From the NCBI RefSeq assembly GCF_900188205.1, contig NZ_FZOH01000003.1, positions 84,539 through 148,538 on the forward strand: a stretch of DNA of 64,000 nt. The letters are read 5' to 3'. The translations under genes were made by a program, and so were the position numbers. This DNA is from Geodermatophilus saharensis (GTDB taxonomy: Bacteria > Actinomycetota > Actinomycetes > Mycobacteriales > Geodermatophilaceae). Shown here one piece after another: positions 1-64,000 of the stretch; the first letter of the stretch is position 1, and every line of letters begins with the position of its first letter. The notes under the pieces are model-generated. The model was given only the letters and a program-made list of their open reading frames with translations. It ran no database searches and was not told the origin of the DNA.

Positions 1-342
1 GTACTCCGGGGGGCCGTGGAGCCGGCGGGGGCGTGCCGGCCGCAGGATCGGGGGCCCGGTGGTTCCAGGACCCCGAACGGGTGAGGGCGAGCCCCTCCTG
101 CACGCCGGCTGTGTGACGCGCGCCCAGCAGGATACCGGGGACGGGGCGGGTGGCCGGGCCCGGCGGTCAGGGCTCGCCGCAGCGGGCGGCGACGTCGCGG
201 GTCAGGTGCGGCTGGTCGGCGGCGACCTCCGCGAGGGTCACCGCGCGCTCCCGCGGCCTCCCGGCCGCCTCCTGCAGCCGGCGCCCCTGCACCAGCCACG
301 TCGCCGCGCCTGACCCGTCGGTGCGGTGGGTAGCCCGGCAGC
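1..342. other. Leading region without a confident gene
   Basis: I see no convincing complete gene here. A 41-codon minus-strand frame from a GTG at 292 to a stop at 167 reads like the hydrophilic end of a protein (it finishes AARCGEP), but it has no ribosome binding site and no recognised family. It could also be a decayed or partial gene. The last 12 bases before 343 carry a TAGCCC hexamer that probably serves the next gene. Confidence 0.25.
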
Positions 343-1233
343 GTGCACACCCCCAGCACCGACCCCGCCGACGGGCCCCGCGAGGGCCGGCTGCAGCTGC
401 GCGACGGGCGCACGATGGCCTACGCCGAGTGGGGCGACCCGGAGGGCCGGCCGGTGCTCGGCTGCCACGGCTCGCCGAGCTCGCGCCTGGAGCGGCACGT
501 CGAGGACCCCGGCGCCTACCGCCGCTGGGGCGTGCGGCTGATCGTCCCGGACCGGCCCGGGTTCGGCCGGTCCGACCCGCAGCCGGGGCGACGGGTCACC
601 GACTGGCCCGGCGACGTCGTCGAGCTGCTCGACTCCCTCGGCGTCGACCGGTTCGCCACGCTGAGCCTGTCCGGGGGCGCCGCGTACGCGCTGGCCTGCG
701 CCCACGCGCTGCCCGACCGGGTGCACACCGTCGGCGTCCTCGGCGGCGCGCCGCCCCCCGACGTGCCCTGGCCGTGGCCGGGCTGGCTGCCGCCGACGGT
801 GCGCGCCGCCGTGCACCGGCCCTCACCGGCGACGTCGGCGCTGCTGCGGCCGGTGTTCGCGCCGCTGACCGTCCGCCCGGCGCTGCTGCCGCGCTACCTG
901 CAGCTGCGGCTCAACCCCGCCGACCGCCGGGTCATCGGCCGCCCGGCCGTGCGCCGGGTGCTGTCGGCGACGTTCACCGAGGGGCTGCGCCAGGGCGCGG
1001 CGTCGCTGGCCGAGGACCGGGCGCTGCTGTTCCGGCCGTGGGGCTTCCCGGTCGGGGAGGTGCGCCAGCAGGTGCACGTCTGGCACGGCACCCAGGACTG
1101 GCAGGTGCCGGTCGGGCTGGGCCGGGTGCTGGCGGCCATGCTGCCGCGCTGCCGCGCCCACTGGTACGCCGGCGAGGGGCACTTCCTGGTCTTCGACCAC
1201 GCCCGCGAGGTGTACGCCGCGCTCGCGCCGTGA
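343..1233 (+). CDS. Alpha/beta hydrolase
   Basis: A 296-residue cytoplasmic alpha/beta hydrolase, close to the usual 280-300 residues; substrate not predictable. An HG oxyanion motif lies in CHGSPSS (about residues 41-47). The nucleophile elbow is LSLSGGAAYA with Ser110, where the usual first Gly of GxSxG is Ser. The acid is probably Asp in HGTQDWQVP and the base His in GEGHFLVF near the C-terminus. The GTG start follows a TAGCCC hexamer by six bases with no Shine-Dalgarno sequence, suggesting a leaderless message. The methyltransferase operon begins 32 bp downstream on the same strand. Confidence 0.85.
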   Translation: MHTPSTDPADGPREGRLQLRDGRTMAYAEWGDPEGRPVLGCHGSPSSRLERHVEDPGAYRRWGVRLIVPDRPGFGRSDPQPGRRVTDWPGDVVELLDSLGVDRFATLSLSGGAAYALACAHALPDRVHTVGVLGGAPPPDVPWPWPGWLPPTVRAAVHRPSPATSALLRPVFAPLTVRPALLPRYLQLRLNPADRRVIGRPAVRRVLSATFTEGLRQGAASLAEDRALLFRPWGFPVGEVRQQVHVWHGTQDWQVPVGLGRVLAAMLPRCRAHWYAGEGHFLVFDHAREVYAALAP

Positions 1234-1265
1234 GTGTCCCGCCGCGGACGGGGTAGCCGCGCGGC

Positions 1266-1898
1266 ATGCACCCCGACCAGCGCGGCAGCCGCGCCGTGCC
1301 CCCGACCTTCGTGAACGCCAACCGGCTGTGGGTGGACTCCCGCCTGCGCTACGAGATCGGGTACCGGGTGGAGGGGGCGGTGCTGCGCCGGCTCGGTGCG
1401 CACGGCACCCGCGCGGTGGAGATCGGTACCGGCCGCCGGGGCCTGGGCGCACGGGTCGCCGTCGAGCGGCTCGGCGCGACCGAGGTGACGGCGTTCGACC
1501 TGCACCCGGCCAGCGTCGGCCGCGCCCGGATCCGCTGCGCCGACCTCGCCGACCGGGTCACCTTCCGGGTCGGCGACGCCACCGCGCTGCCGGTCGACGA
1601 CGCGAGCGTCGACCTCGTCGTCGACTTCCACGCACTGCACCACGTCGTCGACTGGCGGGCCGCCGTCGCCGAGGCCGCGCGGGTGCTGCGGCCCGGCGGA
1701 CAGCTGGCGCTCACCGAGATGACCCGCCGGTTCGTCGACGCGCCCGCGCTGCGGGCGGTGTCGTGGCACCCGCCCGACCGGTTCTCCACCGACGAGCTCC
1801 TCGCGGAGCTGGCCGCCTCCGGCCTGCGCGTGCCGGAGGGCCGGCTGCGGCGGGCCGCCGGCGACCGGTGGATCCAGGCCGTCGCGACCCGGGCGTGA
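1266..1898 (+). CDS. Class I SAM-dependent methyltransferase
   Basis: A 210-residue Rossmann-fold methyltransferase of the Methyltransf_11 kind. Motif I is VEIGTGRRGL at residues 51-60, an acidic residue for the ribose is Asp78 in TAFDLH, and the post-motif VLRPGGQLALTEM is near residue 140. Small molecules are the likely substrates, but none can be named. TAGCCG lies six bases before the ATG and there is no Shine-Dalgarno sequence, so the message may be leaderless. Its stop overlaps the GTG of the next gene (GTGA), so the two are probably translationally coupled. Confidence 0.88.
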   Translation: MHPDQRGSRAVPPTFVNANRLWVDSRLRYEIGYRVEGAVLRRLGAHGTRAVEIGTGRRGLGARVAVERLGATEVTAFDLHPASVGRARIRCADLADRVTFRVGDATALPVDDASVDLVVDFHALHHVVDWRAAVAEAARVLRPGGQLALTEMTRRFVDAPALRAVSWHPPDRFSTDELLAELAASGLRVPEGRLRRAAGDRWIQAVATRA

Positions 1899-2452
1899 GC
1901 GTCGGCGGCACCGTCCGGGAGGCCCTGGCGCTGCTGCGCCGGCACGCCGGGCCGGTCTACACCACCTCGCTCGCGGTCACGCTGGTCAACACCGTGCCCG
2001 ACGTGCTCCGCCAGCTGCTGGTGTACCGCGACCCGAGCGTCGGGCACGCGCTGCTGGTCGACGTCGTCGGCTTCACCACCGGGCTGCTCGCCCAGCTGTG
2101 GCTCACCGGCGCGCTCACCGACCTGCCCGGCACCGGCCGGGTGCGGCCGCGCGGCGCGCTGGGCCGCGGGACGGCGACGGCGCTGCGGGCGGTGCGGGTG
2201 TCCCCGGCCGCGGTGCTGGCCGGCGTCGTCCTCGGCGGGTCGGTGTCGGCGCTGCTCACCCTGCCGCCGTCGGTGGCCGCGCTCGGCGTCGACGGCGTGC
2301 TCGGGCCGCTGGACGCGCCGTCGGCGGCGGCGTTCACCGTGGCCACGGTCAGCGACGTCGTGGCCAGCTGGGTCACGCTGCCCTTCCTCGCCGTCGTGCT
2401 GGTGCTGACCGCCGGTTCGACCAGGCGGTTCGCGGGCAAGGGCCGGGCGTGA
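1895..2452 (+). CDS. Small multi-pass membrane protein, unknown function
   Basis: A 185-residue hydrophobic protein that I do not recognise. Likely membrane segments are seen around YTTSLAVTLVNTV, ALLVDVVGFTTGLLAQL, the alanine/valine-rich stretch near the middle and a C-terminal segment ending VLVLTAGS, followed by a basic tail (TRRFAGKGRA). The start is the GTG that overlaps the methyltransferase stop; no better start is visible. Its own stop overlaps the next GTG in the same way, so it is the middle gene of a coupled trio. Confidence 0.7.
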   Translation: MSVGGTVREALALLRRHAGPVYTTSLAVTLVNTVPDVLRQLLVYRDPSVGHALLVDVVGFTTGLLAQLWLTGALTDLPGTGRVRPRGALGRGTATALRAVRVSPAAVLAGVVLGGSVSALLTLPPSVAALGVDGVLGPLDAPSAAAFTVATVSDVVASWVTLPFLAVVLVLTAGSTRRFAGKGRA

Positions 2453-2829
2453 GGGATCGGGACTGGGACGTCACCCGCCGGGCGGTCGGGTCGCTGTCGG
2501 TGTGGATCGGGACGGCGGCACTGTTCGCGCCGCGGTGGATCGCCGGCACCCTCGGCGTGCGGCCCGACGCCGCCCGCGACGACGTCGCGCTGCCGCTGCT
2601 GGTGCGGCTGGGCGCGGCCCGCAACATCGCGATGGGCGCCGCGCTGCTCGTCACCCCGGCACCGCAGGCCCGGCGCACCACCGAGGTGGCGCTGCTGCTG
2701 ACCGCCCTCGACGCGGCCGCGGTGTGGACCTCGCGCGCCACCGGCGACGTGCGCCCGCGCAGCGCCGTGCTGTCGGGGCTCGTGCTGGCGCTGGCCTCCT
2801 ACGGCGCCGCCCGCTGGCACCGCCGCTGA
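2449..2829 (+). CDS. Small membrane protein (DUF4267-like)
   Basis: A 126-residue protein with about four hydrophobic segments: SLSVWIGTAALFAPRW, LVRLGAARNIAMGAALLV, VALLLTALDAAAVW and a C-terminal SGLVLALASYGAARW. The RxGxARNIxxG pattern resembles small DUF4267-type membrane proteins, but that assignment is tentative. It is coupled to the preceding gene by a GTGA overlap. The palindromic repeat cluster starts 14 bp after its stop and may end the transcript. Confidence 0.65.
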   Translation: MRDRDWDVTRRAVGSLSVWIGTAALFAPRWIAGTLGVRPDAARDDVALPLLVRLGAARNIAMGAALLVTPAPQARRTTEVALLLTALDAAAVWTSRATGDVRPRSAVLSGLVLALASYGAARWHRR

Positions 2830-2843
2830 GACACCGCCTCCCG

Positions 2844-2929
2844 TGCACTTCCGCGGAAGTGCCCAGGACAGGCCGTGCACTTCCGCGGAAGTGCACCGGA
2901 GGGACCGTGCACTTCCGCGGAAGTGCACG
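2844..2929. repeat. Three palindromic 22-mers at exact 32-bp spacing
   Basis: Three copies of a 22-bp palindrome begin at 2844, 2876 and 2908. The core is TGCACTTCCGCGGAAGTGCA, flanked by G and C. Copies two and three are perfect; the first has one change at its right edge. Spacers are 10 bp and unrelated in sequence, so the period is exactly 32 bp, about three helical turns. The cluster sits 3' of the membrane-protein operon and upstream of the DGPF/ECF42 promoter. It could be a transcription terminator, a protein-binding array or a dispersed repeat element. Confidence 0.9.
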
Positions 2930-2969
2930 GCTGCACGGGCCACCGCTGTCGAGAAACCGCCGCCCGGGA

Positions 2970-2996
2970 TGTCGAGAACCGCAGACCTGCTCCGTC
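2970..2996 (+). promoter_or_regulatory. Candidate ECF42 promoter of the DGPF-sigma operon
   Basis: TGTCGA at 2970-2975 is followed by GAACC and, after 17 bp, by CGTC at 2993-2996, an ECF-type -35/-10 pair. From memory, ECF42 factors use a TGTCGA -35 element and commonly control their own DGPF neighbours. A second TGTCGA lies 23 bp upstream at 2947. Transcription would begin near 3003, leaving a leader of about 44 nt with a GAGGAGAG ribosome binding site before the ATG at 3047. Confidence 0.6.
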
Positions 2997-3046
2997 CCCG
3001 GGGTGCACGCGGCCAGGATGGGCCGCAGACACCGAGGAGAGACGAC

Positions 3047-3454
3047 ATGGCCAAGTACCTGCTGCTCAAGCACTACCGCGGCGCCCCGGCGGCGGTGAAC
3101 GACGTCCCCATGGAGAAGTGGACGCCGGAGGAGATCTCGGCGCACGTGCGGTACATGGACGACTTCGCGGCCCGGCTCGAGGGGACCGGCGAGTTCGTCG
3201 ACGCCCAGGCGCTCGCCCCCGACGGGATGTGGGTCCGCTACGACGGCGAGGGGCGCCCGCCGGTGGTCGACGGCCCGTTCGCCGAGACCAAGGACCTCGT
3301 GGCCGGCTGGATGGTCGTCGACGTCGACAGCCGCGAGCGCGCGATCGAGCTGGCCGGCGAGCTGTCGGCGGCTCCCGGGGCCGGTGGCGAGCCGATCCAC
3401 GAGTGGCTCGAGGTGCGCCCGTTCCTCGGCGCGGCCCCCACCGTCACGGAGTGA
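3047..3454 (+). CDS. YCII-related DGPF-domain protein
   Basis: A 135-residue protein of the YCII/DGPF family with the eponymous DGPF motif at residues 75-78, followed by AETKDLVAGWMVVDV, which is characteristic of the family. The fold is a ferredoxin-like alpha/beta barrel; biochemical function is not established, though some relatives act on small molecules. The ATG has a strong GAGGAGAG ribosome binding site. Its stop overlaps the GTG of the sigma factor gene (GTGA). DGPF genes are the standard genomic partners and targets of ECF42 sigma factors, so this is probably both partner and regulatory target. Confidence 0.9.
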   Translation: MAKYLLLKHYRGAPAAVNDVPMEKWTPEEISAHVRYMDDFAARLEGTGEFVDAQALAPDGMWVRYDGEGRPPVVDGPFAETKDLVAGWMVVDVDSRERAIELAGELSAAPGAGGEPIHEWLEVRPFLGAAPTVTE

Positions 3455-4608
3455 CCCCGCCCCTGGACGAGGTACTCCTCCGGAGCCTCACCCCGGGCGT
3501 GCTCGGCGTCCTCGTCCGCCGCGGAGCCGACTTCGCGGCGGCCGAGGACGCCGTCCAGGAGGCGTTGGTCGAGGCGCTGCGCGTCTGGCCGGCCGACCCG
3601 CCGCGGGACCCGAGGGCCTGGCTGGTCACCGTGGCCTGGCGGCGGTTCCTCGACGCCACCCGCGCCGATGCCGCCCGGCGCCGGCGCGAGGACCTCGTCG
3701 AGGAGGAGCCGCAGCCCGGGCCGGCGTCCGGGGTGGACGACACGCTGGCGCTGTACTTCCTGTGCGCCCACCCGTCGCTGACGCCGTCGTCGGCGGTCGC
3801 GCTCACCCTGCGCGCCGTCGGCGGGCTCACCACCCGGCAGATCGCCCGCGCGTACCTGGTGCCCGAGGCCACCATGGCCCAGCGCATCAGCCGGGCCAAG
3901 CGCACCGTCTCGGGCGTGCGGTTCGACCGGCCCGGCGACGTCGCCACCGTGCTGCGCGTCCTGTACCTGGTCTTCAACGAGGGCTACTCCGGCGACGTCG
4001 ACCTCGCCGCCGAGGCGATCCGGCTGACCCGGCAGCTCGCCGCCGTCGTCGACCACCCCGAGGTGGCGGGGCTGCTGGCGCTCATGCTGCTGCACTCCGC
4101 CCGGCGGGTTGCCCGCACGGCGCCCGACGGCAGCCTCGTGCCGCTCGCCGAGCAGGACCGCACGCGGTGGGACACCGCGGCGATCACCGAGGGCGTCGCG
4201 GTCCTGCAGGCCGCCCTCGCCCGCGACCGGCTCGGCGAGTTCCAGGCCCAGGCCGCCATCGCCGCGCTGCACGCCGACGCACCCACCGCCGCGGAGACCG
4301 ACTGGGTGCAGATCGTCGAGTGGTACGACGAGCTGGTGCGCCTCACCGACAGCCCGGTCGTGCGGCTCAACCGCGCGGTCGCCGTCGGCGAGGCCGACGG
4401 GCCGCGAGCCGGGCTGGCGGCGCTGGCGGAGCTGGACGACTCCCTGCCCCGCCACGCCGCGGTGGCCGCGCACCTGCACGAGGCCGCCGGCGACCTGGAG
4501 ACGGCGGCACGGCTCTACGCCGAGGCGGCCCGGCGGGCACCCGACCTCGCCGAGCGCGACCACCTGACCCGCCGGGCCGCCCGGCTCAACACCCGCCCGC
4601 GTCCCTGA
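3451..4608 (+). CDS. ECF42-type RNA polymerase sigma factor with TPR-like C-terminal extension
   Basis: A 385-residue sigma factor, about twice the length of a simple ECF sigma. Region sigma-2 covers roughly residues 10-75 (AEDAVQEALVEALRVWP, then WRRFLDATR). Sigma-4 covers about 100-150, with the helix-turn-helix LTTRQIARAYLVPEATMAQR. The remaining 230 residues are a helical, TPR-like extension with NEGYSG near its start and LNRAVAVGEADGP farther on, the hallmark of the ECF42 group (DUF6596 type). In this group the extension is thought to replace a membrane anti-sigma factor, and none is encoded nearby. It is coupled to the DGPF gene. Confidence 0.92.
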   Translation: MTPPLDEVLLRSLTPGVLGVLVRRGADFAAAEDAVQEALVEALRVWPADPPRDPRAWLVTVAWRRFLDATRADAARRRREDLVEEEPQPGPASGVDDTLALYFLCAHPSLTPSSAVALTLRAVGGLTTRQIARAYLVPEATMAQRISRAKRTVSGVRFDRPGDVATVLRVLYLVFNEGYSGDVDLAAEAIRLTRQLAAVVDHPEVAGLLALMLLHSARRVARTAPDGSLVPLAEQDRTRWDTAAITEGVAVLQAALARDRLGEFQAQAAIAALHADAPTAAETDWVQIVEWYDELVRLTDSPVVRLNRAVAVGEADGPRAGLAALAELDDSLPRHAAVAAHLHEAAGDLETAARLYAEAARRAPDLAERDHLTRRAARLNTRPRP

Positions 4609-4633
4609 GGCCCCACCGCCCGGGCCGGTCGGC

Positions 4634-4688
4634 GTGCACTTCCGCGGAAGTGCACCGGACGGGACCGTGCACCTCCGCGGAAGTGCCC
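4634..4688. repeat. Two further copies of the 22-bp palindrome
   Basis: A perfect copy occupies 4634-4655 and a degenerate copy with two changes occupies 4667-4688, with starts 33 bp apart. They begin 25 bp after the sigma factor stop and sit just beyond the stop of the convergent Nudix gene. The repeat cluster therefore appears on both sides of the DGPF/ECF42 cassette. Position between convergent genes fits a bidirectional terminator, but the conserved sequence, not only the stem, suggests something more specific. Confidence 0.85.
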
Positions 4689-4698
4689 GCCTGGTGCG

Positions 4699-5298
4699 CT
4701 ACCGCCAGGCGAAGACCGGCTGCTCCAGGTGGGCGACGCGGGTGTGCCGGCCGCGGCAGGCGACCTGGCAGAACTGGTACACGACCGCCGCGGTGGGGGC
4801 GTGCAGCCACCCGCCGAGCAGCGGCAGCCGGATGACCGGCGCGTCGGACTCCGGGATGGTCACCAGCACCGGGTCGACGTCGAGGTCGGCCAGCGGCACG
4901 CGGTGCACCGCGGCCACCTCGGCCTCGGCGGGGGAGAGGTCGCCCACCTCGCCCGCCCACACGACCACCGGCGTCATCACGTAGCCCGAGCGCGTCACGT
5001 AGTCGTCGAGCAGGCCGAGCACGTCGCCGGGACCGCGGTGCAGCCCCACCTCCTCGGCCAGCTCGCGCAGCGCGCCCTCGACGGGCGTCTCGCCGTCGTC
5101 GAGCCGCCCGCCGGGCAGCGCCCACTGCCCGGCGTGGGCCCGCAGGCCCGCCGCCCGGCGGGTGAGCAGCAGCGCCGGCCGCTCCGGCGGCCCGGTCACG
5201 CAGACGGTGACGGCGGCCTGGCGCAGCTCGGGACGGCCGGCCGCGCGGCGGGGGAACTGCCCCAGCCGCGCGGCCGCCGTCGCGCGGTCGAGCGTCAG
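4699..5298 (-). CDS. Nudix hydrolase, possibly CoA-pyrophosphatase-like
   Basis: About 199 residues. A perfect Nudix box (GX5EX7REUXEEXGU) runs from Gly64 to Leu86 (GRLDDGE, then RELAEEVGL). The preceding LRAHAGQWALPGG resembles the extra signature of NUDT7-type CoA pyrophosphatases, so cleavage of CoA or a related nucleotide pyrophosphate is plausible. No ATG, GTG or TTG lies at a sensible position; the only fitting start is a CTG that overlaps the Spo0M stop (CTGA). A GTG about 33 codons later would remove the first strand of the domain. The start is therefore inferred. Confidence 0.8.
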   Translation of the reverse strand: MTLDRATAAARLGQFPRRAAGRPELRQAAVTVCVTGPPERPALLLTRRAAGLRAHAGQWALPGGRLDDGETPVEGALRELAEEVGLHRGPGDVLGLLDDYVTRSGYVMTPVVVWAGEVGDLSPAEAEVAAVHRVPLADLDVDPVLVTIPESDAPVIRLPLLGGWLHAPTAAVVYQFCQVACRGRHTRVAHLEQPVFAWR

Positions 5299-6074
5299 AA
5301 CCAGCCGCGCCGGCCGCCGAGCTGGCGCACCGCGGCGTCGAGCTGGGCGGCCACCGCGGACACGTCGGTGTCGTGGTGGGACAGGTGCAGCCGGCCGCCC
5401 ACGTCGCGGCCCTCGGTGAGCAGCCCGCCGCGCCGGTCGACCTCGAGGACGACCTCGACGCCGTGCGGCGAGGCCAGGAAGGTCACCTCCAGCTCGTTGA
5501 CCCGCCCGCGCAGCGACGACGGCGGCGCGAACTCCACCTCCTGGTAGAAGGGCAGGTCGCTGCCGGCCAGGCGGCCCTTCTCGACGTCGGCGCCGCGGAA
5601 GGCGAAGCCGAGGCCGGACAGGGCCTGGATGACCGTGCGCTGCACCGGCAGCGGCTCGACGGTGACCGCGTCGAGGTCGCCGGGGTCGACCCCGCCGGGG
5701 ACGTCGACCTTGGTGCGCAGGCCGATCTTCACCCCGCGCAGCGTCCAGCCGTCGAGCGTGGTGAACGGGCACTGCCAGGGCACCGGGAAGCTGAACGGGA
5801 CGGCCGCCCGCGCGCCCGCCTCGATCCGGCCGGCGCCGGCGATCACCGCGGTGCCGAAGGTGACGTTCTCGCGCCACTCGTGGTCACCGCTCTCCACCTC
5901 GACGGTGGCCTGCAGCGACACCCGCAGCTCGTTGATCTCCTGGGCGATCTGGCCGCCGGTGAGGTGCACGGTGCCGGTGACGGTGCCGCCGGGGGTGGTG
6001 ACCGGGGTGTCGAGGACGGCGTCGACGGTGGCGTTGCCGGCGCCGAGCTTCGCCATCAGGTTGCGGAAGGCCAT
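5295..6074 (-). CDS. spo0M: Spo0M-family sporulation control protein
   Basis: A 259-residue arrestin-fold protein of the Spo0M (SpoOM) family. The N-terminus MAFRNLMAKLGAG, the TPVTTPGGTVTGTVHLTGG strand pair and the PFSFPVPWQCPFTT segment are typical. In Bacillus Spo0M affects sporulation and cell-shape control; its role in actinobacteria is not settled. The ATG is preceded by a GGAG ribosome binding site. The gene lies 83 bp after a SpoIIE-type phosphatase on the same strand, which suggests a shared developmental or stress function. The Nudix gene appears coupled to its stop codon. Confidence 0.9.
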   Translation of the reverse strand: MAFRNLMAKLGAGNATVDAVLDTPVTTPGGTVTGTVHLTGGQIAQEINELRVSLQATVEVESGDHEWRENVTFGTAVIAGAGRIEAGARAAVPFSFPVPWQCPFTTLDGWTLRGVKIGLRTKVDVPGGVDPGDLDAVTVEPLPVQRTVIQALSGLGFAFRGADVEKGRLAGSDLPFYQEVEFAPPSSLRGRVNELEVTFLASPHGVEVVLEVDRRGGLLTEGRDVGGRLHLSHHDTDVSAVAAQLDAAVRQLGGRRGWF

Positions 6075-6157
6075 GGGGGAGGTGCTCCGTTCGGTTCGGG
6101 GACGGCGGGCACTCTGACACCACGCCCGGCGACTGGCGAGGGGTTCCCGCGCGGCGG

Positions 6158-7903
6158 TCAGCCGGCGGGGAGCACCCGCAGGCCCAGCAGTGCGACGTCG
6201 TCGGCGCGGTCGGGCGCCAGGCGGGCCAGCACCGTGTCGCAGACCTCGCCGGCCGGGAGGCCCGCGAGGTCGACGGCCGCGGCGAGCAGCCGCGCCAGCC
6301 CGGCGTCGAGGTCGGCGTCGCGGCGCTCGACGAGGCCGTCGGTGTAGAGCAGCAGCGTGGTGCCGGGGGCGAGCACCTCGACGGCGTCGGAGCGGACGCT
6401 GTCCGGCCGGACGCCCAGCAGCAGGTCGGGCCGGCGGTCGAGCAGGCGGGGCGGCCCGGCGGCGGGGACCAGCAGCGGCGGCAGGTGCCCCGCGCTGGAC
6501 CAGGTGAGGGTGTGGGTACCGGCGCGCGCCGGCTCGACGCAGGCGAGGACGGCGGTGGCCAGGGTCGCCGTCCCGAAGCCGTCGAGCGCCCGGTCGAGCG
6601 TGGTCAGCACCCGCGACGGCGGTCCGCCGACGGCCGCCGTGATGCCGCGCAGCACGTTGCGGACCTGGCCCATGACCGCGGCGGCCATCCGGTCGTGGCC
6701 GGTCACGTCGCCGATGACGAGGGTGGTGCCCTCGCCCGAGGTGAACGCGTCGTACCAGTCGCCGCCCACCTGTGCCTCCACCGCGGCCGGGCGGTACCGG
6801 ACGGCGAGGTCGAGCCCGGGCCGGTGCGGCGGGTCGGTGAGCAGGGAGCGCTGCAGCGTCTCGGCCAGGCTGCGGGTGGCCGAGGCCAGCCGCCGCTCGT
6901 CCTCGAGGCGGGTCACCCGATCCACGGCCTGCACGGTCTGGACGGCGAGCGCCTCGAGGACTCGCACGTCGTGGTCCTCGAACACGCGGGGCCCGGCCCA
7001 GCCGACGGTCAGCGAGCCGAGCAGGCGCTCGCCCGAGCGCAGCGGCAGCGCCGCCCAGGACCGCAGCCCCGGTGCCGGCGGCGGCTGGGCGCCGGCGTCG
7101 CCGACCAGGACCGTCCGCCCCCGGGCGGCGACCGCCGCGGGGTGCTGCGCGTCGGCGGCGAGCCGGAGGGCTCCCGGCGCGCCGGACGCGGTGAGCAGCA
7201 GGTCCCCGCCGCGCGGCCCGGGGAGCGCGAGCGCGTGCAGCGACGCGCCCAGGGCGGCGCCGCCGTGCTCGGCGAGCAGGTCGACCAGGTGGTGACGGCT
7301 CTCGGCGGCGGCGAGGGCGGAGACGATGGCGGCCAGGCCGGCGAGCGACCGGGCGGTGCGCTGCTGGCGGGCACCGACCGCGCGCAGCTCGGCGACGGCG
7401 GTCTCCAGCTCCCGGGTGCGGCTGAGCAGGTCGGCCTCGACGTCGGCCACGCGGCGCTGCTCCCGGTCGGCCTCCCCGCGCGCCTCGTCGCGCAGCCGCA
7501 CGTAGTCGGTGATGTCCTCGGTGCGGTGCAGCAGGAGGGCCACCCGGCCCTCGTCGTCGAGGACCGGCACGTGCACCGGGCTCCAGTACCGCTCCTCGAA
7601 GGTGCCGTCGGGCCGCGGGATGTCGTACTTCTGGATCTGCATCACCACCGGCCGGCCGGTGTCGCGGGCCTGCTCCAGCGTCGTCCTCAGGTTGGCCGGA
7701 CCGTCGGCCGCCGGGTCGTCGGGCGGCACGGGGAAGACGTCGAACAGCCGGCGGCCGACCGTGTCCTCGTGCGTCCTCCCGGCGTTCTGCAGCAGCGCCC
7801 GGTTCGCGTCCACGACCACGAGGTCGGGGGTCAGCAGTACCAGCGGCACCGGGGCGACGTCGAACACCCGCCTCCAGTCGGGAACCGGCAGCTCCTGTTC
7901 CAT
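6158..7903 (-). CDS. PAS-GAF-PP2C (SpoIIE/RsbU-type) serine phosphatase
   Basis: A 581-residue soluble signalling phosphatase. A PAS domain (about residues 15-140, with PLVLLTPDLVVVDANRA) is followed by a short coiled coil, a GAF-like domain with LRSWAALPLRSGERLLGSL, and a C-terminal PP2C/SpoIIE domain. The phosphatase domain shows the metal-site motifs GGDWYDAF, IGDVTGHD and YTDGL, and ends with DDVALLGLRV. Such proteins dephosphorylate anti-anti-sigma factors in partner-switching pathways; no such partner is encoded in this window. The ATG at 7903 has a GGGAG site upstream; a longer start at 7951 is possible but adds no recognisable sequence. Confidence 0.88.
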   Translation of the reverse strand: MEQELPVPDWRRVFDVAPVPLVLLTPDLVVVDANRALLQNAGRTHEDTVGRRLFDVFPVPPDDPAADGPANLRTTLEQARDTGRPVVMQIQKYDIPRPDGTFEERYWSPVHVPVLDDEGRVALLLHRTEDITDYVRLRDEARGEADREQRRVADVEADLLSRTRELETAVAELRAVGARQQRTARSLAGLAAIVSALAAAESRHHLVDLLAEHGGAALGASLHALALPGPRGGDLLLTASGAPGALRLAADAQHPAAVAARGRTVLVGDAGAQPPPAPGLRSWAALPLRSGERLLGSLTVGWAGPRVFEDHDVRVLEALAVQTVQAVDRVTRLEDERRLASATRSLAETLQRSLLTDPPHRPGLDLAVRYRPAAVEAQVGGDWYDAFTSGEGTTLVIGDVTGHDRMAAAVMGQVRNVLRGITAAVGGPPSRVLTTLDRALDGFGTATLATAVLACVEPARAGTHTLTWSSAGHLPPLLVPAAGPPRLLDRRPDLLLGVRPDSVRSDAVEVLAPGTTLLLYTDGLVERRDADLDAGLARLLAAAVDLAGLPAGEVCDTVLARLAPDRADDVALLGLRVLPAG

Positions 7904-7957
7904 CCGCTCCCCGTGCCCCGGTGGGAGAGCGGGGACACACGGGCTACCCACGGGTAG

Positions 7958-7987
7958 TTGGACGTCCTACTAAATCGGGCCTACCGT
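7958..7987 (+). promoter_or_regulatory. Predicted housekeeping promoter of the mutase gene
   Basis: A TTGGAC -35 element (7958-7963) is separated by 18 bp from a TACCGT -10 element (7982-7987). The predicted transcription start is at or within a base or two of the ATG at 7994, so the mRNA would be leaderless; no Shine-Dalgarno sequence is visible. A TACCC-AC-GGGTA inverted repeat at 7945-7956 lies directly upstream of the -35 and may be an operator. Confidence 0.5.
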
Positions 7988-7993
7988 GCGGGC

Positions 7994-10900
7994 ATGGCCT
8001 CCGCGGAGCTGCACGTGCCCGTCCACCCCGTCCGGTTCGTCACCGCGGCGAGCCTGTTCGACGGGCACGACGCGGCGATCAACGTCATGCGCCGGCTGCT
8101 GCAGAGCCAGGGCGCGGAGGTGGTCCACCTGGGCCACGACCGGTCGGTCGACGCCGTCGTCCGGGCCGCGCTGGAGGAGGACGTGCAGGGCGTCGCGATC
8201 TCCTCCTACCAGGGCGGGCACGTCGAGTACTTCAGCTACCTCAAGGAGCGGCTGGCCGAGGTCGGCGCCGGGCACGTGCAGGTGTTCGGCGGCGGCGGGG
8301 GCGTGATCGTGCCCGAGGAGATCGCGCTGCTGGCCGAGCGCGGCGTGCGGGTGTTCAGCCCCGAGGACGGCGCCCGGCTGGGCCTGCCGGGGATGATCAA
8401 CGAGCTGATCCGCGCCTGCGACGTCGACCTCACCGCGCAGCGGCCCGACGTCGAGGCGCTGCTCACCGGCGACCCGCGGGCGCTGGCCCGGGCGATCAGC
8501 GTGCTGGAGGCCGGTGCCGACGCCGACCTCGCCGCCCGGGTCCGCGAGGCCGCCGCCGGGCGCACCGTGCCGGTCCTCGGCATCACCGGCACCGGCGGGT
8601 CGGGCAAGTCCTCCCTCACCGACGAGCTGCTGCGCCGGCTGCGCCGCGACCAGGAGGACAAGCTGCGGGTCGCCGTCGTCGCGATCGACCCCACCCGCCG
8701 CCGCGGCGGGGGAGCGCTGCTCGGCGACCGGATCCGGATGAACGCGCTGGAGTCCGGCGAGGGGTCGCACACCTTCTTCCGCTCGATGGCCACCCGCACC
8801 GCCGGCGCGCAGGTGCCCCAGCACCTCGACGACGTCATCGCCGCGGTCAAGGCCGCCGGGTTCGACCTCGTCGTCGTCGAGACGCCGGGCATCGGGCAGG
8901 GCGACGCGGCGATCGTGCCGTTCAGCGACGTTTCGCTCTACGTCATGACGCCGGAGTTCGGTGCCGCCTCGCAGCTCGAGAAGATCGACATGCTCGACCT
9001 CGCCGACGTCGTGGCGATCAACAAGTTCGAGCGGCGCGGTGCCGAGGACGCCCGCCGCGACGTGGCCCGTCAGATGGTGCGCAACCGCGAGGCGTTCGGG
9101 CAGCCGTGGGAGCAGATGCCGGTGTTCGGCACCAGCGCCGCCCGGTTCGACGACGACGGCGTCACCGCGCTCTACCAGCACCTGCTCGGCCTGCTGGTGG
9201 AGCAGGGCCTGCCCGCCGGCGCGGGCGTGCTGCCGCGGGTCGACGTCCGCGCCTCGACCGGGCTGTCGAGCGTCGTGCCGTCGTCGCGGGCGCGCTACCT
9301 CGCCGAGGTCGCCGACGCCGTCCGCGGCCACCACCGGGTCACCGAGGAGCAGGCCGCGCTCGCCCGGCGCCGGCAGCACCTGACCACCGCGGCCGGCGTG
9401 CTGGAGGGCGCGGCCGCCGAGGCGGCGCGGGAGGCGGCGGAGGCCGCCGCGCGGGAGCTGCTGCCCGAGGTGCGCACCCTGCTCGAGGAGTGGCCGGCCC
9501 GGGTGGAGCAGTACTCCGGGGACGAGTACGTCTACACGGTGCGCGGCACGGAGGTCCGCACGCCGCTGACCCGCGAGACGCTCAGCGGGACGAAGGTGCC
9601 GCGGGTGGCGCTGCCGCGCACCACCGACGACGCCGACCTGCTGCGCTTCCTGCGGCGGGAGAACCTGCCCGGCGCCTTCCCCTACACGGCCGGCGTCTTC
9701 CCGTTCAAGCGCACCGGCGAGGCGCCGGCGCGGATGTTCGCCGGCGAGGGCGACGCCTTCCGCACCAACCGGCGGTTCCGGGTGCTGTCGGCCGGCAGCG
9801 AGGCCACCCGGCTGTCCACGGCGTTCGACTCGGTGACCCTCTACGGCCGCGACCCCGACCCGCGTCCCGACGTCTACGGCAAGGTCGGCACCTCCGGCGT
9901 CTCGATCGCCACGCTCGACGACATGCGGGTGCTCTACGACGGGTTCGACCTGTGTGCCCCGACCACGTCGGTGTCGATGACCATCAACGGGCCGGCGCCC
10001 GCGGTGCTGGCGATGTTCCTCAACACCGCGATCGAGCAGCGGCTGGACCGCTTCCGCGAGGAGGAGGGCCGCGAGCCCGACGCGGGGGAGGCCGAGGAGA
10101 TCCGCGCCTGGGTGTTGTCCACCGTCCGCGGGACGGTGCAGGCCGACATCCTCAAGGAGGACCAGGGCCAGAACACCTGCATCTTCTCCACCGAGTTCGC
10201 GCTGCGCTGCATGGCCGACATCCAGCAGTGGTTCATCGACCACCGGGTGCGCAACTTCTACTCGGTGTCGATCTCCGGCTACCACATCGCCGAGGCCGGG
10301 GCGAACCCGATCAGCCAGCTCGCCTTCACGCTGGCCAACGGCTTCACCTACGTCGAGGCCTACCTCGCGCGCGGCATGGCCATCGACGACTTCGCGCCGA
10401 ACCTGAGCTTCTTCTTCTCCAACGGCATGGACGCCGAGTACACGGTCATCGGCCGGGTGGCGCGGCGGATCTGGGCCGTGGCGATGCGCGACCGCTACGG
10501 CGCGAACGCCCGCTCCCAGCAGCTGAAGTACCACGTGCAGACCTCGGGACGGTCGCTGCACGCGCAGGAGATGGACTTCAACGACATCCGCACCACCCTG
10601 CAGGCGCTGTGCGCGATCTACGACAACGCCAACAGCCTGCACACCAACGCCTACGACGAGGCGGTGACCACGCCGTCGGAGCACTCGGTGCGCCGGGCGC
10701 TGGCCATCCAGATGATCATCGACCGGGAGTGGGGCCTGGCGGGCAACGAGAACCCGCTGCAGGGGTCGGCGATCGTCGAGGAGCTCACCGACCTGGTCGA
10801 GGAGGCGGTGCTGGCCGAGTTCGACCGGATCGCCGAGCGCGGCGGGGTGCTGGGCGCCATGGAGACCGGCTACCAGCGCGGCCGGATCCAGGACGAGTCG

Positions 10901-11230
10901 ATGCTCTACGAGCACCGCAAGCACGACGGCTCGCTGCCGATCGTCGGCGTCAACACCTTCCTCGACCCGCACCGGGACTCCGGCCCACCCAAGCCTCTGG
11001 AGCTCGCCCGGGCCACCGAGGAGGAGAAGCAGTCACAGCTGCGCCGGCTCGCCGACTTCCAGGCCCGGCACGCCGACGAGGCACCGGCGGCGCTGGCCGC
11101 GCTGCAGCAGGCGGCGACGTCGGGCGGCAACGTGTTCGCCGCCCTCATGGACGCCGTCCGGGTGTGCTCGCTGGGCCAGATCAGCGAGGCGTTCTTCGAG
11201 GTGGGCGGCCAGTACCGGCGCAACGTGTGA
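7994..11230 (+). CDS. icmF: Fused isobutyryl-CoA mutase (IcmF)
   Basis: A 1078-residue adenosylcobalamin-dependent fusion enzyme that interconverts isobutyryl-CoA and n-butyryl-CoA, linking valine and fatty-acid carbon. The N-terminal B12-binding domain has the cobalt-ligand motif DGHDAA (His25) and a GGGGG loop near residue 95. The middle G-protein chaperone domain (MeaB-like) has the P-loop GTGGSGKSSL near residue 200 and the NKFERR specificity element. From about residue 510 comes the substrate-binding TIM barrel with FPYTAGVFPFKR, the form seen in IcmF rather than methylmalonyl-CoA mutase. Length matches the family (about 1090). The BtuF-like gene is coupled to it by a GTGA overlap. Confidence 0.93.
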   Translation: MASAELHVPVHPVRFVTAASLFDGHDAAINVMRRLLQSQGAEVVHLGHDRSVDAVVRAALEEDVQGVAISSYQGGHVEYFSYLKERLAEVGAGHVQVFGGGGGVIVPEEIALLAERGVRVFSPEDGARLGLPGMINELIRACDVDLTAQRPDVEALLTGDPRALARAISVLEAGADADLAARVREAAAGRTVPVLGITGTGGSGKSSLTDELLRRLRRDQEDKLRVAVVAIDPTRRRGGGALLGDRIRMNALESGEGSHTFFRSMATRTAGAQVPQHLDDVIAAVKAAGFDLVVVETPGIGQGDAAIVPFSDVSLYVMTPEFGAASQLEKIDMLDLADVVAINKFERRGAEDARRDVARQMVRNREAFGQPWEQMPVFGTSAARFDDDGVTALYQHLLGLLVEQGLPAGAGVLPRVDVRASTGLSSVVPSSRARYLAEVADAVRGHHRVTEEQAALARRRQHLTTAAGVLEGAAAEAAREAAEAAARELLPEVRTLLEEWPARVEQYSGDEYVYTVRGTEVRTPLTRETLSGTKVPRVALPRTTDDADLLRFLRRENLPGAFPYTAGVFPFKRTGEAPARMFAGEGDAFRTNRRFRVLSAGSEATRLSTAFDSVTLYGRDPDPRPDVYGKVGTSGVSIATLDDMRVLYDGFDLCAPTTSVSMTINGPAPAVLAMFLNTAIEQRLDRFREEEGREPDAGEAEEIRAWVLSTVRGTVQADILKEDQGQNTCIFSTEFALRCMADIQQWFIDHRVRNFYSVSISGYHIAEAGANPISQLAFTLANGFTYVEAYLARGMAIDDFAPNLSFFFSNGMDAEYTVIGRVARRIWAVAMRDRYGANARSQQLKYHVQTSGRSLHAQEMDFNDIRTTLQALCAIYDNANSLHTNAYDEAVTTPSEHSVRRALAIQMIIDREWGLAGNENPLQGSAIVEELTDLVEEAVLAEFDRIAERGGVLGAMETGYQRGRIQDESMLYEHRKHDGSLPIVGVNTFLDPHRDSGPPKPLELARATEEEKQSQLRRLADFQARHADEAPAALAALQQAATSGGNVFAALMDAVRVCSLGQISEAFFEVGGQYRRNV

Positions 11231-12030
11231 GCGCGGACCCCCCGCCCGACAGGTGCCAATATCGCGATATTTGCTCCGTCGACGACCTGGGCCACCCGGT
11301 CGCGCTGCCGCGGCCGCCCCGGCGGATCGTGTCGCTGGTGCCCTCGCTGACCGAGGCGCTGGCGGTCACCGTCCCGGAGCGGCTGGTCGGCGCCACCGAC
11401 TGGTGCACCCACCCGGCCGGCCTGGACGTGGCGCGGGTCCGCGGCACGAAGAACCCCGACCGGGCGGCCATCGAGGCGCTCGCGCCCGACCTCGTCGTGT
11501 GCAACCGGGAGGAGAACCGGCGTCTCGACGTCGACCGGCTGCGTGCGGCCGGCGTGCCGGTCTGGGTGACGGTCATCGAGTCGGTGGACGAGGCGCTGGC
11601 CTCGATGCGGCGGCTGTCCGCCGAGGCGCTCGGCGTCGGCGAGCCGGCCTGGCTGACCGCGGCGGCCGCCGAGTGGGCGCGGCCGGTGCCGGCGCCGCCG
11701 CTGCGCTGCGCCGTCCCGGTCTGGCGCGACCCGTGGATGGTCGTGGGCCCGCGCACCTTCACCGGGGACGTGCTGGCACGGCTGGGGCTGGTCAACGTGT
11801 TCGTGGCGGGGGAGGACCGCTATCCGCACGTGGCGGTCGACGACGTCCTGGCCGCGCGGCCCGACGTCGTCCTGCTGCCCGACGAGCCCTACCCGTTCAC
11901 CGCCGACGACGGCCCGGAGGCCCTCCCCGGCGTCCGGTCGGTGCTGGTGTCGGGCCGGGCGCTGACCTGGTACGGGCCCTCGCTGACCACCGCCCGCGCC
12001 GACCTGCTCACCGCTCTCGGCCCCCGCTGA
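11227..12030 (+). CDS. BtuF-like helical-backbone metal/cobalamin-binding protein without signal peptide
   Basis: A 267-residue protein of the periplasmic-binding, helical-backbone metal receptor group, with RRIVSLVPSLTE at the start of the domain, ATDWCTHPAG and TKNPDRAAIEALAPDLVV. Relatives bind cobalamin or iron chelates at the cell surface. This one has no signal peptide or lipobox, so it should be cytoplasmic. The GTG overlaps the stop of the B12-dependent mutase, making cobalamin the most plausible ligand (inference). An AT-rich palindrome lies within its codons 11-15. No ABC transporter genes adjoin it. Confidence 0.8.
   Translation: MSADPPPDRCQYRDICSVDDLGHPVALPRPPRRIVSLVPSLTEALAVTVPERLVGATDWCTHPAGLDVARVRGTKNPDRAAIEALAPDLVVCNREENRRLDVDRLRAAGVPVWVTVIESVDEALASMRRLSAEALGVGEPAWLTAAAAEWARPVPAPPLRCAVPVWRDPWMVVGPRTFTGDVLARLGLVNVFVAGEDRYPHVAVDDVLAARPDVVLLPDEPYPFTADDGPEALPGVRSVLVSGRALTWYGPSLTTARADLLTALGPR
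11258..11271. promoter_or_regulatory. AT-rich perfect palindrome, possible operator
   Basis: AATATCGCGATATT is a perfect 14-bp palindrome and is strikingly AT-rich for this DNA. It lies inside the first codons of the BtuF-like gene, encoding part of Gln-Tyr-Arg-Asp-Ile, just after the mutase stop. Palindromes of this form are typical binding sites of dimeric regulators. It may control a secondary promoter or act as a roadblock. No matching regulator gene lies beside it. Confidence 0.4.
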
Positions 12031-12913
12031 GGCGCCGGCCAGGGAGCTCGCCCGTCGCGGGCGCCGCCACGCCGGTGGCCGACCGCAGATCGGGGTCGCG
12101 GGCGGCGAGCACCTGGGACAGGCGCAGGAACAGCGACGGCGACAGCCGCATCAGGCGCCACGCGATGCGGGCCTGCCGGGGCGCGACGACGATCGGCCGG
12201 TTCCGGTCGACCCCGCGCAGGACGTCGGCGGCCAGGTCGTCGGCGTCGTGGAGCCGGCCCCCGTTCAGCTTCCGGATCACCGTCCGGACGTCGATCGCCT
12301 CGACGCTCGGCAGCCGCGGGAGGTCCGGTGGCATCCCCCTGTCCAGCATCGGGGTGTCCACTCCGCCGGGACACACCACGGTCACCCGCACCCCGTGGGA
12401 GGCGGCCTCCCCGCGCAGCGCCAGCGAGAGGCCGACGACCCCCCACTTCGTCATGGCGTAGGGAGCGAACCCCGGGTTGGGCAGCAACCCGGCCACCGAC
12501 GCGGTGTTGACGATGTGCCCGGCTCCCTGGCGCACCATCACCGGGTAGGCGGCGTGCACGCCGTGCACCACGCCCCGCAGGTTCACGTCGACGGCCCGGT
12601 CCCAGTGGGCCAGGGACAGCTCCTCGATGCGGCCGCCGATGCCCACGCCGGCGTTGTTGAACAGCAGGTCGAGCCGGCCGTACCGCGACGCGGTGCCCGC
12701 CACCAGGCCCCCGACGGCCGCCGCGTCCCGCACGTCCAGCTCGGCGCCGGAGGCCGCGCCCGGTCCACCCGCGGCGACCTGCTCCGCGACCCGGGCCGCC
12801 GCCGCGCCGTCGGTGCCCGTGAGGACCACCGTGTCGCCGCGACGCACCAGCGCCGCGCTCAGCGCCCGTCCGATCCCCGAGGTCCCGCCGGTCACGATCG
12901 CCACGCGCGGCAC
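12008..12913 (-). CDS. Short-chain dehydrogenase/reductase
   Basis: A 301-residue classical SDR oxidoreductase. The NAD(P)-binding TGGTSGIG is at residues 8-15 and NNAG at 86-89. The catalytic triad is Ser139, Tyr152 and Lys156 (YAMTK). After the core of about 240 residues comes an extra C-terminal region with RNRPIVVAPRQARIAWRLMRL, common in SDRs of the actinobacterial acyl or steroid type. Substrate is unknown. The GTG is chosen because a GGAGGT ribosome binding site lies five bases upstream. Its 3' end overlaps that of the convergent BtuF-like gene by 23 bp. Confidence 0.9.
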   Translation of the reverse strand: MPRVAIVTGGTSGIGRALSAALVRRGDTVVLTGTDGAAAARVAEQVAAGGPGAASGAELDVRDAAAVGGLVAGTASRYGRLDLLFNNAGVGIGGRIEELSLAHWDRAVDVNLRGVVHGVHAAYPVMVRQGAGHIVNTASVAGLLPNPGFAPYAMTKWGVVGLSLALRGEAASHGVRVTVVCPGGVDTPMLDRGMPPDLPRLPSVEAIDVRTVIRKLNGGRLHDADDLAADVLRGVDRNRPIVVAPRQARIAWRLMRLSPSLFLRLSQVLAARDPDLRSATGVAAPATGELPGRRLSGGRER

Positions 12914-13085
12914 GGTCCACCTCCGGCTGCCCGGCTCCGTCGACGTCCCCCGCGCCGGCCAGCGTGGCCCGCCTCCCGGCCCCGGGCAACCGTCCCGGCT
13001 CCGCCGGGCACGCGGCGGTGACGCGGCGGTGACGCGCCCTGCGGACGATGGGACGGGCGCATCGGGTCGACGTCGGGGAGGCGAG

Positions 13086-13295
13086 ATGGCGCGGTCGGGG
13101 TCGCGAGACGAGGACAACGGGTCCTTCGCGCCCGTCCGGTCCGACCAGTACGAGACCGGGCCCGGCTTCGAGTCGGCGGAGGTCGTGACGGCGGAGCGGA
13201 CGGACGGGCGCCACCTGCGCCGCGAGCCGTCCGAGGTCCCCGACGCGATCCGCCGGCCGCTGGCCGAGCGCATCCGCGAGCAGGACGGGAGCTGA
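13086..13295 (+). CDS. Small hydrophilic protein, unknown
   Basis: A 69-residue charged protein with no hydrophobic segment and no family I recognise. It looks largely disordered, with Asp/Glu- and Arg-rich stretches (SRDEDNGSF, REPSEVPDAIRRPLAERIRE). The ATG has a good GGGAGG ribosome binding site seven bases upstream. The next gene starts two bases after its stop, so the two are probably co-expressed. An 11-bp direct repeat GCGGCGGTGAC lies in the upstream region near 13012-13034. Confidence 0.6.
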   Translation: MARSGSRDEDNGSFAPVRSDQYETGPGFESAEVVTAERTDGRHLRREPSEVPDAIRRPLAERIREQDGS

Positions 13296-13297
13296 CC

Positions 13298-13651
13298 GTG
13301 GCGGACGTGCGGTTCACCAACTCCCACGGCAGCCGGGTGTTCGTCGCCTACATGCGCCTCGACCACGACTGCGGCTTCTGCGGTGACCCGTGGGACGTCC
13401 GCGGGTGGGTCGTCCTGGACCCGGGCGAGACGGAGACGCGGCCGAACGACACGGGCAACCGGTGGTTCTACTACTACGCCGAGGGTGAGGACGGCTCGGT
13501 GTGGGCGGGGCCGTTCCCCGCGGAGGTCCGGCAGGCCCGGTTCGACAAGTGCGCGTGCCTCGGCGTCCTGCAGGGCGGCGTCAACCCGTACCACGAGGTG
13601 GGCATGCGGCAACTGGACCTCGACCGGTTCGGCGGCGTCACCTTCACCTGA
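13298..13651 (+). CDS. DUF1036-like small protein
   Basis: A 117-residue protein resembling DUF1036: an N-terminal strand VRFTNSHGSRVFVAYM, then RGWVVLDPGE and a YYYAEGEDGSVWAGPF segment. It carries four cysteines in two pairs (CGFC and CAC), suggesting metal binding or a disulfide. No signal peptide is visible, although several DUF1036 relatives are exported. The GTG starts two bases after the preceding small gene. Function is unknown. Confidence 0.65.
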   Translation: MADVRFTNSHGSRVFVAYMRLDHDCGFCGDPWDVRGWVVLDPGETETRPNDTGNRWFYYYAEGEDGSVWAGPFPAEVRQARFDKCACLGVLQGGVNPYHEVGMRQLDLDRFGGVTFT

Positions 13652-13663
13652 CCCCCGACCGGG

Positions 13664-14200
13664 TCACCGCAGCGACGCGTCCAGCCCGCGGATCAGCTCC
13701 CCGGCCCGCCCGCCGCCGGGCGGGGCGGGCGGGTAGCGGCGCAGCACGTCGACCACGACGGGACCGGCGAGGTGCCGCGCCCGCGCGAGGTGGTCGGCAG
13801 CGGCGGCGGGATCGTCCCCCGTGGCGAGCTCGAACGCCCGCGCGGCGTGCGCGGCCGCCCCGAGGACGTGCCGGACCTGCGTCGCCTTCGGCAGCGGGTG
13901 CAGGAACGCCGCGCCGGCCGCGTCGAGGGCCGCCCGCGCGGCGGCGTCCGCGGTGGCCAGCCCGGCGTCGCGGGCCTCCCGGGCGGCCCGCTGCGCGTCC
14001 CACGCGCGGTCCCGGAGCGCCTTCGTCCGCTCCGCGCCGTCGGCGAAGGCCTGCGCGGCGTCGACCGCGGCCCGGGGGCGCGGGTCGCCGGGTCGGTCGC
14101 GCTCGAAGAGCGCCAGCGCCGGCCGCGCGCACGCCGCCGCGAAGGCGGCGACCGCGCGCAGCTCGGCCCGGCTCAGCTCGAGCGTCGGACCGTCCGTCAC
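13664..14200 (-). CDS. Imm5-like putative immunity protein
   Basis: A 178-residue all-helical protein resembling the Imm5 family of predicted polymorphic-toxin immunity proteins. Matching features are LRAVAAFAAACARPALALFE, DPRPRAAVDAAQAFADG, RTKALRDRAWDAQRAARE and HPLPKATQVRHVLGAAAHAARA, ending RYPPAPPGGGRAGELIRGLD. Immunity is a family-level prediction only. No toxin gene is nearby; the gene is the third in a TetR/enoyl-CoA hydratase operon with a 22-bp gap. It may be an orphan immunity gene or a member recruited to another role. Confidence 0.7.
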   Translation of the reverse strand: MTDGPTLELSRAELRAVAAFAAACARPALALFERDRPGDPRPRAAVDAAQAFADGAERTKALRDRAWDAQRAAREARDAGLATADAAARAALDAAGAAFLHPLPKATQVRHVLGAAAHAARAFELATGDDPAAAADHLARARHLAGPVVVDVLRRYPPAPPGGGRAGELIRGLDASLR

Positions 14201-14222
14201 GGGGCGCCTGCTGCCCGGCCGG

Positions 14223-14894
14223 TCAGCCGACGGGCGCGGTGCGGCCCCGCAGCAGCGCGAGGACCGGGGCGTACAGGCGGGACTTGATCGTGCCGAGGAC
14301 CGGGCCGGCCTTGCCGGCGTGCGCGGCGGCGAGCTCGACGGCGGCCGAGCGGACGGCGTCCTCGCCGACGGCGGCGTCGACGATCCCCGCGGCGAGCGCG
14401 TCGGAGCCGCCGTAGCGGCGTCCGGTGGTCATCGCCACGTGCGCCACCTGCGGGCTGAGCCGGGCCTGGATCAGCGCGGACATGCCGGGGCTGAACGGCA
14501 GGTCGATGTCGATCTCCGGCAGGCACCAGAACCCGCGGTCGGCCCGCATGACCCGCTGGTCGTGCGCCAGGGCGAGCATCGCGCCGGCGGCGAACGCGTG
14601 GCCCTGCACCGCGGCGACGGAGAAGACGGGGGAGCACAGCACCCGGGCGAACAGCCGCTCGACGGTGCCGAGGTAGGCCTCCCGCTGGTCGGCGTGGTCG
14701 AGCAGCCAGGCCAGGTCCAGGCCGTTGGAGAAGAACTTCCCCGTGGCCGCGGTGACCAGCGCGCGCGGCCCGTCGGCGCCCTCGACCTCGTCCAGGGCCG
14801 CGTCCACGGCGGCGAGCCAGTCGGGGGAGAAGCGGTTCTCGCCGTCGCCGAGGTCGAGCACGAAGACGTCGTCGTGGCGGTCGAGCGTGGGCAC
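14223..14894 (-). CDS. Enoyl-CoA hydratase/isomerase family protein
   Basis: A 223-residue crotonase-fold protein. The oxyanion-hole regions are visible as TGKFFSNGLDLAWL and VQGHAFAAGAMLALAHD, followed by the WCLPEIDIDLPFSPGM segment. It resembles the delta(3),delta(2)-enoyl-CoA isomerase-like branch more than classical hydratases. The usual catalytic Glu positions are not clearly preserved apart from PEID, so the exact reaction is uncertain. The GTG follows a GAGGAG site. It lies 21 bp after the TetR gene and is probably under its control. Confidence 0.85.
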   Translation of the reverse strand: MPTLDRHDDVFVLDLGDGENRFSPDWLAAVDAALDEVEGADGPRALVTAATGKFFSNGLDLAWLLDHADQREAYLGTVERLFARVLCSPVFSVAAVQGHAFAAGAMLALAHDQRVMRADRGFWCLPEIDIDLPFSPGMSALIQARLSPQVAHVAMTTGRRYGGSDALAAGIVDAAVGEDAVRSAAVELAAAHAGKAGPVLGTIKSRLYAPVLALLRGRTAPVG

Positions 14895-14915
14895 GGGGGC
14901 TCCTCGGGTCGGGGG

Positions 14916-15518
14916 TCAGGAGGGCAGGCCGCAGTCGACGACGGCGGCCACGGCGGCGGCGAGCTGGCTGCGGGTGTGCGGGCGCACCCGCCCGGCGCGG
15001 ATCTCGGGCAACAGCAGCGCGGTGGGCAGGCGGACGACGCAGGCGGTGACGACGCCGACCGCGGCGCCGTCGTCGCGGCCCCAGACCGTGCGGGCGAGCA
15101 GCTGCAGGGTGTCGAGCAGGGCCGTGTCGAGCGCGCGGAGGCCGTCGGCGACCTCCGGGGTGACGGCCTCGGTGAGCACCTCGTCGCGCTGCAGGCGGAA
15201 CAGCAGCTGCGCGGCCCGCAGCTCCCGCGCGGCCAGCCGGGCCGGGGCGTCGGCAGCGGCCTGCACCGCCCGCCGGCCGTCCCGGCCGGCCTCGGCCACG
15301 ACCGCCCGCTGCAGGTCGAGGAACTGCCGCGCGCGGCGCAGCCAGGCGGCGCCCACGACGGTCTCCAGCGAGCCGAAGGCGTGGTAGATGCTGCCGTTCG
15401 AAGCCCCGGACCGGGCCGCCAGCGCCCGGACGGTCAGCTGCGCGCGGCCCTGCTCCACGAGCAGCTCCTCGGCTGCGTCGAGCACCGCGTCGGGCGCGTG
15501 CACGCGGGGCCGGGGCAC
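14916..15518 (-). CDS. TetR family transcriptional regulator
   Basis: A 200-residue TetR-type repressor. The N-terminal DNA-binding domain contains LTVRALAARSGASNGSIYHAFGS (residues 28-50), and the rest is a helical ligand and dimerisation domain. The GTG at 15518 has a GAGGAG ribosome binding site at the right distance; an ATG at 15560 is also in frame. It heads an operon with the enoyl-CoA hydratase and the Imm5-like gene. A perfect 7-bp-arm inverted repeat lies 45 bp upstream and is the likely operator. A fatty acyl-CoA ligand would fit the operon but is inferred. Confidence 0.87.
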   Translation of the reverse strand: MPRPRVHAPDAVLDAAEELLVEQGRAQLTVRALAARSGASNGSIYHAFGSLETVVGAAWLRRARQFLDLQRAVVAEAGRDGRRAVQAAADAPARLAARELRAAQLLFRLQRDEVLTEAVTPEVADGLRALDTALLDTLQLLARTVWGRDDGAAVGVVTACVVRLPTALLLPEIRAGRVRPHTRSQLAAAVAAVVDCGLPS

Positions 15519-15562
15519 CGGCGACTCCTCGGGAGCGGTCGTGAGGGACGCCGGAAGCATAG

Positions 15563-15578
15563 TGGAGCACCTGCTCCA
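15563..15578. promoter_or_regulatory. Candidate TetR operator
   Basis: TGGAGCA-CC-TGCTCCA is a perfect inverted repeat with 7-bp arms and a 2-bp centre. It lies in the short leader or promoter zone of the TetR gene. Size, symmetry and position are what an autoregulating TetR-family repressor uses. Confidence 0.55.
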
Positions 15579-15781
15579 GAAGCGTCCGAGGCCCGTTGGG
15601 GCCGGAGGGTGAGCGGCTCTCGCGCGGGGCTGCGCACCGGTGACACAGTGTGCTTGGCCGATCACGAATCGGTCACGAGGGTGCACCGTCTCCTTCCCGG
15701 TCCGTGTGCTCTTCGTCACGCTCTGATCACGGAGGAGCACGCCGGAGGTTCCGGGAGCGCTCGCCTCCGCGGAGGAGCGTC

Positions 15782-17155
15782 ATGCCCGGTCCGGTGTCCC
15801 GACGACAGGTGCTCCTCGCGGCCCTCGGCACGGGAACGGCTGCGGTCGCGCTCCCGCGGACGGCGGCCGCCGCGCCGGTGGACCTCCTCGGCCCCGGCGG
15901 CGCAACCGCGGCCGGGTACGGCGCCGACGAGGCGCTGCGCTGGCTCCAGACCACCTACGACCTCGTGCTCGCCGAGAACCTGAGCCCACCGGCCGCCGCC
16001 CGCACCTACGCCCACACGGCGATCGCCATGTACGAGGCCGCCGTCCGAGGGATGCCCGCCCACCGGTCCCTGGGCGGCCAGCTGCGGGACCTGCCGGTTC
16101 CCGCCCCGCGCCCACCGGCCGCGCTCGTGGACTGGCCGGCCGCGGTGGTGACGTCGGCCGCGACCGTGCTCCGTCAGGTGCTGCCCTTCGCCGGCGCCGA
16201 CACCCGGGAGCGGCTGGACGCGGCCGAGGCCGGCGCGCTGCTGCGACGCCGCGCCGCAGGGGTGCCCGAACGGGCACTGGACGCCTCCGTGGTGCACGGG
16301 AGGGCGGTGGCAGGGCACCTGGCGCCCTGGATCGCGGCCGACGGGCACGCCGGGACCCTCGGCCGGCCCTACACACCGCCCGCGACCGAGCCGTGGCACT
16401 GGGTCTCGACACCGCCCAACTTCCGGCCGGCGGTCGAGCCGTACTGGTCCGAGGTGCGCCCGATGGTCCTCACGAGCGCCGACGAGGTCGAACCCGAGCC
16501 GCCCCTGCCCTTCTCGACCGAGCCGGGATCGGCGTTCCACGCCCAGGCGGCGGCGGTCCACCGTCAGTCGGCCGCCAACACCGACGAGCACCGGGCGATC
16601 GCCAGGTTCTGGACCGACAACCCCGGCTCGTCCACCCCGCCCGCCGGCACGCCGACCGGTCTGCCGTCCGGCCACTGGATGCTCATCGCCACCCAGGCGC
16701 TCGCGCTCCGCGGCGCACGGCTCGACGTCGCCCTCGACACGCTCGCGATGACCGGCGTCGCCCTCCACGAGGCGTTCCTCAACTGCTGGACGTGGAAGTA
16801 CCGGTACCAGTTGCTCCGGCCGGTCACCTACGTGAACCGGTACATCGACCCGGGCTGGACGACGTACGTCAACAGCCCGCAGTTCCCCGAGCACACGTCG
16901 GGACACAGCGTCGCGTCCCCGGCCGCGGCCGCCGTGCTCACCGACCGGCTGGGTGTCTTCCCCTTCACGGACCGGTCGCACGACGTCCGTGGACACGCGC
17001 CGCGCACCTTCGCGTCCTTCGCCGACGCAGCCCGGGAAGCCGCGGACTCACGGCTCTACGGCGGCATCCACTTCCCGCACGCCATCGAGGCGGGCCTCGC
17101 CCAGGGTGCGCAGGTCGGCGCACTGGTCCTGCGGCGGATCCGCACCCGCCGCTAG
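15782..17155 (+). CDS. Tat-exported vanadium-dependent haloperoxidase/PAP2-type protein
   Basis: A 457-residue protein. The N-terminus SRRQVLLAALGTGTAAVA is a twin-arginine signal ending near TAAAAP, so the mature enzyme is extracytoplasmic. The vanadate/phosphate pocket of the haloperoxidase-acid phosphatase superfamily is present: KYRYQLLRP (KX6RP, near residue 337), EHTSGHS (SGH, near 371) and SRLYGGIH (SRX5H, near 421). Halide oxidation or phosphate-ester hydrolysis are the two options; the length favours the haloperoxidase branch. A GGAGGAG site precedes the ATG. The following secreted protein is encoded 83 bp downstream. Confidence 0.87.
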   Translation: MPGPVSRRQVLLAALGTGTAAVALPRTAAAAPVDLLGPGGATAAGYGADEALRWLQTTYDLVLAENLSPPAAARTYAHTAIAMYEAAVRGMPAHRSLGGQLRDLPVPAPRPPAALVDWPAAVVTSAATVLRQVLPFAGADTRERLDAAEAGALLRRRAAGVPERALDASVVHGRAVAGHLAPWIAADGHAGTLGRPYTPPATEPWHWVSTPPNFRPAVEPYWSEVRPMVLTSADEVEPEPPLPFSTEPGSAFHAQAAAVHRQSAANTDEHRAIARFWTDNPGSSTPPAGTPTGLPSGHWMLIATQALALRGARLDVALDTLAMTGVALHEAFLNCWTWKYRYQLLRPVTYVNRYIDPGWTTYVNSPQFPEHTSGHSVASPAAAAVLTDRLGVFPFTDRSHDVRGHAPRTFASFADAAREAADSRLYGGIHFPHAIEAGLAQGAQVGALVLRRIRTRR

Positions 17156-17238
17156 ACCCGCCGTCCCGATCCGGGGCGCCCGCCGGGCGTCCTGCCCTCC
17201 CGCACGGCCCGCCCGTGCACTACCGAGAGAAGGTCTGC

Positions 17239-17931
17239 GTGTCCGCCTCCACCCTGCGCCGTCTGGGGACGGTCGCCGTCTCCACGGCGGCCCTCGCCGT
17301 CGTCGCCCCGTCGCCCGCACTGGCCGGCGACCTCTTCTTCTCCAAGAGCTCGGGCACCACGGCCTCCGTCACGTGGCTCGAGGTCGGGGAACTACCGGAG
17401 GCCGCGAACGCCCCGGGCAACGCGCACTTCGGCGACCTCTTCGTCGACGACCTGGGCGGCGGCCGGGCCTCGGTCTTCGGCTCCGTGCACGACGTGCAGT
17501 GCGACGACGGGGTGACGCCCTACCTGCCCGGTGGCGGGCACGGCGAGCCGGCGCCCGAGGACGGCCCCTGCCGCCTCCTCGGCATCCGCTTCGTCGACGG
17601 CGGGCAGGTCACCTTCACCATCGACCGGAAGTTCACGACGGCGACCCTCACCGGGACGCTGGCGGTGGGCAGCGGGCACGGGGAGACCCCGGCCTCCGCG
17701 CCGCCGGTGTCCATCACCTGGACCGGCGTGGGGGACATCTACAGCGAACGGCAGAGCGGCACGTTCGTGGACGAGTACGGGACCTACCGCTACCGGTACG
17801 ACTTCACCGGGCGGGACGCCGCCGTCGCGCCGGGCAGCAGGATCGGGCCGATGGTCTTCGACGACGAGGCCGGTGAGCACTCCGACTCGCGGATCGGCAG
17901 GTACCGCTCGTCGGACCGCCAGCGCTCCTGA
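17239..17931 (+). CDS. Secreted protein of unknown function
   Basis: A 230-residue protein with a Sec signal peptide (RRLGTVAVSTAALAVVAPSPALA, cleaved before GDLFF). The mature part is rich in glycine, threonine and aromatic residues with alternating polarity, suggesting a beta-sandwich. I recognise no family. Two cysteines (DVQC and DGPC) could form a disulfide. The GTG has a GAGAGAAGG ribosome binding site. It follows the haloperoxidase-like gene and is terminated by a strong hairpin. Confidence 0.7.
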   Translation: MSASTLRRLGTVAVSTAALAVVAPSPALAGDLFFSKSSGTTASVTWLEVGELPEAANAPGNAHFGDLFVDDLGGGRASVFGSVHDVQCDDGVTPYLPGGGHGEPAPEDGPCRLLGIRFVDGGQVTFTIDRKFTTATLTGTLAVGSGHGETPASAPPVSITWTGVGDIYSERQSGTFVDEYGTYRYRYDFTGRDAAVAPGSRIGPMVFDDEAGEHSDSRIGRYRSSDRQRS

Positions 17932-17935
17932 GCCG

Positions 17936-17974
17936 GCCGCGTGCCGGGCCGTTGCCAGCGGCCCGGCACGCGGC
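17936..17974. terminator. Perfect 15-bp stem hairpin between convergent genes
   Basis: GCCGCGTGCCGGGCC (17936-17950) pairs perfectly with 17960-17974 around a 9-nt loop. It begins four bases after the stop of the secreted protein and lies before the stop of the convergent gene at 18006. There is no T-run, as is common in high-GC actinobacteria. A bidirectional terminator is the natural reading. Confidence 0.75.
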
Positions 17975-18005
17975 ACCGCCGTGAGGACGGCGCGGGGAGG
18001 CCGAC

Positions 18006-18575
18006 TCACCGCCCCGCCCGGACCCCCGCCAGGAAGCGCTCGACGACGGCCGTCCACCACTCGCGGGCCGCGCCGTTCGCCTCGAGCGTGGGCAACCCGA
18101 CCTGGGTCGCCACGAGCGACGCCGTCCCGTCCTTCTTCGGCTCGCTGGTGACCACCACCGACGAGCCGTCGGTGGTCCTCGTCCGCCACGTGGCGCGCCG
18201 GTCGGTGCCGCTCACCCGCACCTCGCCGCCGCCGACGACCTGCTGCACGGCCGCGTCCCCGTCGGCGAAGGACCGCCACCGCTCCATCAGCTCACGCATG
18301 CCGAGCGGCGTCGACCGGCTCACGCTGGTCTGGAAGGTGCCGTCGGACCGCTGCCCCGGGATCCGCCGGCCGATGTGCTGCTCGTAGGCGACGGTCACCG
18401 ACTGGGTCCACCAGCCGCGCTGCTCGACGGTGTCGCCGAGCTCGTCGTAGACCCGCAGCGCGATCTGCCGGTGGTCGAGCTGCGGGGCCCCGATCGCGTC
18501 CATGAAGCGCAGCCAGTCGTCCCACGACCGCTTCGTGGCCCGCTCGACCGGCCCGATGCGGGGGTTCGTCGCCAT
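18006..18575 (-). CDS. Conserved protein, DUF4287/SRPBCC-like
   Basis: A 189-residue soluble protein. The N-terminal part (RSWDDWLRFMDAIGA, GWWTQSVTVAYEQHIGRR) resembles small DUF4287-type helical domains. The C-terminal half (VSGTDRRATWRT, VVVTSEPKKDGTASL, then REWWTAVVERFLAGV) looks like an SRPBCC fold ending in the long helix. Both assignments are tentative and the function is unknown. The ATG is the only good start. It is divergent from the flavodoxin-like gene, with a long inverted repeat between them. Confidence 0.7.
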   Translation of the reverse strand: MATNPRIGPVERATKRSWDDWLRFMDAIGAPQLDHRQIALRVYDELGDTVEQRGWWTQSVTVAYEQHIGRRIPGQRSDGTFQTSVSRSTPLGMRELMERWRSFADGDAAVQQVVGGGEVRVSGTDRRATWRTRTTDGSSVVVTSEPKKDGTASLVATQVGLPTLEANGAAREWWTAVVERFLAGVRAGR

Positions 18576-18618
18576 CCCCGGACCGTAGCGAGGGGATCCG
18601 ACGCCGCCGGGTGCGCGC

Positions 18619-18675
18619 CCGGTGTCGACCCGGTGCGGCCTGCGGGAGGCCGAGACGACGTCAGGTCGACACCGG
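18619..18675. promoter_or_regulatory. Long perfect inverted repeat in a divergent promoter region
   Basis: CCGGTGTCGACC (18619-18630) is exactly inverted at 18664-18675, with 33 bp between. The loop contains a smaller GGCCT/AGGCC stem. The element sits between genes reading away from each other. It could be a pair of operator half-sites, each also containing the palindrome GTCGAC, or a cruciform-forming sequence. Confidence 0.5.
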
Positions 18676-18715
18676 ACGCGCCGGAGCCGACCCCGCCGCG
18701 GGCACGATGGCGGGC

Positions 18716-19156
18716 ATGCCCCGGCTGCTCGTCGTCCACCACACCCCCTCGCCCAACCTGCAGGCGGTGCTGGAGGCGGTGCGCGAGGGCGCGGCGATGG
18801 TCGAGGAGGTCGAGCTCGAGGTGCGCCCGGCGCTCTCGGCCGGGCCGGCCGACCTGCTCGCCGCCGACGGCGTGCTGCTCGGCACCCCCGCCAACATCGG
18901 CTACATGAGCGGAGCGCTCAAGCACTTCTTCGACACCGTCTACTACCCCTGCCTCGACGCCACGGTCGGCCTGCCCTACGGCGTGTACGTGCACGGCGGC
19001 GACGACACCGCCGGGGCGCTGAAGTCCATCGGCACGATCGCCGGGGCGCTGCGGTGGAAGCAGGTCGCCGCCCCCCTGTCGCTCACCGGGCCACCCACCG
19101 AGGACGACCTCGAGGCCGCCCGGGAACTCGCCGCCACCGTCGCGGTGAGCCTGTAG
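18716..19156 (+). CDS. Flavodoxin/NADPH-dependent FMN reductase-like protein
   Basis: A 146-residue flavodoxin-fold protein. PRLLVVHHTPSPNLQAVLEAV forms the phosphate-binding loop region, and GTPANIGYMSGALKHFFDTVY is the typical WrbA/FMN-reductase-like flavin-contact segment. It probably binds FMN and transfers electrons or reduces quinones. A second in-frame ATG nine bases upstream could also be the start. The CoA-disulfide reductase-like gene follows 26 bp downstream, suggesting a shared redox role. Confidence 0.85.
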   Translation: MPRLLVVHHTPSPNLQAVLEAVREGAAMVEEVELEVRPALSAGPADLLAADGVLLGTPANIGYMSGALKHFFDTVYYPCLDATVGLPYGVYVHGGDDTAGALKSIGTIAGALRWKQVAAPLSLTGPPTEDDLEAARELAATVAVSL

Positions 19157-19182
19157 CCGCCCGCGGTCCTAGCCTGCGGGGG

Positions 19183-20559
19183 GTGAGCACCCGACTGGTC
19201 GTCATCGGCGGCGACGCCGCCGGAGGCAGCGCGGCGTCCCAGGCCAAGAAGCGGCGTCCCGACCTCGACGTCGTCCTGTTCGAGCGCGGCCGCGCCACGT
19301 CCTACTCCGCCTGCGGCATCCCGTACTGGATCTCCGGCGCCGTCGAGCACGAGTCCGACCTGGTCGCGCGCACCCCCGAGCAGCACCGCGCCAACGGCCT
19401 CGACGTCCGGATGCGCACCGAGGTCGTCGGCATCGACACCGACAAGGGCGTCGTGCACTGGCACGACCTCGACGCCGGCACCGAGGGCACCGAGCCCTAC
19501 GACGAGCTGGTGTACGCCACCGGCAGCGTGCCGATGCGCCCGCCGGTCGAGGGCATCGACGCCGACGGCGTCTACGGCGTCCAGGTGCTCGACGACGGCG
19601 TCGCGCTGCGGGCCGAGCTCGACAGCGGCCGGGTGCGGCGGGTGGTCGTCGTCGGCGGCGGCTACATCGGGCTGGAGATCGCCGAGGCGTGCAGGGAGCG
19701 CGGTCTCGACGTCACCGTCGTCGACCGCTCGGCCACGCCGGTGGGCACCTTCGACCCCGACGTCGGCCGGTTCATCGCCGACGCCGTCCGGGAGGAGGGC
19801 GTCGACCTGGTGCTCTCCGACGGCGTCGCGGCGATCGACGTCGGCCCCGACGGGCGGGCCCGCGCGGTGGTGACCGCCAGCGGCCGGGAGCTGCCCGCCG
19901 ACCTCGTCGTCCTCGGCCTGGGCGTGCGCCCCAACGTGCGGCTGGCCCAGGAGGCCGGCATCCCGCTGGGCACCTCCGGCGGCATCGCCGTCGACGCGCG
20001 GATGCGCACCGAGGTGCCGGGCGTGTGGGCGGCCGGCGACTGCGTGGAGTCGGTGCACCGGCTCTCCGGGCAGCGGATCGTCGTGGCGCTGGGCACGCAC
20101 GCCAACAAGCAGGGCCGGGTGGCCGGCATCAACATCGGCGGCGGGTACGCCACCTTCCCCGGCGTCATCGGGACGGCGATCACCCGCACCTGCTCCATCG
20201 AGGCCGCCCGCACCGGGCTGGCCGAACACGAGGCGGAGGCGGCCGGCTACGAGTTCCTGACCGCCGCCGTCGACTCCACCACCAAGGCCGGCTACTTCCC
20301 GGGCGCCAAGCCCATCCGGGTCAAGATGACCGCCGAGCGGCGCACCGGGCGGCTGCTCGGCGCCCAGATCGTCGGCAAGGAGGCCGCCGGCAAGCGGATC
20401 GACGCCCTCGCCATCTGCATCTGGAACGAGATGACCGTCGACGAGATCCTGTCGCTGGACCTGTCCTACGCCCCGCCGTTCGCCCCGGTCTGGGACCCGG
20501 TGCTCATCGCCGCCCGCAAGGCGTCGGAGGCGGTGGAGGCCGACCTGCGCTCCTGCTGA
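19183..20559 (+). CDS. FAD-dependent oxidoreductase, CoA-disulfide reductase type
   Basis: A 458-residue pyridine nucleotide-disulfide reductase of the single-cysteine branch. FAD binding is at VVIGGDAAGGSAASQA, the NAD(P) motif VVVVGGGYIGLEIAE is near residue 155, and the second FAD motif is GVWAAGDC. The active-site cysteine is Cys44 in SYSACGIPYW, as in CoA-disulfide reductases and NADH oxidases. The C-terminal dimerisation domain is complete. TAGCCT lies seven bases before the GTG, with no Shine-Dalgarno sequence, suggesting a leaderless message. Maintenance of low-molecular-weight thiols is the likely role. Confidence 0.88.
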   Translation: MSTRLVVIGGDAAGGSAASQAKKRRPDLDVVLFERGRATSYSACGIPYWISGAVEHESDLVARTPEQHRANGLDVRMRTEVVGIDTDKGVVHWHDLDAGTEGTEPYDELVYATGSVPMRPPVEGIDADGVYGVQVLDDGVALRAELDSGRVRRVVVVGGGYIGLEIAEACRERGLDVTVVDRSATPVGTFDPDVGRFIADAVREEGVDLVLSDGVAAIDVGPDGRARAVVTASGRELPADLVVLGLGVRPNVRLAQEAGIPLGTSGGIAVDARMRTEVPGVWAAGDCVESVHRLSGQRIVVALGTHANKQGRVAGINIGGGYATFPGVIGTAITRTCSIEAARTGLAEHEAEAAGYEFLTAAVDSTTKAGYFPGAKPIRVKMTAERRTGRLLGAQIVGKEAAGKRIDALAICIWNEMTVDEILSLDLSYAPPFAPVWDPVLIAARKASEAVEADLRSC

Positions 20560-20630
20560 CCCGGGTCGTCACCCGATGACGAACCGCGGGTACGCGCCGT
20601 GTCGGGAACGCCCGGGCGGGACCGGGTCCC

Positions 20631-20659
20631 TTGACGGCCGGTGCCCCTCGGCGGACCGT
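20631..20659 (+). promoter_or_regulatory. Possible promoter of the DUF3237 gene
   Basis: TTGACG at 20631-20636 is a good -35 element. Seventeen bases later GACCGT (20654-20659) matches a -10 element at its most conserved second and last positions. It would give a leader of about 45 nt with the GGGGGAGGGA ribosome binding site before the ATG at 20711. Confidence 0.35.
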
Positions 20660-20710
20660 CCCGGTCCCGGGCGGGCTCCCGGCCCGCCCCCGTCCCGGGG
20701 GAGGGACGTC

Positions 20711-21184
20711 ATGCCCCGTCTCGTGCCGGAGTTCGACTACCACGCCGACGTCGAGCCCCACCCGGTCGGGCCCGGGCCCTTCGGGAACCGCCTCGAGGGC
20801 ACCATCACCGCCGGGGAGATGTCCGGTGAGCGCCTGAAGGCCACGGTGGTCGGCGGCGGCGCCGACTGGCTGCTGGTCGGTCCCGACGGGTTCGCCCGGC
20901 TCGACGTGCGCACCACGGTGCGGACGGTGGACGGCGCCCACGTCTACGTCCAGTACACCGGGATCTGGGAGATGACCCCGGCCGTGCTCGCGCTGATGGA
21001 CGGCGGGGACACCCCCACCCAGTTCGGCGAGGGCTACTTCATCACCACCCCGCGCCTGGAGACCGGTGACGAGCGCTACGCGTGGGTGAACCAGACGGTG
21101 TTCGTGGCCGAGGGTCGCCTGGTGCCCGGGCCCCGGGTCGAGTACCGGGTCTACCGGGTCGCCCCGGGGGACGCGGCGCCCTAG
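20711..21184 (+). CDS. DUF3237 domain-containing protein
   Basis: A 157-residue protein with the DUF3237 pattern: GRLEGTITAGEMSGERLKA-like opening (here NRLEGTITAGEMSGERLKA), VVGGGADWLLVGPDGFARLDVR, then YVQYTGIWEM and a closing FVAEGRLV. The family is a small beta-barrel of unknown function. The ATG has a strong GGGGGAGGGA site. It converges on the aminotransferase gene with nine bases between the stops. Confidence 0.85.
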   Translation: MPRLVPEFDYHADVEPHPVGPGPFGNRLEGTITAGEMSGERLKATVVGGGADWLLVGPDGFARLDVRTTVRTVDGAHVYVQYTGIWEMTPAVLALMDGGDTPTQFGEGYFITTPRLETGDERYAWVNQTVFVAEGRLVPGPRVEYRVYRVAPGDAAP

Positions 21185-21193
21185 GCGAGCGAC

Positions 21194-22348
21194 CTAGGCG
21201 AGCACGGTGGCCATCCGCTCGACGATCGCGGCGAGCACCGGCTCGGGCGTGGCCAGGTCCATCCGCACCGCGCCCCGGCCGGCGGCACCGCACCGGGCGC
21301 CGTCGACGACGGCCACGCCGGCCCGCTCGAGCAGCAGGTCACCGGGCCCGTCGAGGGGGAACCCCTCCAGCCAGGCGAGGTAGGTGCCCTCGGGCGGGCG
21401 GTAGCGGACGCCGGGCAGCGAGGCCGCGACGAGATCGGCGAGCAGCCGGCGGTGCCGGTCGAGGACGGCGAGGGTCTCGTCGAGCCAGGCGACGCCGTCG
21501 CGGTAGGCGGCGGCGTTGGCCACCGCGCCGAGGGTGGAGGCGCCGTGCTCGACCGGGTGGCCGACCTGCGCCCACAGCCGCGCGTCGGCGTCGTTGCTCA
21601 GCACCAGCTGCGCGCACTTGAGGCCGGCGAGGTCCCACGCCTTCGACGCGCTGGTGGCGGTGATCGCGTGCCCGGCCGGCACGTCGCCGAGCGAGGCGTA
21701 GGGCACGTGCCGGTGGCCGGGGAAGACCAGCGGGGCGTGCACCTCGTCGGCGAACACCCGCCCGCCGTGCCGGTCGACGACCTCGGCGACGGCGAGCATC
21801 TCGGCCGGCTCGAGCACCCGGCCGATCGGGTTGTGCGGGTTGCACAGCACCAGCAGGTGCCCGCCGGCGCGGAAGGCGGCGTCGAGCGCGTCGAGGTCGT
21901 AGACGTACCGGTCGCCGTCGGAGGCCATCGGCACCTCGAGCACCTCCCGGCCCAGCGCCGGCGGCACCTCGAGGAAGGGCATGTACGCCGGCGTCGGCAG
22001 CACCACCGGCGAGCCCGGCCGGGACAGGTGGGTGATCGCCGCCGACAGCCCGGCCAGCACGTCCGGCAGCGGCCGCACCCGCTCCGGCGGCACTCCCCAG
22101 CCGTAGCGGTCGCGGGCGAAGCCGGCGAACGCGGCGGCCACGTCGTCGGCCAGCCAGTCGGGCAGGTAACCGAACAGCCCCCGGGCCACCGCGTCCTGCA
22201 GCGCCCGGGTGACCTCCGGCGCCGTCCCGAGGTCGGACTCGGCCACCCACGCGCCCAGCGCCTCCGGGTGGCGGGTCCACTTCAGGCTCCCGCGCCGCCG
22301 CAGGCCGGCCACCAGGGTGTCCACGGGGTCGTCGACGTCGCTCGTCAC
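21194..22348 (-). CDS. PatB/MalY-type PLP-dependent C-S lyase (aminotransferase class I/II)
   Basis: A 384-residue fold-type I PLP enzyme. The PLP lysine is in SASKAWDLAGLKCAQL, the cofactor Asp/Tyr region in ADEVHAPLVFPG, and an NPHNPIGRV motif binds the PLP ring. The AWDLAGLK context and the N-terminal SLKWTRHP resemble PatB/MalY cystathionine beta-lyases rather than true aminotransferases. It probably releases thiols from cysteine conjugates. CAGGAT lies seven bases before the GTG without a Shine-Dalgarno sequence. The divergent DAG kinase-like gene is only 57 bp away. Confidence 0.88.
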   Translation of the reverse strand: MTSDVDDPVDTLVAGLRRRGSLKWTRHPEALGAWVAESDLGTAPEVTRALQDAVARGLFGYLPDWLADDVAAAFAGFARDRYGWGVPPERVRPLPDVLAGLSAAITHLSRPGSPVVLPTPAYMPFLEVPPALGREVLEVPMASDGDRYVYDLDALDAAFRAGGHLLVLCNPHNPIGRVLEPAEMLAVAEVVDRHGGRVFADEVHAPLVFPGHRHVPYASLGDVPAGHAITATSASKAWDLAGLKCAQLVLSNDADARLWAQVGHPVEHGASTLGAVANAAAYRDGVAWLDETLAVLDRHRRLLADLVAASLPGVRYRPPEGTYLAWLEGFPLDGPGDLLLERAGVAVVDGARCGAAGRGAVRMDLATPEPVLAAIVERMATVLA

Positions 22349-22405
22349 GGTGGCGATCCTGCCCGGGCCCGCCGGGGTGGCGCGCGGGCTGGGAGGGTGC
22401 CTCCC

Positions 22406-23329
22406 GTGGACCTGCTGGTGGTGGCCAACCGCAACGCCGGGAGCGCCGACGAGGAGCGCCTGACCCGCGCGCTGGACGTGCTGCGCGCCGGCGCCGCCGT
22501 CGAGGTGGCGGTGACCGCCGACGCCGCCGACCTCGACCGGGTGGTCGCCGACCGCGCAGGCCGCCGGCTGGTCGTGGCCGGCGGCGACGGGTCGGTGCAC
22601 GCGGTCGTGGCCGCACTCGACCGCGCCGGGGCGCTCGACCCCGCCGACCCGCTGGGGGTCGTGCCCCTGGGCACCGGCAACGACCTCGCCGGCGCCCTCG
22701 GCGTGCCCGACGACCCCGCCGGCGCCGCGCGGTGCGTCCTCGACGGCGACCCGCGCCGGCTGGACCTGCTGCTCGACGACGCCGGCGGCGTGGTGGTCAA
22801 CGCCGTGCACGCCGGCATCGGGGTGCGCGCCGCGGACGAGGCCGCGGGACTCAAGGAGCGGTTCGGCGCGCTGGCCTATCCGATCGGGGCCGCGGTCGCC
22901 GGGCTCGCCGGGGCCGAGCAGCGGCTGCGGGTCACCGTCGACGGCGCCGTCGTCACCTCCCCCGCCGGCTGGGCGGCCGACGGCGGCACGCCGCTGCTCA
23001 TGGTCGGCGTCTGCAACGGCCCCACCATCGGCGGCGGGACGGCGCTGGCCCCCGGTGCCGACCCCGGCGACGGGCTGGCCGACCTCGTGGTCAGCGCGGC
23101 CACCGGTCCGGCCGCCCGCGCCGCCTACGCGCTGGCGCTGACCACCGGGCGGCACGTCGACCGCGACGACGTCGTCCACGTCCGGGGCCGCGAGGTGGCC
23201 GTGTCCGGGGAGCCGGTGGCCCTCGACGCCGATGGCGACCTGCTGCCGCCGGTGCCGGCGCGCACCTGGCGGCTGGCCGCCGGCGCCTGGTCGGTGGTCC
23301 TCCCGCGCCCGGGGTCAGGCGGCCGGTGA
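22406..23329 (+). CDS. Diacylglycerol kinase family lipid kinase
   Basis: A 307-residue DagK/YegS-type lipid kinase. The nucleotide site GGDGSVHAV (about residues 58-66) and the LGTGNDLAGALG motif near 90 are diagnostic, and the C-terminal beta-sandwich domain is complete. It phosphorylates diacylglycerol or a related lipid at the inner membrane face; the exact lipid is not predictable. The GTG follows a GAGGGT hexamer by seven bases with no ribosome binding site. Its 3' end overlaps the convergent LLM gene by 15 bp. Confidence 0.88.
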   Translation: MDLLVVANRNAGSADEERLTRALDVLRAGAAVEVAVTADAADLDRVVADRAGRRLVVAGGDGSVHAVVAALDRAGALDPADPLGVVPLGTGNDLAGALGVPDDPAGAARCVLDGDPRRLDLLLDDAGGVVVNAVHAGIGVRAADEAAGLKERFGALAYPIGAAVAGLAGAEQRLRVTVDGAVVTSPAGWAADGGTPLLMVGVCNGPTIGGGTALAPGADPGDGLADLVVSAATGPAARAAYALALTTGRHVDRDDVVHVRGREVAVSGEPVALDADGDLLPPVPARTWRLAAGAWSVVLPRPGSGGR

Positions 23330-24331
23330 CCAGCCCAGCAGCGGGCCGAGGCGGGTGGCGACGTCGGTGAGGATCTGCTCGTAGTCGGCCTCGGCGAAGC
23401 TGAAGGGCAGCGCGAAGACCACCTCGGAGACCTCGCGGAAGCCCTCGTGCGCGTACAGCGCCTCGGTGATCTGCTCGCTGGTGCCCAGCAGGTCGGCGGC
23501 GAACAGCAGCCGCGCCGGGCCCTGCGGGCTGCCGGTCCGCGGCGTGCGGGCCGCGACGTAGGCGGCGTAGCGCTCGCGCTGCGCGGGCGTCGCGCCGTCG
23601 GTGGGGATGACGACCAGCCCCTGGGACACCCGGCCGGTGCCGCCGGCGGCCCGGTAGGCGCGGATCTGCCCGGCCTGGATGGCGGCGAAGTCGGTGCGGT
23701 CGTCCTCGGCCCGCACCACGCTGCTGGTCAGCAGGTTGGTGCCCGCGCGCCCGGCCCACTGCGCCGAGCGGGTGCTGCCCCCGCCGTACCACATCCGGCC
23801 GCGCAGCCCGGGGGAGTGCGGCTGCACCCGGTCCGACCACTCCTCGACGACGCCCTCGCGCCCGGAGAACGTCGCGGCCGGCTCGCCCGCGACGAACCGC
23901 AGCAGCCGCTCGACCCGGGTGTGGGTGAAGTCCTCGGCGTCGGCGGTGTCCGGGTAGAGCGCGCCCTTCACGTCGTCCCAGTGCATCGGCGGCCCGACGC
24001 TCACGCCGGGGTGCAGCCGCCCGCCGGAGAGCACGTCGACGGTGGCGAGGTCCTCGGCCAGCCGCAGCGGGTTCTCCCACGCCAACGGGGTGACGGCGGT
24101 GCCGAGCGCGATCCGCGACGTCCGCTGGGTCAGCGCCGCCAGCACGGCGACCGGGGAGGAGATGCCGTACTGCAGGTGTCGGTGGCGCAGCCAGGCGCTG
24201 TCGAGACCGAGCCGCTCGCCGAGCTCGACCATCCGCAGCGTGGCCTCGTGGCCGCCCCGGGGGTCGGCGGGGTCGAAGGTGCCGATGGTGAGGAAGCCGA
24301 GGTGCTCGAGCGGGGTGCCGGGGGCGGGCAT
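23315..24331 (-). CDS. LLM-class flavin-dependent oxidoreductase
   Basis: A 338-residue luciferase-like TIM barrel. The N-terminus LEHLGFLTIGTF, WLRHRHLQYGISSP, the SRIALGTAVTPL strand and MWYGGGSTRSAQWAGRAGTNLL are typical of FMN or F420 monooxygenases and reductases. Substrate is unknown. The ATG is preceded by CAGGAT at seven bases and no Shine-Dalgarno sequence. The gene begins 32 bp after the aminopeptidase stop on the same strand, but its own promoter motif suggests separate expression. Confidence 0.86.
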   Translation of the reverse strand: MPAPGTPLEHLGFLTIGTFDPADPRGGHEATLRMVELGERLGLDSAWLRHRHLQYGISSPVAVLAALTQRTSRIALGTAVTPLAWENPLRLAEDLATVDVLSGGRLHPGVSVGPPMHWDDVKGALYPDTADAEDFTHTRVERLLRFVAGEPAATFSGREGVVEEWSDRVQPHSPGLRGRMWYGGGSTRSAQWAGRAGTNLLTSSVVRAEDDRTDFAAIQAGQIRAYRAAGGTGRVSQGLVVIPTDGATPAQRERYAAYVAARTPRTGSPQGPARLLFAADLLGTSEQITEALYAHEGFREVSEVVFALPFSFAEADYEQILTDVATRLGPLLGWSPAA

Positions 24332-24363
24332 GACGACGATCCTGCCCGCCCCCGGCGCCCGGT

Positions 24364-25821
24364 TCAGTAACCGACGGGCTTGGCGGGGGTCACCACCCAG
24401 TCGGTGAAGAAGCCGTCGAGCTCCCGCCCGCTGACCTCCTCGGCCAGCGCGACGAAGTCCGCCGTGGTCACCGTGCTGTCGGCGTTCTCGGTCGCCCAGC
24501 GCTCCAGCAGCACGAAGAACGCCTCGTCCCCGATCAGGTTCCGCAGGGCGTGCAGGGTGGCCGCGCCGCGGTCGTACACCGCGCCGGCGAACAGGCCGGT
24601 GGCCCCCGGGTCGCTGACGACCACCGACCAGAACGCGTCGTCGGCCGGGGTGGCGTACACCGCCTCGTACTGCTGCTGCGCGGTCTGGCGGCCCTGCCGC
24701 TCGGACCAGAGCCACTCGGCGTAGGTGGCGAAGCCCTCGTTGAGCCAGATGTCGCGCCAGCTCGCGGGCGTCACGCTGTCGCCGAGCCACTGGTGGGCCA
24801 GCTCGTGGGCCACGGTGCCCTCGCTGGCCTGCCGCGAGTACACCGGGCGCGTCTGGGTCTCCAGGGCGTAACCGACGGTGTCGTCGTCGACGATGGCCCC
24901 GAAGGACGTGAACGGGTAGGGCCCGAACAGGTCGTCGAAGTAGTCGATCATCGCCGGCTGGAGCGCCAGGCTCGCCTCGGTGGTGGCCCGCCGGGTCGCG
25001 TTCAGCCCGGTCTCGACGTAGTTCAGGATCGGCAGCCCGTTGGGGCCGACCTGGGTGGTGGCGGTGTAGTCGCCGATCGACGCCGTCGCCAGGTAGCTGG
25101 CCATCGGGTCGGTGGCGCGCCAGGTGAACGTGGTGCGGCCGTCCGTGGTCACCGGCTGGCCCACCGGCTCGCCGTTGGCGATCGCCGTCTTGCCCTGGGG
25201 CACGGTGATCCGGAAGTCGTACGTGGCCTTGTCCGACGGGACGTCGTTGACCGGGAACCAGGTCGGTGCGCCCTCGGGCTGGTTGGCGACCAGGACGCCG
25301 TCGGCGAAGGTCACCCAGCCGTAGAGCGAGCCCTCGAGGTCGGTGGGCCGCCCCGGGTAGCCGGAGTAGACGACGGTGACCTCGTGCGTGGTGCCGGCCT
25401 TCAGCTTCGGCGCGGCCTGCACGACCAGCTCGCCGCCGAGGCCGTCCTCGCCCGGCGGCAGCTGCTGGTAGCGGGCCGGCTTGCCGTCGACCAGCACCGA
25501 GGACACCGTCAGCCGGCGCAGGTCGAGGGAGAAGCTCGCCAGGTCGGCGGTGGCGGTGAGGGTGACGACGGCGGTGCCGTCGAGCCGGCTCTGGTCGGGC
25601 GTCGCCCCGGGGAACCAGGACAGGCCGAGGTCGTAGTGCTGCACGTCGTAGCCGCCGTTGCCCGCGGCCGGGAAGTACGGGTCGCCCCCGGAGGTGCTGC
25701 CGTCGGTGTAGCGGGGGGTGCCCGGCGCGCCGGGGGCGGCGGCGGCCGGGCCCGCTGCGGCGACGAGGGCGGCCGCCGCGACGAGCACGGCGGTGGTGCG
25801 GGCTGTCCGGGGTGTGCGCAC
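24364..25821 (-). CDS. Secreted M1-family zinc aminopeptidase
   Basis: A 485-residue exported metallopeptidase. A Sec signal (TAVLVAAAALVAAAGPAAAA) is followed by an M1 N-terminal beta domain. The catalytic HELAHQW lies near residue 338 with the third zinc ligand Glu in WLNEGFATYAEW 18 residues later. The substrate-recognition strand is GYALETQTRP, the actinobacterial variant of GAMEN. At 485 residues it is the short secreted form lacking the large C-terminal helical domain of PepN. The GTG has a GGAGGAGGAG ribosome binding site, and a plausible promoter lies 42 bp upstream. Confidence 0.9.
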   Translation of the reverse strand: MRTPRTARTTAVLVAAAALVAAAGPAAAAPGAPGTPRYTDGSTSGGDPYFPAAGNGGYDVQHYDLGLSWFPGATPDQSRLDGTAVVTLTATADLASFSLDLRRLTVSSVLVDGKPARYQQLPPGEDGLGGELVVQAAPKLKAGTTHEVTVVYSGYPGRPTDLEGSLYGWVTFADGVLVANQPEGAPTWFPVNDVPSDKATYDFRITVPQGKTAIANGEPVGQPVTTDGRTTFTWRATDPMASYLATASIGDYTATTQVGPNGLPILNYVETGLNATRRATTEASLALQPAMIDYFDDLFGPYPFTSFGAIVDDDTVGYALETQTRPVYSRQASEGTVAHELAHQWLGDSVTPASWRDIWLNEGFATYAEWLWSERQGRQTAQQQYEAVYATPADDAFWSVVVSDPGATGLFAGAVYDRGAATLHALRNLIGDEAFFVLLERWATENADSTVTTADFVALAEEVSGRELDGFFTDWVVTPAKPVGY

Positions 25822-25862
25822 GGATCTCCTCCTCCGCCGGCCCACCGTGGGCCGGCCCGGAC

Positions 25863-25891
25863 ACCGTAGGGCCAGGTCACGGATCCGTCAC
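25863..25891 (-). promoter_or_regulatory. Possible promoter of the M1 aminopeptidase
   Basis: On the minus strand GTGACG (25891-25886), 17 bp and TACGGT (25868-25863) form a -35/-10 pair. The predicted start near 25856 gives a leader of about 35 nt. A 9-bp-arm inverted repeat, GCCGGCCCA-CCG-TGGGCCGGC (25836-25856), would lie at the start of that leader and could fold in the RNA. Confidence 0.35.
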
Positions 25892-26042
25892 GGGCCGGTT
25901 CCGCCGCGGACCGCCGCCGGGGACCTGGCACCGGTGCGAGCCACGCCACTACCGTCGTCCGGCACGACGGCCGGCCCGCGCGGGTGCTGCCCGACGGCGT
26001 CCGGTGCGGCGGCCGGTCCCCGACACCCGCCCAGGAGGAACC

Positions 26043-27164
26043 GTGACGACGACGTCCGAGCCGACGACCGGCACCGCCACCCCGCAGCCCGGCCGGCTGG
26101 GGGACCCGGCCGCCGAGTACCGCACCGACGACCGCGCCGACCGCCGGCTGCGCGAGGCCCTCGCCCGGTACGGCCTCGACGCCCCCGCCGCGCCGCCCCC
26201 CTTCCCGCGCCACGCCCCGCTGGAGGACCGGCTGGCCTTCGTCCGCGGCGCCCACGACGCCTTCGAGCAGCTCTACGCCGCGGTCGCGGCGGAGGAGACC
26301 CACCGCGACGACGTCACCCGCACCACGCACACCGCCCCGGGCCGGGAGGGCACCGGGATCCCGCTGTACGTCTTCCGGCCGGCCGGCACCGAGGGGCGGC
26401 CGCTGCCCGGGCTGGTCTACCTCCACGGCGGCGGCATGACCATCCTCGACTGCGCCAACCGCCTGCACACCCGCTGGTGCGAGGACCTGGCCGCCACCGG
26501 GCTGGTCGTCGTCGCCGTCGACTTCCGCAACGCCGTGAGCACCGACGGCCACGCCCCCTTCCCGGCCGGGCTGCACGACTGCGCCGACGCGCTCACCTGG
26601 CTCGACGCCCACCGCGACGAGATCGGCGCGACCTCGCTGGTGCTGCAGGGGGAGTCCGGCGGGGCGAACCTGTGCCTGGCCTCGGCGCTGCTGGCCAAGC
26701 GGGAGGGCCGGCTGGCAGCGATCGCCGGGGTCTACGCGATGGTCCCCTACATCTCCGGCGGCTACGGCTGGGACGACGACGCCAAGCGCGCCGAGCTGCC
26801 CTCACTGGTCGAGAACGAGGGCTGGTTCCTCAACACCCTGATGATGGACCTGCTGGTGTCGGCCTACGACCCGGCCGACGAGCACCGCCGCGACCCGCTG
26901 GCCTGGCCGTACTTCGCCACCGTCGAGGACCTGACCGGGATGCCGCCGCACGTGGTCACGGTCAACGAGCTCGACCCGCTGCGCGACGAGGGCATCGCCT
27001 ACTACCGCCGGCTGCAGGCGGCCGGCGTGCGCGCGACCGGGCGGGTGAACCTGGGGCTCACGCACGCCGGCGAGCTGATCTTCAAGACCGCCGTCGGGGA
27101 CGTCTACGACGCGACGATCGCCGACATCTGCCGGTTCGCCCGGAGCCTCGCGCCGGCCGGGTAG
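26043..27164 (+). CDS. Alpha/beta hydrolase, hormone-sensitive-lipase-like esterase
   Basis: A 373-residue cytoplasmic esterase. The oxyanion motif HGGGM starts near residue 128. The nucleophile is Ser205 in QGESGGAN, a variant of the GDSAGG of family IV esterases. The acid is Asp in NELDPLRDEG and the base His in GLTHAGE. The first 100 residues form a helical cap. The GTG has an AGGAGGA ribosome binding site. A short-chain ester substrate is likely but cannot be named. It is divergent from the M1 peptidase. Confidence 0.88.
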   Translation: MTTTSEPTTGTATPQPGRLGDPAAEYRTDDRADRRLREALARYGLDAPAAPPPFPRHAPLEDRLAFVRGAHDAFEQLYAAVAAEETHRDDVTRTTHTAPGREGTGIPLYVFRPAGTEGRPLPGLVYLHGGGMTILDCANRLHTRWCEDLAATGLVVVAVDFRNAVSTDGHAPFPAGLHDCADALTWLDAHRDEIGATSLVLQGESGGANLCLASALLAKREGRLAAIAGVYAMVPYISGGYGWDDDAKRAELPSLVENEGWFLNTLMMDLLVSAYDPADEHRRDPLAWPYFATVEDLTGMPPHVVTVNELDPLRDEGIAYYRRLQAAGVRATGRVNLGLTHAGELIFKTAVGDVYDATIADICRFARSLAPAG

Positions 27165-27176
27165 CCCGCCCGGCCG

Positions 27177-27764
27177 TCAGCGGGGGAGGCGGCCCAGCAG
27201 GTGGAACTCCGGGTTGGGCGGGATCGCGGCGAAGTGGGCCAGCCGGTTGGACAGCGCGAAGAAGGCGGTGATCGCGCCGACGTCCCACACGTCGTCCTCC
27301 GACAGGCCCGCGGCGCGCAGCCGGTCGAGGTCGGCGGCGCCCACCGCGGCCGGGTCGGTGGCCAGCCGCACGGCGACGTCGAGCACGGTGTGCACCCGCT
27401 CGGACAGCGGCGCCTTGCGCCAGTCGACGGCGACGAGGTCGGCCAGCAGCGGGTCGCGGGTGCGGATGCGCGCGATCGCCCCGTGCGCGACGACGCAGTA
27501 GGCGCAGTCGTTGGCCGCGCTGGTGGCCACCACGATCAGTTCGCGCTCGCCGGTGGACAGGCCCGGGGTGTCCTTGTCCATGAGCGCGTCGTGCATGGTG
27601 AAGAAGGCGCGCGCCTCCTCCGGGCGCCAGGCCAGCGCGGCGAAGACGTGCGGCAGGAACCCCGAGCGCTCCTGCACGTCGGCGTAGCGCTCGGCGAGGT
27701 CGGCCGGCAGGCCGGCGGGGTCGGCGAGGGGGAAGCGGCTGATCGGGGTCTGCTCGGCGGTCAC
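27177..27764 (-). CDS. AhpD-like carboxymuconolactone decarboxylase family peroxidase
   Basis: A 195-residue helical protein of the peroxidase-related AhpD/CMD group. The active-site NDCAYCVVAHG carries the CxxC and following His, and the surrounding FLPHVFAALAWRPE and DVGAITAFFALSNRLAHF are characteristic. It probably reduces peroxides using its redox cysteines. The GTG start has no clear ribosome binding site. It converges with the esterase at a 12-bp gap and follows the diguanylate cyclase on the same strand. Confidence 0.87.
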   Translation of the reverse strand: MTAEQTPISRFPLADPAGLPADLAERYADVQERSGFLPHVFAALAWRPEEARAFFTMHDALMDKDTPGLSTGERELIVVATSAANDCAYCVVAHGAIARIRTRDPLLADLVAVDWRKAPLSERVHTVLDVAVRLATDPAAVGAADLDRLRAAGLSEDDVWDVGAITAFFALSNRLAHFAAIPPNPEFHLLGRLPR

Positions 27765-27782
27765 CGGACCAGCCTGCCGCGT

Positions 27783-29456
27783 TCAGCCGTCGACGACGAC
27801 CCGGTCCCGGCCGGCCCGCTTGGCGTGGTAGAGGCGGGCGTCGGCGAGACCGAGCAGCTGCGCCGGCGTCCGGTCGGGCACCTCGGCGGTGCTCGCCGCG
27901 CCGACGCTCACCGTCACCGGCAGCCCGTGGGTCAGCCCGTCCCACGGGTGCGCGGCGACCGCGCGGCGCACCGCCTCCAGGTGGGCGGCCGCGGCGCCGG
28001 CGTCGACGCCGGGCAGGACGAGGAGGAACTCCTCGCCGCCCAGCCGTGCGGCGAACGAGCCCGCGCCGCCCGGGGCGGCGGTCTCCTGCAGCAGCGTGGC
28101 CACCGCGCGCAGCACCTCGTCCCCGACGGCGTGCGAGCAGGTGTCGTTGACCCGCTTGAAGTGGTCGAGGTCCAGCAGCGCCACCCACACCCGGCCGGTG
28201 CCGTCGGCGAGCAGCCGGGGCAGCTCCTCGTCGACGTAGCGGCGGTTGTAGAGGCCGGTGAGCGGGTCGCGCAGCGACAGCTCGCGCCAGCGGCGGCTCT
28301 GCCGGCGCGCCTCGGTGGTCTCGTACACCGCCTGCAGCGCGCGGGCGCGGGCCTCGCGCTGCGCCGACTGCAGCTCCACCAGCTCGGCGACGTAGCGCTT
28401 GTGCTCCTCGAACGCCGCCCGGTGGTCACCCCGGGCGGCGTGCAGCTCGGCCTGCTCGGCGCGGGCGCGCACCCGGATCGAGGTCAGGCCGTGCAGGTCG
28501 CAGCGCCGGACGCACTCGGCCAGGGTGTCCTGCGCACGGTCGACCTCGCCGCGACGGCGCTGCACCTCGGCCAGGGTGAGCAGGAAGTCCGCGCCGGCGT
28601 CGCCGTCGGAGGAGGTGTCCAGCACCTCGGGCGCGAGGCCGAGCCGCAGCGCCGCCTCGGCCTCGACCAGCCGGTCGGCGCCCATCAGCGCGCGGGCGAC
28701 GGTGTCGAGGTCGCCGACGTCGAGCGGCCTGCCGTGCGCCCGCGCGAGCTGCTGCAGCCGCTCGCTGTACACCAGCGCGTCGTCGAACCGACCGGCCAGG
28801 GTGTCGGTGTAGGCGCGGTTGTTGAGGATGCGCAGCTGCCGGTCGACGTCGCCGAGCTCCTCGGCCAGCCGCAGCACGGCGGTGTAGCGCTCGGGTGCCG
28901 CGGGGTCGCGGGCCAGGCCCAGGACGTCGGCGAGCCGCACCAGGTGGTCGATGCGCAGCGCCGGCAGGGCGGTCTCGTCGAGCAGGTCGATCGAGGAGAC
29001 GGCGTGCTCCAGCGCCCCGGCCAGGTCGCCGACCTCCTGGAGGACGGCGGTGAGCACGAAGGAGCTGCGGGCCAGCAGGTACCGGTCGCGGGTCTCGCTG
29101 GCCCAGCGGTGCACCTCGGAGGCGGTCCGGCCGGCCTCGGCGACGGCGCCCCGGCGGCGCTGCAGGTCGGCACGGACCAGCCGGGCGCGCTGCTCGAGGT
29201 CGGGCCGGCCGAGCGCGCGGGCGGCCTCGGCGGCGGCCTCGGCGCGCTCCGGCGCGGACCCGGTGGCGAAGCGGGAGAGGGTCTCCAGCTCGTCGAGGGT
29301 CGCCTGCAGCGCGGTGACCGCACCCGCCGGAGGTCCCGGGTCCCCTCCGGGGACGGCGTCCTGCTCGACGGCGAGACCGGTCACGGCCGTCCCATCGGCC
29401 GTGCCGTCGGCGCCCGTGAGCCCTGCCGGGCCGGCTCCACTCCTCCGGGTGAGCAC
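27783..29456 (-). CDS. Diguanylate cyclase with N-terminal TPR sensor region
   Basis: A 557-residue protein. About 370 residues of helical TPR-like repeats and a short coiled coil (AQREARARALQAVYETTEAR) precede a C-terminal GGDEF domain. The domain has DPLTGLYNRRYVDEEL, DLDHFKRVND and the catalytic GGEEF at about 472-476, so cyclic-di-GMP synthesis is expected. The RxxD inhibitory site five residues before GGEEF is absent (GAGS is there), so product inhibition through it is unlikely. No membrane segment is seen. It starts four bases after the DNA ligase stop. Confidence 0.88.
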   Translation of the reverse strand: MLTRRSGAGPAGLTGADGTADGTAVTGLAVEQDAVPGGDPGPPAGAVTALQATLDELETLSRFATGSAPERAEAAAEAARALGRPDLEQRARLVRADLQRRRGAVAEAGRTASEVHRWASETRDRYLLARSSFVLTAVLQEVGDLAGALEHAVSSIDLLDETALPALRIDHLVRLADVLGLARDPAAPERYTAVLRLAEELGDVDRQLRILNNRAYTDTLAGRFDDALVYSERLQQLARAHGRPLDVGDLDTVARALMGADRLVEAEAALRLGLAPEVLDTSSDGDAGADFLLTLAEVQRRRGEVDRAQDTLAECVRRCDLHGLTSIRVRARAEQAELHAARGDHRAAFEEHKRYVAELVELQSAQREARARALQAVYETTEARRQSRRWRELSLRDPLTGLYNRRYVDEELPRLLADGTGRVWVALLDLDHFKRVNDTCSHAVGDEVLRAVATLLQETAAPGGAGSFAARLGGEEFLLVLPGVDAGAAAAHLEAVRRAVAAHPWDGLTHGLPVTVSVGAASTAEVPDRTPAQLLGLADARLYHAKRAGRDRVVVDG

Positions 29457-29460
29457 CGCC

Positions 29461-30993
29461 TCAGCCCCCCGCCAGCAGCGCGCGGACCGCGTCGACGGAG
29501 TCGGCGTCGGCGGGGCTGCGGTCGGGGCGGTAGCGCAGCACCCGCGCGAAGCGCAGCGCCACCCCGCCGGGGTAGCGGGTGCTGCGCTGGGCGCCGTCGA
29601 GGGCCACCTCGACGACCACCTCCGGCCGCAGCTCCAGCCCCCACGGGTGCTCGGCGCGCGCGTGCCCGGGGAACGTGCGCGTCTGCCAGTCGAGCAGCTC
29701 GTCGGTCATGCCCTTGAACGTCTTGCCGACCATGAGCGGGGCGCCGCCGTCGGGGTCGCGGGCGCCGAGGTGGATGTTCGACAGCTTCCCGCTGCGGCGG
29801 CCGTACCCCCACTCCACGCCGAGGACGACGAGGTCGAGGGTGTGCACCGGCTTGACCTTCTGCCAGGCGCGGCCGCGGCGGCCGGCGGCGTAGGGCGCGT
29901 CGAGGGCCTTGACCACCACGCCCTCGTGGCCGGCGGCCAGCGCGGCGTCGAGGACGGCGGCGGCCTGCCCGGGGCCGGGCCGGCGGACCCCGGGCATCCG
30001 CAGCGGCGCGGCCTCCTCGGCGGCCAGCAGCCGGTCGAGGACGTCCAGTCGGGTGGCCAGCGGCTCGTCGAGCAGGTCACGGCCGTCGAGGTGCAGCACG
30101 TCGAAGAAGAACGGCGACAGCAGCACGCCGGCGTCGGCCTCGTCGCTGCCGAAGCGGCTCATCGTGTCCTGGAACGCGCGCGGACGGCCGTCGTCGTCGA
30201 GGGCGAGGGTCTCCCCGTCGAGGACGGCGGTGCGGCAGGGCAGCGCGCGCACCCGCTCGACCAGCTCGGGCACGCCGTCGGTGACCTCCCGCAGCGTGCG
30301 CGTCCACACCCGCACGACGTCGCCGTCGCGGTGCACCTGGACGCGGGCGCCGTCGAGCTTGTGCTCCACGGTGACCTCCCCGCCCAGGTCGTCGAGGGCC
30401 GCCTCGAGCGAGGAGCCGGGGCTGGCCAGCATCGGCCGCACCGGGCGGCCCACCCGCAGGCCGACGGCGGCCAGCGCCCGCTCCCCGCCGGTCAGGGCGG
30501 TGGCGGCGGTCTCGTCGAGCCGGCCGGTGAGCATCGCCGCGCGGCGGACGGCGGCCGGCGGCACCTGCGCCGCGGCGGCCACGGCGTCGAGCAGGACGCC
30601 CTCGAGCGCGCCCTGGCGCAGCTCACCGCCCAGCAGCCGGACGAGGAAGCGCTGCTCCTCGGCGGTGGCCGCGGCCAGCACCTCGGCCAGCAGCGCCTCG
30701 CGGCGGGCGGTGGACCCGGTGCCGGTGGTGGCGGCGAGGGCGGTGAGCGCGGCATCGACCGCCGCGACGGTCAGCGACGGCGCGGGCGCGGGGTCGGGCA
30801 GCGCCCGCGACAGCGTGCGCCAGCCGACGCCCACCCGCCCCTGCGGCAGCTCCCCGGCCAGCCACGCCGCCACCGGCCCCACCTCACCCGGCCCGGCGCC
30901 TCGCAGCGCCGCTGCGATCGCCGCGGCCTTCGCCGTGCGGGCGCGGGTGGCCGCCACCGCGGCGGAGGCGGCCACGACGTCGGCGAGCAGCAC
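29461..30993 (-). CDS. ATP-dependent DNA ligase
   Basis: A 510-residue ATP-dependent DNA ligase of the actinobacterial LigB size. The N-terminal DNA-binding domain spans roughly the first 200 residues. The adenylated lysine is Lys212 in EHKLDGARVQVH, and nucleotidyltransferase motifs include LDGETLAL, GHEGVVVKALDAPY and WQKVKP. The OB-fold follows. It seals nicks in DNA repair, in addition to the essential NAD-dependent ligase expected elsewhere. CAGCAT lies six bases before the GTG with no Shine-Dalgarno sequence. Confidence 0.92.
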   Translation of the reverse strand: MLLADVVAASAAVAATRARTAKAAAIAAALRGAGPGEVGPVAAWLAGELPQGRVGVGWRTLSRALPDPAPAPSLTVAAVDAALTALAATTGTGSTARREALLAEVLAAATAEEQRFLVRLLGGELRQGALEGVLLDAVAAAAQVPPAAVRRAAMLTGRLDETAATALTGGERALAAVGLRVGRPVRPMLASPGSSLEAALDDLGGEVTVEHKLDGARVQVHRDGDVVRVWTRTLREVTDGVPELVERVRALPCRTAVLDGETLALDDDGRPRAFQDTMSRFGSDEADAGVLLSPFFFDVLHLDGRDLLDEPLATRLDVLDRLLAAEEAAPLRMPGVRRPGPGQAAAVLDAALAAGHEGVVVKALDAPYAAGRRGRAWQKVKPVHTLDLVVLGVEWGYGRRSGKLSNIHLGARDPDGGAPLMVGKTFKGMTDELLDWQTRTFPGHARAEHPWGLELRPEVVVEVALDGAQRSTRYPGGVALRFARVLRYRPDRSPADADSVDAVRALLAGG

Positions 30994-31087
30994 GCCGCCA
31001 TGCTGACAGCCGGGTACGACACCGGGCGGCCACCGCGCCGTGCCCACCGCCCCTCCGGGGGAGGCCGGGGACCCGGCGCGGCCGGCG

Positions 31088-31402
31088 TCAGCCGGAGGTG
31101 TCCCCGCGGCCGGAGCCCGCGTCGTCCGGGTGCCCGGTGAAGGCCGCCCGGGCGTCGGCCCGGGCCGCCTCGGCGGCGTGGCCCTCGGTGTCGGAGCGGG
31201 GGACGGCGGCCGGGCGCAGCGAGCGGACGAGCTCGTCGACGTTGGCGAAGTCGACCCCTGGCGGCACCGTGCGCAGGGTGCGCAGCACCTCGTCGGGAGC
31301 GCCGTGCCGCCGGGCGGCGTCCAGCAGCGCGTCCTTGTCGGCGGGGTAGTCGACCTCGCCCAGGTGCGCGAGCACGTCCTGCACGGCAACGGTGTCGGCC
31401 AC
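31088..31402 (-). CDS. DUF2795 domain protein
   Basis: A 104-residue protein. The first 60 residues match DUF2795 (VQDVLAHLGEVDYPADKDALLDAARR, then GAPDEVLRTLRTVPPGV and FANVDELVRSL), a small helical domain common in actinobacteria and suspected to bind nucleic acid or protein. The tail is acidic and disordered. The GTG has a GAGGAGA ribosome binding site. It lies 39 bp after the GAF regulator and 94 bp before the ligase. Confidence 0.85.
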   Translation of the reverse strand: MADTVAVQDVLAHLGEVDYPADKDALLDAARRHGAPDEVLRTLRTVPPGVDFANVDELVRSLRPAAVPRSDTEGHAAEAARADARAAFTGHPDDAGSGRGDTSG

Positions 31403-31441
31403 GGGATCTCCTCGGGACTCGGGACGGGACTCGGGGCGGGG

Positions 31442-32641
31442 CTACCCGTCGCCGGGACCGGTACGCACCGTCAGCGCGACGCCGTCGGCCAGCCGGTAGG
31501 GCCCGGTGGACACCAGGTCGCCGACGACGCGGCGCAGCCGCGACACCTCCGCGCGGGCGGCGACGACGTGCCCGTCGTCGCCGTAGAGGCCGCGCCCGAG
31601 GGCGGCGGCGTCGAGCCCCCGCCGCCCGGCGCCGGCGACCAGCGCGAGGACCTGCCCCTGCCGGCGGGTGAGCGCCGCCGACCACGAGTCCTGGCCGCCG
31701 GCGACCCGCAGCACCGGCGCGGCGGTCAGGTCCAGCTCGGCGGTGACCGGCGCGCGGGACTCCGCCGGGCGCAGCAGCCAGCCCTCGCCGAGCCGCTCGG
31801 GGGTGCACAGCCCCAGCCCGGGCACCGCCACCGGCCGCCCGGCGCGCGGCACGGCCACCCGCGGGCCGGCGGCGATGCCCGACCGCGCGGCCACCCAGCC
31901 GTCGTCGTCGACCACCAGCAGCGGCCCGCGCACCGTCCCCAGCACCGGCTCGGCGCTGCGGCGCAGCCGCTCCAGGTGCTGCTCGTGCCGCCGCCACAGC
32001 CCGGACTCGGCCAGCCGCACGGAGGTCTCCACCAGCGCGCCGATGGCCGGGTGCAGGGTGAGCGCCGGGCCGCTGACGTCGACGATGCCGAGCAGCTCCC
32101 CGGTGACCGGTGAGTGCACCGGCGCGGCCGAGCAGTACCAGGGGTGCTGGGCGGACTCGAAGTGCTCGGCGGAGAACAGCTGCACCGGCGCCGCCTCGGC
32201 CAGGGCGGTGCCGATGGCGTTGGTGCCCACCGCCGCCTCGGTCCACGTCGCGCCCTCGGCGAAGCCGAGCCGGTCGGCGTGCCGCCGGGTGGCCGCCGCC
32301 CCCTCCCGCCACAGCACGACGCCGTCGGCGTCGGTGACCACGACGAGGCCGTGCGAGGCGTCGGCGACGCCGACCAGCACCCGGCGCAGCTCGTCGACGA
32401 CCAGCGCCAGCCCCGAGCCGTGGCGGCGCCCCTCCACCGCGTCGGCGGGCAGCGGGTCGCGGGGGCGGGGCCGGTCGGGGTCCAGACCCAGCCCCAGCAC
32501 CCGCGACCAGGACCGCTCGACCACCCCGCGCGGCCGCACCGGCGGGCGCCCGCCGGCGAGGACGGCGTCGTGCACGCGGGAGAGCACCCGGGCGTGCGTG
32601 GACAGGTCGGTACCGGGCGCGACCGCCGACCACGGGGGCAC
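31442..32641 (-). CDS. GAF-domain transcriptional regulator (AcoR-like sensor with winged helix)
   Basis: A 399-residue regulator. The N-terminal and GAF regions (about 60-200) contain the signature WTEAAVGTNAIGTALAE and AQHPWYCSAAPVHSPVTG, as in AcoR/MimR-type activators. The sigma-54 AAA+ domain is absent. The C-terminus has LTRRQGQVLALVAG, ALYGDDGHVV and EVSRLRRVVGDL, a winged-helix DNA-binding domain used by many actinobacterial GAF regulators. The GTG has a GAGGAGG site. It is divergent from the monooxygenase, which it very probably controls in response to a small molecule. Confidence 0.86.
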   Translation of the reverse strand: MPPWSAVAPGTDLSTHARVLSRVHDAVLAGGRPPVRPRGVVERSWSRVLGLGLDPDRPRPRDPLPADAVEGRRHGSGLALVVDELRRVLVGVADASHGLVVVTDADGVVLWREGAAATRRHADRLGFAEGATWTEAAVGTNAIGTALAEAAPVQLFSAEHFESAQHPWYCSAAPVHSPVTGELLGIVDVSGPALTLHPAIGALVETSVRLAESGLWRRHEQHLERLRRSAEPVLGTVRGPLLVVDDDGWVAARSGIAAGPRVAVPRAGRPVAVPGLGLCTPERLGEGWLLRPAESRAPVTAELDLTAAPVLRVAGGQDSWSAALTRRQGQVLALVAGAGRRGLDAAALGRGLYGDDGHVVAARAEVSRLRRVVGDLVSTGPYRLADGVALTVRTGPGDG

Positions 32642-32658
32642 CGGCGCCTCCTCGGGCG

Positions 32659-32710
32659 TGCAATCCGCTGCAACGCTCCCGCTCCGGCCCGCGGGGCGCT
32701 GTGCTGCACA
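32659..32710. promoter_or_regulatory. Candidate regulator sites between GAF regulator and monooxygenase
   Basis: The 103-bp divergent spacer holds a direct repeat TGCAA-N5-TGCAA (32659-32673, exact 10-bp period) and an inverted repeat TGTG-CTG-CACA (32700-32710). Both are AT-richer than their surroundings. They are suitable binding sites for the adjacent GAF regulator, but which one is used cannot be told from sequence. Confidence 0.4.
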
Positions 32711-32744
32711 TCACACCACGTCCCGACGACGAGGAGGTCCCTCC

Positions 32745-34568
32745 GTGACGCAGACGCTCGACGCACCTCCGGAGAGCCCCGCGCGGCGCGCGGCCGACTG
32801 GTTCACGGCGTTCGAGGACGCCCTGCGCGCCCGCGACGTGGAGCGGGCCGCCGGCCTGTTCGCCACGACGAGCTACTGGCGCGACCTGGTCGCCTTCAGC
32901 TGGAACGTCACCACCGTCGAGCACCGCGCGGGCGTGACCGACCTGCTCAGCGCCACGCTGGACCGCACCGACCCGTCGGGCTTCACCGTCAGCGAGGAGC
33001 CGGAGGAGGCCGACGGCGTCACCACCGCCTGGTTCACCTTCGAGACGGCCGTCGGCCGCGGGAAGGGCCTCGTGCGCCTCGTCGAGGAGGACGGGCAGCC
33101 GCGGGCGTGGACGTTGCTGACCACCCTGTACGAGCTCAAGGGCCACGAGGAGCCCCGCGGCACCGACCGGCCGATGGGCGCCGAGCACGGCGTCAACCGG
33201 CAGCGCCTGACCTGGGCCGAGCGCCGGGCCCGCGAGGCCGCCGAACTCGGCCGCACCACCCAGCCCTACGTGCTCGTCGTCGGGGGAGGGCAGGGCGGCA
33301 TCGCGCTGGGGGCCCGGCTGCGCCAGCTCGACGTGCCCGCACTCGTCGTCGACCGGCACGCCCGCCCCGGGGACCAGTGGCGCAGCCGCTACAAGTCCCT
33401 CTGCCTGCACGACCCCGTCTGGTACGACCACCTGCCCTACCTGCCGTTCCCGGACAACTGGCCGGTGTTCTCCCCGAAGGACAAGATCGCCGACTGGCTC
33501 GAGTCCTACGTGAAGGTCATGGAGATCCCGTACTGGGGGAGCACCGAGGTGCGCCGCGCCGGGTACGACGAGGCGGCCGGTGAGTGGACCGTCGAGGTGG
33601 TGCGCGACGGCGAGGAGCTCACCCTGCGCCCGAAGCAGCTGGTGCTGGCCACCGGGATGAGCGGCAAGCCGAACGTGCCGGTGCTGCCCGGGCAGGACGT
33701 GTTCCGCGGCGAGCAGCACCACTCCTCGGCCCACCCGGGCCCCGACGACTACGCCGGCAAGAAGGTCGTCGTCGTCGGCAGCAACAACTCCGCCTTCGAC
33801 ATCTGCGGCGCGCTGTGGGAGCACGGCGCCGACGTGACGATGGTGCAGCGCTCCTCGACGCACATCGTCAAGAGCGACAGCCTCATGGAGATCGGCCTCG
33901 GCGCGCTCTACAGCGAGCAGGCGGTGGCCGGCGGCATGACCACCGAGAAGGCCGACCTCACCTTCGCCTCGCTGCCCTACCGGATCCTGCACGAGTTCCA
34001 GATCCCGGCGTACGAGCAGATGAAGGAGCGCGACGCCGACTTCTACGACCGGCTGGAGAAGGCCGGGTTCTGGCTGGACTGGGGCGACGACGGCTCGGGC
34101 CTGTTCATGAAGTACCTGCGCCGCGGCTCCGGCTACTACATCGACGTCGGCGCCGCCGACCTGGTGGCCAACGGCGACGTCGAGCTCGTGCACGGGCAGG
34201 TCGACCACCTGACCGAGGACGCCGTCGTGCTCGACGACGGCACCGAGCTGCCGGCCGACGTCGTCGTCTACGCCACCGGCTACGGCTCGATGAACGGCTG
34301 GGCCGCCGACCTCATCTCCCAGGAGGTCGCCGACAAGGTCGGCAAGGTCTGGGGCCTGGGCTCGGACACCACCAAGGACCCCGGGCCCTGGGAGGGCGAG
34401 CAGCGCAACATGTGGAAGCCCACCCGGCAGGAGGGGCTGTGGTTCCACGGCGGCAACCTGCACCAGTCGCGGCACTACTCGCTCTACCTGGCGCTGCAGC
34501 TCAAGGCCCGGCAGGCCGGCATCCCGACGCCGGTGTACGGGCTGGCGGAGGTGCACCACCTGCGCTGA
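32745..34568 (+). CDS. Flavin-containing monooxygenase with N-terminal NTF2/SnoaL-like domain
   Basis: A 607-residue fusion. Residues 15-135 form an NTF2/SnoaL-like domain (ADWFTAFEDALRARDVERAAGLF, SYWRDLVAFSW). The remainder is a class B flavin monooxygenase with the FAD site VVGGGQGGIALGARL near 180, GDQWRSRYKSLCLHDP, the NADPH site VVGSNNSAFDICGALW and the ATGMSGKPN and YATGYGSM motifs. Baeyer-Villiger or N-/S-oxygenation are possible. The GTG follows a GAGGAGG site by six bases. The divergent GAF regulator implies induction by substrate. Confidence 0.88.
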   Translation: MTQTLDAPPESPARRAADWFTAFEDALRARDVERAAGLFATTSYWRDLVAFSWNVTTVEHRAGVTDLLSATLDRTDPSGFTVSEEPEEADGVTTAWFTFETAVGRGKGLVRLVEEDGQPRAWTLLTTLYELKGHEEPRGTDRPMGAEHGVNRQRLTWAERRAREAAELGRTTQPYVLVVGGGQGGIALGARLRQLDVPALVVDRHARPGDQWRSRYKSLCLHDPVWYDHLPYLPFPDNWPVFSPKDKIADWLESYVKVMEIPYWGSTEVRRAGYDEAAGEWTVEVVRDGEELTLRPKQLVLATGMSGKPNVPVLPGQDVFRGEQHHSSAHPGPDDYAGKKVVVVGSNNSAFDICGALWEHGADVTMVQRSSTHIVKSDSLMEIGLGALYSEQAVAGGMTTEKADLTFASLPYRILHEFQIPAYEQMKERDADFYDRLEKAGFWLDWGDDGSGLFMKYLRRGSGYYIDVGAADLVANGDVELVHGQVDHLTEDAVVLDDGTELPADVVVYATGYGSMNGWAADLISQEVADKVGKVWGLGSDTTKDPGPWEGEQRNMWKPTRQEGLWFHGGNLHQSRHYSLYLALQLKARQAGIPTPVYGLAEVHHLR

Positions 34569-34606
34569 GCCGCCGGGTCACCGGGCCGCCGAGCCCGCCG
34601 AGCCGC

Positions 34607-34640
34607 CCGGCGCCGGGGAGTCCGGTCTCCCCGGCGCCGG
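34607..34640. terminator. Perfect 14-bp stem hairpin after the monooxygenase
   Basis: CCGGCGCCGGGGAG (34607-34620) pairs perfectly with 34627-34640 around the 6-nt loop TCCGGT. It lies 39 bp after the monooxygenase stop and before the promoter region of the DUF6394 gene. There is no T-run. Intrinsic termination is the likely function. Confidence 0.7.
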
Positions 34641-34696
34641 TGCGTGTCCGGCGCTAGGGTCGGCGCGGTCACCAGCGAGCCGGTCGTGGGAGCCGC

Positions 34697-35083
34697 ATGA
34701 ACCTCGAGAAGGTCGTCTTCGGGTTCTTCGTGCTGCTCGCCGCGACGCTGAACTTCGGCTTCTTCCTCGGGGACATCTCCGACCCCGCGCTGCACAACGT
34801 CTACGAGCTGTTCGCCGCGCTGGTGGTCAGCCTCATCGCCACGGTGCTCAAGTTCGGCGACCGCACGCAGATCGGCGCCGTCCACCTGGCCACCAGCCTC
34901 GTCGCCGACCTGCAGCTGGTCGCGGCCACCATCACCTGGGCCTGGGCGGTGCACGTCTCCGCCGAGGGCCTCACCGACGTGACGACGGCGAGCATGGTCT
35001 CGCTCTCGGGAGGGGCGCTGCTGGCCAACGTGGTCTCGGTGGTGCTGCTCGTCGTCGAGACCGTGTCCTTCCAGCGCCACTGA
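34697..35083 (+). CDS. DUF6394 family membrane protein
   Basis: A 128-residue four-helix membrane protein. It opens NLEKVVFGFFVLLAATLNFGFF, followed by HNVYELFAALVVSLIATVLKFGDRTQIGA and HLATSLVADLQLVAA, a pattern I associate with DUF6394. Function is unknown. The ATG has a GGGAG site. The potassium channel gene starts 23 bp after its stop, and this pairing recurs in other bacteria as far as I recall, so it may be an accessory subunit of the channel. Confidence 0.78.
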   Translation: MNLEKVVFGFFVLLAATLNFGFFLGDISDPALHNVYELFAALVVSLIATVLKFGDRTQIGAVHLATSLVADLQLVAATITWAWAVHVSAEGLTDVTTASMVSLSGGALLANVVSVVLLVVETVSFQRH

Positions 35084-35106
35084 CCGGCGCGACCGACGCC
35101 GCCGCC

Positions 35107-36894
35107 GTGGAATCCGCACCGCCGCCCCCGGTCACGACCCGCAGCCGGCGCCGGCGGCGCCGGGCCCCGGTGGTGCCCCGCGCGGAGGGGTCGGCGACGG
35201 TGTTCGTCGTCCTCCGGCGGATGCGCGCCCCGCTGATCACGCTCATCGTCATCTTCTTCGTCAGCGTGCTCGGGCTCTCGCTGATCCCGGGCGTCGACGC
35301 GTCGGGTCGGCCGGCCCGCCTCAGCCTGTTCGACGCCTTCTACGTCATGAGCTACACGGCGACGACGATCGGCTTCGGCGAGATCCCCTACGCGTTCGGC
35401 TACGCCCAGCGGATGTGGGTGACCGCGACCATCTACCTGACCGTCGTCGGCTGGGCCTACGCGATCGGGTCGCTGCTGGCGCTGCTGCAGGACCGCGCGT
35501 TCCGGCAGGCGCTGGCCCTGCGGCACGTGTCCCGCAAGGTCAACCGGCTGCGCGAGCCGTTCCTGCTGATCTGCGGCTACGGGCAGGCCGGTGAGCAGCT
35601 CGGGCTCTCCCTCGACGCCCTGGGCCGCCGGTTCACCGTCGTCGACATGGCCGAGAGCCGCATCGACGCCCTCGAGATCGCCAGCCACCGGGCCGACGTC
35701 CCCGGACTGGTCGGCGACGCCCGCGACCCGCACGTGCTCGGCGTCGCCGGGCTGGGACACCCGTACTGCGAGGGCGTGCTGGCCGTCACCGGCGACGACG
35801 AGGCCAACCTCGCGGTCACGATGGCCGCCGCGCTGCTGCGCCCGGAGCTCCCGGTGGTCGCCCGCACGACGTCGGCGACGGTGGCCGAGCGGATGTGCGG
35901 CTTCGGGTCGCCGACGGTCATCAACCCCTTCGACCGGTTCGGCGACCACCTGCGGCTCGCGCTGCGCACCCCGGCCTCGTACCAGCTCATGACCTGGCTG
36001 GAGAGCGGCCCGGGCGCCGAGGTGCCGTCCCGGGGCAAGGCGCCGGCGCCCGGCCGGTGGGTGGTGTGCGGCTACGGCCGGTTCGGCCGGCACTTCGCCG
36101 CCGACCTGCGCGCGGAGGGCCTGGAGGTGACCACCGTCGACCCCTCGCCGGAGGAGGAGCCGACCGTCGTCGGGGACTCCGCGGACCCCGACGTCATCCG
36201 GCGGACCGACCCCGCCACCGCGGTCGGCCTGGTCGCGGCCACCGACAACGACACGACCAACCTGTCGCTGGTGGCCGAGGCCCGGCGGATCAACCCCGAC
36301 CTGTTCGTCGCCGCCCGCCAGAACCAGCCCACCGACGCCGCCCTGTTCGCCGCGATGGACGTCGACGCGCTGCTGGTGCCCACCGAGGTGGTCGCGCACG
36401 ACGCCTACGCCCGGCTCAGCACGCCGCTGCTGTGGCGGTTCCTGCGCGAGCTGCCCGGGCAGAGCGACGAGTGGTCGGCCGGCATCATCGAGCGGCTGCT
36501 CGAGGCGTGCGGCACCCACCTCGAAGCGCTGTGGAAGGTGCGGCTCACCGAGGACGAGGCGCCGGCGCTGCACCCCCACCTGGCCGGCGGGCGGTTCCGG
36601 CTCTGCGACCTGCTGCGCGACCCCGCCGACCGCGACGAGACGCTGCTGGCCGTGCCGCTGATGGCGCTGCGCGGGGGCGAGGCGCTGCTCGCGCCCGACG
36701 GCGACCTGGTGCTCGAGCCGGACGACGAGCTGCTCTTCGCCGGCCGGGCCCCGGTGCACCGGGAGGTGGAGGCCACGCTGTTCCTCGACGGCGTCGCCGA
36801 CTACCTCGTCACCGGCCAGCGGGTGCCGTCGAGCTGGATCTGGCGGAAGCTGAGCCGGTCGAGGCCCGTGCCGGACGCGACCGCCGCGTCCTGA
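35107..36894 (+). CDS. Potassium channel with two TrkA-N/RCK regions
   Basis: A 595-residue two-helix potassium channel fused to cytoplasmic ligand-gating domains. A basic N-terminus leads to one membrane helix (LITLIVIFFVSVLGLSLI), a pore with the filter TTIGFGE at residues 86-92, and a second helix (ATIYLTVVGWAYAIGSLLALL). The filter differs from the canonical TVGYGD, as in some bacterial channels. Two NAD-binding folds follow: LLICGYGQAGEQLG near 155 and WVVCGYGRFGRHFA near 320. The C-terminal 180 residues look like TrkA-C. A gating ligand such as NAD(H) or ATP is likely but unproven. Confidence 0.9.
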   Translation: MESAPPPPVTTRSRRRRRRAPVVPRAEGSATVFVVLRRMRAPLITLIVIFFVSVLGLSLIPGVDASGRPARLSLFDAFYVMSYTATTIGFGEIPYAFGYAQRMWVTATIYLTVVGWAYAIGSLLALLQDRAFRQALALRHVSRKVNRLREPFLLICGYGQAGEQLGLSLDALGRRFTVVDMAESRIDALEIASHRADVPGLVGDARDPHVLGVAGLGHPYCEGVLAVTGDDEANLAVTMAAALLRPELPVVARTTSATVAERMCGFGSPTVINPFDRFGDHLRLALRTPASYQLMTWLESGPGAEVPSRGKAPAPGRWVVCGYGRFGRHFAADLRAEGLEVTTVDPSPEEEPTVVGDSADPDVIRRTDPATAVGLVAATDNDTTNLSLVAEARRINPDLFVAARQNQPTDAALFAAMDVDALLVPTEVVAHDAYARLSTPLLWRFLRELPGQSDEWSAGIIERLLEACGTHLEALWKVRLTEDEAPALHPHLAGGRFRLCDLLRDPADRDETLLAVPLMALRGGEALLAPDGDLVLEPDDELLFAGRAPVHREVEATLFLDGVADYLVTGQRVPSSWIWRKLSRSRPVPDATAAS

Positions 36895-36919
36895 CCGGCC
36901 GCCGACGGGGGGAGCACCC

Positions 36920-38134
36920 GTGGCCGACCAGGGGCCCGTCCGGACCTTCCTGGGGGGCGGTCGCGGCCGCCGGGACGCCGTCCGGCCGCCCCAGCTGCGC
37001 ACCGACGACCACCGCTCCGCCTCGCGGCTGGAGCTGTTCTTCGACCTGGCGTTCGTCCTCGTCGTGGCCGAGCTGGCGATCGCGCTGCGCGAGGACGTCA
37101 CCCTGCACGGGTTCCTCGTGTTCGCCGGGCTGTTCGCCACGGTCTGGTGGTCGTGGGTGAGCTCGACGCTCTACGCCAACCGCTTCGACCACGACGACGT
37201 CGTCTACCGGCTGTACAAGCTCGGCAGCATGGCCGCCGTCGTGGGGCTGGCGGCGTCGGCGTCGGAGGCGACGGGGGAGCGGTTCGCCGTCTTCGTGCTG
37301 TGCCACGTCGTGCTGCGGCTGCTGCTCCTGCTGCAGTACCGCCGGGCGCACGTGCACGTGCCCGAGGCGCGGCCGATCACCCGGCTGTACCTGCTGGGCG
37401 CCGGCGCCGGCGCGACGCTGTGGGCGGTGTCGCTGGCCGTGCCGCGGCCGGCCGCCTACGCGCTGTGGGCCGCCGCGGTCCTGGTCGAGGCGCTGGTGCC
37501 GCTGCTGGCCACGCGGTCCTCTGCCGACGTGCCGCTGCACGTCGAGCACCTGCCCGAGCGGTTCGCGCTGTTCGTCATCCTCGTGCTCGGTGAGCCGGTG
37601 GCCGCCGTCGCCCACGGGCTGTACGACGCGGGGTGGTCGGGCGCCGCGCTGCCGGTGGCCGTGCTGGGGTTCGTGCTCGCGGCGGCGCTGTGGTGGAGCT
37701 ACTTCGACCTCGCCGGAGCGCGGGCGAAGAAGCTGCTGGGGGAGGCCGGGGAGTCCAACGGCGCGCACTCCCACGACGTCTACGTCTTCGGGCACCTGCC
37801 GCTGACGCTGGCGCTCGCCTCGGTGGGCGCCGGCCTGGAACTCGCGGTCGTGGAGGCCGCGGCCGGGGAGGTGCCGGCCGGGACCCGGCTGCTGGTGGCC
37901 GGCGGGGTGGCGGTCTACCTCGTCGCCGCGAGCGTCACGGCGTCGGCGATGACGGGGCAGGCCGGGCACGGGTGGTGGTGGCCGCTCCTGGCCGCGGTGG
38001 TGGCCGCGCTGGACGCGCTGCTGGAGCTGCCGGCCTGGGTGGTGGTCGGCGCCCTGGCGCTGCTGGTCTCGCTGGTGGTCGTGGCGGGCCTGGTGCAGCG
38101 CTCGTCGGGGCGCCTGGAGACCGAGGAGGTCTGA
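36920..38134 (+). CDS. LtrA family membrane protein
   Basis: A 404-residue protein of the low-temperature-requirement A (LtrA) family with about 11-12 membrane helices. The family N-terminus SRLELFFDLAFVLVVAELAIAL and the conserved ERFALFVILVLGEPV are both present. Function is unresolved; it was named from a Listeria cold-growth mutant. The GTG follows GGGGGAGC. It lies 25 bp after the potassium channel, so DUF6394, channel and LtrA may form one operon. Confidence 0.9.
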   Translation: MADQGPVRTFLGGGRGRRDAVRPPQLRTDDHRSASRLELFFDLAFVLVVAELAIALREDVTLHGFLVFAGLFATVWWSWVSSTLYANRFDHDDVVYRLYKLGSMAAVVGLAASASEATGERFAVFVLCHVVLRLLLLLQYRRAHVHVPEARPITRLYLLGAGAGATLWAVSLAVPRPAAYALWAAAVLVEALVPLLATRSSADVPLHVEHLPERFALFVILVLGEPVAAVAHGLYDAGWSGAALPVAVLGFVLAAALWWSYFDLAGARAKKLLGEAGESNGAHSHDVYVFGHLPLTLALASVGAGLELAVVEAAAGEVPAGTRLLVAGGVAVYLVAASVTASAMTGQAGHGWWWPLLAAVVAALDALLELPAWVVVGALALLVSLVVVAGLVQRSSGRLETEEV

Positions 38135-38295
38135 CCGCCGGGGTCCGACCGCCGAGTCCGACCGCCGTGTGCCGCAGGGACCTCCGACCCTGCCACCGCC
38201 CGGCGGTGCGGCGTGCACTGGACCCGGTGGCCGCGAGGACCGGTCGAGCGGGACGGTGCCCGGCCGGCGGGCGGGCACCGGCAGGGAGGACGGCC

Positions 38296-38739
38296 ATGGC
38301 CACACCCACCACCCCGACCCCCGGTGACGACCGGCGGCCGGAGATGTCGCCGGACGAGAAGCTGATCGCCCAGTGGGAGGCGCAGCACGACGTCGCCGCC
38401 CGCGGGCACCGCGGCGACCCGCTCGGGCTGCAGCGCTCGCTCACCCGCGAGCGCCTCGCCGACTGCGCCCGCCGCGGCGCCACGGCGTCGGGTGCGGGAT
38501 CGTCGCGTGCCGGGGCGTCGCGTGCCGGGGCGTCGCGTGCCGGGGCGTCGCGTGCCGGGGCGTCGGGTGGGGCGGCCGTGCCGCGGCCGGCTCCCGACGA
38601 CGCGGCGGCGGGCATGGGCGAGGGTGACGTGTGCGTGGCGCCGTGGGCCGCCGCCCAGGCCGCCGAGGCCGCCGAGGATCCCGCGCCGGCCCGCCGCCAC
38701 CCGTGGCGGCGGTTCCGGCACCACGCCTCCGAGCACTGA
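38296..38739 (+). CDS. Hydrophilic protein with SRAGA tandem repeats, unknown
   Basis: A 147-residue soluble protein that I do not recognise. The N-terminal half is charged (SPDEKLIAQWEAQHDVAARG), the middle is a tandem repeat of Ser-Arg-Ala-Gly-Ala (about residues 70-89), and the C-terminus ends in a basic stretch (RRHPWRRFRHHASEH). A GGGAGGA ribosome binding site precedes the ATG and codon-position GC bias supports coding. The repeat probably varies between strains without shifting the frame, because the unit is 15 bp. Confidence 0.6.
   Translation: MATPTTPTPGDDRRPEMSPDEKLIAQWEAQHDVAARGHRGDPLGLQRSLTRERLADCARRGATASGAGSSRAGASRAGASRAGASRAGASGGAAVPRPAPDDAAAGMGEGDVCVAPWAAAQAAEAAEDPAPARRHPWRRFRHHASEH
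38503..38562 (+). repeat. 15-bp tandem repeat, four perfect copies
   Basis: TCGCGTGCCGGGGCG occurs four times in a row without a mismatch, inside the preceding coding region, and encodes SRAGA each time. Perfect identity at all codon positions indicates recent slippage rather than selection for amino acids alone. Confidence 0.95.
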
Positions 38740-38800
38740 CGCCCGCCGGTCACCCGGCGCCCCGCCGGCCCGCCGGCCCGCCGGGTCGCCATGTCGATGC

Positions 38801-38913
38801 GGCGACTGGTCGAGGTGTCCGCACGTCGACCAGTCGCCGAGTCGAGTCGTCGGCTCGTCGACCAGTTGCCGAGTCGAGTGGTCCGCACGTCGACCAGTCG
38901 CCGAGTCGAGTCG
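38801..38913. repeat. Three 32-bp direct repeats plus a partial inverted copy
   Basis: Units start at 38818, 38850 and 38882, each exactly 32 bp. The shared core is GTCGACCAGTCGCCGAGTCG. Units one and three are identical; unit two differs at five positions. Directly before unit one, 38801-38817 is an inverted copy of half a unit with one mismatch. The array ends 26 bp before the stop of the DUF222-HNH gene, outside any recognised gene. Its function is unknown; see the findings. Confidence 0.9.
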
Positions 38914-38939
38914 TCCACCGGGCGGCCCTCGAGCACCCC

Positions 38940-40421
38940 TCAGAAGGGCGGTGGGTCGTCGTCCGGGTCGGCCGGCTGGTCCGCGGGCGGTGGGTCGGGT
39001 GCCTTCGGCGGTGGTGGCCGGACGCCCGGTGGCCGGGTGGTCCGGGTGGTGCCCGACGGGGTGGTGACGGTGAGCGTCCCGTCGGGGCTCATCTCGAACC
39101 GCCAGCCGCGGGCACAGGTCTTCACCCGGCGGTGGGAGCGGCACAGGCAACACAGGTTGGCGCAGTCGGTGGCCCCGCCGTGCGCGTGCGGGATGACGTG
39201 GTCGGCGTCGGCCCAGCCGACCCGCTGGCCGCAGGTGGGCATCCGGCAGGTGCGGTCGCGGGTGCGCACGAACGCCTGCTGCTGCGCCGAGGGTGTGTAG
39301 CCGTCCCTGCTCGCCGGCCGGTCGAGCACCGTGCACCCGCAGTCGCCGTCGGGGTGGTGAGGGCAACCCCGTTGAGCCAGCCTCCGCAGCCGGTCCAGCG
39401 TCGCGGTGGCCCGCAGCGTGCCGTCGTCGGTGAGCGTCACCGTCACCGACCTGCCCTCGGGCGCCTGCACCCCCAGCGCGTCCAACTCGCGCAGCAGCTC
39501 GCGCAGGTGCGCGGCGGTGATCGGGAACCCGTTCACCTCCCCGGCCTGCGCCGACCGCCCGGCCAGCGACGCCAGCGTGGCGACGATCTGCAGGTGCGCC
39601 GTCACCGCCGTCCCCGTCTGCCACGGCCGCTGCAGCAGGTCGGCGAACACGGCGGTGCGCAGCTGCCCGATCGGGCGCGGATCGCCGTCGGCCTTGAGCA
39701 TCCGGGCGAGGGCGTCGACGGTCGTCTGGCAGGCGGCGGCCACGTCGGTGGGCAGGTCGGCGGCGATGGTGCTCATCCCGTCGGACGGCGATGGGTAGAC
39801 CCGCACGTCCGAGCGCCGCTCGGCGGTCTTGCGCCGCTGGTCGACCGCGTCGGCGTCGGCTTCGAGCAGCAGTTCGATCGCCCGCTTCTTGAGCCGCCCG
39901 ACGGTCAGGGCGGTGGCGTCGGGCAGCACGGCGGCCTCGATGCGCCAGGCGAGGGCGGGGTCGGTGTGCTGCAGCACGTCGACCAGTGCCTTGGCGCGGG
40001 CCTCGTCGAGGTCGCCGGCGGTCAGGGCGGCCCAGGTGGCGGGCAGGCGCTCGCGGTAGGTCCAGGCGCGGGTGGCCAGGTGGTCGGCGGTACCGCGGCC
40101 GCAGTTGAGGATCACGGCCAGCTCGGCGGTGCAGAACTTCGACACCCCGGGCAGCTCGGTGTCGGGCTTGCACGACCGCGCACCGGGCGTGCCCGGCGCG
40201 GGGTCGCCGTCATCGGGAGAGTCGTCGGCCAGGGCGAGGACCAGTTCGGCCTCGTAGGCGGCGGTCATCGCCTGGCGGGCCTGCAGGCGCTGCAGCTCGG
40301 CGGCCTTCTGCTCCCGCGACGACACCCCCACCGGCAGCCGCGGCACCGTCACCGGCCGCGCGAGCAGCAACCCGGCGAGCGCCCGCTCCACGGGTGGCAC
40401 GTACTCCGCGACCTCCTGCAC
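38940..40421 (-). CDS. DUF222 / HNH endonuclease domain protein
   Basis: A 493-residue protein with the two-part layout typical of actinobacteria: an N-terminal helical DUF222 domain (about residues 40-330; CTAELAVILNCGRGTADHLATRAW) and a C-terminal HNH nuclease. The nuclease shows CRMPTCGQRVGWADADHVIPHAHGG and CLCRSHHRV-like cysteines and histidines (here CLCRSHRRVK), so the metal site looks intact apart from one His to Arg change. The proline-rich tail is disordered. These genes occur in many copies per genome and may be selfish or defence-related; function is unproven. The GTG start is likely. Confidence 0.9.
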   Translation of the reverse strand: MQEVAEYVPPVERALAGLLLARPVTVPRLPVGVSSREQKAAELQRLQARQAMTAAYEAELVLALADDSPDDGDPAPGTPGARSCKPDTELPGVSKFCTAELAVILNCGRGTADHLATRAWTYRERLPATWAALTAGDLDEARAKALVDVLQHTDPALAWRIEAAVLPDATALTVGRLKKRAIELLLEADADAVDQRRKTAERRSDVRVYPSPSDGMSTIAADLPTDVAAACQTTVDALARMLKADGDPRPIGQLRTAVFADLLQRPWQTGTAVTAHLQIVATLASLAGRSAQAGEVNGFPITAAHLRELLRELDALGVQAPEGRSVTVTLTDDGTLRATATLDRLRRLAQRGCPHHPDGDCGCTVLDRPASRDGYTPSAQQQAFVRTRDRTCRMPTCGQRVGWADADHVIPHAHGGATDCANLCCLCRSHRRVKTCARGWRFEMSPDGTLTVTTPSGTTRTTRPPGVRPPPPKAPDPPPADQPADPDDDPPPF

Positions 40422-40566
40422 GACCCCGAACCTACGGGCGGGTGTGACAGTTCTCGCAGGTCAGCGGCCCAGATCCCGCTGCTGGGCAGGAACGGGGCCG
40501 GCCGTCACCCCGGACTGTGGGGGAGGCGTGGGTGCGCTGTAGGTGTCCCGTGCCGGGGGCCGCCGA

Positions 40567-40572
40567 CAGGCT
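40567..40572 (+). promoter_or_regulatory. -10-like hexamer of the hemerythrin gene
   Basis: CAGGCT lies exactly seven bases before the ATG at 40580. With no Shine-Dalgarno sequence in the gap, transcription is predicted to begin at the start codon. Confidence 0.4.
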
Positions 40573-40579
40573 CACCGCC

Positions 40580-41251
40580 ATGACCGACACCGCCCCCGCC
40601 CCCGTCCCGATGGCCGACGTCCGCGACATGTACGTCGTCCACCGCGCCTTCCGGCGCGAGTTCCGGCTGCTGCCCGAGCTGATCCGCGCCGTCGCACCGG
40701 GGGACACCGACCGCGCCGCCGTCCTCGCCGCCCACGCCCGCCTGGTGCTGCTCGGCCTGCACATGCACCACACCGGCGAGGACGACCTCCTGTGGCCCAA
40801 GCTGCTGGAGCGCTGCCCGCCCGACGCCGCGGTCGTCCACCGCATGGAGGCCCAGCACGAGCAGGTCGAGCACCTCACCGAGCAGCTCGGCCCGGCCCTG
40901 GACCGCTGGGAGGTCGAGGCCCGGCCGGCCGTGGCCGAGGAGGTCGCCGGCACCCTCGACGCGCTGCGCGCCGTCCTGCTCGAGCACCTCGCGGAGGAGG
41001 AGCGCGAGATCCTCCCGCTGGCCGAGCGGCACGTCACGCAGGAGGAGTGGGCTCAGCTCGGCCAGCACGGCGAGGGCACGATGGCCAAGAAGGACCTGCC
41101 GATCCTGTTCGGCGCGCTGCTCGAGGAGTGCAGCCCCGAGGAGCGGGAGATGATGCTGCACGTCGTCCCGTTCCCGGTCCGCGTCCTGCTCCGCACCGTC
41201 TTCGCCCGGCAGTACCGCCGCTACGCCGGCCGGGTGCGCGGGACCCGCTGA
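40580..41251 (+). CDS. Hemerythrin HHE domain protein
   Basis: A 223-residue four-helix-bundle protein that should bind a di-iron centre. Metal ligands are suggested by VVHRAFRREF, HMHHTGEDDLLWP, HRMEAQHEQVEHL and LLEHLAEEEREILP, the last being the H..EE signature. Roles in the family include oxygen or nitric-oxide sensing and iron-repair chemistry. The C-terminal 60 residues (MMLHVVPFPVRVLLRTVF) form an extra hydrophobic helix. Its 3' end overlaps the convergent XRE-ATPase gene by 31 bp. Confidence 0.88.
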   Translation: MTDTAPAPVPMADVRDMYVVHRAFRREFRLLPELIRAVAPGDTDRAAVLAAHARLVLLGLHMHHTGEDDLLWPKLLERCPPDAAVVHRMEAQHEQVEHLTEQLGPALDRWEVEARPAVAEEVAGTLDALRAVLLEHLAEEEREILPLAERHVTQEEWAQLGQHGEGTMAKKDLPILFGALLEECSPEEREMMLHVVPFPVRVLLRTVFARQYRRYAGRVRGTR

Positions 41252-43551
41252 TCGCCCGGGCCGATCTGCCGGGCGAGGGCCGGGACGTCGCCGGGCCGCA
41301 GCAGCCGGCCGGCGTCCCAGGCCCGCCCGAACGCCTCCTCGCCCAGCGCGGCGCGCACCTCCGGCAGCACCAGCCGGGCCAGCTCGACGTCGGGCGGGAA
41401 CGCCACCGCCACCGACGCCGCCTCCGCCGTCGCCGAGCCCGCCGCGAACAGCCGGGCCGACAGCTCCGGCGACCCGCGCCGGGCGGCCACGACGGCCAGC
41501 CCCGGCAGCGTGTACGCCAGCGTCCAGGTGGTGCGGACCTCCGCGGCGAGGTCGGCGGCCTCGGTCCACCGGGCCAGCGCGGTGTCCTCGTCGCCGGCCA
41601 GCTGCGCGAGCGAGGCCTGCACGTTGAGCACCGTCGCCAGGGTGAACGGGCTGCCCAGCTCCCGCGCCAGCCGCTCGGCGACAGCGAGCTCGGCGGCTCC
41701 TCCGGCGTGGTCGCCGGACTGCAGCAGCAGCTGGCCCCGGGCGGTCACCGCGTGCGCCCGCGCCCAGGTCTGCCCGGTCTCGGCGGCCAGGCGCAGCGCC
41801 TCGTCGAGGTCGGCGGCGGCGGCCGGCAGGTCGCCGAGGAAGACGGCGGCCGAGCCGGTGAGCACCAGCGCCAGCGCCCGGAGGTCACCGGCGCCGGCGA
41901 CGGCGGCCAGCCGGGCGGCGTCGGCGGCGGCGGCGCGGGTGCCCGGGATGTCGCCCGACGCGTAGCGCAGCGCGGCCAGGCCCAGCAGCAGCCGGGCGTC
42001 GTCGGCGGGGGCCAGCCCGTCCCGGGACACCCGCGTGACCCAGCCCAGCCCCTCGACGGCGTTGCCGCGCACCGCCCAGTACAGCCAGGTCGCCTCGGTC
42101 AGCCGGGCGACGTCGGCCGCCCGCCCGGCGGCCACCAGCCGGCCCAGCGCGGCGGCGAGGTTGCCGTGGTCGCGCTCGAGCCGGTCCAGCCAGGGCCCCT
42201 GCTCGGGACCGGTCAGCCCGGTCCGGGCGCCGTCGGCGAGGTCCAGCACCGCCGCGGTGGCCCGCTCGGCCACGGCGTCGGCCTCGCCGGAGGCGGCCAG
42301 CCGGGCCGCGGCGTACTGGCGCACCGGCTCCAGCAGCCGGTAGCGGGCCGCGGGCCCGTCCTCCACGACCACCAGCGACTGCTCGACCAGCCCGCCGAGC
42401 TGCGGGACGACGTCGGCGCCGCCGGCGACCGCCCGGGCGGCGTCGAGGTCGAAGCCGCCGGCGAACACCGCCAGCCGGCGCAGCAGCGCCTGCTCCCCCG
42501 CGGTGAGCAGCTCGTGGCTCCAGTCCAGCGCGGCGCGCATCGTGCGCTGCCGCTCGGGCAGGTCCCGGGAGCGCCCGGCGCCGAGGGCGTCGTCGAGCCG
42601 GCCGAGCAGCGCCGACGGCGGCAGATAGCGGGCGTGCGCCGCGGCGAGCTCGAGGGCCAGCGGCAGGCCGTCGAGGCGGCGGCAGATCGCCGCGACGTCG
42701 GCCGCGGCGTCGTCGAGGGCGACCGTGCGGCCGGCGGCGGCCGCCCGGTCGAGGAACAGCCGCGCGGCGGGCGAGGCGGCCACGGTGGCGGCGTCCGGGC
42801 GCTCCGGCACCGGGAGCGGGCCCAGGGGCCGCTCCCGCTCGGCGCGCACCCGCAGCGCCGCACGGCTGGTGGCCAGGACGGCCAGCCCGCCGCAGCGGGC
42901 CAGCAGCGCGGCGACGTCGGGGGCGGCGTCGAGGACGTGCTCGACGTTGTCCAGCACGACCAGGTGCCGCCGCCCGCCCAGGCGCGCGGCGACGGCGTCG
43001 GCGACGTCGCCGGCGAGCTGCCGGCCGCCGAGCGCGCGGGCCAGCTCGGGCAGCACCAGCCGCGCCTCCCGCACCGGCGCGAGCTCGACCAGCGTGACGC
43101 CGTCGGGGAAGTCCGGTGCCAGCGCCCGCGCCGCGGCCAGCGCGAGCGTGGTCTTGCCGACGCCGCCGGGGCCGGTGAGCGTCAGCAGCCGGGTCGCGCC
43201 CGAGCGCAGCAGCCCGGTGACCTCGGCGAGCTCGGCGTCCCGGCCGACCAGCGGCGCGGCCGGCAGCGGCAGCACCGGGACCGGCGGCGCCGGCGGCCCC
43301 TCGGGCCCGGTCCCGGGCCGGGCGGCGGCGGTCAGCGCCGCCCGGTCGGCGTCGTCGAGGTCCAGCGCGTCGGCCAGCGCGCGGAGGGTGTGCGGGTAGG
43401 GGCGGCGGCGCTCCCCGCGCTCCAGCGCGCTCACCGCCTTGGCGGTCAGCCCCGCCCGGGCCGCGAGCTCCTCCTGGCTGAGCGCGGCCCGCTCCCGCCA
43501 CCGCCGCAGCAGCCCGGCCAGGGAGCCGGTGCCGGAGGGGGAGGCGCTCAT
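41221..43551 (-). CDS. XRE-family HTH regulator with NB-ARC-type ATPase and TPR region
   Basis: A 776-residue STAND-type regulator. An XRE helix-turn-helix (LSQEELAARAGLTAKAVSALE, about 24-45) is followed by an NTPase with the P-loop GPGGVGKTTLA near 125, Walker B HLVVLDNVEH and a GLPLALELAAAHAR motif. The last 350 residues are TPR-like helices. Such proteins act as ATP-dependent switches that sense a ligand through the C-terminus; the target genes are unknown. The ATG is the only good start, and the APC permease gene is divergent 117 bp away. Confidence 0.87.
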   Translation of the reverse strand: MSASPSGTGSLAGLLRRWRERAALSQEELAARAGLTAKAVSALERGERRRPYPHTLRALADALDLDDADRAALTAAARPGTGPEGPPAPPVPVLPLPAAPLVGRDAELAEVTGLLRSGATRLLTLTGPGGVGKTTLALAAARALAPDFPDGVTLVELAPVREARLVLPELARALGGRQLAGDVADAVAARLGGRRHLVVLDNVEHVLDAAPDVAALLARCGGLAVLATSRAALRVRAERERPLGPLPVPERPDAATVAASPAARLFLDRAAAAGRTVALDDAAADVAAICRRLDGLPLALELAAAHARYLPPSALLGRLDDALGAGRSRDLPERQRTMRAALDWSHELLTAGEQALLRRLAVFAGGFDLDAARAVAGGADVVPQLGGLVEQSLVVVEDGPAARYRLLEPVRQYAAARLAASGEADAVAERATAAVLDLADGARTGLTGPEQGPWLDRLERDHGNLAAALGRLVAAGRAADVARLTEATWLYWAVRGNAVEGLGWVTRVSRDGLAPADDARLLLGLAALRYASGDIPGTRAAAADAARLAAVAGAGDLRALALVLTGSAAVFLGDLPAAAADLDEALRLAAETGQTWARAHAVTARGQLLLQSGDHAGGAAELAVAERLARELGSPFTLATVLNVQASLAQLAGDEDTALARWTEAADLAAEVRTTWTLAYTLPGLAVVAARRGSPELSARLFAAGSATAEAASVAVAFPPDVELARLVLPEVRAALGEEAFGRAWDAGRLLRPGDVPALARQIGPGDQRVPRTRPA

Positions 43552-43668
43552 CGGCGGGGAGGGTAGCCCGGCGCGGGCCCACGGGGCCGGTGTCCCCGGC
43601 TCGCCGCGGTCCGTGCCGTCGGCGACAGTGGTGCGGCCCTGCACTCACTCACCGGAAGGCCCCTCGAC

Positions 43669-45213
43669 GTGCCCCCCTCGGACGACGGCGACCCGCACCT
43701 CGCGGAGTTCGGCTACCGGCAGCACCTGGACCGCAGCATCGGGCGGTTCTCCAGCTTCGCGGCCGGCGTCAGCTACATCTCGATCCTCACCGGCACGTTC
43801 CAGCTGTTCTACTTCGGCTTCGCCGCCGGCGGGCCGGCCTACGTCTGGTCCTGGCCGCTGGTCTTCGCCGGGCAGCTGATGGTGGCGCTGTGCTTCGCCG
43901 AGCTCGCCGCCCGCTACCCGGTGGCCGGGTCGCTCTACAACTGGACCAAGCGGCTGGGCAGCGCGACGACGTCGTGGCTGGCCGGCTGGGTGATGCTCAC
44001 CGCCTCCATCGTGACGCTCGCGGCGACCGCGCTGGCCTACCAGATCACGCTGCCGCAGCTGTGGTCGGGCTTCCAGCTGGTCGGCGACGGCACCGGCACC
44101 TACGACGTCGCCGTCAACGCCGTCCTGCTGGGCGGGCTGCTGATCACGTTCACCACGCTGGTCAACGCGTTCGGCGTGCGGCTGATGTCGCGGATCAACA
44201 GCGCCGGGGTGTTCATCGAGCTGGTCGCGGCGGTGCTGATCGTCGTCGTGCTGGCCCTGGCGGTCACCCGCGGGCCGCAGGACGTCCTGTTCGACACCGG
44301 CGGCCGCGGGGAGGGGCAGCCGCTGGGCTACCTGGGCGCCTTCCTCGTCGCCGCGCTCGCCTCGGGATACGTCATGTACGGCTTCGACACCGCCAGCTCC
44401 CTCGGCGAGGAGACGAAGGAGCCGTCCCGCACCGCGCCGCGGGCGATCCTGCGGGCGATCACGGCGTCGTTCGTGCTCGGCGGGCTGATCCTGTTCTTCG
44501 GGCTCCTGGCCGCGCCCTCGCTCACCGACCCGCAGCTGTCCTCGGGCAGCGGCGGCCTGCAGTACGTCCTGCTCTCGGTGGCCGGCACGGGGCTGGGCAA
44601 GGCGTTCCTCGTCTGCATCGTCGTCGCGGTCACCGTCTGCTGCCTGGCGGTGCACACCGCCGCCATCCGGATGACCTTCGCGATGGCCCGCGACAACGCC
44701 CTGCCCGCCGGCACGCGGCTGGCCCACGTCGACCCGCGGCGCCGCACGCCGGTCGTGCCCGCCGTGCTGGTCGGGGCGCTGGCGGTCGGCGTGCTGCTGC
44801 TCAACGTCCGGCAGCCGCAGGTGTTCACGGCCCTCACCAGCATGGCCGTGGTGATGATCTACCTGGCCTACCTGCTGGTGACCGGCCCGATGCTGGTGGC
44901 CCGGCTGCGCGGCCGCTGGCCGGGCCCGGCACAGCCCGGGCGGTTCTCCCTCGGCCGCTGGGGGCTGCCGGTCAACGTCCTCGCCGTCGCGTGGGGCACC
45001 GGCATGGCGGTGAACCTGGCCTGGCCGCGGCGGGAGATCTACAACGCCACCGGCCCGCAGCACTGGTACCTGCAGTGGGCCGCGCCGCTGTTCATCGGCG
45101 CGATCGTCGCCGTCGGGCTGGCCTGGTACCTGCTGCGCCAGCGCAAGCGCACCGGCGTGCTGCCCGAGCACGCCGCCGTCATCGACCCGATCCCGCCGCC
45201 CACGCCCGCGTGA
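43669..45213 (+). CDS. APC-family amino acid permease
   Basis: A 514-residue transporter with about 12 membrane helices. The APC signature appears in FSSFAAGVSYISILTGTF and FAELAARYPVAGSLYNW (helices 1 and 2), with GYVMYGFDTASSLGEETKEPSRTAPRA farther on. This sequence context resembles the GabP/basic amino acid or amine permeases; the substrate is not predictable. The GTG lacks a strong ribosome binding site. Its 3' end overlaps the lycopene cyclase gene by 35 bp in convergent orientation. Confidence 0.88.
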   Translation: MPPSDDGDPHLAEFGYRQHLDRSIGRFSSFAAGVSYISILTGTFQLFYFGFAAGGPAYVWSWPLVFAGQLMVALCFAELAARYPVAGSLYNWTKRLGSATTSWLAGWVMLTASIVTLAATALAYQITLPQLWSGFQLVGDGTGTYDVAVNAVLLGGLLITFTTLVNAFGVRLMSRINSAGVFIELVAAVLIVVVLALAVTRGPQDVLFDTGGRGEGQPLGYLGAFLVAALASGYVMYGFDTASSLGEETKEPSRTAPRAILRAITASFVLGGLILFFGLLAAPSLTDPQLSSGSGGLQYVLLSVAGTGLGKAFLVCIVVAVTVCCLAVHTAAIRMTFAMARDNALPAGTRLAHVDPRRRTPVVPAVLVGALAVGVLLLNVRQPQVFTALTSMAVVMIYLAYLLVTGPMLVARLRGRWPGPAQPGRFSLGRWGLPVNVLAVAWGTGMAVNLAWPRREIYNATGPQHWYLQWAAPLFIGAIVAVGLAWYLLRQRKRTGVLPEHAAVIDPIPPPTPA

Positions 45214-46369
45214 GCCGCAGCGCGCCCCGGGCCACCCCGCCCAGCAGCCGCGCGCGCTGGGCGGGGGACAGCGCGGCGAACACCCGCGCCATCGCCGCCG
45301 CCACCGCCGGCGGCGGCGACCCGACGTCGAGGTAGGCGCTCCACGCGCGATCGGGCAGCGTGAAGAACGCGGCGAAGAAGGCGTCGGTGGCCGCGGCGTC
45401 CAGCGGCAGCAGCACCTCCCGGCCCAGCGCCAGCAGCGCCGCCGTCGTCCGGGGCCGGGCCGCGCGCACCACCACGTGCGGGTCGCGGCCCTCCGCCAGC
45501 GCCGCGGCCACCTGCGGCCCGAGCCGCAGCGACGAGGCCACGCTGTAGCCGGTGGCCGGGTGCACCAGCCCGGCGGCGGCGCCCAGGCGGGTGCCGGTCC
45601 CGGCGGCGCGGGACGCGCCGTCGAGGGGGATGGCCACCCGCTCGGCCTCCCCGGCCGGGCGCAGGCCGTACGCGGCGAGCAGCGCGGCCAGCCGGTCGCG
45701 CAGGCCGGGCAGCGGCAGCGGCGGCCGGGCGGCCAGGGAGGTGGCCTCCAGCAGCACGGTGCCGTCGTCGAGGGGCAGGCCGTACAGGAAGGCCGGCGGC
45801 GCGCCGGGGGCGGCCAGCGCCGTCCAGTCCATGAGCAGCGCGCCGCCGGGCGGCACCAGGTCGGGGACGGGGCCGGCGACCACCTCGCCCCAGGCCCGCT
45901 GCTGCGCCGTCCCGGGGCCGCTGCCGCGGGCGTCGAGGACCACCCGCGCCGTCAGCCGCTCCCCGCCGGCGAGCACGACGGTCCGCCCGGAGACCGCCGT
46001 CACCCGGTCGGTGACCACCGTCCCGCCGGACGTGCGGAACCGGTCGAGCACCGCCGCGTGCACGACGTCGTTGCGCAGCCGGGCGTAGCCGCGCGCCAGC
46101 CGCCGCTCGCCGCCGGCCGCGGTGCGCACGACGGTGGGGGAGTACCGCGCCGCGGCGGCGGCCGGGTCCAGGCCCAGCGGGCCGGCCGCGGCGTCGAGCT
46201 CGTCGGCCCACAGGCAGTAGGTGGCCGGCCAGACGCGCAGCGAGGGGGCGACCAGCGCCGTCCGCAGGCCCGCCGCCGCGCAGCCGGCCGCGGCCGACAG
46301 CCCGGCGGGACCGGAGCCCGCCACCAGGACGTCGAGCTCGGCGGGGGGCACCGCAGGAGACGACCACAC
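45179..46369 (-). CDS. Lycopene cyclase (CrtL/CrtY type)
   Basis: A 396-residue FAD-dependent lycopene cyclase that closes ionone rings on lycopene at the membrane. The dinucleotide motif GSGPAGLSAA is at residues 18-27, with VLDARGSG, QQRAWGEVV, VLLEATSLAARPPLP, the cyclase signature HPATGYSVASSLRLG, and FFAAFFTLP. Predicted reaction: lycopene to beta- or gamma-carotene. No other carotenoid genes lie in the window. A GTG at 46351 is an alternative start closer to the fold, and neither start has a clear ribosome binding site. A GC-rich stem spans its 5' end. Confidence 0.88.
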   Translation of the reverse strand: MWSSPAVPPAELDVLVAGSGPAGLSAAAGCAAAGLRTALVAPSLRVWPATYCLWADELDAAAGPLGLDPAAAAARYSPTVVRTAAGGERRLARGYARLRNDVVHAAVLDRFRTSGGTVVTDRVTAVSGRTVVLAGGERLTARVVLDARGSGPGTAQQRAWGEVVAGPVPDLVPPGGALLMDWTALAAPGAPPAFLYGLPLDDGTVLLEATSLAARPPLPLPGLRDRLAALLAAYGLRPAGEAERVAIPLDGASRAAGTGTRLGAAAGLVHPATGYSVASSLRLGPQVAAALAEGRDPHVVVRAARPRTTAALLALGREVLLPLDAAATDAFFAAFFTLPDRAWSAYLDVGSPPPAVAAAMARVFAALSPAQRARLLGGVARGALRLTRAWAAGSGR

Positions 46370-46405
46370 CCCCGCCGCCCCGCGCCAGGCGGGGGGACGG
46401 GGGTG
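46367..46405. terminator. GC-rich hairpin between symporter and lycopene cyclase
   Basis: CACCCCCG (46367-46374) pairs with CGGGGGTG (46398-46405), and the inner C-rich and G-rich stretches extend the stem imperfectly. It starts 14 bases after the symporter stop on the minus strand and runs into the first codon of the cyclase. It could terminate the symporter transcript or mask the cyclase start. Confidence 0.45.
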
Positions 46406-46418
46406 CGGCCGGGACGGG

Positions 46419-47801
46419 TCAGCGGACGCCGGCGGCCGCCCGCTCCCGCGCCTCGGCCCCCGCCACGGGGGCTGCGGGCAGCGGGTCGGGGTCCTCGTCG
46501 AGCATGGTCGCCTCGTCGAACGGCGCGGTCCCCGACAGCGCCGCGTCGAGCCGGTCGCGGTCGAGCTCCCGGGTCCAGGTGGCCACCAGGACCGTGGCGA
46601 CGGCGTTGCCGGCGAAGTTGGTCACCGCCCGCGCCTCGGACATGAACCGGTCGATGCCGACGATCAGCCCGACGCCGTCGAGCAGGTCGGGGCGGTGGGC
46701 CGACAGCCCGCCGGCCAGCGTGGCCAGGCCCGCGCCGGTGACCCCCGCCGCGCCCTTGGAGGCGACGATCATGAAGGCCAGCAGGCCGATCTGCTCACCG
46801 ACGCTCAGCGGGTCGCCGAGCGCGGAGGCGATGAACAGCGAGGCCATCGTCAGGTAGATCGCGGTGCCGTCGAGGTTGAAGGAGTACCCGGTCGGCACGA
46901 CGATCCCGGCGACCGGCCTGCTGACGCCGGCGTGCTCCATCTTCGCGATCAGCCGGGGCAGCGCCGTCTCGGAGGAGGACGTGGAGACGATGAGCAGGAA
47001 CTCCCGGCCGAGGTAGCGCAGCAGCCTGACGACGTTGACCTTCGCGACCAGGCGCAGCAGCAGGCCGAGGACGACGAACACGAACACCAGGCAGGTGGCG
47101 TAGAAGCCGAGCATGATCACCGCGAGGCTCTTCAGGGCGTCGACCCCGGTCTCGCCGACGACCGCGGCGATGGCGCCGAACGCCCCGACCGGGGCCAGCC
47201 ACATGACCATCGCGAGGATGCGGAAGACGAGCTTCTGGAAGTGCCCGATGCCGCGCAGCAGGGGCTCGCCGGCGCGGCCCATCGACTGGATGGCGAAGCC
47301 GACGAGCAGCGCGACCAGCAGCGCCTGCAGCACCGAGCCGTCGGTCAGCGCCGACACCAGCGTCGTGGGGACCAGGCCCAGCAGGAAGTCGACCGTGCCG
47401 CCGCTCTCCTCCGCCGTGCCCGCCAGCGCGGCCCCCTCGCCGCGCAGCGTCTCCGACAGCGCCAGCCCGTCGCCGGGGTGCAGCAGGTTGCCCACCACCA
47501 GGCCGATGGCCAGCGCCACGGTGGACATCAGCAGGAAGTAGCCCAGCGCGAGGCCGCCGATCCGGCCCACCTTGGCCGCCTGCCGGATCGCGCCGATGCC
47601 CAGCACGATGGTGCAGAAGATCACCGGGGCGATGAGCATCTTGATCAGCGCGACGAACGCCGTCCCGATCCACTTCAGGCCGGCGGCGAACTCGGGGAAC
47701 ACCAGCCCGACGACGATGCCGAGGACGACGGCGCCGATGACGGACAGGTAGAGCCAGTGCGTGCGGTCACGCCGACCGCTCGCCGCGGTGCCTGCTGTCA
47801 T
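46419..47801 (-). CDS. dctA: Dicarboxylate/amino acid:cation symporter (DAACS family)
   Basis: A 460-residue secondary transporter of the GltP/DctA family. Present are KMLIAPVIFCTIVLGIG, the serine-rich loop LIVSTSSSETALPRL and the sodium/substrate motif GYSFNLDGTAIYLT, then ASKGAAGVTGAGLATLAG. The SKG-AGVTG form and the neighbouring DcuS/DcuR-type system favour C4-dicarboxylates (inference). A GGAG ribosome binding site precedes the ATG. It is divergent from the sensor kinase, with a palindrome between. Confidence 0.9.
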   Translation of the reverse strand: MTAGTAASGRRDRTHWLYLSVIGAVVLGIVVGLVFPEFAAGLKWIGTAFVALIKMLIAPVIFCTIVLGIGAIRQAAKVGRIGGLALGYFLLMSTVALAIGLVVGNLLHPGDGLALSETLRGEGAALAGTAEESGGTVDFLLGLVPTTLVSALTDGSVLQALLVALLVGFAIQSMGRAGEPLLRGIGHFQKLVFRILAMVMWLAPVGAFGAIAAVVGETGVDALKSLAVIMLGFYATCLVFVFVVLGLLLRLVAKVNVVRLLRYLGREFLLIVSTSSSETALPRLIAKMEHAGVSRPVAGIVVPTGYSFNLDGTAIYLTMASLFIASALGDPLSVGEQIGLLAFMIVASKGAAGVTGAGLATLAGGLSAHRPDLLDGVGLIVGIDRFMSEARAVTNFAGNAVATVLVATWTRELDRDRLDAALSGTAPFDEATMLDEDPDPLPAAPVAGAEARERAAAGVR

Positions 47802-47852
47802 GACTGCTCCTGAGGGGTCGGGGGCGGGGCGTCCCCCAGTGAGCCGGAGCCG

Positions 47853-47866
47853 GTGACCGCGGTCAC
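47853..47866. promoter_or_regulatory. Perfect palindrome in the symporter/two-component divergent region
   Basis: GTGACCGCGGTCAC is a perfect 14-bp palindrome 52 bp before the symporter start and 61 bp before the kinase start, in a spacer of 125 bp. It is a natural candidate for the binding site of the adjacent response regulator. Confidence 0.45.
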
Positions 47867-47926
47867 GCTTCCGTTCATTGCGTACGTGACCTGCGCCTCA
47901 CCGGGCCGCGGCGGGACACTGCTGCC

Positions 47927-49561
47927 GTGTCCCCGCTCCGGCGCTCTCCCGGCCGCCGTCGCGGCGGCGTCAGCCTCGCCCGGCAGCTGCTGTGGCTGCA
48001 GGCGCTGGTCGTCGCGGTGCTGGTCGCCGCCGCCTCGGCCGTGGCCTACCTCGACGCCCGCGAGGCGGTGCAGAGCACCGCCGAGGAGCGCACCACCGCC
48101 GTCGTCGAGAGCATCGCCGACTCCCCGCTGGTGGTCGAGGCGGTCACCGGGGAGGACCCCACCGCGGTGCTGCAGCCCTACGTCGAGCAGGTCCGCGCCG
48201 ACGCCGGGCTGTCCTTCGTCACGGTCATGGCGCCCGACCGCACCCGGTTCACCCACCCCGACCCGGCGCAGATCGGCCGGCCGTTCCGGGGCAGCGTCGC
48301 CGAGGCGCTGGCCGGGCGCACGCTGACCGAGACCTACACCGGCACGCTGGGGCCCTCGGTGCGCTCCACCGGGCCGGTCCTCGACGCCGACGGGGACGTC
48401 GTCGCGCTGGTCTCGGCGGGCATCACCGTCGACCGGGTCGGCGCCGACCTCGCCGAGGCGGTGCCCGGCATCCTCGGCACCGCGGCGCTCGCCCTCACCG
48501 CCGGCGCGCTGGGCAGCTGGGCGATCAGCCGCCGCGTGCGCCGGCAGACCGGGGGGCTCGACGCGACGACCCTGGCCCGCATGGTCGAGCACCACGAGGC
48601 CGTCCTGCACGCCGTCCGGGAGGGCCTGCTGCTGGTCGACCGCGAGGGCCGGGTGGAGCTGGCCAACGACGAGGCCCGCCGGCTGCTCGACCTCGACGGC
48701 GACCCCGCCGGCCGGCCGGTGACCGCGCTCGGCCTGCCCGGCCCGCTGGCCACCGCGCTCGCCGCGCCGGGGCGTGCGGTCGACGAGGTGCACCTGAGCG
48801 GCAGCCGCGTGCTGCTGGTCAACCGGTCCCCGACGCGCGCCGCCGGCCGGTCGGCGGGCTCGGTGGTGACGCTGCGCGACCACACCGAGCTGCAGGCGCT
48901 CACCGGGGAGCGCGACAGCGTCCGGGCCTTCGCCGACTCGCTGCGCGCCCAGGCCCACGAGGCGGCCAACCGGCTGCACACCACCGTCTCGCTGGTGGAG
49001 CTGGGCCGCAGCGGTGAGGCCGTCGAGTTCGCGACCGCCTCGCTGGCCACCGCGCAGGCGCTCACCGACCGGGTGGTGGGCGCGGTGGAGGAGCCGGTGC
49101 TGGCGGCGCTGCTGCTCGGCAAGGCGGCCGGCGCCGCCGAGCGCGGGGTGACCCTGGAGATCGACCCCGGCACCGCCGTCGGCGTCACCGGCCTGCCGGC
49201 CGGCGACCTGGTGACCGTCGTCGGCAACCTGCTCGACAACGCCGTCGACGCCGCCCTGGCCGGCGACCCGCCCCGCGAGGTCGCCGTCGGGCTGGCCGTC
49301 GACGGCGACCGGCTGGAGATCCGGGTCGAGGACAGCGGCCCCGGCGTCCCCGAGGAGCAGGCCGCGGAGGTGTTCCGCCGGGGCTTCACGACCAAGCCCC
49401 CGCCCGACGGCGCCCCCGAGGGCCTCGGCCGCGGCCTGGGGCTGGCGCTGGTCGAGCAGACGGTGCGCCGGCACGGCGGCACGGTGTCGGTGCGCCCCGG
49501 TCCCGGGGCGGAGTTCACCGTCTCCCTCCCGCTGGCCGTCCCCGCCCGGACCGCCCCGTGA
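47927..49561 (+). CDS. CitA/DcuS-type sensor histidine kinase
   Basis: A 544-residue membrane sensor. Two helices (LWLQALVVAVLVAAASAVAYL and near residue 185) bracket an extracytoplasmic PDC/CitA-like sensor domain of about 130 residues with GRPFRGSVAEAL. A cytoplasmic PAS domain (HAVREGLLLVDREGRVELAN) follows. The phosphoacceptor is His344 in RAQAHEAANRLHTT, and the ATPase domain has NLLDNAVDAAL, EDSGPGVPE and GRGLGLALV. C4-dicarboxylate or citrate sensing is the family role. The response regulator gene overlaps its stop by 4 bp. Confidence 0.9.
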   Translation: MSPLRRSPGRRRGGVSLARQLLWLQALVVAVLVAAASAVAYLDAREAVQSTAEERTTAVVESIADSPLVVEAVTGEDPTAVLQPYVEQVRADAGLSFVTVMAPDRTRFTHPDPAQIGRPFRGSVAEALAGRTLTETYTGTLGPSVRSTGPVLDADGDVVALVSAGITVDRVGADLAEAVPGILGTAALALTAGALGSWAISRRVRRQTGGLDATTLARMVEHHEAVLHAVREGLLLVDREGRVELANDEARRLLDLDGDPAGRPVTALGLPGPLATALAAPGRAVDEVHLSGSRVLLVNRSPTRAAGRSAGSVVTLRDHTELQALTGERDSVRAFADSLRAQAHEAANRLHTTVSLVELGRSGEAVEFATASLATAQALTDRVVGAVEEPVLAALLLGKAAGAAERGVTLEIDPGTAVGVTGLPAGDLVTVVGNLLDNAVDAALAGDPPREVAVGLAVDGDRLEIRVEDSGPGVPEEQAAEVFRRGFTTKPPPDGAPEGLGRGLGLALVEQTVRRHGGTVSVRPGPGAEFTVSLPLAVPARTAP

Positions 49562-50226
49562 TCCGCGTGCTCGTCGTCGAGGACGAGCCGGTGGCCGCCG
49601 AGGCGCACCGGACCTACGTCGACCGCACGGCCGGCTTCGGCACGGTGGCCGTCGCCGGCACCGGCGCCGCGGCGCTCGACGCGCTGGCCCGCACGCCGGT
49701 CGACCTGGTGCTGCTCGACCTGCACCTGCCCGACGCGTCGGGGCTGGAGCTGTGCCGGCGGATCCGGGGGGCCGGCGCCGACGTCGACGTCCTCGCCGTC
49801 ACCTCGGCGCGGGAGCTGGCCACCGTGCGGGCCGCCGCGGTGCACGGCGTCGTGGGGTACCTGCTCAAGCCGTTCACCTACCCGGCGCTGCGCGACCGGC
49901 TGGTCGCCTACGCCGAGTACCGCTCGGGCCTGACCGCCGGCGGGGAGGCCGCCGGGCAGGCCGAGATCGACCGGGTGCTCGGCGCGGCGCGCCCGTCCCG
50001 GTCCGCGCCGCTGCCCAAGGGCATGGGCCGGGAGACCCTCGACGCCGTGGTGGCCGCCGTCCGCCGGGCCCGCGGGGTGTCGGCGGGGGAGACCGCGGAG
50101 GTGATCGGGGCCTCGCGGATCACCGCCCGCCGCTACCTGGAGTACCTCGCCGAGGCGGGGCTGGTCGAGCGGGTGCCCCGCTACGGCGGCACCGGGCGCC
50201 CGGAGCTCGAGTACCGCTGGCGCTGA
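49558..50226 (+). CDS. DcuR/CitB-type response regulator
   Basis: A 222-residue response regulator. The receiver has the acidic pair in VVEDEP, the phosphoacceptor Asp54 in VLLDLHLPDA, and Lys in GYLLKPFTY. The C-terminal domain (LDAVVAAVRRARGVSAGETAEVIGASRITARRYLEYL) is a helix-turn-helix of the CitB/DcuR kind. It is coupled to the kinase by a GTGA overlap and very probably activates the divergent symporter gene. Confidence 0.92.
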   Translation: MIRVLVVEDEPVAAEAHRTYVDRTAGFGTVAVAGTGAAALDALARTPVDLVLLDLHLPDASGLELCRRIRGAGADVDVLAVTSARELATVRAAAVHGVVGYLLKPFTYPALRDRLVAYAEYRSGLTAGGEAAGQAEIDRVLGAARPSRSAPLPKGMGRETLDAVVAAVRRARGVSAGETAEVIGASRITARRYLEYLAEAGLVERVPRYGGTGRPELEYRWR

Positions 50227-50232
50227 CCGGCC

Positions 50233-50610
50233 TCACGCCGGGTCGCCGTCGACGTACACCCACCGGCCGCCGTCGCGCCGGAACCGGCTGCGCTCGGCCT
50301 GCACCTGCTCGGCCCCGCCGGCGCGGGCGTGCGCGCGGAAGGTGACCGTGCCCTCGGCGTCGAACAGGCCGCCGCCGGTCGTCGCCAGCACCTCCAGCCC
50401 GGTCCAGCGCACGCCCGGGTCCAGCCGCAGCGTGCGCGGCCGGGTGGCCGGGTCCCAGGTGGCGAGAAGGTACGCCGGGTCGCCGACGGCGAAGGCGCTG
50501 TAGCGCGAGCGCATCAGCTGCTCGGCGGTGGCCGCGGCAGCCGTCCCGTCGTGGAGGCGGCCGCAGCACTCCGCGTAGGCCAGGCCGGATCCGCAGGGGC
50601 AGCGAGCCAT
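50233..50610 (-). CDS. YchJ-like SEC-C motif protein (UPF0225)
   Basis: A 125-residue protein. An N-terminal SEC-C zinc motif CPCGSGLAYAECCG (residues 4-17) is followed by the YchJ NTF2-like domain (AEQLMRSRYSAFAVGDPAYLLATW, then GTVTFRAHAR). Function is unknown. The ATG start is clear. It follows the glucosidase gene by only four bases on the same strand, so they may be co-transcribed. Confidence 0.9.
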   Translation of the reverse strand: MARCPCGSGLAYAECCGRLHDGTAAAATAEQLMRSRYSAFAVGDPAYLLATWDPATRPRTLRLDPGVRWTGLEVLATTGGGLFDAEGTVTFRAHARAGGAEQVQAERSRFRRDGGRWVYVDGDPA

Positions 50611-50614
50611 GCCC

Positions 50615-52267
50615 CTAGTCTTCGGCGATCCAGACGGCGGTGTCCGGCGGGAGCGCCACGGAGCGGGCCGAGGTGTGCACCCCCGGGCCGGACTCGAGCA
50701 GCACCTGCCCGCGGGAGCGGACCAGCGCGGTGCCGGTGCCCATGTTGACCACGCAGCGGACCGTGCGGCCGCCTCCGGTGCAGCGCACGGTCAGCACGTC
50801 GCCGCGGGTGCTCACCGTCGCCTCGCCGCTGCCGAGCGCGGGGTGCTCGGCGCGGACGGTGAGCGCCTGGCGGTACAGGTGGAGCACGGAGTCGGAGTCG
50901 CGGGTCTGCCGCGAGACGGCGTGCCGCTTCCACTCCGCCGGCACCGGCAGCCACGGCCTGGCCGAGCGGTCCCGGGAGAAGCCGACGCCGGCCGTGGCGT
51001 TCCACGGCATGGGCACGCGGCAGCCGTCGCGACCGGCCCGCGCGCCGTTGCTGCGCAGGAAGATCGGGTCGCGCTTGGCCTCGTCGGGCACGTGCGCCTG
51101 CGGCAGGCCGAGCTCGTCGCCGGCGTAGACGTAGGCCGAGCCCGGCAGGGCCAGCAGCAGCAGCGCGGCGGCGCGGGCGCGGGCCAGGCCGGTCTCCCCG
51201 CCGCCGAAGCGGGTGACCATGCGGTCCTTGTCGTGGTTGCCCAGCACCCACGACACCGGGGCGCCCACCCGCCCGAAGGCGTCGAGCGCGCTGCCGATGG
51301 CCTCGGCGAAGGCGGGGGTCTCCCACCGCGACTTGAGCAGCCGGAACGACAGCGACTGGTGCATCTCGTCCGGCCGTGAGTAGAGCGCGACCTGCTCGAG
51401 GTCGGCCAGGCAGACCTCGCCCACCAGCATGGTGTCCGGGTACTCGTCGCAGATCGCCCGCCAGCGGCGCCACACGTCGTGCACCTCGGGCTGGTTCCAG
51501 GTCATCGCCTGCTCGGGACCGTGGCCGAACAGCGTGGGGGAGTACTCGCCGGGGTTGTCCCGCAGGCCGGCGTCCTTGTAGAGGCCGTAGGCGACGTCGA
51601 CCCGGAAGCCGCTCACCCCGCGGTCGAGCCAGAAGCGCAGCGTCCGCTCGAAGTCCTCGGCGACGACGGGGTCGCGCCAGTTGAGGTCGGGCTGCTCGGG
51701 CGCGAACAGGTGCAGGTACCAGCGGCCGTCGGGGGTGCGCGACCAGGCCGGGCCGCCGAACAGCGAGCGCCAGTTGTTCGGCGGCTCCTCCGACGGCGGC
51801 GCGAAGTGGTACCGCGAGGCCTCGGGGGCGTCGGGGTCGGCCAGCGCCGCCTGGAACCAGGGGTGCCGGTCGGAGGTGTGGTTGGGGACGACGTCGAGCA
51901 CCACGCGCAGGCCCAGCCGGCGGGCGTCGTCGACCAGCGCCTCGACGTCGGACACGTCGCCGTACTCGGGGTCCACCGCCCGGTAGTCCACGACGTCGTA
52001 GCCGCCGTCGGCGCCGCCGGAGGGGTAGTGCGGGTTGATCCACAGCGCGTCCACGCCGAGCCACGACAGGTACGGCAGCCGCGCCCGCAGCCCGGCCAGG
52101 TCTCCGATGCCGTCGCCGTTGCCGTCGGCGAACGAGCGCAGGTAGACCTGGTAGACGACGGCCGAACGCCACCACGGGGAGTCGGCCTGCTGCTCCTGCG
52201 CGGGAGCCGGCCGGGACCACGGCTGCTGCTCGGCGGCGGTGCCGGCAGCGACGAGTCGAGCGGACAT
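50615..52267 (-). CDS. GH13 alpha-glucosidase / oligo-1,6-glucosidase
   Basis: A 550-residue glycoside hydrolase family 13 enzyme. It opens WWRSAVVYQVYLRSFADGNGDGIGDLAG, the standard start of the oligo-1,6-glucosidase/trehalose-related branch. The nucleophile is Asp near residue 222 in GFRVDVAYGL, the acid/base Glu near 283 in LVGEVCL, and the third Asp near 344 in GNHDKDR. A C-terminal beta domain completes it. It hydrolyses alpha-glucosidic bonds in the cytoplasm; no signal peptide is seen. An in-frame upstream start at 52318 is possible. Confidence 0.9.
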   Translation of the reverse strand: MSARLVAAGTAAEQQPWSRPAPAQEQQADSPWWRSAVVYQVYLRSFADGNGDGIGDLAGLRARLPYLSWLGVDALWINPHYPSGGADGGYDVVDYRAVDPEYGDVSDVEALVDDARRLGLRVVLDVVPNHTSDRHPWFQAALADPDAPEASRYHFAPPSEEPPNNWRSLFGGPAWSRTPDGRWYLHLFAPEQPDLNWRDPVVAEDFERTLRFWLDRGVSGFRVDVAYGLYKDAGLRDNPGEYSPTLFGHGPEQAMTWNQPEVHDVWRRWRAICDEYPDTMLVGEVCLADLEQVALYSRPDEMHQSLSFRLLKSRWETPAFAEAIGSALDAFGRVGAPVSWVLGNHDKDRMVTRFGGGETGLARARAAALLLLALPGSAYVYAGDELGLPQAHVPDEAKRDPIFLRSNGARAGRDGCRVPMPWNATAGVGFSRDRSARPWLPVPAEWKRHAVSRQTRDSDSVLHLYRQALTVRAEHPALGSGEATVSTRGDVLTVRCTGGGRTVRCVVNMGTGTALVRSRGQVLLESGPGVHTSARSVALPPDTAVWIAED

Positions 52268-52374
52268 GCGCCCAGGATCGGCACTCTCCGGTGTGGTGAG
52301 GTGCCCCCCTGACGCCAAAGAGTGGTGTCTTCCTCGTCACGTTCTGCCGAACGCGCAGGTCCGCAGCACCCGAT

Positions 52375-52392
52375 GGTGTGCTCGCGCACACC
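52375..52392. other. Short hairpin in a 213-bp intergenic region
   Basis: GGTGTGC (52375-52381) pairs with GCACACC (52386-52392) around TCGC. The region 52268-52480 is AT-richer than its surroundings, separates divergent genes and should hold both promoters; no clear -35/-10 pair could be assigned. The hairpin may be an operator or a leader structure of the small zinc-ribbon gene. Confidence 0.4.
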
Positions 52393-52480
52393 CGGATGGG
52401 CGAGTGGCATGGCGACGTTGCACCAGCCGTCCCACGAGTCACGAGCCGCCGCAGCGCCGGCGGCAGGGAGTACGACCGCC

Positions 52481-52636
52481 ATGAGCAGTTCGATGGCCGA
52501 CCGCGCCGTCTGTCACCGTCACCCCCGGCACGTCTGGATCGCCAGCTGCCCCGACTGCACCTCCTGGCACCTCGCCGGCCTGCGGGCCCGGCGCGGGGAG
52601 GACGCGGCGGCGGGCAGTCCCGTGCGGGCCGCCTGA
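52481..52636 (+). CDS. Small zinc-ribbon-like protein (51 aa)
   Basis: A 51-residue protein with CHRHPRHVWIASCPDCTSWH, giving a Cys/His pair and a CxxC that could bind one zinc ion. A second ATG four codons on is also possible. The ribosome binding site (GGGAG) is rather far upstream. A strong hairpin follows its stop by 12 bp, which supports it being a real transcription unit. Function is unknown. Confidence 0.5.
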   Translation: MSSSMADRAVCHRHPRHVWIASCPDCTSWHLAGLRARRGEDAAAGSPVRAA

Positions 52637-52648
52637 GTCCTCCTGCCC

Positions 52649-52685
52649 CGACGCCCCTCCGGTCCCCGCGGCCGGAGGGGCGTCG
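52649..52685. terminator. 14-bp stem hairpin after the zinc-ribbon gene
   Basis: CGACGCCCCTCCGG (52649-52662) pairs perfectly with 52672-52685 around a 9-nt loop. It follows the small gene and precedes the ribosome binding region of the LLM oxidoreductase gene. An intrinsic terminator without a T-run is the likely reading. Confidence 0.7.
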
Positions 52686-52777
52686 TCGTCCCCGCCGCGC
52701 CCGGCGGCCCGGACCGCCCGGCTGGTTCACTGCTCGTTGAACGCTCGACGACCCGTTCCCACTGCAGGAGGACCGCC

Positions 52778-53806
52778 GTGCACCTGGGCATCGACAGCTT
52801 CGTGGCGGCGGTGACCGACCCCGCCACCGGCCGCGCCATCGGGCCGGAGGAGCGGATGGCCGACCTGCTGGAGGAGATCGAGACCGCCGACCGGGTGGGG
52901 CTGCACTCCTTCGGCATCGGCGAGCACCACCGTCCCGAGTACTACGACTCCGCCCCGCCGGTCATCCTCGCCGCCGCGGCCGCCCGCACCTCGCGGATCC
53001 GGCTGAACAGCGCGGTCACGGTGCTCTCGGCCGCCGACCCGGTCCGGGTCTTCCAGCAGTTCGCCACCCTGGACCTGATCAGCCGGGGCCGCATCGACCT
53101 CGTCGTGGGCCGCGGCTCGTTCACCGAGGCGTTCCCGCTGTTCGGCCTGTCGCTGGCCGACTACGACGAGCTCTTCGACGAGAAGCTCGACCTGCTGCTG
53201 CGGATCCGGGCCTCCGAGCGGGTGACCTGGTCCGGTCGGCACCGCCCGGCGCTCACCGGGCAGGGCGTCTACCCGCGGCCGCTGCAGGACCCGCTGCCGG
53301 TCTGGATCGGCGTGGGCGGCACCCCGACGTCCTTCGTCCGCGCCGGGCTGCTCGGCCTGCCGCTGATGGTCGCGATCATCGGTGGTCAGCCCCGGCAGTT
53401 CGCGCCCCTGATCGACCTCTACCGCCAGGCCGGGGAGCAGGCCGGGCACCCGCCGGAGCGGCTGCGGGTGGGCCTGCACGTGTTCGGCTTCGTCGCCAAG
53501 ACCACGCAGGCCGCGGCCGACACGATCTACCCCGGCTGGCACGAGATGTTCACCAAGGTCTCCCGGGAGCGCGGCTTCCCCCCGCCCAGCCGCGCACAGT
53601 TCGACGCCACCAGCGGGCCCGACGGCGCCTTCTTCACCGGCGACCCCGGCACCGTGGCCGAGAAGCTGGTGCGCATCTCCGGGCAGCTCGGCGGTGTCGA
53701 CCGGGTGTCGATCCAGATGACCAACCCGCGGCTGGCGCACGCCGACCTGCTGCGCGGCATCGAGCTGCTGGGCACCGAGGTGGCGCCCCGGGTGGCCGGC
53801 GCCTGA
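52778..53806 (+). CDS. LLM-class flavin-dependent oxidoreductase (luciferase-like)
   Basis: A 342-residue luciferase-like monooxygenase family protein. HLGIDSFVAAV opens the barrel. SFGIGEHHRPEYYDSAPPVILAAAAARTSRIRLNS-like strands (split here: GIGEHHRPEYY and SRIRLNSAVTVL), the RIDLVVGRGSF loop and PLPVWIGVGGTPTSF are typical of LuxA-like enzymes with FMN. Substrate is unknown. The GTG has an AGGAGGA ribosome binding site. A complex inverted-repeat region follows its stop. Confidence 0.88.
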   Translation: MHLGIDSFVAAVTDPATGRAIGPEERMADLLEEIETADRVGLHSFGIGEHHRPEYYDSAPPVILAAAAARTSRIRLNSAVTVLSAADPVRVFQQFATLDLISRGRIDLVVGRGSFTEAFPLFGLSLADYDELFDEKLDLLLRIRASERVTWSGRHRPALTGQGVYPRPLQDPLPVWIGVGGTPTSFVRAGLLGLPLMVAIIGGQPRQFAPLIDLYRQAGEQAGHPPERLRVGLHVFGFVAKTTQAAADTIYPGWHEMFTKVSRERGFPPPSRAQFDATSGPDGAFFTGDPGTVAEKLVRISGQLGGVDRVSIQMTNPRLAHADLLRGIELLGTEVAPRVAGA

Positions 53807-53814
53807 GCGCTCGC

Positions 53815-53907
53815 CCCGCCGCCGCGGGCCCGCCCGCGGCGGCGGGTGCGCAGTCGGTGCCGCGCGGCGCGGCGTGTCGGCGCGTGTCGCCGACCGCGAC
53901 TGCGCAC
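53815..53907. terminator. Strong hairpin and nested inverted repeats between convergent genes
   Basis: CCCGCCGCCGCGGGC (53815-53829) pairs with 53832-53846, a very stable terminator-like stem. Immediately after, GTGCGCAGTCG (53846-53856) is inverted at 53897-53907. Inside that loop are two more stems: CCGCGC/GCGCGG at 53860-53872 and GTCGGCG/CGCCGAC at 53876-53894. Together they can fold as a three-way junction. The element lies between the stops of the LLM oxidoreductase and YihY genes. Confidence 0.65.
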
Positions 53908-53938
53908 TCGCCGCCCCGGGGCCGGGTGACCGGACCGC

Positions 53939-54913
53939 TCAGGGCTCCCGGGGGAAGGGCGGGGCGTCGTCGGCCACCACCGCGCCCCGCTCGCCGCGCG
54001 GCCGCTCGGGCCCGACGGTCGAGTCGCGCTCGGTCTGCCGCTCGGCCTCGGCGTTCACCGTCGCGCCCAGGACGACCAGGAACACGGTGAGCCACAGCCA
54101 CACCATGCTGATGGCGACGCCGGCCAGGGAGCCGTAGGTGGCCGTGTAGTCCCCGAGGCTCTGCACGTAGGCGAACAGGCCGGCCGACGTCGCCAGCCAC
54201 AGGACCGTGGTGAGCACCGCGCCGCCGCTGATCCAGCGCCAGCGGGCCTGCCGCCGGTCGGGGCCGACCCGGTAGAGGACGGCGAGCACGAGGACCACGA
54301 GCGCTGCCAGGCCGGCCCAGGTCAGCACCGGCTCGAGGACGCGCACCGGTCCGGGTGCCGCGGCCAGCGCCGACGACAGCAGCGCGGCGCCGGCGATCAC
54401 CCCGCCCAGCAGTGCCGCCCCGCCGAGCACCACGGCCAGCCCGAGCCCGCTGCGGCGGAGGAAGCCGCGGGTCTCCCGCTCGTCGTAGGCCAGGGTCAGC
54501 GCGTCGACGAGGTAGGTGGCGGCGGTCGTCGCCGTCCACAGCGCCGCCACCAGCCCGCTGATCCCGCGCCAGGTGAGCACCTGGCCCGACGCGGTGGTGA
54601 TGCTGGTCAGCTGGTCGGCGACGAGGGGCTCGAGGTCGTCGGGCAGCACCGCGGCCATGTCCGACAGCTGGTCGAGGGCCTGCTCCGGGGTGTTGACCGC
54701 GCCGTAGATCGACAGCGCCGTCACCAGCACCGGGGCGATCGACAGCAGGGCGAAGAAGGCGACCGCCGAGACCTGCACCATCAGGCGCTCGCCGAACGCC
54801 TGCCGGGCGGCCCGGCCGAGGACGTGCCCCCACTCCCGGGGCGGGATGTGGTGCGGGGAGCGGGCGTCGGCGCCCGCGCGCTGCGCCGGGGCCCCGCCGC
54901 TCGCGTCAGCCAT
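53939..54913 (-). CDS. YihY/BrkB family membrane protein
   Basis: A 324-residue integral membrane protein with about six helices. The family pattern is seen in RLMVQVSAVAFFALLSIAPVLV, WTATTAATYLVDALTLAY, the alanine/leucine-rich segments in the middle and YTATYGSLAGVAISMVWLWLTVFLVVLGATVNAE. The C-terminal tail is hydrophilic. The family, once annotated as ribonuclease BN, is of unclear function. CAGACT lies seven bases before the ATG without a Shine-Dalgarno sequence. Confidence 0.9.
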   Translation of the reverse strand: MADASGGAPAQRAGADARSPHHIPPREWGHVLGRAARQAFGERLMVQVSAVAFFALLSIAPVLVTALSIYGAVNTPEQALDQLSDMAAVLPDDLEPLVADQLTSITTASGQVLTWRGISGLVAALWTATTAATYLVDALTLAYDERETRGFLRRSGLGLAVVLGGAALLGGVIAGAALLSSALAAAPGPVRVLEPVLTWAGLAALVVLVLAVLYRVGPDRRQARWRWISGGAVLTTVLWLATSAGLFAYVQSLGDYTATYGSLAGVAISMVWLWLTVFLVVLGATVNAEAERQTERDSTVGPERPRGERGAVVADDAPPFPREP

Positions 54914-55053
54914 GCCCGGGAGTCTGCCCACTCCCGCCCCCCGACACGCCGCCCCGGACACACCGCCCGGGGATCCCCCGAGCCGCAGGACCAGGGACGG
55001 GTCCGGGCGTCTCCGGATACCCCGAGCACCCCGCTGCCGGGAGGCTCTGTGCC

Positions 55054-55335
55054 ATGACATCGATCCCCACCACCCCCCGTCCCCAGCTGCGGCGCACCCG
55101 CACCGGCGCGATGCTCGGCGGCGTCAGCACCGGCCTGGCCGACTACACCGGCGTCGACGCGGTGATCTGGCGGGCCGCCTTCGTGGCCCTCACCCTCGCC
55201 GGCGGCGTCGGCCTGGTGCTCTACGCGGTGCTGTGGGTGCTCGCCCCGGCCGAGCCGCTGGCCCCGGGTGAGCAGCCCCGCCCGGTGGACCAGTGGGTCG
55301 ACCGGCTCGCCGGCCGTTCCGACAGCGCGGCCTGA
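55054..55335 (+). CDS. PspC domain membrane protein
   Basis: A 93-residue protein with one PspC domain: RTRTGAMLGGVSTGLADYTGVD, then WRAAFVALTLAGGVGLVLYAVLWVLAP, giving two closely spaced membrane segments. PspC proteins take part in envelope stress responses as regulators of phage-shock systems. It is a short form without further domains. The ATG follows GGGAGG. No PspA gene is nearby. Confidence 0.87.
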   Translation: MTSIPTTPRPQLRRTRTGAMLGGVSTGLADYTGVDAVIWRAAFVALTLAGGVGLVLYAVLWVLAPAEPLAPGEQPRPVDQWVDRLAGRSDSAA

Positions 55336-55358
55336 GCCGGGCGGCCCGGGCCGGCCGC

Positions 55359-58121
55359 TCAGCCGCCGGGGGGCACCAGCCGGGCCAGCTGCACCCGGGA
55401 CCGCAGCCCGCGCTTGCGGTAGACGCTGGTCAGGTGGTGCTCCACGGTCTTCGGGCTGAGGAACAGCTCCGCGGCGATCTCCCGGTTGGACGCACCCCCC
55501 GCCGCCAGGACGGCGATCCGCGTCTCCTGCGGGGTGAGCGGCTCCTCCGGCAGCGGTCGCCGCGGCCGCGCGGTCCGCCCGGTGGCCGCGAGCTCCTCCT
55601 CCGCCCGCCGGGCCCAGTGCACCAGGTCCATCGCGGCGAAGGCGTCCGCGGCCGCGGCCAGCTCCTCCCGGGCGCGCGTGCGCCGCCCCGCCCGGCGCAG
55701 CCGCTCGCCGAACAGCAGCCGGGTGTGCGGGGTCTCGAAGGAGTCCGGCGCCACGGCGTGAGCGGCCAGCGCACGCTCGAACAGCGCCGCGGCCTCGTCG
55801 TCGTCGGGGCAGGCCAGGGCGCGGCAGCGGGCGACCAGCGCCGCGGTCGGCGGCAGCGGGGACCGCGACACCCGCTCGTACTCGGCGGCCAGCGCGGCGG
55901 CCTCGGCCTGCCGCCCCAGCCCCGCCCAGGCCTCGACGAGCACCGGGGCCACCCCGAGCGGCTCCCCGAGCGGGCCGGCCCCGCCGTCGGCGGTCAGCCG
56001 GGCCTCCAGCAGCCCGGCGGCCGTCGCCAGGTCACCGCGGCACAGGGCGCAGAAGGCCTCGTGGACCGGCAGGTGCGCCGCCACCGCCACGGTGCCGGCC
56101 CGGGTGACCAGGGCGCGGGCGCGCTGCAGGTGCGCCGCCGCCTCCTCGTGCCGGCCGCGCATCGCCGCCTCCGAGGCCAACAGCTCCAGGGCGGGCGCGG
56201 CGTCGGCGACGTACCCCAGCTGCTCGGCGAGCTCGACGGCCTCACCGGCGTCGGCGTAGGCGCCCGGGTGGTCCCCCAGCATCCAGGCGCGGCCGTGGGC
56301 GGTCATCGCCAGCACGCTCACCAGCACCCCGAGGGCGCCGAGGGCCCGGGCCTCCCGGAGGCGGCGCTCCACGACGGGGACGACGGCCAGCGGGTCGGCC
56401 AGCCAGCCCACCGCGAGGACGAGCAGCGGCAGCAGCCGGGGCTCGGCGCGCAGCTCCGGATCGGCCTCCATGCCCTCCAGCGCCTCCCGCAGCGGCGGCC
56501 GGCCGCGGTCGGGGTCACCGGCGTGCAGCGCGGCGATCCCGGTGACCCACGCCCCCAGCACCCGCTGCAGGGGGTCGCGCGCGTCGGCCGCGGCGATCCG
56601 CTGCGCCGTCGCCTGCATCCCGGCCACGTCGCCGAGCCGGTGCTGGACGACGGCGAGGTCGGTGAGCACCCAGGCCGCGGTGCGGCCCGTCGCCGGCTCG
56701 GCGGCGGCCTGCAGCAGGTCGCGGGCGGCGGGCACCGAGCCGGAGTCCTGCTCCACGCGGCCGAGCACGTGCAGCACCTCGGCGCGGGCCGCGGCCGGGG
56801 CGGGTGCGCGCAGCACCTCACCGGCCAGCGCGCGGGCGCGGGCGGTGTCCCCGCCCACGGCGGCGTCCCGGACGGCCGCGGCCAGCAGCTCCGCCGCCCG
56901 GCCGGCGTCGGCGGTGAGGGCGGCGGCCCGCTCCAGCGCGGCCGACGACGCGGCGTACCCGCGGCGGGCGCGGGCCCGACCGGCCACCTCCGCCAGCTGC
57001 GCGGCCAGCGCCTCGTCCGGCCCGGTGGTGGCCAGCGCCCGGTGCCAGGTGCCGACGACGTCGTCGCCGCTGCGGGCGGTCTCGGCCAGCAGCCGGTGGG
57101 CGCGGCGGCGGTCGGCGGGGGAGGCGCGGCGCCACACGAGGCTGCGCAGCAGCGGGTGCCGGAAGTCCAGGGCGTCACCGGCGCGGACGACGACGCCGCG
57201 TGCCTCGGCCTCGTCGAGGGCGGCCTCGGCGTCGACGCCGGCCCGGCCGAGGGCGGCGGCCACGGCACCGGCCCGGCCGTCGTAGGCGGCGGCGAGCAGC
57301 AGCACCGCCTGCTGCGCGCCGGGGGGCAGCGCGGCGACCTCCGGCTCCAGCGCGCCGGCCAGCGCCGGGCCGGCGGACAGCAGAGCCGGGAGGGGCTCGG
57401 TGCCCTCCCGCTGGGCCGGGCTGAGCGAGGCGGCGACCTCGAGCAGGGCGAGCGGGTTGCCGCCGAGGCGGTCGGCCAGCCGGCGGGCCACCGGCGCGGC
57501 GACCGTGCCGGCCAGCAGTGCCCGGGCCGCCTCGGGGCCGAGACCGGGCAGGCGCACGGTGTCGGCGCCGGTCGCGAGGTCCGTCCCCGGGCGGCAGGCG
57601 ACGACGACGGCCACGCCCTCCCCGTGCAGCCGGCGCGCGGCGAACAGCACCGCGCCGGCCGACTCGCGGTCGGCCCACTGCAGGTCGTCGACGACCACCA
57701 GCACCGGACCGGTCCCCGCCGCGGCCGCCAGCAGCGACAGCGTGCCGGCCGCCACCAGGTGCCGGTCACCCGGGACGCCGGCCGGACCCCAGCCCAGCGC
57801 CGCCGCCAGCGCCGCGGCCTGGCCGGGCGGCACCTCGCCCAGCAGCGCGCGCAGCGGCGCGAGCAGCTCGCCCAGCACCGCGTGCGGCAGCGCCGCGTCC
57901 GACTCGATGCCGCGCGCGGTGAGCCGGGTGAACCCCCCGGCCCGGGCGGCGGTGGCCCGCAGCAGCGCCGTCTTGCCGACGCCGGCCTCGCCCTCGACGA
58001 CGAGCAGCCCGGGGCGGCCGGCGCGGGCGCCGTCGAGGAGCCGGCCGACCCGGTCGAGCTCGGCCGCGCGGCCCAGCAGGTCGGGGGTTTCCCCCGACGC
58101 GACGGGGTGCCCGCCGGCCAC
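55359..58121 (-). CDS. Large LuxR-family regulator with ATPase (LAL type)
   Basis: A 920-residue LAL-type regulator. The N-terminal NTPase has the P-loop VVEGEAGVGKTALLRAT near residue 43-58 and the Walker B LVVVDDLQWAD. A long helical region of more than 500 residues follows. The C-terminal LuxR helix-turn-helix is LTPQETRIAVLAAGGASNREIAAELFLSPKTVEHHL-like (its key parts: LTPQETRIAVLAA and SPKTVEHHLTSVYRK). The start is taken at GTG 58121, since farther upstream GTGs at 58169 and 58322 would overlap the divergent small frame. Activation of a nearby catabolic operon is typical but the target is unknown. Confidence 0.87.
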   Translation of the reverse strand: MAGGHPVASGETPDLLGRAAELDRVGRLLDGARAGRPGLLVVEGEAGVGKTALLRATAARAGGFTRLTARGIESDAALPHAVLGELLAPLRALLGEVPPGQAAALAAALGWGPAGVPGDRHLVAAGTLSLLAAAAGTGPVLVVVDDLQWADRESAGAVLFAARRLHGEGVAVVVACRPGTDLATGADTVRLPGLGPEAARALLAGTVAAPVARRLADRLGGNPLALLEVAASLSPAQREGTEPLPALLSAGPALAGALEPEVAALPPGAQQAVLLLAAAYDGRAGAVAAALGRAGVDAEAALDEAEARGVVVRAGDALDFRHPLLRSLVWRRASPADRRRAHRLLAETARSGDDVVGTWHRALATTGPDEALAAQLAEVAGRARARRGYAASSAALERAAALTADAGRAAELLAAAVRDAAVGGDTARARALAGEVLRAPAPAAARAEVLHVLGRVEQDSGSVPAARDLLQAAAEPATGRTAAWVLTDLAVVQHRLGDVAGMQATAQRIAAADARDPLQRVLGAWVTGIAALHAGDPDRGRPPLREALEGMEADPELRAEPRLLPLLVLAVGWLADPLAVVPVVERRLREARALGALGVLVSVLAMTAHGRAWMLGDHPGAYADAGEAVELAEQLGYVADAAPALELLASEAAMRGRHEEAAAHLQRARALVTRAGTVAVAAHLPVHEAFCALCRGDLATAAGLLEARLTADGGAGPLGEPLGVAPVLVEAWAGLGRQAEAAALAAEYERVSRSPLPPTAALVARCRALACPDDDEAAALFERALAAHAVAPDSFETPHTRLLFGERLRRAGRRTRAREELAAAADAFAAMDLVHWARRAEEELAATGRTARPRRPLPEEPLTPQETRIAVLAAGGASNREIAAELFLSPKTVEHHLTSVYRKRGLRSRVQLARLVPPGG

Positions 58122-58156
58122 ACGCTCGTCCGGCAGGAGCCCCTCGGGAGGACGCC

Positions 58157-58273
58157 ATGACCACGACACCGGACCGGAGCCTAACGCCGCTGGGAGTGCA
58201 GCTGAGGTGGTTGGCCTTCTGGCTCGGCGCCCCGCTGGACCCGCGGCTGCTGCCGCGGCGGTGGTCCCGGTGA
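58157..58273 (+). CDS. 38-aa small protein upstream of VOC gene
   Basis: A 38-codon frame starting at an ATG with a GGGAGG ribosome binding site and ending in a GTGA overlap with the VOC gene. The predicted peptide has an amphipathic core (GVQLRWLAFWLGAPL) and a basic end (RRWSR). It may be a genuine small protein or a leader whose translation drives the downstream gene. It is too short to judge by composition alone. Confidence 0.5.
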   Translation: MTTTPDRSLTPLGVQLRWLAFWLGAPLDPRLLPRRWSR

Positions 58274-58761
58274 GGGCCCCGGTGACCGCCCCGGCGGTCG
58301 ACCACCTGACCCTGACGGTCACCGACCTCGACCGCAGCCAGCGCTTCTACTGCGAGGTCCTCGACCTCGTCCGGCTCGCCGACTTCGGCGACGTCCGCGT
58401 CCTGGTGCACCCGGCGAGCGGCTTCACGCTCTCGCTGGCCCGGCACGGCGACGGCGGCGGGCGCTTCGACGAGACCCGCACCGGCCTGGACCACCTCGGC
58501 CTCGTCGCCGCCTCGCGGGAGGAGCTGGCCGCCCGCGAGGCGCAGCTGGCGGCGATGGGGGCGACGTACACGCCGGTCCGGGAGACGGCCTTCGGCTGGC
58601 ACCTGAACCTCCGCGACCCCGACGGCATCGCGCTGGAGTTCACCGTCCCCGACGCGCGCCTCAGCGAGGCCTACGCCGAGCTGCGCGACACCGCCCTGTC
58701 GCCGGAGGAGATCGAGGTGCGCGCGCGGGAGGTCCTGGCCGAGGCCGGCGTCAGCCCCTGA
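58270..58761 (+). CDS. VOC (glyoxalase/bleomycin resistance) family protein
   Basis: A 163-residue vicinal-oxygen-chelate protein with two beta-alpha-beta-beta-beta units. Typical segments are VDHLTLTVTDLDRSQRFYCEVLDL, TGLDHLGLVA and FGWHLNLRDPDGIALEF. Metal ligands are probably the His in VDHLT, the His in LDHLG and Glu in ALEFTV. It may be a small-molecule isomerase, a dioxygenase or a drug-binding protein. The GTG overlaps the stop of a 38-codon frame. Its end overlaps the convergent hydrolase by 11 bp. Confidence 0.86.
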   Translation: MRAPVTAPAVDHLTLTVTDLDRSQRFYCEVLDLVRLADFGDVRVLVHPASGFTLSLARHGDGGGRFDETRTGLDHLGLVAASREELAAREAQLAAMGATYTPVRETAFGWHLNLRDPDGIALEFTVPDARLSEAYAELRDTALSPEEIEVRAREVLAEAGVSP

Positions 58762-59494
58762 GGTGTCGGGCGAACCAGGTCTCGGTGCGCGCCCAGGTGT
58801 CGGCGGCCGCGGCCGGGTCGGGCCGGATGCGCAGCACGTTCCGCAGCAGCGGGCGCAGCGGCCGGGGGCCGACCGGGGCGTCGTGCAGGAACCCGTGGCC
58901 GACGCCGGGGTACTCGCGGACGTCGTGCGGGACGCCGAGCCTCGTCAGCACCGCCGTCAGCTCGGCGGCGGTGCCGCGCAGCCCCGGGTCGGCACCGCCG
59001 TAGCCGGCCACCACCGGGCAGGCGCCGAGCAGGGCGGTGTGCGGGTCCTCCGGCAGCCGGGCGTAGAAGACGGCGGCGGCGTCGAAGCCACGGGCGGCCA
59101 CGTGCAGGGCCAGGCCGCCGCCGACGCTGGACCCCAGCACGCCGAGCCGGCCGGTGCACCCCGGCAGCGCGGCCAGGTGCGCGCGGGCGGCCTCGAGGTC
59201 GGCGAAGGGGCGGCCCTCGCCGGCGGCCACCGCCTTGAACGTCCGGACCAGGCTGCGGCGGGCGCCGCCGTCGCTGAACAGGTCGGGCACCAGCGCCAGG
59301 TAGCCGGCGTCGGCGAGCCGCTGCACCTGCCGGCGCATGACGCCGTCCACGCCGAAGGCCTCGTGCAGCAGCACCACCCCCGGCCACGGACCGGGCCCCC
59401 CGGGGACGCCGAGGACGCCGCGCAGCCGGGGTGTGCCGCCCGGCGCCGCGGGGATCTCGACGTCGCTGATCGCGGCGCGCTGCAGATCGGTCAT
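58751..59494 (-). CDS. Dienelactone hydrolase family protein with Ser nucleophile
   Basis: A 247-residue alpha/beta hydrolase of the dienelactone hydrolase family (GVVLLHEAFGVDGVMRRQVQRLADAGYLALVPDLF-like opening: LLHEAFGVD and GYLALVPDLF). The nucleophile elbow is GSSVGGGLAL, with Ser where classical dienelactone hydrolases have Cys. The base is His in GVGHGFLHD. Serine suggests a general esterase rather than true dienelactone chemistry. CAGCAT lies six bases before the ATG with no Shine-Dalgarno sequence. Confidence 0.86.
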   Translation of the reverse strand: MTDLQRAAISDVEIPAAPGGTPRLRGVLGVPGGPGPWPGVVLLHEAFGVDGVMRRQVQRLADAGYLALVPDLFSDGGARRSLVRTFKAVAAGEGRPFADLEAARAHLAALPGCTGRLGVLGSSVGGGLALHVAARGFDAAAVFYARLPEDPHTALLGACPVVAGYGGADPGLRGTAAELTAVLTRLGVPHDVREYPGVGHGFLHDAPVGPRPLRPLLRNVLRIRPDPAAAADTWARTETWFARHLRG

Positions 59495-59622
59495 CCGCCG
59501 ATGCTGGCAGAGCGGCGCGCCGCTGCGCACCGGCTGCGCGCACGGAGGGCTTGGATCCGGCCGCGCCGTGTGAGGGGATGCCGGTACGCGCCCGGCGGCG
59601 GGCGCCGGACGGAGGTGCGCGG

Positions 59623-60807
59623 ATGACACGGGCGATCGTCGTCGGCGGCGGGGTCGCCGGTCCGGTGGCGGCCATGGCGCTGCAGCGGGCGGGGATCGAG
59701 GCGTCGGTCCACGAGGCCCACCCGGCGCCGGCCGGGGACGTCGGCGCGTGGCTCGGCGTCCAGGTCAACGGGCTCGACGCGCTGCGGGCGGTCGGCGCCG
59801 AGGACGTCGTCCGCGACGCCGGCTTCCCCACCCCCGTCATCGAGTTCCGCAACGCCGCGGGCCGCGTCCTCGGCTCGGTGCCGACCGGCGCGCCCGGGCA
59901 GCCGCCCGGCGTCTCGCTGCGGCGCTCGGACCTCTACCGGGCCCTGCACGCCGAGGCGCTGCGCCGCGGGATCGAGGTCCGCTACGGCTCCCGGCTCACC
60001 GGCGTGCAGGACGCCGGCGCGGGCGTCACCGCGCGGTTCGCCGACGGCCGCACCGAGACCGCCGACCTGCTCATCGGCGCCGACGGCGTCCGCTCGACCG
60101 TGCGGACCCTGGTCGACCCCGGCTGCCCGCCGCCCCGCTTCGTCCCGGTGCTCAACACCGCCGGCTACTCCACGCACACCCCGGACGACGCCGAGGTGGG
60201 CCGGCTGACCATGGTCTTCGGCCGGCGCGGCTTCGCCGGCTACCTGGCCGCGCCGACCGGCGGCACCTGGTGGTTCGCCAACCCGCCGCTGACGCGCGAG
60301 CCCTCGCCCGAGGAGGTCGCCGGTACCTCCGACCTGCAGTGGCGGGCCCGGCTCTACGACCTGCACCGGCACGACCGGTCCCCGGTGGTGGCGCTGGTGG
60401 AGGCCACCCCCGGCCCGCTGCGCGGCTGGACGACGTACGACGTCCCGCGCGTGGGCCGCTGGCACCGGGGGCGCACGGTGCTGGTCGGGGACGCCGCGCA
60501 CGCCACCTCGCCGGCCGCCGGGCAGGGCTCGTCGCTGGCGGTGGAGGACGCCGTCGTCCTGGCCCGCTGCCTGCGCGACCTGCCGGTCGGTGAGGCGCTG
60601 CGGGCGTTCGAGGAGCTGCGGCGGGCCCGCGCGGAGCGGGTCGTCGCGCAGGGCTTCGCCACCAGCAGCGCCAAGTCGCCGCCGGCCGTGGGCCGCCTCG
60701 TGCGCGACCTGGTGATGCCGCTGGTGCTGCGCCACCGCGACCCGACGGCGTGGATGCGCGCCCACGCCGTCGACTGGGACGCGCCCGCCGTGCCGGTACC
60801 TGCCTGA
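59623..60807 (+). CDS. FAD-dependent aromatic monooxygenase (PHBH fold)
   Basis: A 394-residue group A flavoprotein monooxygenase. The FAD motif is VVGGGVAGPVAAMAL at residues 6-20, the DG motif is LIGADGVRSTVR near 150, and the GD motif is VLVGDAAHATSPAAGQG near 285. All three nucleotide-binding fingerprints of the family are intact. It hydroxylates an aromatic or polyketide-like substrate that cannot be named. The ATG has a GGAGG site six bases upstream. Confidence 0.89.
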   Translation: MTRAIVVGGGVAGPVAAMALQRAGIEASVHEAHPAPAGDVGAWLGVQVNGLDALRAVGAEDVVRDAGFPTPVIEFRNAAGRVLGSVPTGAPGQPPGVSLRRSDLYRALHAEALRRGIEVRYGSRLTGVQDAGAGVTARFADGRTETADLLIGADGVRSTVRTLVDPGCPPPRFVPVLNTAGYSTHTPDDAEVGRLTMVFGRRGFAGYLAAPTGGTWWFANPPLTREPSPEEVAGTSDLQWRARLYDLHRHDRSPVVALVEATPGPLRGWTTYDVPRVGRWHRGRTVLVGDAAHATSPAAGQGSSLAVEDAVVLARCLRDLPVGEALRAFEELRRARAERVVAQGFATSSAKSPPAVGRLVRDLVMPLVLRHRDPTAWMRAHAVDWDAPAVPVPA

Positions 60808-60875
60808 CGCCGGCGCGTGTGGCGCGGCCCCCGGGCGGGAACGGCACCGCCGTCGGACGGCACGAGGAGGCGGTC

Positions 60876-61031
60876 GTGGGCGGAACGGATCCGGGCGCTC
60901 AGCCGGGCACCGAGGACGAGGGGTCGCACGCCAGCGTCGGGGAGGACCCGGCCCGGGCCGAGGGCGGCCGGACCGGCGGGGAGACGTCGGTCGACGAGGC
61001 GATGGGCAGCGAGGCCGAGCCGCCGGGCTGA
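60876..61031 (+). CDS. Small acidic glycine-rich protein (51 aa), unknown
   Basis: A 51-residue highly acidic, disordered protein with no recognised family (EDEGSHASVGEDPARAEGG in the middle). The GTG has a strong GAGGAGG ribosome binding site five bases upstream. It lies 68 bp after the monooxygenase and converges on the MFS gene. Similar short acidic proteins are common and poorly understood in actinobacteria. Confidence 0.5.
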   Translation: MGGTDPGAQPGTEDEGSHASVGEDPARAEGGRTGGETSVDEAMGSEAEPPG

Positions 61032-61041
61032 CCCGGGGGCG

Positions 61042-62238
61042 TCAGGTCCGCGGCTGCGCGCGGGGGAGGGCCAGCGCCGCGACCAGCCCGGCGGCCACGA
61101 CCGCGGTGCTGGCGGCGAACGCCACCTGGTAGGACGCGACGTCGGTGAGCCAGCCGGCCACCAGCGGGCCGGCGACGGCACCGAGGTCGGCCGCCATCTG
61201 GAACACCGCGACGACGCGGCCGCCCCGCGCCGGGCTCACGTCGCCGACCAGCGCGGCCGGCACGCTGGCCAGCAGCGCGGCGGCCAGGCCGTAGGTCGCC
61301 ATGGACAGCAGGAAGACGCCGGTCTGCGGGGGCAGCACGAGCAGCGCCAGCGCCGCGGTGCCGGTCGCCGTCCCCAGCACCAGGCTCGGCCGCCGTCCCC
61401 AGGTGTCGGCCAGCCGGCCCGACCGCAGCAGCGCCAGCGCCTGCGCCGCGGAGCCGGCCAGCAGGCCGGCGCCGGCCCAGGCCGCGCTGCGCCCCAGCTC
61501 CTCGGTCACGTACAGCGGCACCAGCGAGTTGCGGACGCCGAAGAGCACCCAGCCGATGCCGAGGTTGACCACCAGGGCCGCGACGTAGGCCCGCGAGCGG
61601 AGCGCGGTGCGCAGCGGCAGCGGCTCGACGGGTGGCTCGGTGGGGTCCTCGCGCGCGCCGGCCCCGACGACGTCCGGTGCCCGCAGCAGGACCAGCGCCA
61701 CCGCGCCGGCGACGAGCAGGAACCCGGCGTAGAGGAGGAACGGCAGCCGGGGGGACAGGGTGGCCAGCAGGCCGCCGGCCGCGGGCCCGGCGATGCCGCC
61801 GAGGATGAACCCGCCCTGGTAGGTGGCCGCGGCGCGCCCCCGGTGCGTCGGCGGTGACACCCGCAGCAGCAGCGCCAGCGCGGCCACGGTGAACATCGCG
61901 CTGCCGATGCCGCCGGCCGAGCGCAGCGCGAGGAACGTGGGGAACGAGGTCGCCAGCCCGGCCAGGCCGGTCGTGACCGCGACCAGCACCAGCCCGGTGG
62001 CGAGCACCAGGCGCTCCCCGACGCGCTCGACCAGCGAGCCCCCGCCGAAGGCGGAGACGAACCGGAAGAACGCGAAGGCGCTCACCGCCAGGCCCACCGC
62101 CGTCGTCCCGACGCCGAAGGAGCGGGCGAACAGCGGGATGGCCGGGGCGACGATGCCGAAGCCGAGTGCGACGACGAACGCCACGACCGCCAGCACGCCG
62201 ACCTCGCGGGGGAGCCCGCCGGACCCCCGTCGCAGCAC
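61042..62238 (-). CDS. MFS transporter
   Basis: A 398-residue major facilitator transporter with 12 predicted helices. The motif-A region between helices 2 and 3 is present as GGGSLVERVGERLVL, and a second copy is GRLADTWGRRPSLV between helices 8 and 9. It most resembles drug-exporting DHA1 members, but direction and substrate are unknown. The GTG is chosen because GAGCAT lies seven bases before it and no ribosome binding site is visible elsewhere. Confidence 0.87.
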   Translation of the reverse strand: MLRRGSGGLPREVGVLAVVAFVVALGFGIVAPAIPLFARSFGVGTTAVGLAVSAFAFFRFVSAFGGGSLVERVGERLVLATGLVLVAVTTGLAGLATSFPTFLALRSAGGIGSAMFTVAALALLLRVSPPTHRGRAAATYQGGFILGGIAGPAAGGLLATLSPRLPFLLYAGFLLVAGAVALVLLRAPDVVGAGAREDPTEPPVEPLPLRTALRSRAYVAALVVNLGIGWVLFGVRNSLVPLYVTEELGRSAAWAGAGLLAGSAAQALALLRSGRLADTWGRRPSLVLGTATGTAALALLVLPPQTGVFLLSMATYGLAAALLASVPAALVGDVSPARGGRVVAVFQMAADLGAVAGPLVAGWLTDVASYQVAFAASTAVVAAGLVAALALPRAQPRT

Positions 62239-62302
62239 GGGCTGGATGCTCGCAGGTCGCGCCGGGGGGTCGTCGACCGGACCCCCCGGGTACCGGGCCT
62301 GC

Positions 62303-63046
62303 GTGCCCACCCGCCGCCAGGTGCTGCTCGCCGCCGGCGCCGGCCTGCTCGCCGGGTGCGGTGCCCGGCAGCTGCCGGGGGACGGGGACGCGGCCCTCCT
62401 GACCGCGCGCCTCCCGGGCACCGGCGACGGGCCGGTCCCGGCCCCGGGGACCCGCGCCCTGGGCCTCGAGGAGACCCGGGACACCCTGCTGCACGTCCCG
62501 GCGGCGGGGGTCGGGGTGCCCGCGCCGCTGGTGGTCGTCCTGCACGGCGCGGGCGGGGACGCCGGGGCCGGGCTGGGGCTGCTGGAGGGGCCGGCCGGCG
62601 AGCACGGGCTCCTGCTCCTGGCGCCGGCCTCCCGCGGCCCGACCTGGGACGCCGTCGCCGGGGGCTACGGCCCCGACGTCGCCGTGCTCGACCGGGCGCT
62701 GGCCGCGGTCGCGCGCACCGTCCCGGTCGACCCCGCGCGGGTCGCCGTCGCCGGGTTCTCCGACGGCGGGTCCTACGCGCTGGGCCTCGGCCTGGCCAAC
62801 GGGCGGCTGTTCCGGCACGTCGTGGCCTTCTCGCCGGGCTTCCTCCCGCCGGGCCCGCGCACCGGCCGGCCGCCGGTGTTCGTGTCCCACGGCACCGCCG
62901 ACGGCGTGCTGCCGGTCGACCGGACCAGCCGGCGGGTCGTGCCCGCGCTGCGCGACGACGGGTACGACGTCACCTACCGGGAGTTCCACGGCGGCCACGT
63001 CGTCCCGCCCGAGGTGGCCCGGGAGGCCGCCGGCCTGCTCGACTGA
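62303..63046 (+). CDS. Lipoprotein esterase/PHB-depolymerase-like hydrolase
   Basis: A 247-residue exported hydrolase. The N-terminus TRRQVLLAAGAGLLAGC combines a twin-arginine motif with a lipobox, so it is probably a Tat-exported, membrane-anchored lipoprotein with the lipidated Cys at about residue 19. The alpha/beta hydrolase core has HGAGGDAGAG, the nucleophile in AGFSDGGSYALG, Asp in GTADGVLPV and His in FHGGHVVPP. It resembles phospholipase/carboxylesterase and polyhydroxybutyrate depolymerase relatives. TACCGG lies six bases before the GTG. Confidence 0.85.
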   Translation: MPTRRQVLLAAGAGLLAGCGARQLPGDGDAALLTARLPGTGDGPVPAPGTRALGLEETRDTLLHVPAAGVGVPAPLVVVLHGAGGDAGAGLGLLEGPAGEHGLLLLAPASRGPTWDAVAGGYGPDVAVLDRALAAVARTVPVDPARVAVAGFSDGGSYALGLGLANGRLFRHVVAFSPGFLPPGPRTGRPPVFVSHGTADGVLPVDRTSRRVVPALRDDGYDVTYREFHGGHVVPPEVAREAAGLLD

Positions 63047-63055
63047 GCGGCGGCG

Positions 63056-63808
63056 TCAGCCGACCTCCGCGGCGAGGGCGCGGATCGGGCCGGACCACGC
63101 CCCGGGGGTGGTCCACACGAAGCTGTGCGCCCCCGGCATCGGGGCGAACCGGCCGTCGCGGGCGAGGCCGGCCAGCGCGCGGGCCCACTCCTCGGTGCAG
63201 ATCCGGTCCTCGCGGCCGTGCAGCACCAGCACCGGGACCGGCACCCGGGGGACGGCGTCCTCGAGGCGGTCGGCCAGGTGGGCCCGCAGGGCGTGCACGA
63301 TGCGCCGCGTGCCGGCGCGCTGCCGCTCGGGCCGGTGGGCCTCGTCGAGGTCGGGGGGCTCCAGCCGGTGGTTGCGGTACCAGGCGCGCAGCACGCCGCC
63401 GAGGCTGCGGTACCGCGGGTCGACCGTCGGGCCGGCCAGCACCAGCCCCCGCACGCCGGGCGGGTGCCGCAGCGCGGCGCGGGCGGCGACCTGCGTGCCG
63501 CCGGAGTGCCCGGCCAGCACCACCCGCTCCAGCCCCGCGGCCGCGAGCCAGGCGACCACCGCGTCGCCGAACTCGACGACGTCGAGCTCGTGCGGCGGCT
63601 CCCCGCTGCCGGAGAAGCCGGGCAGCTCGACGAGGTGGGCGCGGGTCCAGGTCCCCAGCGCCCGCAGTCCCGGGACGAGGTAGTCGGACACGCCGATGCC
63701 CTGGACGACGGCGACCTCGGCGACGCCGGCGCGGGGCCGGCCCACCGAGCGGCTGTGCACCCGCCCGTACGGCGTCTCCCGGTCGGCCGGGACGAGGTCG
63801 GTGGACAG
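63056..63808 (-). CDS. Alpha/beta hydrolase
   Basis: About 250 residues. The nucleophile is in LAGHSGGTQVA, the oxyanion/strand region is GFSGSGEPP, the acid is Asp in LHGREDRICTEEW and the base His in MPGAHSFVWT. The start is uncertain. A CTG at 63808 has a GGAGGT ribosome binding site at a proper distance and begins where homology-like sequence begins (STDLVPADRETPYGRV). A GTG at 63907 would add 33 basic and proline-rich residues with no recognisable fold. I prefer the CTG. Substrate is unknown. Confidence 0.82.
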   Translation of the reverse strand: MSTDLVPADRETPYGRVHSRSVGRPRAGVAEVAVVQGIGVSDYLVPGLRALGTWTRAHLVELPGFSGSGEPPHELDVVEFGDAVVAWLAAAGLERVVLAGHSGGTQVAARAALRHPPGVRGLVLAGPTVDPRYRSLGGVLRAWYRNHRLEPPDLDEAHRPERQRAGTRRIVHALRAHLADRLEDAVPRVPVPVLVLHGREDRICTEEWARALAGLARDGRFAPMPGAHSFVWTTPGAWSGPIRALAAEVG

Positions 63809-63952
63809 CGGGCACCTCCAGCGGCCGGGCGGTGCGGCACCAGGGCCAGTGTGGCCGCGCCGGCTCCGGGGTGCGCGCCGTCCGGGTGGCTGGTTGGCTC
63901 GCCGCACGCGGCCGGAGCAGGTCGGCCGCCCGGGACGCTGACGGGAGACGAC

Positions 63953-64000
63953 GTGGCCACGACCATCGCAGGGATGTCCAAGCAGACGGCGGCGCGGGCG
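63953..64000 (+). CDS. First 16 codons of a gene continuing past the window
   Basis: A GTG preceded by a GGGAG ribosome binding site opens a frame with no stop through the window end. The visible residues (VATTIAGMSKQTAARA) are too few to name. It is divergent from the hydrolase. A later in-frame ATG is seven codons on. Confidence 0.45.
   Translation, partial: MATTIAGMSKQTAARA

Follow-up and report, generated by a model that had tools for sequence, protein, structure and literature searches.

Dispersed palindromes just past gene ends in Geodermatophilus, most likely stem-loops for two-way termination and/or RNA-end protection

In mycobacteria, the predominant type of intrinsic terminator is described as a U-less hairpin that lies no more than 50 bp from the stop codon (PMC12288462). 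Termination by such hairpins in actinobacteria is disputed (Czyz 2014 vs Ahmad 2020, judging from their citation in PMC12288462). Intergenic stem-loop families at 3' ends were surveyed in 40 genomes by Petrillo et al. 2006 (PMC1590033); these are enriched in convergent regions and in the first 50 bp past stops, some form repeated families, and the passage that lists the high-GC Gram-positives names Corynebacterium and mycobacteria, without Geodermatophilus. Clustered short extragenic palindromes at 3' ends are also found as REP/BIME elements with RAYT. The uptake signals of Neisseria and Haemophilus are often inverted in terminators.

The palindrome family analyzed here (fam1) resembles the mycobacterial "I-shaped" terminators in its GC-rich hairpin, the absence of poly-U, and a distance of ~50 bp or less from the stop codon (PMC12288462). 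However, the I-shaped terminators are defined by shape, whereas fam1 appears as about 120 elements with one 20-bp sequence, in runs of up to three. It shares the genomic placement of the families in PMC1590033 but differs in being loop-less and perfectly palindromic. No published description of fam1 was found in the open literature (most subscription journals were outside this scope); one candidate paper on palindromes was rejected, since it deals with Frankia. The family was met in a 64-kb window, i.e., the whole stretch of Geodermatophilus saharensis DNA that was analyzed, where two blocks of palindromes lie among the following features.

2449..2829, plus strand: DUF4267-domain gene, which ends the upstream operon; block 1 starts 14 bp past its stop codon
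2844-2863, no strand: palindrome copy 1 (block 1), TGCACTTCCGCGGAAGTGCC, 1 mismatch to the consensus
2876-2895, no strand: palindrome copy 2 (block 1), exact, 0 mismatches
2908-2927, no strand: palindrome copy 3 (block 1), exact, 0 mismatches; the symmetry reaches 26 bp (CCG...CGG)
2970-2998, plus strand: TGTCGAGAACC...CTCCGTCCC, a promoter-like site for the DGPF-ECF42 operon that is also conserved in front of the orthologues
3047..3454, plus strand: DGPF/YCII-domain gene (PF03795)
3451..4608, plus strand: ECF42-type sigma factor gene (Sigma70_r2, Sigma70_r4_2, DUF6596)
4635-4654, no strand: palindrome copy 4 (block 2), exact, 0 mismatches; 26 bp past the ECF42 stop (4608)
4668-4687, no strand: palindrome copy 5 (block 2), TGCACCTCCGCGGAAGTGCC, 2 mismatches; 11 bp short of the convergent NUDIX gene's stop
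4699..5301, minus strand: NUDIX hydrolase gene, convergent, start uncertain; stop at 4699

The five near-identical palindromes of the original prediction (at 2844, 2876, 2908, 4635, and 4668) were confirmed, and the chance expectation in the window was 0 (100 dinucleotide shuffles). With up to 3 mismatches allowed, the 64-kb window yielded no further copy. Their confinement to only two places holds within the window but not genome-wide, as the host genome contains about 120 copies within the same mismatch limit (reversed control, 0). The repeat step first noted upstream of the DGPF gene is 32 and 32 bp among the three copies of block 1, and it is 33 bp between the two copies of block 2. The spacers of the two blocks are unrelated. 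The predicted folding energies of the blocks are -78.4 kcal/mol (z -9.0) and -59.2 kcal/mol (z -4.2). The upstream operon is an overlapping plus-strand gene run terminated by the DUF4267 gene. Given their distances to the DUF4267, ECF42, and NUDIX stops, both blocks lie at gene 3' ends. Three copies do lie upstream of the DGPF gene and two after the sigma factor gene, as first noted, but block 1 does not coincide with the promoter of the cassette: the promoter-like site is downstream of this block and separate from it. The site is present at most readable orthologous DGPF-ECF42 loci, and is probably the autoregulated promoter of ECF42. The sequence TGTCGAGAAACC, at 2947, is also upstream of the DGPF gene.

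The gene contexts of fam1 were surveyed in 2.46 Mb of the host genome, with genes called by a codon-usage script and copies accepted at up to 4 mismatches. The 82 copies form 53 clusters (29 single copies, 19 pairs, and 5 triples), which are located in convergent (23), tandem (27), and divergent (2) regions, and within one called gene. The background intergenic regions comprise 243 convergent, 834 tandem, and 396 divergent regions (fam1 convergent vs divergent, p=4e-8). The cluster edge is 30 bp or less from the stop codon in 45 of the 50 clusters at gene 3' ends, typically at 3-12 bp, and 21/25 tandem clusters are closer to the upstream stop than to the following start. The fam1 palindrome is a Geodermatophilus-specific repeat placed just past gene ends throughout the genome, and almost nowhere else. 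Such placement is the rule for a 3'-end element, and the two window blocks obey it.

The check proposed at the outset was whether copies in the genome and its relatives cluster, keep steps of 32-33 bp, and border particular genes. In the own genome, 24/53 clusters are multi-copy; the step is not general, and the genes bordered are unrelated. In the own genome, adjacent copies are 30-35 bp apart in 19/29 steps and 42-43 bp apart in 4 more; in relatives, the common step is 23 bp. There is therefore no universal phasing rule, although the 30-35 bp step is a real preference of the own species. The proposed position on the same helical face (32 bp, about 3 turns) agrees with the own species but fails in the relatives. 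Clear duplication was scored in only 4/25 spacers (C11:101638, C11:530701, C11:653707, and C17:292914), so tandem duplication explains the 30-33 bp spacing only in part and was rejected as its sole source.

In comparisons among copies, fam1 palindromes behave as hairpins, with a stem conserved by pairing. In single copies, the stem is lengthened by copy-specific complementary flanks, with a mean of 4.03 bp compared with 2.49 bp in shuffled flanks (0/1000). Copies within clusters have no extension above chance (2.06 vs 2.08 shuffled); it is as if several short stems stood in for one long stem. A large outer stem around the multi-copy clusters was rejected, because flank pairing there was not above chance. 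In two relatives, 15 pairs of copies 23 bp apart were compared at the variable letters. The inner (facing) halves match as reverse complements in 13/15 pairs and the outer halves in 12/15, where about 3 of 15 are expected after shuffling (0/20000), and the self-symmetry of single copies within these pairs is not above chance. The selected unit in these pairs is one long hairpin. A weaker form of the signal is seen in the own genome, where adjacent copies have common inner variants in 5 cases vs 0.8 expected (1/2000). Template-switch repair of quasi-palindromes, without selection, could mimic part of the arm matching. Compensatory changes were also found at orthologous sites: at C11:65412 vs L036 the outer core pair goes from G-C to T-A, and at C17:30296 vs L049 a C-G pair immediately beyond the core becomes T-A. 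The Rfam search gave no match at the gathering score, only generic hairpins below threshold, and a known RNA family was rejected as the identity of fam1.

The fam1 sites are also shared among species. At syntenic copy-bearing loci of other species, the own genome has a copy in 13 of 14 species-locus comparisons, among which L065 rests on one alignment. These sites represent ten distinct 3' ends, often with changed copy number and spacing. The retention of copies in 13/14 comparisons indicates that the sites are old, and the core has been maintained despite changes in flanks and spacers. Copy number is highly variable within the genus. A three-copy array of Geodermatophilus sp. DF01-2 (L048 5423-5488) is missing at the own site (C11 about 463240), which otherwise aligns; one of the two species has therefore gained or lost the array.

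Ordinary long hairpins provide a further comparison. They are found in 2/27 convergent regions that contain fam1 or a second palindrome family (fam2, described below), compared with 76/216 convergent regions without these families (p=0.004); in tandem regions alone, the avoidance does not reach significance (p=0.10). The rarity of their co-occurrence in convergent regions suggests that fam1 and fam2 do the same job as the ordinary long hairpins. A T-run of 4 or more was found within 15 nt after none of 68 fam1 blocks, and the T content of these 15 nt (9.5%) is under the intergenic mean (11.5%). The ordinary long hairpins of the host genome are likewise without a T-tract. A canonical (L-shaped) intrinsic terminator was thus rejected, given the missing U-tract after the hairpin, and fam1 agrees with the U-less (I-shaped) type: a stable hairpin 50 bp or less past the stop, no U-tract, and a stem conserved by pairing. 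Many of the ordinary 3'-end hairpins, for example those at C10:111323, 214464, and 317237 and at C11:254005, have very long stems (15-25 bp) whose ends are of the ACGACGA...TCGTCGT type, and lack a T-run.

The extensive replacement of ordinary long hairpins, together with the mycobacterial U-less terminators described in PMC12288462, favours a role in two-way termination or as a block at the RNA 3' end. Among the three roles originally proposed for the palindromes (a DNA-binding array insulating or regulating the cassette, a repeat accompanying its transfer, or a bidirectional termination block), the last is the best supported. The fam1 elements are most likely dispersed Geodermatophilus-specific 3'-end stem-loops that act as two-way terminators and/or RNA-end protectors, with a probability of about 0.75 in our estimate. 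In transcripts of the upstream gene, or of either member of a convergent gene pair, the sequence past the stop codon would fold into a very stable GC-rich hairpin without a U-tract. The 3'-end block would consist either of a single copy whose stem is extended or of two to three consecutive copies. It most likely stops RNA polymerase in both directions as an I-shaped, U-less terminator, and/or shields RNA ends produced by Rho or nucleases. In the window, block 1 would end the operon stopping at 2829, and block 2 would keep ECF42 apart from the NUDIX gene that converges on it. Termination or end protection by the hairpin is a function that we infer; 3'-end placement, hairpin covariation, upkeep at orthologous sites, and the scarcity of ordinary hairpins in the convergent regions concerned are read from the sequences. 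U-less termination in high-GC actinobacteria is disputed, and fam1 offers a ready natural series in which stem length, copy number, and sequence can be set against RNA 3' ends; single, double, and triple versions exist in one genome, some of them at orthologous 3' ends of several species.

The stem is not the only conserved feature. The core consensus is GCACkTCCGCGGAmGTGC, with K/M at the ends; letters 2-5 and 7-10 are nearly invariant (about 95-100%), while position 6 varies uncompensated in many multi-copy clusters. Both features depart from a pure hairpin model, as the letters are constant beyond the needs of pairing. The original argument that sequence conservation speaks against a simple terminator is right to this extent, but the covariation of the hairpin is clear. 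It is conceivable, though doubtful, that a sequence-specific DNA- or RNA-binding factor reads the fixed core and that the hairpins are factor-assisted terminators or roadblocks. If so, this would be a dedicated 3'-end system at the genus level, in which one long hairpin and phased short arrays are interchangeable. A DNA-binding array proper, with a putative dimeric protein on the same core at gene 3' ends acting as a roadblock terminator or insulator, seems unlikely. The near-invariant letters with one tolerant position and K/M ends resemble a protein motif, the core is kept at orthologous sites, and the preferred own-species steps (a roughly 32-bp pitch would set the copies on one helix face) are consistent with it. 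However, copy-specific stem extension and arm matching between copies require strand pairing and not half-site binding, the usual spacing in relatives is different, 29/53 clusters are single, and the placement tracks 3' ends, not promoters. Selfish REP/BIME-like repeats, moved by a transposase and tolerated at 3' ends only, are improbable. Such repeats would account for the small size, palindromic form, extragenic position, and clustering of the many copies, for the great variation of copy number in the genus, and for the three-copy difference between L048 and the own genome. But no Y1_Tnp/RAYT gene was detected in 16 Geodermatophilus genomes, including the own genome (positive controls were detected), on which ground a REP/RAYT element was rejected; fam1 also has no GTAG head, its sites are old and fixed, and its flanks covary mutually, which is not expected of a pasted unit.

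Two further readings have hardly any probability. A DNA-uptake-type signal, present as inverted pairs within terminators, would resemble the Neisseria and Haemophilus signals in this placement. It was rejected because single half-sites are not enriched genome-wide: outside palindromes, GCACTTCC occurs 76 times vs 65 in the reversed control, and GCACTTCCGC 5 vs 11 times. The palindromes might also mark the borders of an ECF42/DGPF cassette that is mobile, as the blocks flank both sides of it in the window. Most orthologous DGPF-ECF42 loci of other Geodermatophilus genomes occupy other gene contexts (protein identity, 74-91%), and no fam1 copy was found in the readable flanks of eight such cassettes (L068-L070, L074, L075, and L079-L081; for L081, the 3' flank alone); several minus-strand loci whose stop had been misplaced were left out of this comparison. 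The about 120 copies elsewhere adjoin unrelated genes, and twelve neighbouring cluster pairs 8 kb or less apart, besides the pair in the window, surround unrelated genes. The bracketing of the cassette is therefore incidental, arising only because two consecutive transcription units each end in a fam1 block. The palindrome has no special tie to the sigma-factor cassette. Its role as a cassette border is refuted, and its absence from the orthologous cassettes also speaks against a regulatory site of the cassette. Of the roles first proposed, insulation or regulation of the cassette and a repeat that accompanied its transfer are thus left unsupported. The census removes the false lead of the ECF42 cassette as a bordered mobile unit. 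When viral carriage of the cassette was looked for, the viral contigs contained only three distant ECF relatives, with 40-45% identity.

The second palindrome family, fam2 (CGAGATCACGTGATCTCG), was observed in 11 clusters in the 2.46 Mb of the own genome, all at gene 3' ends (C10:168992; C11:5509, 6538, 135881, 202723, 349029, and 498498; C12:450228 and 458542; C17:76809 and 133972). Every cluster contains 2 or 3 copies, set exactly 41-42 bp apart, and most of the spacers differ from one another. This fixed spacing is stricter than that of fam1. The fam2 palindrome is also present in six other Geodermatophilus genomes, with up to 30 copies in one of them (G019).

Follow-up and report, generated by a model that had tools for sequence, protein, structure and literature searches.

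Between the 3' ends of a small gene and a convergent DUF222-HNH gene, the window (the whole stretch of 64,000 nucleotides that was analysed) contains a block of short tandem repeats. The locus raises the question of whether this block belongs to the DUF222-HNH gene, as its insertion target or its terminal part, or represents a class of repeats separate from that gene. The features of the region are as follows, with positions in the window.

38296..38739, + strand: small gene upstream of the array, with its stop codon 45 bp before the array
38753..38784, strand (.): GC-rich 8-bp CCCGCCGG repeat directly upstream of the array, a possible conventional hairpin
38785..38928, strand (.): 8-bp array of 18 in-register units, consensus GTCGNNNN, array model score 106.5
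38794..38813, - strand: inverted copy of the 20-bp core, predicted to form a long hairpin with the direct copies
38809..38916, + strand: 32-bp higher-order repeat of four 8-bp units (TRF: period 32, 3.4 copies, score 174)
38940..40421, - strand: DUF222-HNH (13E12-type) gene, 493 aa, adjoining the array and outside it; PF02720 57.7 bits (cut-off 24.4)
40422..40468, - strand: conserved left end of the HNH unit (TGACCTGCGRGAACTGTCGTACCCCG..CGTAGGTTCG), the right end being the stop codon at 38940
40550..41251, + strand: hemerythrin-domain gene, the anchor used to find the orthologous locus in relatives

Structure of the repeat in the window

The array fills most of a 200-bp gap between the convergent genes 38296-38739 (+) and 38940-40421 (-). 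The first-pass annotation had correctly placed it outside genes, and its distance from the HNH stop codon was measured as 11 bp rather than the 26 bp given there. Units 1 to 9 are, in order, GTCGCCAT GTCGATGC GGCGACTG GTCGAGGT GTCCGCAC GTCGACCA GTCGCCGA GTCGAGTC GTCGGCTC, and units 10 to 18 are GTCGACCA GTTGCCGA GTCGAGTG GTCCGCAC GTCGACCA GTCGCCGA GTCGAGTC GTCCACCG GGCGGCCC. The core of the GTCGNNNN unit is GTCG[A/C/G]C.

The 32-bp repeat reported for this place was confirmed by TRF, and dinucleotide shuffles of the window gave 0 occurrences of the pattern of its 20-bp core, TCGACCAGTCGCCGAGTCGA, which starts at 38826, 38858 and 38890 (+). The period of 32 bp holds for the higher-order repeat, which is a recent duplication of four units, but the basic period is 8 bp, as was recognised by reading the orthologous gap in relatives. 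The half-unit inverted copy that had been described is likewise present at 38794-38813, but it is a consequence of the palindromic GTCGAC core, because a tandem series with GTCGAC every 8 bp also reads as an inverted repeat. A CRISPR array was rejected, the units being head to tail without spacers, and so was a coding repeat, since neither 8 nor 32 is divisible by 3 and the repeats are intergenic. No match to an Rfam structured RNA reached the gathering score. Inside the small gene 38296-38739, a 15-bp in-frame tandem repeat (GGCGTCGCGTGCCGG, ~5.7 copies) was observed at 38484-38569; it encodes an Ala/Ser/Arg-rich stretch outside the part of this gene that is matched in relatives.

Next, the rarity of the unit in its own genome was determined. 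With up to 3 mismatches allowed, the 20-bp core was found in the array and at no other site of the 4.9-Mb genome. When scored with a position-weight model whose training arrays lay away from HNH genes, the array reached 106.5; within 1.26 Mb sampled from this genome, the next-best stretch near a gene reached 22.5. The search for the exact unit at the 3' edge of other DUF222-HNH genes, which had been proposed as a check, showed that it is absent from the other DUF222 genes of the genome; it was also absent from the HNH loci of 36 relatives. The array was accordingly rejected as a mark of all DUF222 genes.

Two further palindromic repeats were seen in this genome. An intergenic palindrome class, GTGCACTTCCGCGGAAGTGCAC, occurs in the window at 2841-2928 and 4634-4686 and elsewhere at L102:1637-1702, L127:6566-6663 and L078:4424-4479; its copies frequently follow genes and are spaced by 31, 32 or 42 bp. 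The shared 32-bp period had been taken to recall the GTGCACTTCCGCGGAAGTGCAC palindrome flanking ECF42; this likeness is probably coincidental, and the link was rejected on the other spacings of the palindrome (31 and 42 bp). The other repeat, GTCGAGATCACGTGATCTCGAC, is a palindromic array that recurs every 42 bp in an intergenic gap at L097:5506-5609.

Distribution and probable turnover of GTCGN4 arrays

Of 115 Geodermatophilaceae genomes, 46 contained five consecutive GTCGN4 units, and 9 matched the reversed-pattern control; the assignment to this family is based on those relatives of the HNH gene that have names, Geodermatophilus and Blastococcus. In an order-wide sample of 399 genomes, the pattern was matched in 36/77 family members and 49/322 outsiders, and about 50 outsiders matched the reversed control (counted by rows). 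Outside the family GTCGN4 is thus no commoner than its control, and the family stands out. The outside matches were, among those listed, pure or nearly pure 8-bp microsatellites. Most arrays of the family are degenerate, with the core kept and the remaining letters varying from unit to unit (at least 60% distinct units in 38 of about 50 arrays), while some loci carry a pure 8-bp repeat (GTCGGTGC x12). The 8-bp register and the consensus were recovered from 38 arrays. Over 59 distinct arrays, the information content was 0.96, 1.59, 1.15 and 1.04 bits for G-T-C-G, 0.63 and 0.55 bits for positions 5-6, and 0.16 and 0.28 bits for positions 7-8. As judged from these genomes, arrays with a common grammar and differing sequence are a feature of Geodermatophilaceae. 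No description of them was found in the searchable literature, the coverage of which leaves out many subscription journals.

The position of the arrays with respect to genes was analysed using gene ends that are codon-usage predictions, not curated annotation. All of about 50 exact-pattern arrays were intergenic except one, which lies inside a predicted gene. Around 55 distinct degenerate arrays, the gene 3' ends facing an array (n=61) had a median gap of 18 bp and 36 of them were within 25 bp, whereas the 5' ends facing an array (n=43) had a median gap of 165 bp, with 4 within 25 bp. Convergent gaps were 3.3-fold over-represented (p=9e-4, with this genome's gaps of at least 70 bp as baseline) and divergent gaps under-represented; divergent gene pairs flank 9 of 49 two-sided arrays. 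The neighbours of most arrays are genes other than HNH.

Arrays recur at orthologous places with different letters. Behind a conserved VWA_CoxE gene, an array starts within 160 bp of the stop codon in 21 of 70 family genomes from at least four genera, in many cases at 0-20 bp. The unit sequences at this locus all differ, no unit order or number is common to any two distant species, and 16-bp higher-order units are present in some arrays. A second conserved gene, ending RYAF*, is followed by an array in seven genomes of four genera, and the array is absent behind most orthologous genes. In genome G025 (L253), a DDE-type transposase gene was observed between the VWA_CoxE gene and the array, with the transposase 3' end 31 bp from the array.

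Constraint on the core was measured in the twelve orthologous pairs that still align; an all-against-all comparison was dropped for mixing non-orthologous arrays. Substitutions affected 29/424 core positions and 88/426 of the other four positions (odds ratio 0.28, p=4e-9), a difference that is partly conditioned because the arrays were found by containing GTCG. In the alignment of the window's locus from this genome (G000) and relatives G047 and G051, invariant columns recur at GNCG every 8 bp, and a gap of one whole 8-bp unit parts G047 from the other two. Copy number thus changes by whole units here, as in VNTR minisatellites, and unit numbers also differ at the VWA_CoxE locus; from such whole-unit differences we infer turnover between units by slippage or recombination.

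The best explanation, which seems likely rather than assured, would be a family-wide set of hypervariable intergenic 3'-end arrays in which the 8-bp register is fixed and GTCG hardly varies, the HNH unit being a separate entity. A purely mutational minisatellite, in which functionless 8-bp tracts grow by slippage and stay intergenic since they would break reading frames, would account for the pure repeats at some loci, for the duplication turnover indicated by the 16- and 32-bp higher-order units and the whole-unit gaps, and for the absence from genes, which is expected of any non-triplet repeat. However, it leaves unexplained why GTCG is retained while the other four letters change, why one core occurs at unrelated loci in a single family only, and why the position is behind stop codons and not before starts, and we consider it doubtful.

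Relation to the DUF222-HNH unit

The gene at 38940..40421 carries an HNH domain (PF01844) at 20.4 bits, just below the cut-off of 21.4, beside its DUF222 match. Dozens of DUF222-HNH copies, within and between genomes, were homologous only within a stretch that opens ~45 bp ahead of the start codon and closes with the stop codon. Because this homology stops at the stop codon and the flanks are unrelated, the gene behaves as a unit of about 1.53 kb that is mobile or proliferates, with the array just beyond its right end; the sharp unit ends bear out the earlier suggestion of a mobile or selfish gene. A plasmid source for the HNH gene was rejected, as no close match to it was found among plasmids. 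The upstream flank of one HNH copy of Blastococcus TF02A-26 (L033) matches L032 of strain URHD0036 and its downstream flank matches L041, another URHD0036 contig, a mosaic which suggests either that dispersed HNH copies have recombined or that the assembly is broken within the repeat.

At the hemerythrin locus, to which the window's array belongs, array and HNH occur together in G051 and this genome; G047 has the array but lacks HNH, and both are missing from G042, G043 and G048. An array is therefore kept at the orthologous place in a relative lacking the HNH gene, a result that had been named beforehand as one speaking against a tie between the two; if the array were a homing-endonuclease recognition site, empty alleles would carry it intact, as G047 does but G042, G043 and G048 do not. 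The HNH copies of G000 and G051 each cluster with copies of their own genome (100/100 support each), which means either that HNH was inserted twice next to a single old array or that gene conversion took place later. The species order was not resolved by the hemerythrin-gene tree. A 2026 preprint on gene conversion in M. tuberculosis (PMC13061034) reportedly mentions REP13E12. Two observations were made on the relatives at this locus. In G047 (L216:1993-2529), a small gene (MSQDAPEVALTRAELRAVAGF...), whose product resembles an immunity-type protein by eye, is found in place of HNH, between the small gene and the array. In G051 (L217:2575-4130), the HNH gene is frameshifted into two frames, and the array persists beside this probably broken gene.

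The association of arrays with HNH 3' ends was then quantified. Arrays were present in 5/62 HNH 3' flanks (the window's own copy included), 0/62 HNH 5' flanks and 0/1135 other gene 3' flanks, the last taken from this genome alone (Fisher 3e-7). TTCTGA, the usual HNH end, followed by three in-phase cores within 24 bp was found in 15/115 genomes and 0 times for the reversed control; about half of these cases are at HNH ends, and seven of the 15 show the RYAF* gene instead. By our own count there are roughly ten independent HNH-array pairings, and the array edge is 0-13 bp from the HNH stop codon in many copies. Two HNH copies that occupy separate loci of a single Blastococcus genome are homologous to 64 bp past the stop codon, array included, so here the array travelled with HNH. 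For five Geodermatophilus genomes with a common HNH and array, longer flanks revealed a single inherited locus, and joint movement was rejected; at this locus, HNH has decayed and the array persists in two genomes. Arrays persist beside decayed HNH genes in G049, G057 and G098.

The tie to the HNH unit proposed in the first-pass annotation was thus upheld in part: the HNH 3' edge is a preferred site of arrays, but the array is not a mark of the unit. A distribution mainly away from DUF222 genes, foreseen as an outcome that would count against the tie, is largely what was found. The array does not appear to characterise the HNH unit, even though arrays are drawn to or carried by HNH 3' ends; HNH units adjoin them and occasionally carry them.

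Two readings would bind the array more closely to the HNH unit. In the first, the array is a recognition or landing site against which the unit inserts with its stop-codon end, and the enrichment of arrays at HNH 3' ends, the short distances from the stop codon and the DDE transposase gene that also abuts an array in G025 agree with it. The array without HNH in G047, together with the separate genome-specific clades of the G000 and G051 copies, is likewise as expected of two insertions, but gene conversion among copies also yields such clades. Moreover, 92% of the HNH copies examined lack an array, most arrays stand without an HNH gene, ordinary gene 3' ends are equally close to arrays, and the left side of the HNH unit bears no array remnant; this reading is rather unlikely. 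The second takes the array for the 3' terminus of the HNH unit, remaining as a scar after HNH loss, as the Blastococcus pair and the arrays outlasting decayed HNH genes would suggest. It is made improbable by the generic homology of the unit, which in dozens of copies runs precisely to the stop codon and no further, by the five Geodermatophilus genomes, in which inheritance of an orthologous locus replaces joint movement, and by the arrays at non-HNH loci in several genera, where no HNH trace was found nearby. Finally, although GTCG is a common word in GC-rich genomes, an artefact of chance or composition is scarcely credible, being already refuted by the shuffles (0), the reversed patterns (far fewer or none) and the background maximum (22.5 against 106.5).

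In summary, the sequences show the 8-bp register, the conservation of the core, the post-stop position, the restriction to the family, the independence from HNH and the enrichment at HNH 3' ends.

Folding, possible role and known repeats

The predicted folding of the array region of the window exceeded that of shuffles with z -3.58 on the + strand and -1.85 on the - strand. The VWA_CoxE 3' flanks gave a mean z of -1.81 with an array and -0.82 without (p=0.015). Compared with random draws of their own units, the arrays had a mean z of -0.44, with 7/59 below -2. Hairpin formation is not clearly the selected property, because folding beyond the unit pattern is weak. As in intrinsic terminators, a hairpin is predicted just downstream of the stop codon; no T-run that would give a run of U after the stem was found in 38785-38940.

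According to the hypervariable-array explanation, arrays are placed directly behind stop codons and would change in length by duplication and deletion of whole units (8, 16 or 32 bp), with the core kept while the four other letters drift. The array transcript may fold into hairpins, because GTCGAC is self-complementary and GTCGCC and GGCGAC pair with each other. The most likely role would be that of a 3'-end element, either a terminator, a transcript-end stabiliser or a multi-site landing pad, for which a candidate protein would read GTCG every 8 bp. In some lineages, the HNH unit may have acquired an array as its own 3' end and carry it along. A hairpin-forming transcript-end or protein-binding function is therefore what we infer as probable. 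The 9 of 49 two-sided arrays between divergent genes speak against a 3'-end role, being odd for a terminator, and the lack of an array behind most orthologous genes also counts against the explanation. A repeated DNA-binding site is a version equally live as the hairpin 3'-end element, because units drawn at random from an array fold almost as well as the array itself and nine arrays are flanked by divergent gene pairs. As a bolder and tentative proposal, itself unlikely, the arrays could be a degenerate 8-bp code GTCGNNNN behind genes, read by a putative repeat-binding protein or RNA-processing factor, with the locus rewritten and the register kept, and with DUF222-HNH using the arrays as landing pads.

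A core kept every 8 bp with all else turning over, at the same loci across genera, points to a sequence-specific process or binder, none of which is described in the searchable literature. The loci also amount to a natural experiment, since arrays are present behind some orthologous genes and missing behind others, and likewise for a mobile nuclease gene; whether arrays act in transcript ends or in HNH insertion can thus be addressed directly.

Short, lineage-restricted intergenic direct repeats at many loci, for which regulator binding has been proposed, are known as the STRR heptamers of cyanobacteria and the TAACTGA repeats of Beggiatoaceae (PMC4679880). Those repeats consist of a fixed 7-bp word and are in Beggiatoaceae mostly just upstream of start codons, whereas the arrays described here have an 8-bp period, only about half of the unit constant, and a position after stop codons. 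REP/BIME palindromic elements are known insertion targets of certain IS elements (PMC1525189), and like our arrays they are intergenic, have a palindromic core and lie near gene 3' ends beside mobile genes. The GTCGAC core makes the unit here an extragenic palindrome as well, but REPs are dispersed copies of one sequence, whereas no dispersed near-identical copies were found here: each array has its own sequence, and the window's unit is unique in its genome.

Bacterial VNTR/MIRU minisatellites consist of near-identical tandem units. Units are gained and lost between species in both cases; however, the units within an array are not near-identical here, and what stays constant across loci and genera is the register and the 4-bp core, the remaining letters drifting. 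In actinobacteria, intrinsic terminators that lack a U-run have been described. They share with the arrays a GC-rich hairpin potential after stop codons and an enrichment between convergent genes; to our knowledge, they have no conserved 8-bp grammar.

REP13E12 / DUF222-HNH is a repeated element of Mycobacterium tuberculosis according to Gordon et al. 1999, as cited in PMC10589994. The likeness is to the neighbouring gene, which is of the same protein family and forms a multi-copy repeated unit, and the array itself merely adjoins; it is not part of the sequence common to the DUF222-HNH copies, with the exception of the two Blastococcus copies, which share 64 bp more. The class of arrays resembles short intergenic repeats and REP elements, yet departs from the defining features of each.
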